From a virus, in the IMG/VR virus record IMGVR_UViG_3300047157_000159, positions 1-36,202 of that record: a stretch of 36,202 nucleotides of DNA; one strand, given 5' to 3'. The notes below the pieces were generated by a model that searched no databases, had not been told where the DNA came from, and worked only from the letters and a program-made list of their open reading frames with translations. Position 1 is the stretch's first letter; every line of letters starts with the position of its first letter. Both the position numbers and the translations under genes were made by a program. This document shows, piece after piece, positions 1-36,202 of the stretch.

Positions 1-179
1 GGCGTCGCCACTTCCTCTTCGGCGTACGTTGTGGGTCACTACGGGGTACTTAACCCTGCGGGTTGCGTCCTTTGTCCGTCCTCGGACTGAGTCCTGCGGT
101 GAGCGACCTAGCCTGCGGGTTCGGTGTGGTGCTGATGACACCCCAGGGGGGGAGGGTGCGGTGGCCTCTAACTACGAAG
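1..179. repeat. Left copy of 179-bp terminal direct repeat
   Basis: Bases 1-179 are identical to bases 36024-36202, read base by base, including the seven-G run. The simplest reading is a direct terminal repeat of a linear phage genome, as made by T7-like packaging; a circular assembly with overlapping ends gives the same picture. Inside are small inverted repeats, for example GTCCG-TCCT-CGGAC, and two copies of CTGCGGGTT. No convincing gene lies here: the two open frames on opposite strands have no ribosome binding site and low-complexity translations. Confidence 0.85.
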
Positions 180-499
180 GTGCCACCCCCGTTTACTAGA
201 ACCGAATTTCGAAAAAAAAGGGAGGATGCGTGGGTGAAGGGACTCATCCTTCGTCTAGGTAAAACACTAATGCCTGGGGTTACTACGATTCTCTGAATTG
301 CAGACAACACAAAACACTGTAAAAACAGTCGATTTAGGCCAGAAATGACGAGCTAACTGCTGGATTACTACAAATCAATCACGGGTTTCGTGTCTACCCT
401 AACTACTGCTCTCGTTCGTTAGGCGGGCTGTGCCATCTGTCTGATATCGTCTCTCGGATTTCCCGAGCCTCTGCCCCGTAGCATATCCTCCTAGCACAA

Positions 500-571
500 T
501 ACACCTTATTAACTAATCAGCACAATAAGTATTGCAATCGAGTTTTACACCTTATTACTATTCGCTATATA
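500..571 (+). promoter_or_regulatory. Direct repeats and candidate sigma70-like promoter before the virion operon
   Basis: The 12-mer TACACCTTATTA occurs at 500-511 and again at 546-557, 46 bases apart. The second copy overlaps a possible -35 box TTTACA (544-549); 16 bases later is TATATA (566-571) as a possible -10 box. The spacing suits a host sigma70 promoter driving the rightward virion genes, and the repeat could be an operator. A related sequence, TACACCCTTTTATT, lies in the divergent control region at 30021-30034. This is pattern reading only. Confidence 0.4.
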
Positions 572-687
572 GAGATCAGGATAGTTATACCCATGACTAG
601 CACAGCATTGCTAGAAATAGCGGAAAACGACAGTCAAAAGAAGATAGATGACGACTGTAGCTAAGTTTCCTGGCTCAGGGTGGTCAG

Positions 688-795
688 GTGCAGTCTTTTG
701 CAAAGAAAGACCATGAGCAGGCCCAAAAAGACTACAGGAAGGCTAGACGGCTTCAATGCAAGGCTTACCGCCAAGCGGCCCTTGCTAAGTTATAA
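688..795 (+). CDS. Doubtful short basic peptide (35 aa)
   Basis: A GTG-initiated frame of 35 codons ends 30 bases before the small terminase. Its translation is highly charged and helical-looking (contains KKDHEQAQKDYRKARR), unlike random sequence, but the ribosome binding site is weak and the frame is short. It could be a small regulatory peptide, a remnant of a longer gene, or chance. No family is recognised. Confidence 0.25.
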   Translation: MQSFAKKDHEQAQKDYRKARRLQCKAYRQAALAKL

Positions 796-825
796 CTAAT
801 TAACTTGTTTATAACCAAATGATCT

Positions 826-1236
826 ATGGCTGATGACGTACTAGAAAAGCAACTCCAGAAGCGGCTTGACCAGAAGGCCGATATTGCCGCTCGCTCTGCA
901 GAAAAGAAGAAGAAGGGGTTAACCCGCAACAACCAGAACGCCATGCCTGTTATGACCAAGGCAGATCAGACCAGAAGGATGCATGAGCTAAAGGCTCGGT
1001 TCCTATCCAGCAAGAAGCTAGAGCCGTTTGTTAAGAAGCTATTTGATATAGCCATGGATGATGACCACGACGGTCAGATGCAGGCTATGAAGATGGTGGC
1101 TGACCGAATACTGCCCGCCGCTGGCTTCTCTGGTGAGGAAAAGAAATCCTCTGCCGTCCAAATCAACATTACCGGCCTACAGGTGGAGTCTATCCAAGAG
1201 AAGCCTGTTGATGACACGCCTGTGAGTATTCAGTGA
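826..1236 (+). CDS. terS: Putative terminase small subunit
   Basis: This 136-residue protein is the first gene of the virion operon and overlaps the large terminase by four bases (GTGA). The N-terminal 35 residues are lysine-rich and charged; a helical segment around residues 55-100 (including EPFVKKLFDIAMDD and a run ending DRILPAAGF) resembles the helical core of small terminases, and the C-terminus is a polar tail. Small terminases bind the packaging site and deliver DNA to the large subunit. The assignment rests mainly on position; no diagnostic motif is visible. No clear ribosome binding site precedes the ATG, which is unusual for this genome. Confidence 0.6.
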   Translation: MADDVLEKQLQKRLDQKADIAARSAEKKKKGLTRNNQNAMPVMTKADQTRRMHELKARFLSSKKLEPFVKKLFDIAMDDDHDGQMQAMKMVADRILPAAGFSGEEKKSSAVQINITGLQVESIQEKPVDDTPVSIQ

Positions 1237-2480
1237 GTACTCTAGACCTCTCTTTATTGCCTTGGCAGGAAGAAGTGATGAACTCTTCTGCCCGCTTTAA
1301 GGTGGTTGCCGCTGGTCGCCGTACAGGAAAGTCCTATTTAGCCGCTATTTCTCTTATTTTAAAGGCGCTGGATGAGAAGGAGGGCAAGGTTTTCTATGTA
1401 GCCCCCACTCAAGGCCAAGCGCGGGACATTATGTGGCACACCCTCTTTGATATTGCTGGTGACATCATTGAGCGTAGCCACGTTAACAACCTGGAAATCA
1501 CCTTAGCGGGTGGAAATACCATATTTCTGAAGGGTGCTGACCGACCTGACACCTTACGCGGGGTAAGCCTCAAGTACTTGGTGCTGGATGAGTACGCATT
1601 CTGCAAGCCAGACGTATTTGACAACATTTTGCGCCCCGCATTGGCTGACCGACAGGGCGATATGCTCGCCATTGGTACACCAGAGGGCCGAAATCACTTC
1701 TATGATATGTATACCGGCGCTCAAAACTGGGAAAACTGGGACTGCTTCCACTTTACGAGCTTTGATAACCCCCTAGTACCCAAGTCAGAGATAGAAAACG
1801 CCCGAAATACCCTACCAGCCTACGCTTTCCAGCAGGAATTCATGGCCAGCTTTGATGCTAGGACCGGAAGCCTGTTTGATACCGAGAAATTCAACTACCA
1901 CACCAAAGCCGACGAGCCTGGGGACCACTATATCTCTATTGACCTTGCTGGCTTTAAGCAACAGGGCCAACGAAAGGCCAAAAAGCGCGATAACTCAGCC
2001 ATTGCCGTTACAAAGGTCGCGCCTAGTGGACGCTGGTATGTGGAAGACATTATTTATGGGCAATGGTCACTGGATGAAACGTGCCAAAAAATATTCGACG
2101 CAGTAGAAAAGTACAAACCAATAAAGGTGGGCATGGAAAGGGGCATAGCACAGCAAGCCGTCATGTCTCCGATGTCAGATCTGATGAGAAGGCGTGGAAG
2201 ATTGTTCCGCGTGGAACTTCTTACTCACGGTAATCAGAAAAAAGAGGACAGGATTGCTTGGGCTTTAGCTGGTCGCTTTGAAAACGACATGATCTCCCTA
2301 AAAAAGGGGGAGTGGAATACTCGTTTTGCTGACGAGGCCGCTAACTTCCCATCAACCCTTGTCCATGATGACCTAATTGACGCCCTCTCATATTGCGATC
2401 AGATGGCTCAGCTTGCCTACCTTGATGGCGTTGAGCTTGATGACGAGTGGGAAGTCCTAGACGCGGTAGCGGGATACTAG
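1233..2480 (+). CDS. terL: Terminase large subunit (packaging ATPase/nuclease)
   Basis: This 415-residue protein is the DNA-packaging motor. The Walker A motif GRRTGKS is at residues 28-34 and the Walker B-like LVLDEYA at about 116-122. The C-terminal nuclease domain shows YISIDLAG near residue 232, an acidic residue in KVGMERG near 300, and HDDLIDALSY near 377, matching the RNase H-like terminase nuclease. Length is normal for the family. The GTG start overlaps the stop of the small terminase, and the portal gene begins one base after its stop, so the three are probably translationally coupled. It would dock on the portal and translocate DNA into the prohead, cutting at the terminal repeat if the genome is T7-like. 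Confidence 0.95.
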   Translation: MSTLDLSLLPWQEEVMNSSARFKVVAAGRRTGKSYLAAISLILKALDEKEGKVFYVAPTQGQARDIMWHTLFDIAGDIIERSHVNNLEITLAGGNTIFLKGADRPDTLRGVSLKYLVLDEYAFCKPDVFDNILRPALADRQGDMLAIGTPEGRNHFYDMYTGAQNWENWDCFHFTSFDNPLVPKSEIENARNTLPAYAFQQEFMASFDARTGSLFDTEKFNYHTKADEPGDHYISIDLAGFKQQGQRKAKKRDNSAIAVTKVAPSGRWYVEDIIYGQWSLDETCQKIFDAVEKYKPIKVGMERGIAQQAVMSPMSDLMRRRGRLFRVELLTHGNQKKEDRIAWALAGRFENDMISLKKGEWNTRFADEAANFPSTLVHDDLIDALSYCDQMAQLAYLDGVELDDEWEVLDAVAGY

Positions 2481-2481
2481 A

Positions 2482-4575
2482 ATGGCAATACACGAAGACT
2501 TAGAGCATATCGGCGTTTCTCACGGCCTGCATGAGTGGGTTGAATCCCTCACCGAAGAGTGGCGAAACCATTTTGAGGCTAACTACGCCACCAAGATGGA
2601 GGAATACTATCGCCTGTGGAGGGGCCAGTGGGCTGAATCTGACAAGATGCGCCAATCCGAACGCTCCAAGCTCATTGCTCCCGCCCTACAGCAAGCAGTT
2701 GAGTCATCAGTAGCCGAGATCGAGACAGCCAGTTTCTCGCAAGCATTCATGTTCGACATCGAAGACGATGGCGAGCAAGCCCAGAATCCACCCCCTGCTC
2801 CCCAAGGGCAATCACCCCAGCAAGCTCCTATGCCCCAAATGCCCACGGGTCAGGGTGGTGGTGCTTCTAAGTCAGAAGCCGCCGCAGTACGTTCCAGACT
2901 CCATCATGATATGGAGCGGGCCAACTACAGAGCGGCTATTGGCGAGATCCTGATTAACTCCGCTGTATTTGGCACAGGTATTGGCGAGCTAATCATTGAG
3001 GAAAGCACTGAATACGTTCCTGCCACCCAGCCAATGGAGGGAATGCCGGAAGGGTCAAGCCTTATTGAGTATGGGGTAGAGAAGAAGACCCGCCCCATCG
3101 TTAAGCTGAACCCCGTCCTGCCCAGGAACTTTTTGATAGACCCCAACGCTACCTGTGTATCAAGTGCTTTGGGCGTTTGTGTAGATGAGTTTGTCTCTAT
3201 CCACCATATACAGATGCTTCAGGAGTCAGGCGTATATCGGGACACAGTCAATATTACTGAAGATGCCTCACGCGATGACATTGAGGCTGATCCAGAGATT
3301 ACCAGCCAGCCCAAGTCAAAGGTACACGTTAAGCGGTACTACGGGTTAGTGCCTACTAACCTGCTGAAGGAAGAGGGTGCCACCTTAGAGGAAGACCAGA
3401 AAGATCAAATGTACACAGAGGCGGTGGTTGTTATCGCTGATGGCGAGATCCTCAAGGCCCAAGCAAGTCCCTACATGTGCCAAGACAGGCCGATTGTTGC
3501 CTTTCCTTGGGATGTAGTACCCAGCCGGTTTTGGGGTCGTGGTGTCTGCGAGAAGGGCTATATGGCTCAGAAGGCGCTAGACGCAGAAATGAGGGCGAGG
3601 ATCGATGCGCTTGCATTGACTACTCACCCAATGATGGCGGTGGATGCTACCCGCATCCCGAGAGGGGATAAGTTTGAGGTACGCCCCGGCAAGATGCTGT
3701 TGACCAATGGCGCTCCCCAAGATGCGCTAATGCCCTTCAACTTTGGATCGCTTAATCAGATCAGTTTTAACCAAGCGCAGAGTTTGCAGATGATGGTGCA
3801 ACAGGCCACAGGTGGCGTAGACGCCGCTGAGATGGCTAAAGGCCCATCAAGCGACACAACTGCCGCTGGTATCTCAATGTCCATGGGCGCGGTTATGAAG
3901 CGTCAGAGACGTACCTTGGTCAACTTCCAAGAATCCTTTTTTAAGCCGCTAATCAAGAAAACAGCTTGGCGGTATATGCAGTTCGATCCCGAGAAGTATC
4001 CATCAAAGGATTACCACTTCTCTGTTGTTAGCTCTCTTGGCGTTATTGCTAGGGAGTACGAGGTAGGCCAGCTTTCTCAGATCATGCAGGTCATTCCTCC
4101 GCAGTCTCCGCTACACGGTGAGGTGCTTAAGGCCATCATTAGCCACCTTAGTATCACTTCTAAGGAAGAGCTACTGGAGAAGATTGACCAAGCTAATCAG
4201 CCCAACCCCCAGGCCCAGCAAGCACAGCAGGCCCAACAGCAAGCACAGATGGAGCTACAGAAAGCGCAGTCCACTGTACTCATGGCTCAGGCTGAAGAGG
4301 CTAAGGGCAGGGCCGCTAAGTACGCGGTTGAAGCAGAGATCATGCCCAAAGAGACAGTCCTTAAATACTCAGATATGGATAAGGACGGCAAGATTGATGC
4401 TGACTTCCAGCAGAAGGTCAAGCTAGCGCAGATGCTCATGGATGAAGACAAGTGGAACGTCGAGAAGGAAGAGCGACGAGCAAACATGGCTAACAAGTCA
4501 CAAGAGCAGGAAATGCTTCAAAAGATGCTTCAGCCACAACAGCCACCCATGCCTGAGGAGCCGCAGATACAGTGA
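2482..4575 (+). CDS. Portal (head-tail connector) protein
   Basis: This 697-residue protein fits the large portal proteins of podoviruses. The N-terminus holds a typical LWRGQWAESDKMRQSERSK segment, followed by a Pro/Gln-rich insertion near residues 95-130. The central region, with PRNFLIDPNAT and PSRFWGRGVCEKGYM, is characteristic of the family. After about residue 570 comes a Gln/Ala-rich helical tail and then DMDKDGKIDADF near residue 630, which resembles a calcium-binding EF loop but lacks the usual acidic residue at position 12. Portals form the dodecameric ring through which DNA enters and leaves. It sits directly between terminase and the collagen-like gene, overlapping the latter by four bases (GTGA). 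Confidence 0.9.
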   Translation: MAIHEDLEHIGVSHGLHEWVESLTEEWRNHFEANYATKMEEYYRLWRGQWAESDKMRQSERSKLIAPALQQAVESSVAEIETASFSQAFMFDIEDDGEQAQNPPPAPQGQSPQQAPMPQMPTGQGGGASKSEAAAVRSRLHHDMERANYRAAIGEILINSAVFGTGIGELIIEESTEYVPATQPMEGMPEGSSLIEYGVEKKTRPIVKLNPVLPRNFLIDPNATCVSSALGVCVDEFVSIHHIQMLQESGVYRDTVNITEDASRDDIEADPEITSQPKSKVHVKRYYGLVPTNLLKEEGATLEEDQKDQMYTEAVVVIADGEILKAQASPYMCQDRPIVAFPWDVVPSRFWGRGVCEKGYMAQKALDAEMRARIDALALTTHPMMAVDATRIPRGDKFEVRPGKMLLTNGAPQDALMPFNFGSLNQISFNQAQSLQMMVQQATGGVDAAEMAKGPSSDTTAAGISMSMGAVMKRQRRTLVNFQESFFKPLIKKTAWRYMQFDPEKYPSKDYHFSVVSSLGVIAREYEVGQLSQIMQVIPPQSPLHGEVLKAIISHLSITSKEELLEKIDQANQPNPQAQQAQQAQQQAQMELQKAQSTVLMAQAEEAKGRAAKYAVEAEIMPKETVLKYSDMDKDGKIDADFQQKVKLAQMLMDEDKWNVEKEERRANMANKSQEQEMLQKMLQPQQPPMPEEPQIQ

Positions 4576-6239
4576 ATGCCGCAGTTGACAGCATTAGCTT
4601 AGTAACGATCATTGCGTTAATTCGCAAGGAGATTGCTGAGTCTCGCGTTGACGGCAAGGCAGGGAAGGATGGCAAGCAAGGCGCTAAAGGTGAGCGCGGT
4701 GCAAAAGGTGACACCGGCCCCCAGGGAAAGATAGGCCCGAAGGGTGGGGATGGTAAGCAAGGAAAGTCTGGTAAGGATGGCAAAGACGGCAAAGATGGTA
4801 AGGATGCTGAAGAAGCTGTAGGCATTGCTAACATTGAGCAGGACGTTGATAACGCCATTGTTGTGACCATGACTGATGGCACGACCTACACCATTGAAAT
4901 GCCCTTGGGTAAGAACACAGAGGTTCACTACAAGGTAAATGGTGGCGGTAGTAGTGGTGGTCAATCAGGCTCTATAGACCTATCTGGTTATGTAGAAAAG
5001 CCCACCAGCAACACAACTTGGATGGTCTATAAAAAGGGCGCGCCAAATAAAGGCTGGGCGCCTGTCACTACTGACCTAGTAGCCACAAACCCTGGCGTTG
5101 TATTCCGTGACGCTAAGGGCCGCTTCAAATCACCGGACACGGTGCCTGACTTAAAGAATCAGCTTGAGGTAAACCGCTGGTTTGTTGAGCAGTTAGAGGC
5201 TTCTGGCCTTCCTGTTTACATACAGCCTGGTGAGCCAGACAGAAAGTTAGATGGCGATCTCTGGTTTAACAATGATGAAGATGTCATGCAGTTGTTTGTA
5301 TGGCACGTTGATTCTGATGCTTGGATTCCTGTTGCTCCTCCTACAACTTTAGAAGGCAGGGTAACTACTGGCGAAGCAACACAGCAGGCCATCATTGACC
5401 AGATACAAGCGAGCCTTGCTGATCAGGAAGAGATAAAGAACAAGGTCAAGGCGCTAGAGGGCGCTGTTGGAAACCACAGCCTAGTGTTCACGATGCTTAA
5501 CGCTAACGTCAGAGAGGGTGAGTTCAACCTCAAAGATGGCGCAATGCAACTAACAAACACGATCTCATCTGCTAGTTACATTAGTCTTTCTGGCACTGAT
5601 CGCAACGGCAACACTATTGACCTTGACCGCATTACAGAGGGTGATGTTTTGCGGCTGGCTGATATATCTGGTCAGGTAGCGGAGCTAAAGGTAAACAGCG
5701 GTACGAACGGGATATTTGAATTTACTAAGTTAAGCGGCGCTCTGGACAGGCTTTCAGACTACCCACATGACTTTATTCTGTTGAGTAGCTTTGACCCCGC
5801 TGGCCTTGCAACGATTGACTATGTAGACATTCAGTTAGAGTCACTGCGAGCAGAAATCGCATACATGAAGAACAAGCCTCCGGGCAATCCGTTCTTGTAC
5901 ACAACCTCTTCTCTTGGCGCTGGAGAATTTTCCTATACGGACTCTGGTGGGAAAAAGCGCATGAGGCTTAACAAGACTGATGCAGATGGTTTTGCTTGGA
6001 TGAATAACAGCGGAGTGCAAGACGCCAACACAAGCGATCACTACAGCACTGCCTTCACAGTCAGGTACTGGGATGAAGTCTCAAAGACTTGGAAGATGAA
6101 AATGACGGGCTTCCTGACGAGAATTGATTGGCACACAGATGATGCCTATTTCTACATACAGCTTCACTACAGCAAAGATGGGGTGGCAGGCTTTAGCAGT
6201 GGTCTTAAATACTACATCACCGTTGGGGGGATCATCTAA
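4572..6239 (+). CDS. Collagen-like virion protein, probable fibre or decoration
   Basis: This 555-residue protein starts with a short helical segment, then Gly-X-Y triplets from about residue 28 to 78 (for example GKAGKDGKQGAKGERGAKGD) that predict a collagen-type triple helix, so a trimer is likely. A Gly/Ser linker near residue 125 leads to a region resembling phage fibre modules, including PGEPDRKLDGDLWFNN, a helical stretch and a beta-rich C-terminal domain of unknown type. Such proteins usually are exposed fibres or capsid decorations. It overlaps the portal gene (GTGA) and the next collagen-like gene (TAATG). The location between portal and scaffold is unusual for a tail fibre. Exact role not established. 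Confidence 0.75.
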   Translation: MNAAVDSISLVTIIALIRKEIAESRVDGKAGKDGKQGAKGERGAKGDTGPQGKIGPKGGDGKQGKSGKDGKDGKDGKDAEEAVGIANIEQDVDNAIVVTMTDGTTYTIEMPLGKNTEVHYKVNGGGSSGGQSGSIDLSGYVEKPTSNTTWMVYKKGAPNKGWAPVTTDLVATNPGVVFRDAKGRFKSPDTVPDLKNQLEVNRWFVEQLEASGLPVYIQPGEPDRKLDGDLWFNNDEDVMQLFVWHVDSDAWIPVAPPTTLEGRVTTGEATQQAIIDQIQASLADQEEIKNKVKALEGAVGNHSLVFTMLNANVREGEFNLKDGAMQLTNTISSASYISLSGTDRNGNTIDLDRITEGDVLRLADISGQVAELKVNSGTNGIFEFTKLSGALDRLSDYPHDFILLSSFDPAGLATIDYVDIQLESLRAEIAYMKNKPPGNPFLYTTSSLGAGEFSYTDSGGKKRMRLNKTDADGFAWMNNSGVQDANTSDHYSTAFTVRYWDEVSKTWKMKMTGFLTRIDWHTDDAYFYIQLHYSKDGVAGFSSGLKYYITVGGII

Positions 6240-7291
6240 TGTCTTATTCATTCCCTAAAGGTGAGGCTGATGGCTTTGAGGTAACGCTTTCTAATGGTGT
6301 TACTTATAGATACAGCAAGGGTAACAATCTCTGGCAGGTAGCTTCTGTTGAAGGCGCTGGAGGAGGAGAAGGCACTCCGGGTAAAGATGGCGAAGACGGA
6401 GCGCCGGGAAGAGATGGCGTTGACGGCAAGGACGGAGACCCCGGTAAAGATGGGGTAGACGGCAAGGATGGCGAAGACGGTGCCAGCATCAAGGGTGACA
6501 AAGGCGAAGACGGAAAAGATGGTGCTGACGGCAAAGATGGAGCCGATGGTGACTCATTCTTTACAGATCTTGGCAACAGCACCATTCAATACTTTGGTAA
6601 TGAGCTACAAGTCACCATGATGAACGAGCCATTTCATGTGGGGGCAAAGCTAGGAAATGACATTAGTTGTTCTGGTAGGTTTGTCTCTGGCACTGAATGC
6701 TTTGTAGGTGGGTCTATCGGCATAAAGTTAGACGGCAACGCAAGCTCAATTGTCCCTGTTGATAACATGGGCAGGCCAAAGGTAGGGATTGATCTAGGCT
6801 CTACAGCCGCTAAATTTAAAGACGGAGACTTTACCGGAGAGGTAAGGGCCACTGCCTTTGTTGGTGATGGCAGTCAGTTAACCGGCTTAACTACAGCTTC
6901 TGCTCCTTCTGCTCCAGTTACTGTAATGCTAAAGGCGGCGCATCAAAAAGACATGAACCCTGACGTTAGGAAGTTTTCATTTGTAGACCCAGATTATATG
7001 GGGCCGGGAAATCCCGGTGCGGTCAACAGGCCGGATCAGGCAAAGGTTATACGTTACGACTGCTCTGATTCAGATTGGTTTAAGGATCTTAGTGTTACTG
7101 GATTTGGTTATATCCGCGTTAGGGATCAAAGTCACGGTGATGTTCTCTACTTTGACGGCAATGTAAAGAGCGCAAAGAAGGATGGTGACATCCTAGAGTT
7201 TGCTCTTGAAGACATATTTGGAAGGAATGTTGCTGTTGGTGAGGGTGACAACTTCCACATTGAGTTGTTTGGCTGTTTGGAGCAGAAGTAA
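6239..7291 (+). CDS. Second collagen-like fibre protein
   Basis: This 350-residue protein has a small N-terminal domain, Gly-X-Y repeats from about residue 41 to 103 rich in GKDGXDG, and a C-terminal part with the fibre-type motif AFVGDGSQLTGL near residue 205-216, common where phage fibre shafts meet their tips. The last 120 residues look beta-rich and may be the exposed tip. It begins on the stop of the preceding collagen-like gene (TAATG), so the two are probably co-translated and may work in the same fibre. Receptor binding is a reasonable inference, not shown by any catalytic or binding motif. Confidence 0.75.
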   Translation: MSYSFPKGEADGFEVTLSNGVTYRYSKGNNLWQVASVEGAGGGEGTPGKDGEDGAPGRDGVDGKDGDPGKDGVDGKDGEDGASIKGDKGEDGKDGADGKDGADGDSFFTDLGNSTIQYFGNELQVTMMNEPFHVGAKLGNDISCSGRFVSGTECFVGGSIGIKLDGNASSIVPVDNMGRPKVGIDLGSTAAKFKDGDFTGEVRATAFVGDGSQLTGLTTASAPSAPVTVMLKAAHQKDMNPDVRKFSFVDPDYMGPGNPGAVNRPDQAKVIRYDCSDSDWFKDLSVTGFGYIRVRDQSHGDVLYFDGNVKSAKKDGDILEFALEDIFGRNVAVGEGDNFHIELFGCLEQK

Positions 7292-7470
7292 TGTCTATGA
7301 TCTCAAAGATACAGTTTGATGAGCTAGTGGCTAACACCACTACCTATTTGCAGGAGCATTCCATGCAGATTGCTAGGCTGGAACGTCAGGTAGCTGAGCT
7401 AAATGACAGGCTGACTCACATGGAGAACAGGAAGAAACCTGGACCCAAGCCAAAGGTCCAAGCCGCATGA
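7291..7470 (+). CDS. Small coiled-coil protein with basic tail (59 aa)
   Basis: The ATG overlaps the last base of the preceding stop, and the stop overlaps the next gene as ATGA, so it fits exactly into the operon. Residues about 18-46 form heptads (including QIARLERQVAELNDRL) typical of a coiled coil, and the end KKPGPKPKVQ is basic and AT-hook-like. It could be a small DNA- or scaffold-associated head protein. No family was recognised, but its fit between neighbours and coding character make it a credible gene. Confidence 0.75.
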   Translation: MSMISKIQFDELVANTTTYLQEHSMQIARLERQVAELNDRLTHMENRKKPGPKPKVQAA

Positions 7471-7703
7471 GCATTAGCCAGCAAGACATAGAAGACGCTC
7501 TGGATGTATTCATGATGCCGGGGTGGAAACGGTTAATAGAAGAGGTAGAAGAGCAAATGGAGCTAGTTACTATTGACTCCTGCTCGACTATTGAAGACTT
7601 ACATTTCTCTAAGGGCAGGCTGGCTGTACTCAGAATGTTCTCGGGGTATGAAGATTACGTTAGATCTAGCGCGGAAGCTGACGATGAATACGATCTTCAA
7701 TGA
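7467..7703 (+). CDS. Small conserved-looking head-region protein (78 aa)
   Basis: An acidic helical protein beginning inside the previous stop (ATGA). It contains a WKRLIEEVEEQMEL helix and an FSKGRLAVLRMF segment, a pattern I associate with small proteins just before the scaffold in podovirus genomes. Its function there is unknown to me; assembly or head completion is an inference from position. The stop is followed by an 89-base gap with hairpins before the scaffold gene. Confidence 0.7.
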   Translation: MSISQQDIEDALDVFMMPGWKRLIEEVEEQMELVTIDSCSTIEDLHFSKGRLAVLRMFSGYEDYVRSSAEADDEYDLQ

Positions 7704-7705
7704 AT

Positions 7706-7724
7706 TTGCGTCACCGGGACGCAA
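7706..7724 (+). promoter_or_regulatory. Hairpin between small head gene and scaffold
   Basis: TTGCGTC and GACGCAA form a perfect 7-base stem with a 5-base loop directly after the stop of the small head gene. No T-run follows, so it is more likely a transcript-processing or stability element than a terminator. A second, weaker inverted pair (CAGGGG ... CCCCTG) and CCCTTAAAGGG lie between it and the scaffold ribosome binding site. Confidence 0.4.
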
Positions 7725-7792
7725 GTCAGGGGATAACCTGTACGGCCCCCTGTTTATTAATCCGATAACCCTTAAAGGGCCGGAGTTTACTA

Positions 7793-8641
7793 ATGGCTGA
7801 GATATTAGACGACATCAAAGAACCCGATCTTCAATTAGAAGAGGGAGAATCTGCTGGCAATATCATTGAGGATAACCACGAACAGGCCCCTGATGATATA
7901 GCTGATGAGGGCATAGTTGCGCCTGACGTTAGCACACAACCACTAGACCCCGAACCTGAATCCGAATTGCCGGAGAAGTATCAGGGCAAGAGCGCATCAG
8001 AGGTTATTGAGATGCACCGTGAGCTTGAGCGCCGTATGAGCAACCAAGGGAACGAGCTATCAAACCTTAGAAGCACTCTTGATGCGATGGCGCTTAATCA
8101 ATCACAAGCCCATGAACCGGAACCAGAGCCTATTACGGAGGCTGATTTCTTCTCTGACCCCACCAATACGGTGAACAGAGCAATAGACAATCATCCAGCC
8201 CTCCGTCAAGCCCAGGAAATGGCCCAGAAAATGGCCTATGCCCAAGGCTTGGCAACCCTTCAACAGCGTCACCCAGATGTCAAAGAGGTGCTAGGCAATG
8301 AGAAGTTCAAGGAATGGATTAAGGCGTCTAGTGCGCGTTTATCTCGTTACCAAAGAGCGGATCAAGTGGGAGATGTTGAGGAGGCTGATGACCTGATTTC
8401 AACTTTTAAAGCGTTGAATAAGGTTGAGGTCACCGCACAGGAGGTAAGTAAAAAGGCTCAAAAGCAGGCTGTGAAGAGTGCCAGTACCGGCGCTAGTCGC
8501 GGCAATTCCGATGTTCAAGGTTCTCGTCGTGTTTATAGACGGGCTGACATTCGTGAACTAATGCGAACCAATCCTCAACGGTACGAAGACCTGCAAGGCG
8601 AGATTATGCGGGCTTATGCCGAGGGGCGTGTTCGTGACTGA
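7793..8641 (+). CDS. Scaffold protein
   Basis: This 282-residue protein immediately precedes the capsid gene, the classic scaffold position. The first 65 residues are very acidic and disordered-looking, followed by PEKYQGKSASEVIEMHRELE, a motif seen in podovirus scaffolds, then a long helical region and a basic C-terminus (KKAQKQAVKS, VYRRADIREL) that would contact capsid subunits. Scaffolds guide prohead assembly around the portal and then leave. A GGAG box precedes the ATG. Confidence comes from composition, order and length; no enzymatic motif is expected. Confidence 0.85.
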   Translation: MAEILDDIKEPDLQLEEGESAGNIIEDNHEQAPDDIADEGIVAPDVSTQPLDPEPESELPEKYQGKSASEVIEMHRELERRMSNQGNELSNLRSTLDAMALNQSQAHEPEPEPITEADFFSDPTNTVNRAIDNHPALRQAQEMAQKMAYAQGLATLQQRHPDVKEVLGNEKFKEWIKASSARLSRYQRADQVGDVEEADDLISTFKALNKVEVTAQEVSKKAQKQAVKSASTGASRGNSDVQGSRRVYRRADIRELMRTNPQRYEDLQGEIMRAYAEGRVRD

Positions 8642-8644
8642 CGT

Positions 8645-8660
8645 TAGCACAAAAGTGCTA
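8645..8660 (+). promoter_or_regulatory. Hairpin just before the capsid ribosome binding site
   Basis: TAGCAC-AAAA-GTGCTA is a perfect 6-base stem with a 4-base loop, 7 bases before the strong AAGGAG of the capsid gene. A stem in this place could protect the 5' end of a processed capsid message or block ribosomes running in from upstream. No T-run follows, so termination is unlikely. Confidence 0.45.
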
Positions 8661-8680
8661 CACCTTTAAGGAGAAGTAAA

Positions 8681-9574
8681 ATGGCTTTAGATGAAGCGTG
8701 GGCGACAGGATCGTCCGTAAACAACACTAACCACGCAAGTTTCATTCCGAAACTCTGGTCAGACGAGATCATTGCTGAGTACGAGAAGTCTCTCGTAATG
8801 AAGCCACTGGTTAAGTCTATGAAGATGGCAGGCAAGAAGGGAGACACTATCAATATCCCTATGCCCGTCCGTGGTGAAGCAAACGCAAAGGTTAAAGAGA
8901 CTCAGGTAACACTGGTCGCTGACGCCTCAACCAACAAAGCAGTCACAATCGATCAGCATTGGGAGTATTCACGGCTGATTGAAGACATTACTTCAGTACA
9001 GGCACTGGCTTCTATGCGTAAGTTCTACACGCAAGACGCTGGTTACGCGCTGGCTACCAAGGTTGATGCTGACCTGATTGCCGCCGCTATTGCTGGCTGG
9101 ACTACTGTTGGTCACATGACTGCTGACGCACTGGTTGTACCTGCTGTATCAGGGTCGGCTACTGACTTCTCTGACCAAGGGTTCCGTGATGGCATTCAGA
9201 TTCTGGATGACAACAACGTACCTATGGACGGACGTAAGCTGGTAATCCCACCTGCGGCTCGTAACCACATCATGGGCATTGATCGCTATGTATCTAGCGA
9301 CTTTGTTAATGGTCGTGGCGTAGTTAACGGCAAGATTGGTGAGTTGTATGGCGTAGATGTTTACGTTTCAACCAACCTGCCTGCTAACGCTGATGGCGAG
9401 AAGCCCTGCCTGTTGTTCCACACTGATGCTCTGGTAATTGCTGAGCAGTTGGGTGTGCGTACTCAGACTCAGTACAAGCAAGAATATTTGTCAGATTTGA
9501 TGACGGCCGATACCTTGTACGGGTATGACGATTACCGGCCTGAAGCCGGAGTCGTGATGTATGTGGCAGGCTGA
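8681..9574 (+). CDS. Major capsid protein
   Basis: This 297-residue protein has the features of an HK97-fold coat protein of the podovirus type: FIPKLWSDEIIAEYEKSLVM near the N-terminus, DTINIPMP, a WEYSRLIEDI segment, RKLVIPPAARNHIM and the end YDDYRPEAGVVMYVAG. It lies directly after the scaffold, has the best ribosome binding site of the region (AAGGAG, 8668-8673) and is followed by a terminator-like hairpin, consistent with high expression. A diverged second copy of its last codons occurs at 9609-9674, suggesting that the gene was exchanged by recombination. Confidence 0.9.
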   Translation: MALDEAWATGSSVNNTNHASFIPKLWSDEIIAEYEKSLVMKPLVKSMKMAGKKGDTINIPMPVRGEANAKVKETQVTLVADASTNKAVTIDQHWEYSRLIEDITSVQALASMRKFYTQDAGYALATKVDADLIAAAIAGWTTVGHMTADALVVPAVSGSATDFSDQGFRDGIQILDDNNVPMDGRKLVIPPAARNHIMGIDRYVSSDFVNGRGVVNGKIGELYGVDVYVSTNLPANADGEKPCLLFHTDALVIAEQLGVRTQTQYKQEYLSDLMTADTLYGYDDYRPEAGVVMYVAG

Positions 9575-9608
9575 TTAGCCTGATGCCAGAACTTAGCCTC
9601 AGCAGATT

Positions 9609-9674
9609 TATGACGATTACCGTATATGCCGGATATGCCGAGAGGCTGGTGTTGTTATGTACGTGGCTGGTTAA
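9609..9674 (+). pseudogene. Leftover 3' end of a second capsid gene
   Basis: Read in frame from 9609, the sequence gives YDDYR, then a six-residue ICRICR insertion, then EAGVVMYVAG and TAA. The true capsid gene ends YDDYRPEAGVVMYVAG and TGA 35 bases earlier. The shared first 14 bases (TATGACGATTACCG) are identical, but in EAGVVMYVAG eight of ten codons differ, all at the third base. No start codon or ribosome binding site supports separate expression. It is best read as a remnant of a related capsid allele. Confidence 0.75.
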
Positions 9675-9681
9675 GTAACAC

Positions 9682-9712
9682 GGCTCCTCCTTCGTGGGGG
9701 AGCCATTTCTTA
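9682..9712 (+). terminator. Probable terminator after the capsid gene
   Basis: GGCTCCTCC and GGGGGAGCC pair over 9 positions with one T-G wobble, around a TTCGT loop, and are followed by ATTTCTTA. The stem is strong but the T-tract is poor, so termination may be partial, which would lower expression of downstream tail genes relative to capsid. Confidence 0.65.
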
Positions 9713-9759
9713 CTGCATCCTCGGCCCTCCGATTATACCGCGTTAGGAGAATATTGCTA

Positions 9760-10476
9760 ATGGCCTATAAGCAGAAGCACAAGTACGGGTACAGGGACTC
9801 TTTAGAGAAGGGTGACCCCGAAAAGGTCATCTATGGACAGCAGTTTGATGATGAATTTGAGGCTATTGAGCAGGCTCTTCTTGCTATTGACCCTGACTCA
9901 GATGGCGGCGTAGGCATTGACGAGGTCGATGGCCTACAGGAAGAGCTAGACAAGAAGATTGAAGACGCACCTAGTGATGGGAAGCAGTACGCCAGGGAAG
10001 ATGGGGCGTGGACTGAGGTTGATATACCTGATGTTGATGTATCTGGGCTGGTTGAAGAAGCCCCAGATGACGGCAAGCAGTACGTCAGAGAGTCAAAGGC
10101 GTGGGCTGAGGCTGTCACACCTGGAGGTGGAGCCAGTTCGTGGAACGACCTGACTGACAAGCCTACAGAGTTCCCGCCAGAGAGCCACAATCACGTTGTA
10201 GCGGACATTACCGACTTCGATCCAGCTGACTACCAGCCCGTTGGTGATTACCTCACTGAGGCACCTAATGACGGCAAACAGTACGTCAGGAAGTCCGAGG
10301 CATGGGCAGAAGCAGTCACCTACGACGACAGCACCTTGCTTGCGACTATTGCGGCCCTCGAGGCCCGAATTGATACGCTCGAGAACGCAAGCGGCGGCAG
10401 TCTCTGGACTGACAATGGTAATGGCTCTATCAGCTACAGCGGCGTAGTCAAAGCCAACGACTTTGTTGCGGAGTAA
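9760..10476 (+). CDS. Fibre-like protein with three DGKQY repeats
   Basis: This 238-residue protein starts at the ATG preceded by AGGAGA; an upstream in-frame GTG at 9694 lies in the terminator stem and is rejected. Three copies of a roughly 20-residue unit occur (DAPSDGKQYAREDGAWTEV, EAPDDGKQYVRESKAWAEA and EAPNDGKQYVRKSEAWAEA), a repeat found in many phage fibre and appendage proteins. Between the second and third is a WNDLTDKP...HNHVVADI segment typical of fibre proteins. A helical stretch LLATIAALEARIDTLE near residue 205 could trimerise. It probably forms part of a tail fibre or an adaptor for one. Confidence 0.75.
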   Translation: MAYKQKHKYGYRDSLEKGDPEKVIYGQQFDDEFEAIEQALLAIDPDSDGGVGIDEVDGLQEELDKKIEDAPSDGKQYAREDGAWTEVDIPDVDVSGLVEEAPDDGKQYVRESKAWAEAVTPGGGASSWNDLTDKPTEFPPESHNHVVADITDFDPADYQPVGDYLTEAPNDGKQYVRKSEAWAEAVTYDDSTLLATIAALEARIDTLENASGGSLWTDNGNGSISYSGVVKANDFVAE

Positions 10477-10478
10477 TC

Positions 10479-11189
10479 ATGGCGATTCCTAAAAGCAATG
10501 TAAGCCTCCGGGCCGCAAGGGAAGACCTGAGCCTTCCCCCAGAGGGCAGTCTAAGGGTCCAACCTGTGTTCCGGCGCTTCAAGAACTACACCAACACTGG
10601 TCCCATTTCCCTCAAGGGCGATCTGGGCGGTACGTGTATGGGGATGCAACCCTACACGGGCGAGAACATGCTAACTACTGGGACAGCCGCTTGGAAGAAC
10701 GACGAAAGAAACGGCATGAGGAACCAGTGCTACGGGAACAAGCAGGACTCGGCGTCCCAGCTTTCCTCCACTTCCTGTGTTCAGAACCAGCGATGGGATG
10801 GATTCTCCACTCAAATTACGGTGGTACACAAAAGCAACTACTCCAATGAGTGTGGGTACATCACCAGACACTGGGCCTATGCGGGCGACGGCGGTGAAAT
10901 CACGCTGGAGTATCGGATTACAGGCTTAAGCCAAGACGGCGGGCTTACTTCCCTGAAGCCGCAGGTGGAGATTGTCGGTTACGCAGACGGCTGGGCCAGC
11001 GGCTCTCAATCGATGCTGGGATACAATACAAGGGGCGTAGCCAACTCGGATCACATACTCGGGCCATTTAGTACCACTGGCTTCCCGTACATCATGATCA
11101 CCATGGCCCTTTTCACGGGCGGCAGGAACGACAATTTTCCTAAATCAGCAACGGTCCCATACACAAATGTGAGGGCAACGATCACATGA
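10479..11189 (+). CDS. Unknown virion-region protein (236 aa)
   Basis: It follows the fibre-like gene by two bases and overlaps the next gene as ATGA. The translation is Gly/Thr/Ser-rich, with no hydrophobic segment and a beta-rich look (for example GYITRHWAYAGDGGEITLEY), which would fit a receptor-binding or fibre-tip module working with the preceding protein. I recognise no family or catalytic motif. Confidence 0.6.
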   Translation: MAIPKSNVSLRAAREDLSLPPEGSLRVQPVFRRFKNYTNTGPISLKGDLGGTCMGMQPYTGENMLTTGTAAWKNDERNGMRNQCYGNKQDSASQLSSTSCVQNQRWDGFSTQITVVHKSNYSNECGYITRHWAYAGDGGEITLEYRITGLSQDGGLTSLKPQVEIVGYADGWASGSQSMLGYNTRGVANSDHILGPFSTTGFPYIMITMALFTGGRNDNFPKSATVPYTNVRATIT

Positions 11190-11470
11190 GCAGATTCCAT
11201 TTAGTGGCGAACACCACCAGCACCCTTCCTGTTGTTGTCCCGCTTGACGGTGACACCTTAGAGACGGCAGTGCGCGACGTTACCAGCGAAAAGAACGGCT
11301 GGTTGCTGGCTACGTTCATTATTGATTTCGATGAGAGGAAGACGTACCGCATTCATCCTGGCGACGATGCAGGCAAAAAGGTTTTGTATGACAACGCCGC
11401 CGAGTTCTGGGGTCCAGCAACAGAGGTAGCCCCGTGGACCGCAATGAGTCTAGCCGAGGAGAATTGTTAA
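11186..11470 (+). CDS. Unknown small virion-region protein (94 aa)
   Basis: The ATGA overlap with the previous gene and TAATG overlap with the next place it in the same translational chain. It is acidic and beta-rich (LPVVVPLDGDTLETAV, GWLLATFIIDFDERKTYRI). No family is recognised. Part of its 3' end also carries the ribosome binding site for the lipoprotein gene. Confidence 0.6.
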   Translation: MSRFHLVANTTSTLPVVVPLDGDTLETAVRDVTSEKNGWLLATFIIDFDERKTYRIHPGDDAGKKVLYDNAAEFWGPATEVAPWTAMSLAEENC

Positions 11471-12324
11471 TGAAGCTGCTTGCCATTGTTATATCTGCAT
11501 TTCTGGTTATTGGGTGCGCCACTTCCAAGGGGAATGTTAGGGCGGCTCAACACTCAGCCGATCAGATAAGGATGGTTCAGGTACAGAGGGATGCAATCCT
11601 TCAAGAGAAGCACGCCCAGGCTCAACTACAAGTAGCACTGGTAGAAGCTCTTGCCCGTGTAGCTGAAGCTAACCCAGAACATGCCCCATCAACTGCTGTT
11701 GCCTTGGCTGTCATAGGTGTTAGAGGGGCGTCTACTGAGTCTCAAGACTCCCCTGTAGTGACCCTGCAAAGGGAGCAGAATGTGGGTCTTGAGTACGTCA
11801 AGGCACTGGCCCCTACAGTGGGAACATTGGTTAGCGGATTAGGTGTAGCCGCCATTAACGCATCGGTGACTAAGAATGCTCAAAACGCGAACAAAGAAAT
11901 ACAGATCAATGACCAGCAATCCGATGTTGCAATTGTTCAGGCAGTTGCAGGATTGGGTACAGCGGCTTCCAATAACTCTGGAATTACTGCTGGTGGTGAT
12001 GTCTATCAGATGCAAGATCAGGCTCTTGTTGATAATGGCGACTATACGGATTCATCTACTGACAATTCGGATTATGAGCAAAACTATGCTCAGGACGATG
12101 CTTTCATCAATAACGGAGAAAACATCCACGATTCGGCGGTTAGTTTTGCGGGGCAAGATTTAACGCTGGGTGACCTGATTGCTTACCTTACAGATCAGGG
12201 ATCACCTTTTAGTCTAGTAATGAATGGACAGGTAGTGGCTTCAAGCACATCAGGTACTGGTGACACTGTTGTCATCGACTGTAGCAAACCACAATTTTCC
12301 CCCCTGCCACCCCAATGCCGGTAA
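11470..12324 (+). CDS. Phage-encoded lipoprotein
   Basis: The ATG at 11470 is preceded by GAGGAG at 8 bases; an in-frame start 36 bases upstream lacks this and would hide the signal. The protein, 284 residues, begins MKLLAIVISAFLVIGC: a short positive N-terminus, a hydrophobic core and a lipobox LVIGC with Cys16 as lipidation site. The mature part is helical and Gln/Ala-rich up to about residue 140, then acidic and Asn/Asp-rich, ending Pro-rich with two cysteines (IDCSKP and PPQC). It should be anchored in a host membrane. Possible roles are superinfection exclusion, outer-membrane spanin or a virion-associated lipoprotein; nothing decides between them. Confidence 0.75.
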   Translation: MKLLAIVISAFLVIGCATSKGNVRAAQHSADQIRMVQVQRDAILQEKHAQAQLQVALVEALARVAEANPEHAPSTAVALAVIGVRGASTESQDSPVVTLQREQNVGLEYVKALAPTVGTLVSGLGVAAINASVTKNAQNANKEIQINDQQSDVAIVQAVAGLGTAASNNSGITAGGDVYQMQDQALVDNGDYTDSSTDNSDYEQNYAQDDAFINNGENIHDSAVSFAGQDLTLGDLIAYLTDQGSPFSLVMNGQVVASSTSGTGDTVVIDCSKPQFSPLPPQCR

Positions 12325-12335
12325 GGATCTAACCA

Positions 12336-13271
12336 ATGTCTACATACGCACCCACAATACATGATGGACACCCAGTAACTGGTGCGCCAGGGCAGTACAG
12401 GTTTATTAGCGGCATTGGTTATATACGCCTTGATGCGCCAAAGGCAGACGTAGGGCAGGAGGCTAATAATGAAACGGGGGATTTACAGCTAAGGGCCGAA
12501 GATCCCCGAAGTGCCGCTTACGCCAACCGTAATCTAGGTGGGCCAGACCACAATATCCGAAGAGTCTTTCAGACAGGCACTAATGGCTGGCTGGGCGGTG
12601 GTGACTTCTTAAGGAAGGCTGAGCAAGGGCAGGGGGTTGGCTGGGGTGGCTTTGCTCAAGATAGCTGGGATGCCCTGAGAGCCGCTGGTGGAGGGGCAGG
12701 GGGACATCCCTTGATCGACACCAATCCTCATGATCACGCAAAGATTTTAGAGCAATACGCTAACCCTGATTACAACCCATTCTTCTGGGAACACCAAAGA
12801 AAGGGGGGTGCTACCGCAGGATCGGTTCCTGACTACCTTTACAACCAGCTTAAGAACAGCGTCACAGGCCGAAGGCAGGTAATGCAGGCATACCAGAGCT
12901 ACGGCAGTGGTGGCGGCAATGTGTACGGTGGCAACAGTGAGCTAGCTGACAGGATGATGACCGAGGCCCTATATAACGAGATGGGACTTGGTGACATTCT
13001 GGGTGAGTACACGGGAGACCAACGGCTAGCAAGCATGACCAATAATTCTGGGATGTCTGGAATGCTGGGTTCTGCCGCGGGAAAGCTGTCGGGCGGCATT
13101 AGCGATGGCTATCAGTTTCAGTCCAAGTTCAGTCAGCCTAGAGAGAAAAGGCAAAGGCAGGGCGTATGGGGTAGCGGTTTCACTGATGGTGGATATGGAA
13201 TGCTTTCGGATGAAACCGAAGTTATGAGAGACGCCATTGTTAATCAACTGGAGAAAAAACTCCTTGGCTAA
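12336..13271 (+). CDS. Unknown virion-region protein (311 aa)
   Basis: An AAGGA box lies at a good distance from the ATG. The protein is Gly/Asn/Tyr-rich (for example GGNVYGGNSELADRMMTEAL), without signal peptide or membrane segment. It overlaps the start of the large Asp/Gly-rich protein by eight bases in the +1 frame. It may be a structural partner of that protein. No peptidoglycan-hydrolase motif is evident, although the genome lacks a recognisable endolysin and this is one of the unassigned candidates. Confidence 0.6.
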   Translation: MSTYAPTIHDGHPVTGAPGQYRFISGIGYIRLDAPKADVGQEANNETGDLQLRAEDPRSAAYANRNLGGPDHNIRRVFQTGTNGWLGGGDFLRKAEQGQGVGWGGFAQDSWDALRAAGGGAGGHPLIDTNPHDHAKILEQYANPDYNPFFWEHQRKGGATAGSVPDYLYNQLKNSVTGRRQVMQAYQSYGSGGGNVYGGNSELADRMMTEALYNEMGLGDILGEYTGDQRLASMTNNSGMSGMLGSAAGKLSGGISDGYQFQSKFSQPREKRQRQGVWGSGFTDGGYGMLSDETEVMRDAIVNQLEKKLLG

Positions 13272-16170
13272 TGCACTCGACAATCCGCTTCTCGCTGGTA
13301 GTGAGGGACTCTCCCTCGACAACCTAGACTTTGATGCGCTACGTGACTTTAGCACTGGCATAGATACTCAGGAAACTGAGGCTGGCGCTTTGCACTCCAA
13401 TCATCGTGGCTACATTGGTGATGATGGGAACATCTACCGTAAGGAGCTTACCTACAATAAGCAGACCGGGGAGATGGAGCGGGAGTACACGGACGAGCAG
13501 TTGTATTTTTGGACCCCTCCTCAAGAGCTAGGTGATCGCGGTATGAGCGCGGATCAAGAGGAGGCAGGGGCAGGAAGGGATACGTTTGGAGCGCAGGGCT
13601 TATACACAAAAGCAGAGATTCAGGAAGCGTTTGAGGCAGACCAGGGTATGGGCTATCTCAAGCAGTTCACTACTTGGGATAAGTACTGGAACTTCATAGA
13701 GCAGTCTACAGCCCTGTTTGCAGACCCTGAGTACAACGATCTCACTGACGGCAACATGACAGCATGGGATTTCCAAGACAGTCCTGAGTACATGGCGTTG
13801 CTGGAAGAGACAGGCATACCACTTCAGTACACCAATGATGATGGGGACGTATTCAACTGGAATGGAACGGGCTACAGCAAAGACTATAAGGTCGATGACA
13901 GCATTCAGATCGGCACCATCAACAAGCTGTTACTTGGTGGTGCGTTAGGGTTTCTTGCTGGCCCTCTTATAATAAGCGCGTTAACTCCTACCCTGGGCAT
14001 TGCTGGCGCTAAGGCCGCAACCTCTGCCATCACCGGACTAGCCAAGAGCTACATGACTGATGGGGAGCTAAGCTGGGAAGATGCCCTGATGTCTGCGGCC
14101 CTCTCTTATGGTGGCTCAGAGCTATCGGGCGCGCTGGAAGGCTCTGGCGTACTCGGAGATATTGGAAGCAAGATCACTGAGTTTGGCGATGATATAGCTA
14201 ATGGTGGCGGGGATATTCTTACTGCCGCTTTACAGGCTGGAGGCATGAGCCTAGTAACCCAGCTAGTTAATGAGGGTGAGATTGATTGGAAGGATGCGGC
14301 TACTGCGGCTCTAATTTCTGGTGGAACTACCGCGCTTACTAGTTATCTATCTGGCATTGGGAAGTCTGACGAAATAGACAACCTTGAAGAGTGGGATGAG
14401 TACGATGAGTGGCAACAGGAAGCCATCAACTCTGACATTAAAGACCCCTTCTTGAACCCTAATTACAAGACTGTTGGTGATGGTCTTGTTATGAACATCA
14501 ACACCGGAGAGGTGTTTAGTCAGGGAGGCACTGGAGGGAAGAGTCACGGAACCTTTGATGATCTTGACAGGGACGGGGATGGCACTCTTTCTGGCGATGA
14601 CCTGACACAAATCAACACGCCTAATCGTGACCTTAAAAACATCTACGGTTATGAGATGGGCGATACAGTCTACGTGGACGCTAATGGCAATCCTGTAGAT
14701 CCTGGCTTGGTTAAGCTCGGGCGGGATGGTCAGTATTATGGATATGACGCTAACGGCAATAGGGTTGTGGTTGACTCTGCGACCTACGATCAAGCCTTTG
14801 GTGGAGATAAGGGCGGCTTAAAGTGGCAGTTTGGCCTTAATGAAGATGGCTCAGTTAGCACTACGGAAGGGGCTATCTACCATGAGAATGGTGAGCTAGC
14901 CTACGAGAGGACTAACGGTCAGTGGAGGGACGCTAACGGCAACATTGTTGATGACCCTACTCAGGTAGATGAGCTAACCATGATTGCGGCTAAGGCTATT
15001 GATGAGCCTATCAACCAGATTGACTACACAGACGCCAACGGTAATCCGGTTCGATTTGGTAAGACCCCGCTGAGGGATGGCTATGAGAGCGGTCAATATG
15101 CTGGAACCATCTACGGGAGAAATGGACAGCGTTACGAGTTCGACCCAAAGACAGGTCTGTATAAGTATGTGGGGGATGTTGACAATCCGGGCGCTACTGC
15201 TGACCAGTGGTATGACCCAGTTACCGGCACAACATATCAGCATGACTCAGAGAACAAGCTCGTTATAACTAAGTATGATGAGCCGATAGATCAAACAGAT
15301 CCTGAGACTCCTGAGACCAAAACCGAAACTGATTCTAAAGACGGCGGGAATCAGGATGGCAATACAGGGGCTGACTCCTCTGGCAATCCAGATGCACCGG
15401 GGTCTGGCGGGAATGATGGTGGCACACCAGACAACAATCCTACGCCAACGCCCCCTGTTAACAACACTGGGATACCTGACACGACTATTAGCACTATCGC
15501 CCAGATAGCAGGGAAGACGGTTTCTGAGGTAATTAACGCACTTAATAATGGCGCGTCTGTATCAGAAATCATAGCTACTGCGGGCGATACACCCGCCTCT
15601 GATAATGGGGGCGCTCCACCCTCTGACGACACTCCTACCACCGATCAGCCCCCTGTTGATGATGGCGGCGGTACTACTGACGGCACTACAGACGGGACGG
15701 GCGGCACTGATGACACACCCATTCCCGGCACTGACGGAGATGGGAACGGCGATGCGGGGACTGACGGCAACGGTGGAGATGACGCTACTGGAGATGATGA
15801 CGGCACTACAGACAGCGATGGTTCCGGTGGCACAGGCGACAATGGAGACGATCAGGGGACTAACGATGACGGCACGGGAACCGACACAGATGGTGGTGGT
15901 TTTGGCGCTGGAGATGAGGGCTATAGCGATGGGTACGGTGACGGTTCTGGAGATGGTAGTGGGGACGGTAACGGTAGCGGCAATGGTCTTGGTATGGGTA
16001 ATGGTGGGGGTAATGGGATGCTTGGTGGTGGCAATGGGGGATCTGAGACAAGCTGGTCGCCGCTTCCTCCCCCTATCACGTTAAAGCCTGCATACTTTAA
16101 GACTGCCGCCGCACAGAAGAATAGACGCGCGCCTATAATGAGGCGCTTATTTGAGGACTTAATGGGATGA
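13264..16170 (+). CDS. Large Asp/Gly-rich repeat protein (968 aa), probable virion protein
   Basis: The TTG at 13264 is chosen because GGAG (13250-13253) is 10 bases upstream; another TTG at 13237 lacks this. Around residues 220-350 are hydrophobic Gly/Ala segments containing two related units, DGELSWEDALMSAALSYGG and EGEIDWKDAATAALISGG. DRDGDGTLSGDD near residue 435 fits a calcium-binding EF loop. Then come several DANGNXV units (DANGNPVD, DANGNRVV, DANGNIVD, DANGNPVR). Residues about 680-935 are low-complexity Asp/Gly/Thr, ending in a basic tail (KNRRAPIMRRLFEDL). The architecture suggests a long, perhaps calcium-dependent, virion or ejection protein. No known family is claimed. Confidence 0.7.
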   Translation: MANALDNPLLAGSEGLSLDNLDFDALRDFSTGIDTQETEAGALHSNHRGYIGDDGNIYRKELTYNKQTGEMEREYTDEQLYFWTPPQELGDRGMSADQEEAGAGRDTFGAQGLYTKAEIQEAFEADQGMGYLKQFTTWDKYWNFIEQSTALFADPEYNDLTDGNMTAWDFQDSPEYMALLEETGIPLQYTNDDGDVFNWNGTGYSKDYKVDDSIQIGTINKLLLGGALGFLAGPLIISALTPTLGIAGAKAATSAITGLAKSYMTDGELSWEDALMSAALSYGGSELSGALEGSGVLGDIGSKITEFGDDIANGGGDILTAALQAGGMSLVTQLVNEGEIDWKDAATAALISGGTTALTSYLSGIGKSDEIDNLEEWDEYDEWQQEAINSDIKDPFLNPNYKTVGDGLVMNINTGEVFSQGGTGGKSHGTFDDLDRDGDGTLSGDDLTQINTPNRDLKNIYGYEMGDTVYVDANGNPVDPGLVKLGRDGQYYGYDANGNRVVVDSATYDQAFGGDKGGLKWQFGLNEDGSVSTTEGAIYHENGELAYERTNGQWRDANGNIVDDPTQVDELTMIAAKAIDEPINQIDYTDANGNPVRFGKTPLRDGYESGQYAGTIYGRNGQRYEFDPKTGLYKYVGDVDNPGATADQWYDPVTGTTYQHDSENKLVITKYDEPIDQTDPETPETKTETDSKDGGNQDGNTGADSSGNPDAPGSGGNDGGTPDNNPTPTPPVNNTGIPDTTISTIAQIAGKTVSEVINALNNGASVSEIIATAGDTPASDNGGAPPSDDTPTTDQPPVDDGGGTTDGTTDGTGGTDDTPIPGTDGDGNGDAGTDGNGGDDATGDDDGTTDSDGSGGTGDNGDDQGTNDDGTGTDTDGGGFGAGDEGYSDGYGDGSGDGSGDGNGSGNGLGMGNGGGNGMLGGGNGGSETSWSPLPPPITLKPAYFKTAAAQKNRRAPIMRRLFEDLMG

Positions 16171-16802
16171 CTTACTTAGAACTAGTGAACAATGTTCTAA
16201 CCAGATTGCGTGAGCCGATGATTACCTCGGTCAATAAGTCTGAGGACGCTGTTGTAAACATCGTTAAAAACCTTGTTAACGACGCCAAGCGTCATGTTGA
16301 GATGGCTCATTCATGGAATGCCACCCGCAATGTATGGCAGTTCGCCACTGAGCAAGGGAGACCTAGCTATATCTTAGAAAACACTTCTGGCGGGTGTCGC
16401 ATTAGCACAGTAATGGTAGAGGGCAACCACATTCATCAGTGGGACTTGAGAACCCTTCTGCACAAGGGCAACAAAACGGGTCTTATGTACCGATATGCCT
16501 ACGATGGCACAGACAATCAGGGGAATATATCTATTCGCTTTGACCCTCTCCCCGAGGAGGGGGTTGTTATTGATGTGCTGGGTCACAGGGTACTGCCTGA
16601 TTTAAAAGCAGATGAGGATGACCTACGACTCCCTGACCAGCCTGTCCTGTATTACGCCTTAGCACTAGCCGCTAGAGAGCGCGGAGAGGTAGGAGGTCAG
16701 ACAGCTACAGAGCTATTCAACATGGCACAGCAGTACATATCTGACGCTATATCACTAGATGGGAACCTTTCACCTACTGAGATGACCTGGGCGGTAGTCT
16801 AA
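16167..16802 (+). CDS. Head-tail adaptor / tail tube protein A (gp11-like)
   Basis: This 211-residue protein starts MTYLELVNNVLTRLREP and continues with VKNLVNDAKRHVEMAHSWN, the signature of T7 gp11-like tail tube A / adaptor proteins, which ring the portal. Length matches the family (about 200). It overlaps the previous gene (ATGA) and the next (TAATG), the same order as in T7-like and related podoviruses, where A is followed by B. Confidence 0.85.
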   Translation: MTYLELVNNVLTRLREPMITSVNKSEDAVVNIVKNLVNDAKRHVEMAHSWNATRNVWQFATEQGRPSYILENTSGGCRISTVMVEGNHIHQWDLRTLLHKGNKTGLMYRYAYDGTDNQGNISIRFDPLPEEGVVIDVLGHRVLPDLKADEDDLRLPDQPVLYYALALAARERGEVGGQTATELFNMAQQYISDAISLDGNLSPTEMTWAVV

Positions 16803-18535
16803 TGGCACAGCCGACTAATCAATTCACGATAAGAGGCAATGGCTTTCAGGGCTTAAACACTGAGATGAGTCCTATTGGCTCCGATCCCAGCTATGCCCTG
16901 TTAGCCGATAACTGCGTGATTGACAGGGTAGGGCGTATTGCCGCTAGGGAGGCATTTGCTTCAGAAGCCGGTCTTGGGACAAGCATTTGGAGCAATACAG
17001 ACCTGACAGACATTTCCGCTCATTACACTAATGACGGGTATAACAGCTATGAGCCACACCCTGTCTGTACTATTTTAAATGGAACCTATTTCCCCGAAGA
17101 AACAACGGTAGAGCGATCTACATGGGGCGGCGTCGAGACAATGGACGAGGTTGGAATCGATAGCGATCAGCCCTATGAGTACACGCTGGGATGGGAGGAG
17201 AATGGTCAGATCAACCCCTGTACCTACCCCTCTATTAACACCGCTGGCTTAGAGAGATCCCTGTACGTCCACTTTAAGGAGGATTTATTCCTGTTTAGCA
17301 GGGGTAACAGCTTCCTCAAATATGACGGAAATGGTGGCTGGGAGGACGTTACTTATACCCCTCCTCAGACTGACAGTGGAAACATAGTTGATAAGATTGA
17401 TGGCGATGTGGCTATCTCTGCTTATGGTCGGCTATGGGTATCTGGGGTTGATGGCGACTACCAGACTATCTACTACTCCAGCCTGCTGAGAGAAGACCAG
17501 TGGTATGACGGGCAGGGAACCCCTGATGATGCTCAGAACACGGCAGGCATTATCAATGTCTCAGAGTATTGGCCCGTAGATTTTGACCAGATAGTCAATA
17601 TCCATGCCCATAACGGGTTCCTGATAGTTCTTGGTCGCCGCTCTATTCTGATCTATGCCAACGCTAATACAGGCGATCCTGCTGGTGAGAATGGTATTCA
17701 GCTTCAAGACGCCATATCTAATGTGGGTCTGGTGGAGCGTGACGCTATCTGCAACATTGGTACAGATGTCATGTTCTGCGATGACACCGGCCTGAGAAGT
17801 TTAGCCAGGGTAATCCAAGAGAAATCCACGCCGATTGGCGAGCCGTCCATGAATGTTAAGCGTGAGTTCATGGATATGATTCAAGAAGAGGAGAGGTCTG
17901 CCGCTCTAGTGAAGGGCATTAAGATGGCCTACTTCCCCTCTAAGTCCCTAGTGGTTTGTTTGTTCAGAACTAGTGGCACTGCTTACACATTCTCTACTGA
18001 GAGGCCATCAAGCACTGGCGGGGCAAAGACTACCCGCTGGACTGACTGTCATTACGCCGCAATGTATTTCGCAGAAGACTCCGATATTGGCAGGCCCTAC
18101 CTTGCCGGTCTAAACAACAGGGGCGTCCTGAGATACGAGGGCTTTAATAGCCCAGAGCCTTACAGGCTCGGCTTTGAATCTGTGGCCCTGGGTATTACTC
18201 AAAACTCAATACAGAACATCATACCTAAGAGCGTTATCTACGTTGTCTTATCACCCGCAGTGCCAGTTGACTCTCGCGCTAGGTGGGGCTTTGGCGCCTT
18301 CCTTGATTACCACTACGACTTCCGCATTCAGCCAGAAGGCACTACGGAGTGGGGCGTAGCCCAGTTTGGCCTTGATGAGTATGTCGGGGGAAGGCCCGGA
18401 ATATGGACAGAGAAGGTCAACACTATAGGCGCGGGTGAGTTCCTGCGCGTTGGACTAGAAATTGAAATCAATGGCAGCTCGTTTGCCATACAGGAGATAG
18501 CAGTGAATACAGCAGTTGGGAGGATAGCGGCGTGA
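16802..18535 (+). CDS. Tail tube protein B / nozzle (gp12-like)
   Basis: This 577-residue protein contains GFQGLNTEMSPIGSDPSYA and LADNCVIDRVGRIAAREAF near the N-terminus, typical of podovirus tail nozzle proteins, and long beta-rich segments (LWVSGVDGDYQTIYYS, GFLIVLGRRSILIY) consistent with a propeller-like fold. T7 gp12 is longer (about 790 residues). It would form the distal tail tube next to the adaptor encoded just upstream. It starts on the stop of that gene. Confidence 0.85.
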   Translation: MAQPTNQFTIRGNGFQGLNTEMSPIGSDPSYALLADNCVIDRVGRIAAREAFASEAGLGTSIWSNTDLTDISAHYTNDGYNSYEPHPVCTILNGTYFPEETTVERSTWGGVETMDEVGIDSDQPYEYTLGWEENGQINPCTYPSINTAGLERSLYVHFKEDLFLFSRGNSFLKYDGNGGWEDVTYTPPQTDSGNIVDKIDGDVAISAYGRLWVSGVDGDYQTIYYSSLLREDQWYDGQGTPDDAQNTAGIINVSEYWPVDFDQIVNIHAHNGFLIVLGRRSILIYANANTGDPAGENGIQLQDAISNVGLVERDAICNIGTDVMFCDDTGLRSLARVIQEKSTPIGEPSMNVKREFMDMIQEEERSAALVKGIKMAYFPSKSLVVCLFRTSGTAYTFSTERPSSTGGAKTTRWTDCHYAAMYFAEDSDIGRPYLAGLNNRGVLRYEGFNSPEPYRLGFESVALGITQNSIQNIIPKSVIYVVLSPAVPVDSRARWGFGAFLDYHYDFRIQPEGTTEWGVAQFGLDEYVGGRPGIWTEKVNTIGAGEFLRVGLEIEINGSSFAIQEIAVNTAVGRIAA

Positions 18536-18563
18536 GCTTACTAACATACAGGAGTGCATTCTA

Positions 18564-19682
18564 ATGGGACCGGGACCGAATGGGATGAATCCCAACAACT
18601 CACCCATAGCTGGCGGTGGGTCTAGTTTCTTTGGAGATGTGCTTGGCGGGCTAGGCGGCTGGCTAGGTGAAAACGCCTCTGGCTTGGCTAGCGTCGGGAG
18701 CATTGCTGGGGCATTAAATAACGCTTCAGACATACGTGACCTTGGCTACGCACAGCAACAGTATCTGGAGGGCATGGGGCAAAACCTCAACCAAAACACT
18801 GCATTCCAAGGATACGGTGTGACCTCTGGTACTGGTGATAATCAGATCTCAGGCGGGGTCACTGTAGATCCTAATACGGGTCAGGCAATGACCAACCTGG
18901 GTATTGGTGTTAATCAAGATATGTATAACAACGGTCAGTCCAATGTTCAGGGTGGAATGGCCGGAATAAGTAATTACGGTGGTCAGACGCCAATCAATTA
19001 CTCGCCGCAAACACAGCAGGCAATGGATATGTCCTTAGCTGATCCCTCCCAAAGACAGGGGGAGATATTCAACCAGCTAATGGCTATGCAGAATCCCATG
19101 CTTGATGCTCAGCAAGCTCAACAGCAGGCCCGTGAACACGCTATGGGTCGTGGTGGGGTGATGGGCAGTGCTTATGGTGGCACAGCAGAAGATGCGGCTA
19201 TGGCTAAGGCTAGGGCGCAGGCGGCCAATGAAGCCTCTCTTGGGGCCATGAAGCAGGCTGACGCAGAGCGCACAATGTTTGGTCAGATGGGTGCGGCCTA
19301 TGGTCAGCTAGGCAATCAGGCTATGGCTACCGGCGGTGACTTGTCAGCCAAGCTAGCTCAGATGGGCATGGATCAGCAGAAGATGGCTTATCTCCCAATG
19401 CAGATGCAGATGGAGTTGATGGGTCTGGGTCAGGCTAATAGCTCTATGCAACAGACGGGCCAGCTAACAGGCCAAGACTATCTGGCACAGCTTGGATTGG
19501 GTGGCGTGAACGCCAACATCAACGCACAGAAAGTATCGTCTGAATTGATGGGCAACTTGTACAACTCTGTCCTATCCAACCTTGGCGGCGCAAGCGGCAG
19601 TGAGGGGGATAGCGTGTCAGGTATTGGTGGTCTTCTGTCGTCTATTGGCGGTGGGTTAGACAGCATCATTGATCTTTTTTAA
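18564..19682 (+). CDS. Internal virion (ejection) protein, gp14-like
   Basis: This 372-residue protein has a strong AGGAG at nine bases. The first 90 residues are Gly/Asn-rich with a hydrophobic stretch (FGDVLGGLGGWLGENASGLA); the centre is Gln/Ala-rich and helical, with QQAREHAMGRGGVMGSAYGG, a motif typical of podovirus gp14-like ejection proteins; the end is Gly/Ser-rich and hydrophobic (GIGGLLSSIGGGLDSIIDLF). Such proteins leave the head first and help form the channel across the host envelope. Its place after the tail tube genes and before the very large internal proteins agrees with this. Confidence 0.75.
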   Translation: MGPGPNGMNPNNSPIAGGGSSFFGDVLGGLGGWLGENASGLASVGSIAGALNNASDIRDLGYAQQQYLEGMGQNLNQNTAFQGYGVTSGTGDNQISGGVTVDPNTGQAMTNLGIGVNQDMYNNGQSNVQGGMAGISNYGGQTPINYSPQTQQAMDMSLADPSQRQGEIFNQLMAMQNPMLDAQQAQQQAREHAMGRGGVMGSAYGGTAEDAAMAKARAQAANEASLGAMKQADAERTMFGQMGAAYGQLGNQAMATGGDLSAKLAQMGMDQQKMAYLPMQMQMELMGLGQANSSMQQTGQLTGQDYLAQLGLGGVNANINAQKVSSELMGNLYNSVLSNLGGASGSEGDSVSGIGGLLSSIGGGLDSIIDLF

Positions 19683-19691
19683 GGAGTAATC

Positions 19692-21326
19692 ATGGCCTAT
19701 TCAAGACCGGGGCGATCTATGGCTGGCAACCTTACGGGGTTGCTGGGTTCTATTGGCGACACCATAGGTGAGATGGGCAAGCCTGGAGAGCAGTATGTAG
19801 ATACTTTCCGTAGGAGCATGGCCCCCACGCCACAGATGGATGACTCAAAAAGCCTTCAAGAATATGCTTCTTGGGCGAGGCGCAATGGCTATGAAACAGA
19901 AGCCGATAAATACATGGCCTTGGCTTTGACGCAAAAAGAGACTGAAAAGGCTGAGGCTAAAGATGCACGGAGAGCTACTGTTTTAGCTGACGGAGCAAAG
20001 TCAGTAGTCAGTTCTAAGGGTCTTGGTGCGGAAGGTGATGTAAGGGCGCTAAACCTGAACATGGATAACCTAAAACTTCAGTTAAAGGCCGCTGAAAAGG
20101 CAGGAGACTCTGGCTTGGTGCAGAGCATAACCCAGCAAATGGCTACTGTTGCTAGCGAAATACCTGGAGCTATGACTGTAAAGGCAAGAAAAGGTGCCGC
20201 CGCTATTGATACCTATAAAGCCATGCTTGATGAGATGCCAGCAGATGACCCCCGAAGAGAGGGGTTACAAAAAGCACTGGATTATTTGAAGAGCGATCCA
20301 GATGTACAGGCGGCACACAGAACCCTACAGAAAGATCAGATGTCTGTTGAAGCCGCCGAGCTAAGCATTACTCAGGCTGAGCAAGCCATTGAAGAAAATG
20401 TTTATGATGTGAGCAGAAGGGAGCAAGAGGAGCAGTTAGAGGCGCTTAGGCTGGATAACGCCTACAACACGGCTGTTGCTCAGAGGGCCGCCGCCGAAAA
20501 CCGCGCTAATGAAACGCAAGGTAAAACTTATGCAGGCAACCTGGCCTCGCAGGGTATCTATGACCCAAGCAAGCTACCTAAAGATCTTGACCCTTCTGTT
20601 CGCGCTCATGCTGTTGAATATCTAAACAAGGAAAGGCAGGCGCAAGAGCAAGCTAATAGCATGGCAAAGGGCAAGTTAACTCCCTTCTACGACAGCACAG
20701 CTAGGGGTCTTGCATACGAAGATGACGGGGTTACTGTTAAGAATGCTCCGTTAGCCGCGCTAATTACTGAGTACGACAGAGTCCATTCTCAAGACACGCT
20801 AAACCCAGTGGAGGCTACAAGGATTACAGGCTTGATACACAATGCTGTTAAGGGTTATCAGGAGAAAGCCCTTGCTGGAGTTGGTGACACTAAGTATCAG
20901 GCGGCTGGACAGCTTGCGGCATTTAGAGATCTGCCTAACACAGACGGCTTGTTTGAAGGCTCTACCTACAAGACGGCCCTTGAGGACGAGACTGCATTTA
21001 ATGAGATGCGTAATGGCCTAGCTACCTACATGACTGAGAACGGTATCACTGAGTTCAAGACGGTCACTGAGTTGTATAACGCCATGGATGCGGTAGCCCC
21101 AACCTTGGCTAACAGTGACGCATGGAAGGAGGTAACTAATCAAAATGAGAGGATTAGAGATCAAGCCAAGCAGGACTTTGATCGTCAGTTTGCCGCAAGC
21201 AAAAGTGCTTATGTTGAGCAGTACACAGCCGCTCAGATAGAGGCTATCCCCGCATGGAAAGACTACCCCGAAGAGCTTAAGAGTGCCGCCGCAGATCAGT
21301 TCCAAACTGAGGTGGATACTGACTGA
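19692..21326 (+). CDS. Internal virion protein, gp15-like (N-terminal part)
   Basis: AAGGAG precedes the ATG. The 544-residue product is almost entirely alpha-helical and charged, as for T7 gp15-like ejection proteins, with MAPTPQMDDSKSLQEYASWARRNGYETEADKY near its start recalling that group (quoted in part: SLQEYASWARRNGYETEADK). It ends in TGA with the next frame (+1) open across the stop; joining them would give about 880 residues, nearer the usual gp15 size of about 750 or more. It may therefore be one gene read through a frame change, or two proteins. Confidence 0.7.
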   Translation: MAYSRPGRSMAGNLTGLLGSIGDTIGEMGKPGEQYVDTFRRSMAPTPQMDDSKSLQEYASWARRNGYETEADKYMALALTQKETEKAEAKDARRATVLADGAKSVVSSKGLGAEGDVRALNLNMDNLKLQLKAAEKAGDSGLVQSITQQMATVASEIPGAMTVKARKGAAAIDTYKAMLDEMPADDPRREGLQKALDYLKSDPDVQAAHRTLQKDQMSVEAAELSITQAEQAIEENVYDVSRREQEEQLEALRLDNAYNTAVAQRAAAENRANETQGKTYAGNLASQGIYDPSKLPKDLDPSVRAHAVEYLNKERQAQEQANSMAKGKLTPFYDSTARGLAYEDDGVTVKNAPLAALITEYDRVHSQDTLNPVEATRITGLIHNAVKGYQEKALAGVGDTKYQAAGQLAAFRDLPNTDGLFEGSTYKTALEDETAFNEMRNGLATYMTENGITEFKTVTELYNAMDAVAPTLANSDAWKEVTNQNERIRDQAKQDFDRQFAASKSAYVEQYTAAQIEAIPAWKDYPEELKSAAADQFQTEVDTD

Positions 21327-21330
21327 TCCT

Positions 21331-22350
21331 GTGTCATTAGCTAGCTTTAGGCAGTTAGACATTGATCCCTCTCTCTATGCTCAGAACATTGTTTTAGATG
21401 CTGACGTAACCAGACAGATTGAATCATCTGGAGGTTTGAATCTATCAAATCTGCTGACGACTGCTAGGGGCGATTATCAAATTACCAAAGATACCTTGCC
21501 CACATTGCTTCAGAGCTACCTAAATACAGCTAGTGAAGAAGGGATTGAATTGCCAGCTTGGATCTTGGAAGCGGCAGATGCTTACACTGAAAAAGCTGTA
21601 ACAAAAGAAAACCTACCCAGACTTTTGCAAAGCTTCATGAATCAGAAGTTTGCTGATGGGCAGGAGATTCCTCAATGGGCGCTAAATGCCGCTAATGCAA
21701 AAGAGGTTACCGGACGAGAAAGAGAAAGCTGGAATGAGCGGGGGATCTCTCATTTTGTAGGCTCGAATATTTCAAAACCAGAAGACCTTACCAAGTCACA
21801 GCTAGAAGCCTTGACGCCAGAGCGTGACAAGCTGATGAGGGGCGAGAACTACACCACAGACCCAATGGATCTTGAGCCTTGGCAACAAAGAGTCCTGTAC
21901 GCTAATGGTAAGAACAGAAGCATCAATGAAAACGGCGACCAACAGGTATACAGGGACGGTATACAGCAGGGTGATACAAATGTTTTCACTGATATGTATA
22001 TGGATCACTGGCATAGAGGGAACAGATTTTCTGAAGCCGAACTAAATGCAATGTCAGATGGCGGGGCAAGGGTAAGGGCAGAAATAGACGCCGCAAGGAA
22101 CAGGGCTACTGAAAAATACACTGAAGCTAAGCCAGAGTTTTTTACTAATCAAGATTCTAATTTAAACAGCCCTGAGAAACGCCCTAGCAATCCTGCTGTA
22201 GAGCTAGGCAATCTCAACATTGAAGACTATGACCCTGAGTCAGCCCCTCTTGGCGAAAGAGGTTTTGATTTTGATAAGGCAAACAGGGGAATGCTGTCAG
22301 AGATGAGCAAGACTACTGACCTGCCAGCGTACCAGAAAGAGCGGCGCTGA
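21331..22350 (+). CDS. Internal virion protein, gp15-like C-terminal part or separate protein
   Basis: This frame is +1 relative to the preceding gene. I choose GTG at 21331, five bases after the upstream TGA, as a reinitiation start; an in-frame GTG at 21283 lies inside the upstream gene. The product has two related helical units of about 35 residues: LPTLLQSYLNTASEEGIELP and LPRLLQSFMNQKFADGQEIP, each followed by an Ala/Asn-rich helix. It ends YQKERR at TGA while the +1 frame continues with clear coding character into the next gene. Function is inferred from place between ejection proteins. Confidence 0.65.
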   Translation: MSLASFRQLDIDPSLYAQNIVLDADVTRQIESSGGLNLSNLLTTARGDYQITKDTLPTLLQSYLNTASEEGIELPAWILEAADAYTEKAVTKENLPRLLQSFMNQKFADGQEIPQWALNAANAKEVTGRERESWNERGISHFVGSNISKPEDLTKSQLEALTPERDKLMRGENYTTDPMDLEPWQQRVLYANGKNRSINENGDQQVYRDGIQQGDTNVFTDMYMDHWHRGNRFSEAELNAMSDGGARVRAEIDAARNRATEKYTEAKPEFFTNQDSNLNSPEKRPSNPAVELGNLNIEDYDPESAPLGERGFDFDKANRGMLSEMSKTTDLPAYQKERR

Positions 22351-22519
22351 GATTCTTAGTCCGGCTAGTGTAGATGCTAGGCGCAGGAGTGGTGCTGAGA
22401 TCCTAAGAGAGCAACAGGCTCAGTCATCTAGGGTTGACCCTACCCCACCACCACTTCCTCCAAGGGGGCAGGCAGAGCCAAGACTAGAATCAGAGCTAGC
22501 GGCGGCACAGGCTGAAGCT
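22307..22519 (+). other. Coding extension of the next gene without a start codon
   Basis: The frame of the 22520 gene is open back to 22307 and looks translated: it contains RKSGAEILSPASVDARRRSG followed by a second SGAEIL, then a Pro-rich linker TPPPLPPRG and a helix ESELAAAQAEA leading into the ATG at 22520. There is no ATG, GTG or TTG in this stretch. The preceding gene overlaps it one frame back. Either a base is extra near 22336-22339 (AAA to AA would fuse the frames as YQKSGAEIL), or the ribosome shifts +1, or a rare start such as ATT is used. Confidence 0.6.
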
Positions 22520-25500
22520 ATGGTTCCCGATGATGATTGGGTTGCCGGCCCTAACGCAATCCTTGAGGAGCCAAAGCCCAGTGACGGGAAGAGGGGCTGG
22601 ATGGAGCCGGTTGCAATGACCGCCGAAAAGCCTGAGTTGTCTAACCCTGCCGAGCTTAGCGTTGACATGAGCGCTGTATTTCAGGCGGCTAGGGCGCAAA
22701 GCGAGAAGGATAGAACGCAAAAGCAGGGGATAGTTCGCTCCGTAATGGAGGGTGCGACCTTTGATTTGTATGACGAAGCCAGTGCATACCTTGAGTCTAA
22801 GCAGACGGGTCTTCCTTATGAGATCGCTAGAGCAGGGTACAACTTAGAGCAGGAAAAGTTTGAGCAGATGAACCCCAACCTGTCTATGGGTTTAGAGCTA
22901 ACCTCCTCGCTGGTCCCTGGCGTTGGGGGCTTCAAGGCCCTAGAGACTGCATCGAAGATGGTTAACAGAGCGAGGCAGACGCGCAGGGTTAACGCCGGAA
23001 AAGAATCAATTACATATCAGCCCAACAGTAAGGTTGTTGTTAGGAAGGGCGCTGACGGAAAGCCAGAGCGGGTCACTGTATTTCCAGATCCAAAGCCTGT
23101 AACTATTGCTGAAGACTTAGGTAACGGTAGGGTACTAATTAAAGATGGCAACCTTACATACCCCGTAAACAGGACATCACTAGCCAAGCAGTCAACAAGA
23201 GCAGAAGTAGAGGCCGCTAGTAACGCTACGTTAGGCGTCATAGAGGGTGGTTTCTGGGGCTTTAACGCAGGTGAAGATGGCGACAGGATACAGAGCGCGG
23301 TGGTTGGTGGCGTTGCAGGTCTTGCTATGGGCAAGGCCATTGATATGTTCAAGGCCCCTAAGTACAACAACATAGGCTCTGAAGCTGATGACGAGATGAT
23401 GGCAATATCTGGCAAGTATATGCCTGATACTGTGCAGAGCATCCGAATGCAGGCAGGCAGGGCGCTACAAGAAGCGCAAGACGCTAGGGCTAATCCGATA
23501 CAGGATGATGGTGTGGCGGCTATGTTTGGTGAGGCCGCTCCTGCTCCAGCCCCCTTCAGCTACTTAGATCAGTTCACCGAATCTCCGCTAGCCAAGAAGG
23601 AGAAGCGTACTGGCCTTGCTGGTACATGGGACTCTGCTGTAGAGAAATATAAGGAGGTTGCGTTAGGTGTCAGTGACAGGATCATGCTGGACTTCAGCCC
23701 CCAATGGGGCGCTAGGTTGCAAACGGCAGACGAGACTGCATTAAGAACGCTTGCCAGAGAGGTGTCGGTATTTGTTGATCCGATTACTGATGTGCTGGAC
23801 TTGGAAATAAAAGACCTACATTTTCGGGGGATGATGCTGGACTACGCGAAGGGCGAGCAAAGCCTTGAGGCAGTAAAGGCATACGTTCGCCAGGAGTTAG
23901 GCGAAGACATGGCTCAAAAGTTTCAGAGGTACATCATCTGGGCTGACGGCAAGAACCAGCAACACATAATGGAGGTGACAGGGAGAAGCTATGACGCCCC
24001 TAGCTACCTAAGCACCCGACTTTCTCCCAAGAAGAAGGCCGAGAAAGGCACCATGGATAGGGACTTTGATTTGCCTGACGACCCCGGCCTTATGAGTAGG
24101 AGCCGTGGCAACTACAAAGACAACAAGATTGATGAGTATGATGTTGTTGACCCCTCTGACTATATGCCAGTGCTGTCTACCAATATGCGCCGGATCATGA
24201 ACAACGAGCGCCTAGTTCAAATATCCAGAAAGATGAATATGCCGACCGTAAAGAATATGGAAACGGCAGATGACTTCTTTGCCGCAATGGAGCGTCACGT
24301 TATTGACATGGGGTTAGACGCGGACCTTGCTAGGCGCGGCTCATTGCTTGTTAAAGAAAATCTAGTAGGTCAGATCAGGTCGCCGGCCCAGTGGATACAA
24401 GCACTCAACAGCTTTGGTTATGCCACCACGCTTGCTGGCCCGATGTCAGCACTGCTTAACCTGCACGATCCTATGGTTGCCAGCGTTAAGTATGGGTTCC
24501 GCAACACAATGAAAGGCGCGGCTCAGCCTGCTTACGACGTTCGGGGTAGAGGTATTGACCAGAACGTAGGTGAGTTTATGAACAAGGTCGTGGATATGTA
24601 CTCCAATGACCGCGCGGGCTTTGAGGCAATGATTGCAGACGCCGCCAGGAACGGCACTGATTGGTTGATGAAAGGCTCTGGCTTTGCCGCTATGGATAAC
24701 ATGGGTAAGTCAGGAACTATCAAGGCCATACTCAATCATGCTTCTGAGGTTGCGGCTAAAGACTCAAAGACAAAATGGAAGAACGCTAGAGAGCAGTTTA
24801 CTGATGGCAGGCTGGCTAGGCAGTGGGGATTTTATTTTAACAAGGCAGAGCTAGCCATCATTCAGAAAGAGCTAATGAAGCATGGATCTGACTTTACTAA
24901 GTACAGCGGTCAGGCTGGCAAGTTACTTGAAGAGCTAGGCTTTGCTGGTCTAGGTCAACAGCAGTTGATTAGCGGTATGGGCCGGCCTGCTTCATGGGCT
25001 AGGCATCCTAACCTCCGTCCCATGTGGGCGCTAAGAGGATTTGCCATCAAGCAACAGGCTCTCATTATGCGAGAGATCATGTTTAACATTGCTAACGGCA
25101 GAACAGATGAAGCCCTAAAGTTTATGGCTAGGTATATAGCGTTAGCCGCTGGCTCTTTCGGATTGCTGAATGAGTCTAGGCAGTGGGTGTTTGGAGATGG
25201 CGAGGCATCGTTCCCAGGATTTATACAGAGCGCGGCAGATCAGGTTGTCTCTACCCTGTCACTTAACACTGTTGGCTTGAATGACTACCAGTATGGCCGG
25301 CTAATGGAGAGCGGACCTATACCTGTGCTTGCTGAATCCTTATTGCCTTTGCCTGCAACTAGGGCATGGGACATAGGGAAGGCTACCTATCAAGGCATTA
25401 CCGATCCCACCAAGCCGCTTAGAACAGAAGTAATTAATGAAACACCAATACTTCGTCAGCCATTTAACGCTATTCAGAACTTAGCGGAGAACACTGACAT

Positions 25501-25558
25501 TGTTCCACAGCCGCTAGAGGATCTTGAGAAGCGCATCAGACCTGGAGAGCAACGATAA
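22520..25558 (+). CDS. Very large internal virion (ejection) protein, gp16-like
   Basis: From the ATG at 22520 it has 1012 residues; coding probably begins further upstream. An acidic N-terminus is followed by VMEGATFDLYDEASAYLES and ELTSSLVPGVGGF, then long helical regions. The C-terminal third (NSFGYATTLAGPMSALLNLH, RGFAIKQQALIMREIMFNI, ARYIALAAGSFGLL) has hydrophobic helices typical of the channel-forming part of large ejection proteins in marine and T7-like podoviruses. No lytic transglycosylase motif, present in T7 gp16, was found. It would be carried in the head and injected with DNA. It overlaps the next gene (TAATG). Confidence 0.75.
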   Translation: MVPDDDWVAGPNAILEEPKPSDGKRGWMEPVAMTAEKPELSNPAELSVDMSAVFQAARAQSEKDRTQKQGIVRSVMEGATFDLYDEASAYLESKQTGLPYEIARAGYNLEQEKFEQMNPNLSMGLELTSSLVPGVGGFKALETASKMVNRARQTRRVNAGKESITYQPNSKVVVRKGADGKPERVTVFPDPKPVTIAEDLGNGRVLIKDGNLTYPVNRTSLAKQSTRAEVEAASNATLGVIEGGFWGFNAGEDGDRIQSAVVGGVAGLAMGKAIDMFKAPKYNNIGSEADDEMMAISGKYMPDTVQSIRMQAGRALQEAQDARANPIQDDGVAAMFGEAAPAPAPFSYLDQFTESPLAKKEKRTGLAGTWDSAVEKYKEVALGVSDRIMLDFSPQWGARLQTADETALRTLAREVSVFVDPITDVLDLEIKDLHFRGMMLDYAKGEQSLEAVKAYVRQELGEDMAQKFQRYIIWADGKNQQHIMEVTGRSYDAPSYLSTRLSPKKKAEKGTMDRDFDLPDDPGLMSRSRGNYKDNKIDEYDVVDPSDYMPVLSTNMRRIMNNERLVQISRKMNMPTVKNMETADDFFAAMERHVIDMGLDADLARRGSLLVKENLVGQIRSPAQWIQALNSFGYATTLAGPMSALLNLHDPMVASVKYGFRNTMKGAAQPAYDVRGRGIDQNVGEFMNKVVDMYSNDRAGFEAMIADAARNGTDWLMKGSGFAAMDNMGKSGTIKAILNHASEVAAKDSKTKWKNAREQFTDGRLARQWGFYFNKAELAIIQKELMKHGSDFTKYSGQAGKLLEELGFAGLGQQQLISGMGRPASWARHPNLRPMWALRGFAIKQQALIMREIMFNIANGRTDEALKFMARYIALAAGSFGLLNESRQWVFGDGEASFPGFIQSAADQVVSTLSLNTVGLNDYQYGRLMESGPIPVLAESLLPLPATRAWDIGKATYQGITDPTKPLRTEVINETPILRQPFNAIQNLAENTDIVPQPLEDLEKRIRPGEQR

Positions 25559-27045
25559 TGGGAGCTAAGTTAGATGCCCTCGGTATGCTTAGCGGCTTAG
25601 GTCGCCGCAAGCCTACGCCGGAAGAAGAGATAGCCGCCACGCTGAGAACCAAAGAGCGGGTGATGGTAGATGAGATGGAGATTAACCCCGCGCTTGCCAA
25701 GCAGGTTAATGATGGGGAGATCTCTCTTGCTGAAGCTCAGCGCATATCGGCAAATCAGAACCGGAAGCTGGGGGTTGGCAAAGAGCAGGCGGTGATGGAT
25801 GACCATGCTGTGATTAGCTCTATCAGGGGCGCTGATCCAGATGGCATTAAGTTGTTTGAGTGGAAGCAAGGTCTACCCCAAAAGCAAAGGGCCGCAGTTA
25901 CTAGTGCTGAGATTGAATACAAGAAGGGTAACCCCAAGCCGCTGGCTCAGTTGTATAGGGTCATGGGTGTAACGGCGGTAGTAGGGGCGGGCAGTGCAGG
26001 CGCCGAGGCAGGGCCTATCTCGGGTATAGCTCGACTCAGGAGATCAAACTCAGAACGCAAGTTCGTTCAAGATGAAGTTAATGGAGCTAGAGAAGCAGAG
26101 CTTGTTGAAAACTTAGGCAGAGACTACGCCCCGACTTACACCCCTAGTGCGGATGACGTTGAAAGATCTCAGTACGAAATGTGGCTCAGAAGAGAGCGAG
26201 AGCAGGAGATCATTGACAACAACCCCGCTGGCCCAGACGTAGATTGGAGAAGAAGGGGGGTCGGTGCGACGGCGGCGGCTACAGCGGCATCAGCAGGGTT
26301 TGCTTCTGAAGATGCTGAAGCAGGGCCACTCAGGTTAATGGGTTCTTTGACTCCAGACCTTGCCGGCAGACAGCTAAAGAACAGGCTGAACAAGGAAAGG
26401 CAGAAGGGTATTAGCCCCGGCAACACAGCCACAGACTATGTTCATCGCAACTCTAACTATGACAATGGGTTTCTATCCAGCATTAAGAAGTCTGGTGAGG
26501 CTTATGGTGGCCCAAGATATGTGTCTGGTGTGAAGGAGTTTGCACAAGAGATATTTGAAAGCACTGATGACCCTGCTGTTAAGTCAGCAATCATGGATTG
26601 GGCAAAGCCCCGTGTAGCTAGGGGTGGTCAGGTTGCCGCGTTAGCTGGTGGTGCTAACAGAGCCGCCGCTAATGATGGAGAGCCTCAAGAGCAGAGCATG
26701 ATTGCTAGTGTTCTAGATAAGATGGAGCAGTTAGAGCTTATTCCTGACGAGCGCACCAGAACTATAGGCATGGAGATGCTCAAGAGGGAGTTTGATAAAG
26801 CTATTGAGTTTACTCAGATGTCAGCGCAGGGGCTGTGGGGTACAGGACGAGGGCTGTTTGGCTTGGCTACTGGCGAGGAGCCGGTTGATACAAGGCGAGC
26901 TATGAGGGAGGTGTATGCCGCACCCCCAGAGGAGAACCTGGAGAGGGCTGGTCAGTATGTCCTTAAAGAAACAGGTAGTCCTGCCGCCGCCGCCGCAACA
27001 TCCACGCTGGGTATGTTGACCGATCCTTCATACTGGTTACTCTAG
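25558..27045 (+). CDS. Last virion-operon protein with AEAGP segments (495 aa)
   Basis: Starts on the stop of the gp16-like gene, so probably co-translated. Two hydrophobic Ala/Gly stretches each run into the same motif: VTAVVGAGSAGAEAGP near residue 145 and ATAASAGFASEDAEAGP near 245; a third Ala-rich stretch (GQVAALAGGANRAAAND) occurs near 365. The rest is charged and helical. It may be another internal virion protein or a C-terminal continuation of the ejection machinery. The AEA-GP segments resemble signal-peptidase or processing sites, but no cleavage is shown. No family is recognised. Its 3' end overlaps a convergent small gene by nine bases. Confidence 0.65.
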   Translation: MGAKLDALGMLSGLGRRKPTPEEEIAATLRTKERVMVDEMEINPALAKQVNDGEISLAEAQRISANQNRKLGVGKEQAVMDDHAVISSIRGADPDGIKLFEWKQGLPQKQRAAVTSAEIEYKKGNPKPLAQLYRVMGVTAVVGAGSAGAEAGPISGIARLRRSNSERKFVQDEVNGAREAELVENLGRDYAPTYTPSADDVERSQYEMWLRREREQEIIDNNPAGPDVDWRRRGVGATAAATAASAGFASEDAEAGPLRLMGSLTPDLAGRQLKNRLNKERQKGISPGNTATDYVHRNSNYDNGFLSSIKKSGEAYGGPRYVSGVKEFAQEIFESTDDPAVKSAIMDWAKPRVARGGQVAALAGGANRAAANDGEPQEQSMIASVLDKMEQLELIPDERTRTIGMEMLKREFDKAIEFTQMSAQGLWGTGRGLFGLATGEEPVDTRRAMREVYAAPPEENLERAGQYVLKETGSPAAAAATSTLGMLTDPSYWLL

Positions 27046-27201
27046 CTTTTCCTTGCGGTAGCCCTGACTGTATAACTCAATCAACTCCACTAGCTCAGCC
27101 GGTGGGGTTGTACTTTCTGGATGCTCAATGACTACGTTGAAGATGATCTTGCTATCTTCGTCCATGAACCACCACGTTTTGTCTGTCCATCCTTTAATCA
27201 T
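27037..27201 (-). CDS. Small unknown protein (54 aa), convergent with the virion operon
   Basis: The frame encodes a well-formed acidic small protein (starts MIKGWTDKTWWFMDEDSKII, ends in a helix LVELIELYSQGYRKEKLE). Its ATG overlaps the stop of the upstream leftward gene by one base (TAATG), as elsewhere in this genome. Its stop lies inside the last codons of the rightward 495-residue gene, so the two operons meet tail to tail with a nine-base overlap and no terminator between them. No family is recognised. Confidence 0.6.
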   Translation of the reverse strand: MIKGWTDKTWWFMDEDSKIIFNVVIEHPESTTPPAELVELIELYSQGYRKEKLE

Positions 27202-27584
27202 TAGTTGTAGCTCACTATTTCGTAGTTTGGATCTGACTCTGCCTTACGGAACTCAGTCCTGTAATGATCTGAGATCTCCTTACGCAGTAGCTTCGTGGTC
27301 TTTAGGGTGGCGTTAGCTTTCTCACGCAGGATGTCCATGTGACCTTGCCCATAAAGGCTGGTCAGCCAATCAGTAAAGGCCACTGGGTTAGATCCAAACC
27401 ACTGGTGGTGGTACCGGCACAACGTGACAGCGTTATCCATGGACCAGCGCACTGACTTCTTGGCCCTACCAAAAATGTGGGCGCAATCTGTACCCTCACC
27501 AAAACAATACTGACAGCGGTGCTGATCTCTATGACGCACTGACTTACTGAACCAGTTATCACACGCTTCCCTTTTAACTCCCAT
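27201..27584 (-). CDS. HNH / NinG-like endonuclease
   Basis: This 127-residue protein has the zinc and HNH pattern CQYC (residues 24-27), C34-A-H36, N51 in DNAVTLC, C56 and H59-H60, followed by NPVAFTDWL. That arrangement matches the NinG/HNH group of phage recombination-region nucleases that cut branched or double-stranded DNA. It is translated with the PD-(D/E)XK-like gene just upstream (11-base overlap). A role in processing recombination or replication intermediates is likely; a homing role is less likely because it is embedded in an operon without flanking duplication. Confidence 0.75.
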   Translation of the reverse strand: MGVKREACDNWFSKSVRHRDQHRCQYCFGEGTDCAHIFGRAKKSVRWSMDNAVTLCRYHHQWFGSNPVAFTDWLTSLYGQGHMDILREKANATLKTTKLLRKEISDHYRTEFRKAESDPNYEIVSYN

Positions 27585-28119
27585 CGTTCTTCCTCATCAT
27601 CATTAATCGCCAAAGTGATTCCATGTCATTTAGGAACTTGATGTGGACACCCTTGTGAGTGCCGTGTCCAAGGTCTACTTGCTGTATCTTTGTTTGATAG
27701 TTGTCCATACCTATCCACCCATAGACTTCCATCACATCTGGCGAGCTAGTGGGCCTGACAAATACAGACAGATCCCAATTGGCTTTAGCGTGGGGTGTGC
27801 CTAGTAACCACTCTGCTGTGGGGTGGTGGGTAGACTTAACCTGGAGGGCTACTTCCTTTGTTCCTACCTGCATATACAGGTCACAGCCGTTGTCTATGCC
27901 CAGTGCTGTGGGGTCAAAGTCAATTCCGAGTAGCTTAGACACTGCAATCTCAGCCTTTAATCCCGGCAGGTCAGCAGACTCACCGGACCTAGATGTATCT
28001 ATCAGCCTGTCTTGAACTCCAGATGCTCTGGCTAGCTGATACCTAAGCGCGGAGGCTTGCTCAGCCTTACCCATATCTGCCTTACCCAACCTGACATTGA
28101 TGGGGTAACTCACAGCCAT
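27574..28119 (-). CDS. PD-(D/E)XK-like nuclease
   Basis: This 181-residue protein shows the order GLKAEIAV (E57), NGCDLYMQ (D80) and ALQVKST (Q93-X-K95), the core of PD-(D/E)XK nucleases with Gln in place of the usual Glu/Asp, a known variant. A GGAGG box lies before the ATG. Neighbours are a NinG/HNH-like nuclease and small recombination or replication proteins, so a role in resolving or degrading DNA intermediates, or degrading host DNA, is plausible. The call rests on the spacing of three motifs. Confidence 0.6.
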   Translation of the reverse strand: MAVSYPINVRLGKADMGKAEQASALRYQLARASGVQDRLIDTSRSGESADLPGLKAEIAVSKLLGIDFDPTALGIDNGCDLYMQVGTKEVALQVKSTHHPTAEWLLGTPHAKANWDLSVFVRPTSSPDVMEVYGWIGMDNYQTKIQQVDLGHGTHKGVHIKFLNDMESLWRLMMMRKNDGS

Positions 28120-28235
28120 TGATACACCTCCATGAACACAGTCATCGCTATGACCGCTATAAGAGCCATGAGGGCCTCGTTCTCTTTAGCCATAGTCAGG
28201 TACTCCCTTAGTGGTTTTGTCCTAGGAGGAGCCAT
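28110..28235 (-). CDS. 41-residue single-span membrane peptide
   Basis: An AGGAGG box sits six bases before the ATG, one of the best in the window. The peptide has a basic N-terminus ([13 protein letters not shown]) and one hydrophobic helix [18 protein letters not shown]. It overlaps the HNH gene upstream by 14 bases and the PD-(D/E)XK gene downstream by 10. A single-span phage peptide could be a pinholin-like lysis protein or a membrane regulator of the host; lysis genes are otherwise missing, but the position in a DNA-metabolism operon is odd for a holin. Confidence 0.65.
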
Positions 28236-28554
28236 ACAGAGCCTCCTGTGCGTGTCTATACATGCGCCCATGCTTTATGTGTCCCAGATAGCTGAGGCTT
28301 TTGCCCGTTAGCTTTGATAGCTGAGTCGAACTCATCCCGTATTGCATGAGTCGGCGCATGGCTACTGCTTGGCTGTCAGTTAGCTTGGCTCCGCTTCGAT
28401 GTAGCCTGTGCTTGTGGGCATGAGATAAATTCTCTGAGTGAGTTGACCACTCTAAGTTAGAGGCGTGGTTGTTAGACTTGTCGCCATCCTTATGATTAAC
28501 CTCTTGCTTGTTGCCAGGATTAGGAACAAACGCTTGGGCTACCAGCCGATGCAC
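28222..28554 (-). CDS. HNH homing endonuclease, C-terminal part (frame-broken)
   Basis: This frame carries the HNH part: [37 protein letters not shown] and a C-terminal DNA-binding tail with a helix-turn-helix look ([20 protein letters not shown]). It should be continuous with the NUMOD4-like frame at 28520-28756; removing one C of the CC at 28554-28555 joins them as [13 protein letters not shown], exactly the expected family sequence. As given, the GTG at 28554 could only start a truncated protein. Homing endonucleases of this kind cut alleles lacking the gene. Confidence 0.8.
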
Positions 28555-28756
28555 CAGTCACTCCCTTCCTGTCTCCATCTAAGGAAAGGTGGACCATTTG
28601 ATAGCCGCTGTTTTGAGCGCGACTCTTTAGAAACTTCTGGCTTCTATGAGAGTAGACTTGCCCGTCAATGCTGATTGAGTACGGCCAACCCTCAATAGCT
28701 ATCAGGCTCTTGGCTTGGGATGGGGACGTACACTCCGGTATTCCTGTTGACTGCAT
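28520..28756 (-). CDS. HNH homing endonuclease, N-terminal NUMOD4-like part (frame-broken)
   Basis: The translation contains [20 protein letters not shown] and [17 protein letters not shown], the NUMOD4-type DNA-binding start of phage HNH homing endonucleases. After GDRKGVT the frame turns meaningless, and the HNH part continues in the +1 frame. The ATG at 28756 lies well inside the upstream gene (65-base overlap), as is common for an inserted homing gene. The break is either a sequencing indel, decay of a selfish element or, less likely, frameshifting. Confidence 0.7.
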
Positions 28757-28946
28757 CGATTAATATCTCCATTGATTCTGATAATTGGGCGGCGTCGAGG
28801 TCACTCGAACGCTCAACCTTGAAGTAGCTGGTAATGATGGGCTTGTACAGCAACTCCTTAACTGAATGCTCCGACCAAGGGATCTCTAGGTCAGGCTTAA
28901 AGGGGTGGGATATCTCAAACCCTGCCTCATTCAACCCCTTAGCCAT
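28692..28946 (-). CDS. RTYRQNRTLH phage protein, C-terminal part (frame-broken)
   Basis: From the internal ATG the frame encodes MAKGLNEAGFEISHPFKPDL, EIPWSEHSVKELLYKPI and ends [16 protein letters not shown], which is the normal remainder of the protein begun at 29106. The upstream part of this open frame, back to 29024, is out-of-frame sequence. Removing one G of 28952-28953 fuses the parts as LHLLF-RRMAKGLNEAG. The family is common in phage replication or recombination regions; I know no established function. Confidence 0.7.
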   Translation of the reverse strand: MAKGLNEAGFEISHPFKPDLEIPWSEHSVKELLYKPIITSYFKVERSSDLDAAQLSESMEILIDAVNRNTGVYVPIPSQEPDSY

Positions 28947-29106
28947 GCGACGGAAAGAGCAGGTGCAGTGTCCGGTTCTGGCGGTACGTCCTATCCATTT
29001 TTTGGATGGTGTACACACGATCAATGCGTTGCTCGACCTGACTCTCTATGTAAGCAATAAAGAACTTAGCTGTGTTGCTGTCCTTCACGGTCCATGTTTC
29101 GCTCAT
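28939..29106 (-). CDS. RTYRQNRTLH phage protein, N-terminal part (frame-broken)
   Basis: The ATG at 29106 starts MSETWTVKDSNTAKFFIAYI and runs to the signature MDRTYRQNRTLHLLF, after which this frame soon stops (PSHG). The rest of the protein is in the +1 frame. The start overlaps the upstream small DNA-binding-like gene by 41 bases, longer than elsewhere here; an extra G in the GGGGG run (about 29112-29118) would instead end that gene at an ATGA overlap. So this stretch may hold two indels. Confidence 0.7.
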   Translation of the reverse strand: MSETWTVKDSNTAKFFIAYIESQVEQRIDRVYTIQKMDRTYRQNRTLHLLFPSHG

Positions 29107-29365
29107 GATGTGGCCCCCATGCTCGCTTGATCCATTCGGCCCGCCACCTGTTGTTCTCGTAGATAGCAAGCTGGCTTATGCCGTGGTTAGTGACCCTCTC
29201 TGTATTGGTGCGGAGTGAATCATTCTGCTGTCCGTTAACGATTGCCTGCCTTGCTCTCCCGTTAGTCCAGCCAAACTGGTTAACAACGTCCTGAACAGTG
29301 AAGGTCCGAGGAAATGTATTAAGAATTAATTCTAGATCTTCTAGCCCAGAGCCTTTAAACGTCAT
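29066..29365 (-). CDS. Small winged-helix-like DNA-binding protein
   Basis: This 99-residue protein contains FTVQDVVNQFGWTNGRARQAI around residues 22-42 (shown in part: VQDVVNQFGWTNGRARQAI), a helix-turn-helix with a likely recognition helix TNGRARQAIV. It follows the helicase-loader-like gene with an 11-base overlap, so it may be a replication accessory protein such as a small origin binder; a regulator is also possible. The C-terminal 25 residues overlap the next gene and may be an artefact of a missing base. Confidence 0.6.
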   Translation of the reverse strand: MTFKGSGLEDLELILNTFPRTFTVQDVVNQFGWTNGRARQAIVNGQQNDSLRTNTERVTNHGISQLAIYENNRWRAEWIKRAWGPHHERNMDREGQQHS

Positions 29366-29834
29366 CCCCCCACACCTCCCGCAACTTATAGACCTGCGGG
29401 ATAGCCTCGGGGATCTTGGTTCGTTTAGCTTCTCGGTTCACGATCATTAGGTATTCGTCCTCTTTGTCAGGGTTGTCTAAGGGCTTTGTGTTAGGTCCGG
29501 GCAAGGCTTGGCCCCAGAATTTTGGAATCCAATACCTCCACGCGTCAGCTATATCTGGCGGGCAGTTAGTAGTTAGTGGGGGTGGGGGTGGTGTTCTGCC
29601 CTGAGTGTGTTGGCGCTCTTCTGCCAGCATCTCCAATATCTCAGGTGGTTTAGGTGCAAACTTAGCTACTTGGAAGTACTGCTTAAGCACGGTCTGCCAC
29701 TGCACTGAGTTGTAGCTATTGCTACGTATGATGTTCTGCCATACCTGTAGCTGTTGCTTATCCAGGGTTTTGCCGTAGAACTCAAAGCAATATTTAAGGG
29801 CGAAGATCACATCGCCCATCTCTTTACTCTGCAT
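29355..29834 (-). CDS. Helicase-loader-like replication protein
   Basis: This 159-residue protein has a helical N-terminal domain (GDVIFALKYCFEFYGKTLDK, VLKQYFQVAKFAPKPPEILE) similar in pattern to phage helicase loaders of the G40P loader/inhibitor type, in which a short helical domain ends with a conserved PPE/PxxxEI segment. A Pro-rich linker (TPPPPPLTTNCPP) follows, then DIADAWRYWIPKFWG and a charged end. It would recruit host DnaB to the phage origin, consistent with the lack of a phage helicase. Overlaps of 11 bases with both neighbours suggest coupled translation. The family call is moderate. Confidence 0.55.
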   Translation of the reverse strand: MQSKEMGDVIFALKYCFEFYGKTLDKQQLQVWQNIIRSNSYNSVQWQTVLKQYFQVAKFAPKPPEILEMLAEERQHTQGRTPPPPPLTTNCPPDIADAWRYWIPKFWGQALPGPNTKPLDNPDKEDEYLMIVNREAKRTKIPEAIPQVYKLREVWGDDV

Positions 29835-29994
29835 TCTTATCTATCTCATGTCGTAGCAAGAACTCTATGGCGCTCAGTTGCCCATACTCAACGGCTTCAG
29901 AAGTCAATTCCTGGCTAGGCAAAGTGCGCAAAACTTTGGTCATGCGATCCTCTACCAGCAAATGCAAGTGAACAAGTTGTGAGTGTGTAAACAT
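29824..29994 (-). CDS. Small unknown first gene of the leftward replication operon (56 aa)
   Basis: The ATG at 29994 follows GGAGG closely; an in-frame ATG at 30015 lies in the -10 region and is rejected. The protein (begins MFTHSQLVHLHLLVEDRMTK) is helical and overlaps the helicase-loader-like gene by 11 bases. As the promoter-proximal gene it is likely expressed early. No family is recognised. Confidence 0.6.
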   Translation of the reverse strand: MFTHSQLVHLHLLVEDRMTKVLRTLPSQELTSEAVEYGQLSAIEFLLRHEIDKNAE

Positions 29995-30096
29995 AATTGC
30001 CTCCGTTTTTGGCATAGTATTACACCCTTTTATTTATTACAAGAGCCTGTTAGTATATTCATCCAGCCCACTAAGGGCATCTATTGGAGATAGGAA
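29995..30096. promoter_or_regulatory. Divergent control region between replication and recombination operons
   Basis: Two operons start away from each other here. Leftward, TTGTAA (complement of 30037-30042) and TACTAT (complement of 30014-30019) are 17 bases apart, a fair sigma70 promoter ending 20 bases before the ATG at 29994. Rightward, the AT-rich stretch with TATATT (30054-30059) may serve as -10, but no good -35 is visible. TACACCCTTTTATT (30021-30034) resembles the TACACCTTATTA repeats near 500 and 546 and could be a shared operator. Confidence 0.5.
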
Positions 30097-30747
30097 ATGG
30101 CTCACGATATACCAGCCGAAATAATTAAAAGGCTTCAGGATGTCGGCGAGACATCAGCCACCGCGCTGTGGGATTGTCACGGTAACTGGATCATCAAGCA
30201 CAAAGCACTAGAGAAGATTGCCACTAACGCCGGCATTACTTACTCCGACTGCACTGTGTACCCGCCGCAACCTGGGCAAGAACACTTTGCTGTTAGCCTG
30301 ATCGGACACCTCGGTGATCGTAGTGAGTGGAGCATTGGCGAGGCATCTCCAAAGAACTCTAAGAATAACTACTACTTTGCAATGGCTGAGAAGCGAGCAA
30401 AAGACAGGGTGATTCTTAAGTTGCTTGGTCTTCACGCTTACATCTACAGCGAGGAGGAGGCCGACGAATTCAAAGAGTCTGCCCCGTCTGGCGATGACTT
30501 CTTACTGGAGCATTCCAATGCTGTACGGGAGAATATTGAGGAGGTGTACCGAATCAAAGAGTGTATTGCCAACGATGACATCGAAGGTGCGGCTGGCTAC
30601 TACGCTGACATGACCCGAGAGGTACAGGTCGCACTGTGGAAAGCCCCTAGTAAGGGCGGTGTATGGACAACCGAAGAACGCAAGCTGATGTCTGCTGACG
30701 GTGAGCTTGCGAAGTTAATTGCCAAGATAAAGAAGGAGAAAGTATGA
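30097..30747 (+). CDS. Possible single-strand annealing / recombination protein
   Basis: This 216-residue protein has a GGAG-type site before the ATG. Residues about 15-125 contain VGETSATALWDCHGNWIIKH, GEASPKNSKNNYYFAMAEKR and AKDRVILKLLGLHAYIYSEE. A Gly-Glu-Ala motif followed by a basic helix with repeated Ala and Arg recalls the core of Rad52/Sak-type and related annealing proteins, and it is followed by a gene with an SSB-like tip. I have seen this protein type in many phages without a firm function, so the role is an inference. The C-terminal part is helical and charged (residues 150-216). Confidence 0.4.
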   Translation: MAHDIPAEIIKRLQDVGETSATALWDCHGNWIIKHKALEKIATNAGITYSDCTVYPPQPGQEHFAVSLIGHLGDRSEWSIGEASPKNSKNNYYFAMAEKRAKDRVILKLLGLHAYIYSEEEADEFKESAPSGDDFLLEHSNAVRENIEEVYRIKECIANDDIEGAAGYYADMTREVQVALWKAPSKGGVWTTEERKLMSADGELAKLIAKIKKEKV

Positions 30748-31064
30748 GCGATGATCGCAAACCACTACCAGAGACAGGGTTCCGGTGCTACCCAGCTAAG
30801 CCTGAGTCAATCACCTGCAACATGACAATCCTAATTGACCAAATGATTACGTGGTTGCAAGCAGAGAAAGCTAAGGGGGAGGAGAAAGTAAAGCTGACTA
30901 TGCTCCCCACTCAAAAACCGGACGCTAAGGTGTCTCACTTCTTTGCTTACGATGACTTCAAGCCAGAGAAACAGGGCGGTAATCAGCAGAGCAGAAGCAA
31001 CGTCACGCCTATGGCACCGTCAATACCTGAGGGCGACATACCTTTTAATTGTGGTGTTGCATGA
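30744..31064 (+). CDS. Protein with SSB-like DIPF motif (106 aa)
   Basis: Overlaps the preceding gene by four bases (ATGA) with AAGGAG upstream. The body (GFRCYPAKPESITCNMTILI, VSHFFAYDDFKPEK) is not a recognisable OB fold. Near the end is PEGDIPF, which matches the acidic tip by which bacterial SSB proteins bind partners; normally that tip is the very end. Here NCGVA follows before TGA. One more T in the TTTT at about 31043-31046 would put a TAA directly after DIPF. It may bind ssDNA, or host SSB partners, alongside the previous protein. Confidence 0.5.
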   Translation: MSDDRKPLPETGFRCYPAKPESITCNMTILIDQMITWLQAEKAKGEEKVKLTMLPTQKPDAKVSHFFAYDDFKPEKQGGNQQSRSNVTPMAPSIPEGDIPFNCGVA

Positions 31065-31474
31065 TCACCGACCAAAAAAAATCATGCTTTAAGTGCGGGG
31101 AAGAAAAGCCACTGGCTGAGTATTACCGGCACAAGCAAATGGCTGACGGTCATCTGAACAAGTGCAAAGCCTGCACCAAATCAGATGTGAGATCGCATCG
31201 GCAAGACCCACGCTATCGGGCGAAGGTACTAGCCTATGACCGTGCGCGTGGTTGCCGTCAGTCACCTGAGTATCTGCGTGAGTGGAGGAGGAAGAACCCA
31301 GAGAAGGCCCATGCCCACAAGCAAGTGCAGATGCACCTTGAGAATCCTGGAGTCTGCTCTGAGTGTCCATCAACCTTCCACGTTGAGGCACACCACGATG
31401 ATTACTCTAAGCCACTAGATGTACGTTGGCTTTGTGCGGCCTGCCATAAGCAACATCATGCTAAGGCGGGATAA
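31061..31474 (+). CDS. Zinc-finger / HNH-type nuclease (137 aa)
   Basis: The ATG at 31061 overlaps the preceding stop (ATGA); the in-frame TTG at 31049 is not preferred. The N-terminus CFKCGEEKPLAEYYRHKQMA with CKAC forms a four-cysteine zinc finger common at the start of phage HNH proteins. The C-terminal part has CSECP, EAHHDDYSKPLDVRWLCAAC and HKQHH, a complete HNH-like zinc fold. It could be a free-standing homing endonuclease or a recombination nuclease. It is followed by a 164-base gap with strong RNA structure potential. Confidence 0.75.
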   Translation: MITDQKKSCFKCGEEKPLAEYYRHKQMADGHLNKCKACTKSDVRSHRQDPRYRAKVLAYDRARGCRQSPEYLREWRRKNPEKAHAHKQVQMHLENPGVCSECPSTFHVEAHHDDYSKPLDVRWLCAACHKQHHAKAG

Positions 31475-31512
31475 CCTTTTAATTTCATGGGTGTGAACCT
31501 TGCGATGGCAAC

Positions 31513-31615
31513 GCCTGCTGTCATCACTTATCCAGCCTGATCGTATCGCCCCCAATCACACCGCTCTGATACTCCAACGTCAGGGTTTGAAATAAGGGGA
31601 AGGCTGGAGGCAGGC
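31513..31615 (+). other. Structured intergenic element with nested complementary arms
   Basis: In the gene-free stretch between the HNH gene and the DUF4224-like gene, GCCTGC (31513-31518) pairs with GCAGGC (31610-31615), CCAGCC (31532-31537) with GGCTGG (31602-31607), and CCCC (31549-31552) with GGGG (31596-31599). In addition GTATC (31543-31547) can pair with GATAC (31568-31572), which would enclose the C-run and make a pseudoknot with the GGGG. The whole folds into about 100 bases ending just before the ribosome binding site of the next gene. Not a tRNA. It may be a small RNA or a translational control element. Confidence 0.45.
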
Positions 31616-31638
31616 ACTAACTTTAATTGGAGAGAGTC

Positions 31639-31824
31639 ATGAGTATTAAAGATAGCTTTGTTCCATACCCTGAACTCCTGGAATTGTTTGGGGTCCAGAG
31701 AGTGAACGCATTAGTACGGTGTCTAGAGCAGAATGAAATTAGTTACATGCTGGATAAGAATAGGAGACCGCTAGTGTTGCGTAGTGCTTTAAAGCTTGAT
31801 GCTTCTGCATCTCCCGAAAATTAA
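31639..31824 (+). CDS. DUF4224-like small protein (61 aa)
   Basis: The ATG at 31639 is preceded by GGAGAG; a TTG at 31627 overlaps this site and is rejected. The protein contains PELLELFGVQRVNALVRCLE and EISYMLDKNRRPLVLRSALK, the pattern of DUF4224 (an ELxELxG helix, a WL/CL helix, then a basic strand GRPVVLRS). Such proteins are often beside phage integrases and are suspected DNA-binding, excisionase-like factors; here no integrase follows. It is the last gene of the short rightward operon and ends at paired hairpins. Confidence 0.65.
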   Translation: MSIKDSFVPYPELLELFGVQRVNALVRCLEQNEISYMLDKNRRPLVLRSALKLDASASPEN

Positions 31825-31827
31825 GGT

Positions 31828-31900
31828 GCTGGCATTTTGCTCCCGAGGGCCAGCTAACTCGGTGAAAGACCCAGCCCACACACGGAGGCGGTAGGCTGGG
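31828..31900. terminator. Two hairpins between converging operons
   Basis: GCTGGC (31828-31833) pairs with GCCAGC (31849-31854), and CCCAGCC (31870-31876) with GGCTGGG (31894-31900). They fill the gap between the rightward DUF4224-like gene and the leftward ParB-like gene. Loops are 15 and 17 bases and T-runs are weak, so these are probable but inefficient or Rho-assisted terminators working in both directions. Confidence 0.5.
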
Positions 31901-31915
31901 CGGCAAGTTATGGTA

Positions 31916-32812
31916 TCAGTTGGACACGCCAAAGCCGCCATCAGATTTAATGCGGCGCTTGAATCCTGTCCAGGTTTTTATGTTCTCCCTGTCATGCATC
32001 ACTTCCCATGCCAGATTAAACGCACTGAGCATTGACTCTTTAGCATCAGCGTGGCGACCAGTTGTCCCGCCTACCCCTGTCTCCTGTTGCGCCTGCCTTA
32101 GTTTCTGGCAGTAACCAACGGCCCAGCCTGCCGCAATATGCGGAGCGGGGTTATCAAGAGGGTCAGCTAGGTATCCAAACAGGTCAAGCGTTAGCTTGCT
32201 GTCATTCTGGTTCCACTGAAAGAAGATGTAATACAGCAGAGATACTGGCACAGCACTCTGGCATCCCTTGTAGCCTTTATTTATCAGCCCTTTATAGGAT
32301 TCCCATGTGGTCTTAATGTCCGGCTGGTGGTGTGCAACCCAATCAAAGATTGCACCATCCGACTCATTGAATGAGCCAGCGTGTGCGTATGGGTTGCCAG
32401 TACCCCGCATCTCCAGAGTCTTTTCATATCTCCACAACATCTTTGCGGTCACATTAAGAACCCCAGGATCGGGCCACTCTTGAATGACCATGATGTCTTT
32501 TAGGTCACGGGTCTTACCCTGATCTATAAACTGAAACATATCAGTCTCAATCCCTCGGCAGACCCAGATTCTCTGGGGCTTTTCGGATAGCTGAATGGCT
32601 TGGAGCCTGTGCTGTCCGTCAATCACCCTGCCTTTGGTATCGATCTTGATAGTCTCTCCCGTGTCCGGTTGCCAATTCCCTGCTTTCATGTCCTGCGCGT
32701 AGCGCCTTACAAAAGATTGGGTGGCCCCTCGGTTAACAAAGGATGCGGCTGTGTTTTCCAGCATCTCCCCTGCTTGCTTTGGGTTAATTGTTTCTGCTTT
32801 AAATGACAACAT
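31916..32812 (-). CDS. ParB/sulfiredoxin-superfamily protein
   Basis: This 298-residue protein contains TIKIDTKGRVIDGQHRLQAI, with DGQHR at residues 65-69, the signature of the ParB N-terminal (ParB/Srx nuclease-like) fold. The remaining 200 residues are helical, with conserved-looking aromatic segments, and lack an obvious ParB helix-turn-helix. Stand-alone phage proteins of this type are frequent and some related ones are NTP-dependent nucleases or DNA-modification associated; no partition partner (ParA) is present, so a plasmid-type partition role is unlikely. It is the last gene of the leftward right arm. Confidence 0.7.
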   Translation of the reverse strand: MLSFKAETINPKQAGEMLENTAASFVNRGATQSFVRRYAQDMKAGNWQPDTGETIKIDTKGRVIDGQHRLQAIQLSEKPQRIWVCRGIETDMFQFIDQGKTRDLKDIMVIQEWPDPGVLNVTAKMLWRYEKTLEMRGTGNPYAHAGSFNESDGAIFDWVAHHQPDIKTTWESYKGLINKGYKGCQSAVPVSLLYYIFFQWNQNDSKLTLDLFGYLADPLDNPAPHIAAGWAVGYCQKLRQAQQETGVGGTTGRHADAKESMLSAFNLAWEVMHDRENIKTWTGFKRRIKSDGGFGVSN

Positions 32813-32831
32813 AAAGTTGCTTCCTTATTGT

Positions 32832-32855
32832 GGCCTGTGGCTTTTGCCTGCGGCC
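32832..32855 (-). promoter_or_regulatory. Hairpin upstream of the ParB-like gene
   Basis: On the leftward strand GGCC-GCA-GGC-AAAA-GCC-ACA-GGCC folds into two short stems with a 3x3 internal loop and an A4 loop, 20 bases before the ATG. A second stem, CCTGC-AATG-GCAGG, lies just before it. Lacking T-runs, they are better seen as attenuation or message-stability elements between genes. Confidence 0.4.
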
Positions 32856-32905
32856 TGTTGCAACCAGAAGGTCGGTTGCCCACCGTCCCTGCCATTGCAG
32901 GAAAT

Positions 32906-33175
32906 TCATGCCATAGCCCTCAGTGTGTTGACCACCTGTGTTTTCCGCATCTCCTTTTCAGTATCTTTGAGCGCGTGGAATATGGAGCAGGCGGCATTGC
33001 GGTAGGCTTGGTAGCTGGCGTAATACCTAAGCGCATCTGATCTGTGCATCAACTGGATGTGGCTTACAGTGCTGAGGTTGCCAGCAGTCTCGCTTCTTCG
33101 TGCCATCCTGGCGTACTGCGCGGCTCTGTCTCGCAGTCTCTGCCTTGCATCTCTGAAGTGCTGAAGTGTGTCCAT
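32906..33175 (-). CDS. Unknown basic helical protein (89 aa)
   Basis: The second of two close ATGs (33175) is chosen because the GGAG is nine bases away; the first (33181) would be only three. The protein starts MDTLQHFRDARQRLRDRAAQ and is Arg-rich and helical, which could suit nucleic-acid or protein binding. No family is recognised. The leader contains a 13-base sequence shared with the ArdC gene. Confidence 0.6.
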   Translation of the reverse strand: MDTLQHFRDARQRLRDRAAQYARMARRSETAGNLSTVSHIQLMHRSDALRYYASYQAYRNAACSIFHALKDTEKEMRKTQVVNTLRAMA

Positions 33176-33184
33176 CTGCATCTA

Positions 33185-33246
33185 CTCCTTTCAAAAGTAT
33201 GTAACCCCAGCTAAACAAGGTGGGGGTGGATGCCCCGTTAGGGGCA
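33185..33246 (-). promoter_or_regulatory. Hairpin plus CTTTTGAAAGGAG leader
   Basis: On the leftward strand a perfect TGCCCC-TAAC-GGGGCA stem (33231-33246) lies at the end of the preceding gene, and CTTTTGAAAGGAG (33185-33197) follows, containing the ribosome binding site. The same 13 bases occur before the ArdC gene at 34770-34782, also downstream of a GC-rich stem. The pair looks like a repeated control module. Confidence 0.5.
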
Positions 33247-33252
33247 ATTGCG

Positions 33253-33465
33253 CTAGGCGTTGGCATAATCTTTTTGATCTGACTCGCCGTGTAAAAACTC
33301 TAGGTATTCGCAGGCATCATCGATGTCAGCAAAATCAACCTCCGCACCCTGATATTTGCAGGTGTCTAGGTCGTAGTCATAAAGCCCGTTGCCTACTGGG
33401 TGAATGGATGACTTGCCGAAATCAATATCGTCTGCGTCTACTTCTAGTATGATTTTAATTTTCAC
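33253..33465 (-). CDS. Unknown very acidic small protein (70 aa)
   Basis: The GTG start overlaps the upstream stop (GTGA) and a GAGGTG box precedes it. The protein is strongly acidic (VDADDIDFGKSS, DFADIDDACEYLEFLHGESD). Small acidic early phage proteins often mimic DNA or bind host enzymes; that is only a possibility here. No family is recognised. Confidence 0.6.
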   Translation of the reverse strand: MKIKIILEVDADDIDFGKSSIHPVGNGLYDYDLDTCKYQGAEVDFADIDDACEYLEFLHGESDQKDYANA

Positions 33466-33659
33466 AGTGTCACCTCGCTTTCATCTCGTCGTTGCTCGAG
33501 TGTCTCCGCCTCTCCGATAATCTTTTGGCGGCAGGTTTCGGTAATGTCGCAGGGCAGTAGCAAGGTGGGGAAACCACGCAACCAAAGTTGCGCGGTATAA
33601 ATTGCATCTGCTCGGTCATCTGCTGACAGGTCAGCCCACTGTCTGAAATTAATTTGCAT
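33462..33659 (-). CDS. Unknown small protein (65 aa)
   Basis: The open frame extends back to 33839, but the first part is the shadow of the zinc-ribbon gene. The ATG at 33659 has GAGGAG at eight bases and overlaps the upstream stop by 11 bases, the same overlap used elsewhere here. The product starts MQINFRQWADLSADDRADAI and is helical with a charged C-terminus. No family is recognised. Confidence 0.6.
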   Translation of the reverse strand: MQINFRQWADLSADDRADAIYTAQLWLRGFPTLLLPCDITETCRQKIIGEAETLEQRRDESEVTL

Positions 33660-33909
33660 CAGCAATCTCCTCGCAATCCATGCACCATCCTTCGTCGTTA
33701 ACGAAACCTGATTCCTGCCAGACTCCGCACTCGTCGCATTTCCTAACGTCATCATTAGTAACCGTGATGTGTTCCGCGTATCGGTATAGCTGGTCGGCGG
33801 GTATGCGGTGCTGGTCACGCCAGCACACATAAGAGTCATCGCTTTGCAGTGTCATCGCATCTCCGCATTGATCACACTTGACTAGCACAGTTCGGCTTAC
33901 GGTACTCAT
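33649..33909 (-). CDS. Small double zinc-ribbon protein (86 aa)
   Basis: Two metal-binding halves are visible: CDQCGDAMTL with C29 in DDSYVCW, and KCDECGVWQESG with WCMDCEE. A GGAGG box precedes the ATG, which overlaps the ArdC stop (ATGA). Small zinc-ribbon proteins of phage early regions often bind nucleic acid or host proteins; the specific role is unknown. Confidence 0.65.
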   Translation of the reverse strand: MSTVSRTVLVKCDQCGDAMTLQSDDSYVCWRDQHRIPADQLYRYAEHITVTNDDVRKCDECGVWQESGFVNDEGWCMDCEEIADAN

Positions 33910-34430
33910 GCCGCTACCCTCCTATCTTGGGTAACCTGCTCCCGACAATAATTAACCACCTTGGTAGCGAGGGTGCTGGCCTTGATGAATTTTTGACTGT
34001 CCTCTTTTAGCAGGCTAGCCCAGCTTGCTAGGTAACTGGCGTGGTGTTCGATGTCGTAGTCAATGCCATGCTCAGCACACAAAAAGACAGCGGACAATTC
34101 TGCGACCAGTTCCTCAAAGGCATATTCTTTAGAGCCGAAACGGTGCGTCATGTCACGGTCCAATCTTTTACTGTGACCGGTGCTGTGTGCCAGTTCGTGA
34201 AACATCGTAGACAGATAACCTTTAACCGTTTTGAATTGGCAAAGGTCAGGCATCGAAACCTCGTCGGTCAGTGGTCTATAACTTGGCTCGCCTTCCCGCA
34301 TCTTCACGCCCAGTGAAACCTGGAGTGCTGTAGCTGGTGACAGGTCGGCGCCATCGTGAACAAAGACAGGTTCTCGTATGTCCTCGATCCCGTGGAATTG
34401 CTCAATGTTGGCAGTGTTAGTAACCAGCAT
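33906..34430 (-). CDS. ardC: ArdC-like antirestriction protein, metalloprotease part (frame-broken)
   Basis: From an internal ATG the frame encodes MLVTNTANIEQFHGIED, then STMFHELAHSTGHSKRLDRD, a zinc metallopeptidase HExxH motif with the usual ArdC spacing, and FGSKEYAFEELVAELSAVFL, which supplies the distal acidic ligand. In-frame coding continues upstream to about 34510 as PIRKTLPIYFFKSAEEDKKT. It is the C-terminal two thirds of the gene begun at 34762. ArdC proteins protect incoming DNA from restriction. The frame break near 34510 may be a sequencing error. Confidence 0.85.
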   Translation of the reverse strand: MLVTNTANIEQFHGIEDIREPVFVHDGADLSPATALQVSLGVKMREGEPSYRPLTDEVSMPDLCQFKTVKGYLSTMFHELAHSTGHSKRLDRDMTHRFGSKEYAFEELVAELSAVFLCAEHGIDYDIEHHASYLASWASLLKEDSQKFIKASTLATKVVNYCREQVTQDRRVAA

Positions 34431-34762
34431 AAAGGGTGGTTTCTTCTCGCCGGTTTTCTTGTCCTCCTCGGCAGACTTAAAGAAATAGATTGGCAGGGTC
34501 TTGCGGATTGGTCGCCTTTCTCTCCCTTCATCTGCAGGCCCATCTTGAAGGCCCGAGACACTGAGATGAAACGGTTGGATGTATAGCCGTAATTCTCATT
34601 GTGCGCCCAGCAACTAACAGCGTTGCCGATGCCGTATTGATAATCTGTTAGGTGGTTGCAGGGCATCCCGCCTTTAGATACCCAGCCTTTAGACCATGGG
34701 GCAACGCCTTTTTCTATGGCGTCGAGAATTGGTTTAACTACTTGATCAGTTCGGTGTGTCAT
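34304..34762 (-). CDS. ardC: ArdC-like antirestriction protein, N-terminal DNA-binding part (frame-broken)
   Basis: The first 86 residues are a typical ArdC N-terminal domain: DAIEKGVAPWSKGW, KGGMPCNHLTDYQYGIGNAV, YTSNRFISVSRAFKMGLQMK. After KGEKGD the frame loses meaning. With one extra C at the CC matching 34510-34511 it would continue KGDPIRKTLPIYFFK into the metalloprotease part. ArdC N-domains bind single-stranded DNA. The leader carries CTTTTGAAAGGAG. It is likely expressed early, before host restriction acts on the entering genome. Confidence 0.85.
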   Translation of the reverse strand: MTHRTDQVVKPILDAIEKGVAPWSKGWVSKGGMPCNHLTDYQYGIGNAVSCWAHNENYGYTSNRFISVSRAFKMGLQMKGEKGDQSARPCQSISLSLPRRTRKPARRNHPLCWLLTLPTLSNSTGSRTYENLSLFTMAPTCHQLQHSRFHWA

Positions 34763-34769
34763 TTCGCAT

Positions 34770-34825
34770 CTCCTTTCAAAAGATGGTGTGATTTTTGGGC
34801 TTGGGTTCGGCGGGGTTTCCCCCGC
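34770..34825 (-). promoter_or_regulatory. Hairpin plus CTTTTGAAAGGAG leader before ArdC
   Basis: On the leftward strand GCGGGG-GAAA-CCCCGC (34810-34825) is a perfect 6-base stem with a GNRA loop, followed 27 bases later by CTTTTGAAAGGAG (34770-34782), identical to 33185-33197. It may mark an internal message 5' end, a processing site or a partial terminator between genes of the arm. Confidence 0.5.
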
Positions 34826-34848
34826 GTCCCCATCTACCCAACCACGGG

Positions 34849-35184
34849 CTAGTTAACTACTAGACTCCAAGCATCATGTATTTTCGTCATGATCTCGTTG
34901 TCGGTGAAGTCCACCACCAGTTCCTCGGGTTCTCCGCCTTGATCCATGCAGTAAAAGTAACCCCATTTAATTACCGCCATGTCGCTATCTGCTGTTTGTG
35001 ATCTGAGCGAAAGGATGCAGTCTCCTTGGCTCTCGAATGCCGCAACCAGTGAATCGACATCGTTTGACCATTCGTGAAGGTCGCAAGGCTCGCGATCTTC
35101 GTCAGCGCATGCCATCGAAAGTACAGGCAGATGGATGGGAGCCGACAAAGCCAGCTCCACCAGTGAACGAAATTCAGCACTCAT
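34849..35184 (-). CDS. Unknown acidic early protein (111 aa)
   Basis: A GGAGG box lies eight bases before the ATG, which overlaps the upstream stop (ATGA). The protein is acidic with five cysteines (including SMACADEDREPCDLHEW) and a C-terminal EELVVDFTDNEIMTKI. No family is recognised; position in the first leftward operon from the right end suggests an early host-takeover protein. Confidence 0.6.
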   Translation of the reverse strand: MSAEFRSLVELALSAPIHLPVLSMACADEDREPCDLHEWSNDVDSLVAAFESQGDCILSLRSQTADSDMAVIKWGYFYCMDQGGEPEELVVDFTDNEIMTKIHDAWSLVVN

Positions 35185-35396
35185 GATCGTACCTCCACAT
35201 GGTCGGCAATAAACTGCATAGCGGCGCTTGGTTTTTTATCCTCGACCGAGCTAACCATGTAGCCATCGTCTTGGGTCAGTAGCATTGCTACCTTCTTAGC
35301 TTCTTGCAGAGCGCAAACAGAGTCATAGTTAAAGAGGGTGATGTGAGCGACCGTAGAAGCCGCTCCGTCTGAAATACGAAAGGTGCGCTTGCTCAT
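35181..35396 (-). CDS. Unknown early protein (71 aa)
   Basis: GAGGAGG at seven bases and ATGA overlaps with both neighbours make this a well-supported gene. The translation (starts MSKRTFRISDGAASTVAHIT) has no recognisable domain, no signal peptide and no membrane span. Confidence 0.65.
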   Translation of the reverse strand: MSKRTFRISDGAASTVAHITLFNYDSVCALQEAKKVAMLLTQDDGYMVSSVEDKKPSAAMQFIADHVEVRS

Positions 35397-35602
35397 TGTT
35401 GCGCCTCCTCTTTGATTTTAAGCAGGGTCACAAGGCCCTCGATCCTGTCTTGCAGTGCGCTGATTGTAGTTTGCAGTTCTTGGATCTGCTCAATCGCATC
35501 AATGTAATCCTTGTTTAAATCTCGGATCTGCTCTTTGAGGTAGATGCGCTCTAGATGAGTGCCACCGTTTACGTTTTCCTTCATTCGGAATACTGCTGTC
35601 AT
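35393..35602 (-). CDS. Coiled-coil early protein (69 aa), first gene of the leftward right arm
   Basis: The ATG at 35602 has GGAG at seven bases; an in-frame ATG at 35641 lacks a site. Residues about 20-62 form a long heptad pattern (LKEQIRDLNKDYIDAIEQIQ, ELQTTISALQDRIEGLVTLL), so a dimeric or oligomeric coiled coil is likely. It is the promoter-proximal gene nearest the genome end, thus likely among the earliest expressed. No family is recognised. Confidence 0.65.
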   Translation of the reverse strand: MTAVFRMKENVNGGTHLERIYLKEQIRDLNKDYIDAIEQIQELQTTISALQDRIEGLVTLLKIKEEAQQ

Positions 35603-36023
35603 GATCTGTCTCCGTGGTTGGTTTAAATACGGGGCTTTCATCCCCCGCCGTACATTTGTGATTCTACTACTATGACGCTTAAAGGGGGGTATTTGTTCCC
35701 CTAAGATCTAGACTGATTCGCTATGTATAGACTACGCTCTTATATCATTTGGTTAGCACGATTTTTCTAACCCGACCCCTCCCTTGTCTAGCTGGTTTTG
35801 AATACAGACGGGATACAGGGTTCCCGTCGTGAGTCTCGGTATAACCCAGCCGAAGCACCCCTGTCATGGAGAGTGCAGTTTGCGACTCGTCGCCGCATCA
35901 TGCAGTTGCGATATGCGATTGATTACATTAGTAGGTTCCGAAGTGGAACGGTTAGTGACGGTACTCGTTCCTCGTTCTAGTGAGAGTTGACCGGCTAGGT
36001 GTCGTTAACTGTGCTGGGTGGCT
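35603..36023. other. Right-end region without a gene
   Basis: About 420 bases between the first leftward gene and the terminal repeat hold no convincing frame. It should contain the leftward early promoter; AT-rich segments near 35710-35770 are candidates but no clear -35/-10 pair stands out. A hairpin CTTA-AA-GGGG with CCCCTAAG (35679-35706) and GTTCC-GAAGT-GGAAC (near 35935-35949) are present. Confidence 0.55.
35874..35918. repeat. Short repeat cluster with palindromes near the right end
   Basis: TGCAGTTTGCGA (35874-35885) and TGCAGTTGCGA (35901-35911) differ by one base, and TGCGA occurs three times (35881, 35907, 35914). Between them lies GCGAC-TC-GTCGC (35882-35893). The cluster sits in the gene-free right end, where an operator, packaging site or replication origin could be. 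Confidence 0.4.
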
Positions 36024-36202
36024 GGCGTCGCCACTTCCTCTTCGGCGTACGTTGTGGGTCACTACGGGGTACTTAACCCTGCGGGTTGCGTCCTTTGTCC
36101 GTCCTCGGACTGAGTCCTGCGGTGAGCGACCTAGCCTGCGGGTTCGGTGTGGTGCTGATGACACCCCAGGGGGGGAGGGTGCGGTGGCCTCTAACTACGA
36201 AG
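36024..36202. repeat. Right copy of 179-bp terminal direct repeat
   Basis: Identical to bases 1-179. The window ends exactly at the end of this copy, which indicates that the sequence was cut at the repeat borders and that the genome is complete. Confidence 0.85.

Follow-up and report, generated by a model that had tools for sequence, protein, structure and literature searches.

The question raised by this locus is why the end of a phage major capsid gene is encoded twice in succession, in two codon spellings, and which of the two copies is native. The locus belongs to a metagenomic virus (source record IMGVR_UViG_3300047157_000159, IMG/VR), and the whole stretch of 36.2 kb that was analysed is referred to below as the window. 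Its gene content includes a terminase, an SU10/P22-like portal and the major capsid gene. The features on which the argument depends are as follows.

8681-9574, + strand: major capsid gene (Pfam Phage_capsid_2, 5.8e-13; phrog_267 major head protein, 8.8e-51)
8681-9478, + strand: capsid codons 1-266, the resident part of the gene by codon comparison (codons 226-266: up to 33 of 36 same-residue codons common with relatives)
9479-9574, + strand: capsid codons 267-297 and the TGA stop, the foreign, respelled working tail and first copy (codon comparison with relatives)
9479-9571, + strand: coding stretch of the working tail, YLSDLMTADTLYGYDDYRPEAGVVMYVAG, in the window's own codon spelling
9575-9608, + strand: 34-nt spacer between the capsid stop and the second copy, which arrived with the foreign tail
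9609-9674, + strand: leftover end of the native capsid gene, encoding YDDYR-insert-EAGVVMYVAG and closing with TAA (the relatives L084/L085 and L095 agree with it in codons, stop and the bases that follow)
9624-9641, + strand: 18-bp insert, ATATGCCGG ATATGCCGA, inside the leftover at the Arg/Pro boundary (in the alignment, relatives have one codon here, mostly proline)
9682-9704, + strand: terminator hairpin of the native end (terminator scan; L084/L085 have one of like form at the same place behind their stop)
31049-31474, + strand: EndoVII/HNH-type nuclease ORF, distant from the capsid gene but of the family found behind that gene in relatives (phrog_2340, 5.7e-26; profile of the capsid-linked nucleases, E 2.9e-10, matched chiefly in the N-terminal half)

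The two copies

The working capsid end reads TAT GAC GAT TAC CGG CCT GAA GCC GGA GTC GTG ATG TAT GTG GCA GGC TGA, and positions 9609-9674 read TAT GAC GAT TAC CGT [ATA TGC CGG ATA TGC CGA] GAG GCT GGT GTT GTT ATG TAC GTG GCT GGT TAA, which translates as YDDYR-ICRICR-EAGVVMYVAG-stop. The doubling that had been noticed in the original prediction is therefore real. The exact 14-bp repeat TATGACGATTACCG is present at 9524-9537 and at 9609-9622, with a spacing of 85 bp, and EAGVVMYVAG followed by a stop is encoded twice, with eight of the ten codons differing, in every case at the third base only, so that just the ATG and one GTG are unchanged. The 14-mer is common to both copies because both code for YDDYR, with only four two-fold third positions. 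Chance origin of the second copy is excluded by its fifteen identical residues, which keep their order and lie beside a genuine gene end; the stop, spacer and terminator of the relatives, which continue after it, exclude it as well. No template for the 18-bp insert at the Arg/Pro codons was found elsewhere in the window; one speculative reading is that it was filled in during repair.

The second copy had been described as in-frame, but it lies in the +1 frame relative to the capsid gene, beginning 34 nt past the capsid stop (9572-9574), and it is preceded by an in-frame TAG at 9594-9596 and has no start codon, so it is not expressed on its own. Its translation by a frameshift or a ribosome hop, yielding an alternative capsid end, would agree with the exact preservation of the protein sequence in both copies. 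The frame, the upstream stop and the missing start codon nevertheless speak against it, as do the six odd residues that replace the proline, the absence of such a second tail from the other 135 capsid ends, and the folding of the region, which is not unusual (z -1.4); we regard such translation as hardly credible. Among the 136 capsid-gene ends compared directly, a second copy downstream was present in the window only. A different variation at the capsid stop was seen between two relatives: L083 is without one base immediately beside the stop and reads through into the spacer, which adds KGSTS to the capsid protein, whereas L087, otherwise identical in this region, has a normal stop.

Native and foreign parts of the gene

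A conserved 21-mer of the capsid gene is common to sixteen viral contigs. Those in which the gene end was covered have a single capsid tail, usually with a terminator and the next gene close behind. At this end L084/L085 read GTTGCTGGTTAAGTAACACGGCCCCCTTCGGGGGGCCATTT, and the leftover together with its stop, spacer and terminator is 84.6% identical to this end over 52 nt. It had been proposed to look for a relative whose capsid gene ends with the codons of the second copy, and the gene ends of L084/L085 and L095 (GTTGCTGGTTAAGTAACACGGC, GTTGCTGGTTAAGTAATACG) do resemble it. In 214 same-residue codon comparisons with relatives, 119 matched the leftover and 63 the first copy. Since the spelling, the stop and the terminator of the stranded copy are like those of the relatives, this copy is the original, resident tail, and it is the working tail that is foreign. 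The resemblance to L084/L085 and L095 bears out the earlier view that the two tails diverged while each was the coding end of a capsid gene, and that their later joining left the old tail behind.

The gene behind the capsid gene (9757-10476) encodes a fibritin/whisker-like protein (Fibritin_C, 7.1e-14) that contains repeats of APDDGKQYVRESKAWAEAV, and it occupies a position at which the gene is often exchanged among relatives; its 5' end is 78% identical over 111 bp to L082/L088. A nucleotide search of annotated phages and plasmids with the capsid region gave no match, nor did the pattern TAYGAYGAYTAYMGNCCNGARDSNGG. The conserved capsid 21-mer was not found in genome contigs, where a search with the capsid protein gave five distant relatives (34-54%).

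The replacement, however, did not involve the whole capsid gene, as had been supposed. Up to about codon 266 the codons match those of close relatives: in codons 226-266 the window shares 33 of 36 same-residue codons with L097 and 33 of 38 with L089, and in codons 267-297 only 5 of 22 and 6 of 23, respectively (P 1e-7 for the drop against L097). With its closest relatives the working tail has 3-10 of 22-26 same-residue codons in common, and its best match, 0.42, is the lowest among all the tails compared. When 434 pairs of capsid genes were ranked by the drop from upstream region to tail, the top seven all included the window; the next strongest drop was that of L006 against L131, the latter a carrier of the nuclease gene considered below. 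The foreign segment accordingly spans 9479-9608, that is, about 130 bp comprising the last 31 codons, the stop and 34 nt. The 45 bp upstream of the first 14-mer (9479-9523) are respelled too, and foreign sequence thus lies on both sides of this 14-mer, which is incompatible with the crossover at TATGACGATTACCG that had been proposed. The left junction, near 9479, is instead a homologous one, at the end of a very conserved stretch closing with codon 266; at the right junction (9608/9609) the foreign spacer runs into the old tail halfway along, in no homologous register. The comparison shows a foreign, synonymously respelled tail attached to the resident capsid gene at codon 266/267, with the old tail stranded.

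Insertion of an integrase-type element whose end restores the gene was rejected, because the two copies have no element between them and the respelling already starts 45 bp upstream of the repeat. An 18-mer of the spacer had no capsid-linked match in viral contigs, the sole hit being L110, an unrelated 220-kb contig; the 34-nt spacer had no template elsewhere in the window; and the pattern of the respelled tail with ACG codons matched other capsid branches, none of which had the window's tail. The DNA spelling of capsid codons 240-263 (window 9398-9469) is unusually constant across relatives, with a mean codon identity of up to 0.87, and this stretch may be a favoured exchange site.

A nuclease gene behind the capsid gene of relatives

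Several relatives have an ORF of an EndoVII/HNH family (phrog_1035) behind the capsid gene. Two such nuclease proteins served as queries, and the loci were then confirmed with a profile. The closest homologues examined start 64-112 nt after the stop of a capsid gene of the same family. An HNH/EndoVII-like gene lies between the capsid gene and the next structural gene at 35 loci (18 distinct capsid ends) and is absent from 66 others, so that in the relatives the nuclease is an optional gene between conserved genes, as is characteristic of a homing locus. Two further marks of homing are present there: the carrier's own putative target is altered, strongly in the branch with LSTL tails (branch B) and weakly in L159/L165, and the flank moves together with the nuclease.

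The alteration is visible in the codons of the tail. In pairs matched for the upstream region, where codon identity was 0.72-0.73 in every class, identity in the tail was 0.62 for pairs of non-carriers, 0.53 for pairs of carriers and 0.41 for mixed pairs. The carrier/non-carrier difference gave p 0.0002 (the floor of 5000 shuffles) in a permutation in which near-identical genes were collapsed to clusters, 14 against 50 (9 against 29 in branch B), a procedure that removes shared descent only in part, as the carriers are interrelated. Within branch B alone the values were 0.42 against 0.65 (p 0.0002), and the identity per codon fell from 70/77 at codon 262 and 55/77 at codon 263 to 4/77 at codon 264 and 0/77 at serine 271; in carriers the respelling of the tail sets in at codon 264. 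In trees of equal-length segments the nuclease label changes 7-10 times upstream and 4 times on the tail. L128 is a capsid-tail recombinant, L115-like up to the YR codons and L127-like after them. The tail thus moves with the nuclease rather than with the remainder of the capsid gene. This link to the nuclease is clear in branch B; in the window's own branch, where L006 is the only close non-carrier available for comparison, identity in the tail drops in L167 and in L156 (the same phage as L131) but hardly in L159 and L165.

Several capsid ends are also followed, 10-56 nt past the stop, by an RNA element that resembles a compact hairpin and has additional pairs at its flanks, GGGG-GAA-(variable stem-loop)-AGTA-CCCC. 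It is present in L156, L159, L165, L098-L106, L004, L043, L063, L080 and L115-L129, as 19 distinct sequences that include many nuclease carriers and some non-carriers, and is not in the window. It matched no Rfam family, and a bulged-G (sarcin-ricin/loop E) module may be formed by its GAA/AGTA sides.

The window shares part of this picture. Its tail is respelled from codon 267, three codons away from the boundary in carriers (264), and its drop is the largest of all sequences. No nuclease gene is present at the locus, just 34 nt lying between the copies with no recognisable nuclease piece therein. The tail is not kin to that of a known carrier: its codon identity to carriers is 0.25-0.42, no nuclease-carrying relative with a window-like tail was found among the sampled carriers, and the tail tree places the window by itself on a long branch whose nearest neighbours are non-carrier or unclassified tails. 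Elsewhere in the window (28222-28756, minus strand) a NUMOD4 + HNH_3 homing endonuclease is divided between two frames that overlap, which probably reflects either a disrupted gene or a frameshift introduced by sequencing.

Origin of the exchanged tail

We consider it slightly better than an even chance (about 0.5) that the swapped tail is the scar of an incomplete or decayed event of intronless homing by an EndoVII/HNH nuclease. The sequences themselves indicate that about 130 bp (9479-9608) from an unsampled phage of the same capsid family overwrote the start of the native tail, and that the irregular right junction inside that tail left its last 16 codons, stop and terminator stranded and non-coding. 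Mechanistically, the capsid-adjacent nuclease would cut the capsid tails of phages that have no nuclease, and repair would copy the carrier's cut-proof respelled tail, normally together with the nuclease gene. In the window's ancestor the copying may have ended 34 nt past the stop, with an irregular join to the broken resident tail; alternatively, the nuclease gene may have been deleted later. More generally, and more tentatively, in this widespread capsid family the nuclease gene and the respelled last ~34 capsid codons may form one mobile cassette that overwrites the ends of nuclease-less genes, of which the window would record an incomplete event with the old end kept.

The same two junctions could have been produced by ordinary mosaic recombination between co-infecting phages with no nuclease involved, the left one homologous and the right one irregular. 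The two observed junctions suffice for such an event, the boundaries of the capsid tail and of the downstream gene are mosaic across the whole family, and recombination that uses homology at one end and joins the other irregularly is known in bacteria as homology-facilitated illegitimate recombination (PMC3240628). That process resembles the window in combining one homologous and one irregular junction; it acts, however, on linear DNA taken up by bacteria, while the event proposed here would be triggered by a nuclease that cuts a phage gene. We hold mosaic recombination to be somewhat unlikely, as it leaves unexplained both the position of the boundary within three codons of that in nuclease carriers and the association of respelling with the nuclease in relatives. 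It is also conceivable that the right side is the incoming one, an exchange of the fibritin-like gene having carried in a stub of another phage's capsid tail when the tail of the window was already respelled. The frequent swapping of the gene behind the capsid in relatives would suit this, as would the likeness of the 5' end of the downstream gene to L082/L088, when the leftover and terminator are like L084/L085; the need for a separate second event to account for the boundary at 9479 makes it improbable. As the window is a metagenomic virus record (IMG/VR), two co-occurring phages might also have been fused into a chimera during assembly or amplification. The shared 14 bp are shorter than the words that assemblers usually use, synteny with relatives is kept on both sides, and there is a further junction at 9479, a homologous one, all of which makes a chimera a shade more improbable still.

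Homing therefore remains the reading that we prefer. Intronless homing by free-standing phage endonucleases with co-conversion of the flanks is well described (PMC2988022). At the T4 SegF and SegG loci, as in the relatives studied here, the nuclease lies beside a conserved gene with carriers and non-carriers among close kin, the neighbouring gene of the carrier is altered and the flank moves with the nuclease (PMC2988022). In contrast to them the window has no nuclease at the site and keeps part of the old tail, and cutting is here putative; the sites cut by the T4 enzymes lie hundreds to thousands of bp from the genes that encode them (PMC2988022). A parallel of EndoVII type is F-CphI of cyanophage S-PM2, a free-standing homing endonuclease encoded next to psbA (PMC6083498). 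Its gene likewise adjoins a conserved phage gene, and it cuts a related phage's version of psbA (PMC6083498); there, however, an intron protects the carrier, whereas the tail of the carriers here is synonymously respelled. Homing endonuclease genes near capsid and other essential genes, at the boundaries of genetic exchange, appear in Barth et al. 2023 (PMC10448857), the available part of which describes neither respelled gene tails nor a stranded old tail, both of which the window has. A limited literature search found no report of a nuclease-linked respelled capsid tail, nor of a stranded old one.

A synonymously respelled gene end tied to a nuclease would be a footprint of past homing that can be read from the sequence even after the nuclease has been lost. 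The stranded old tail of the window would pinpoint such an event in one genome and supplies defined DNA substrates. If this interpretation is true, parasitic nucleases shape the DNA of a highly conserved phage gene.
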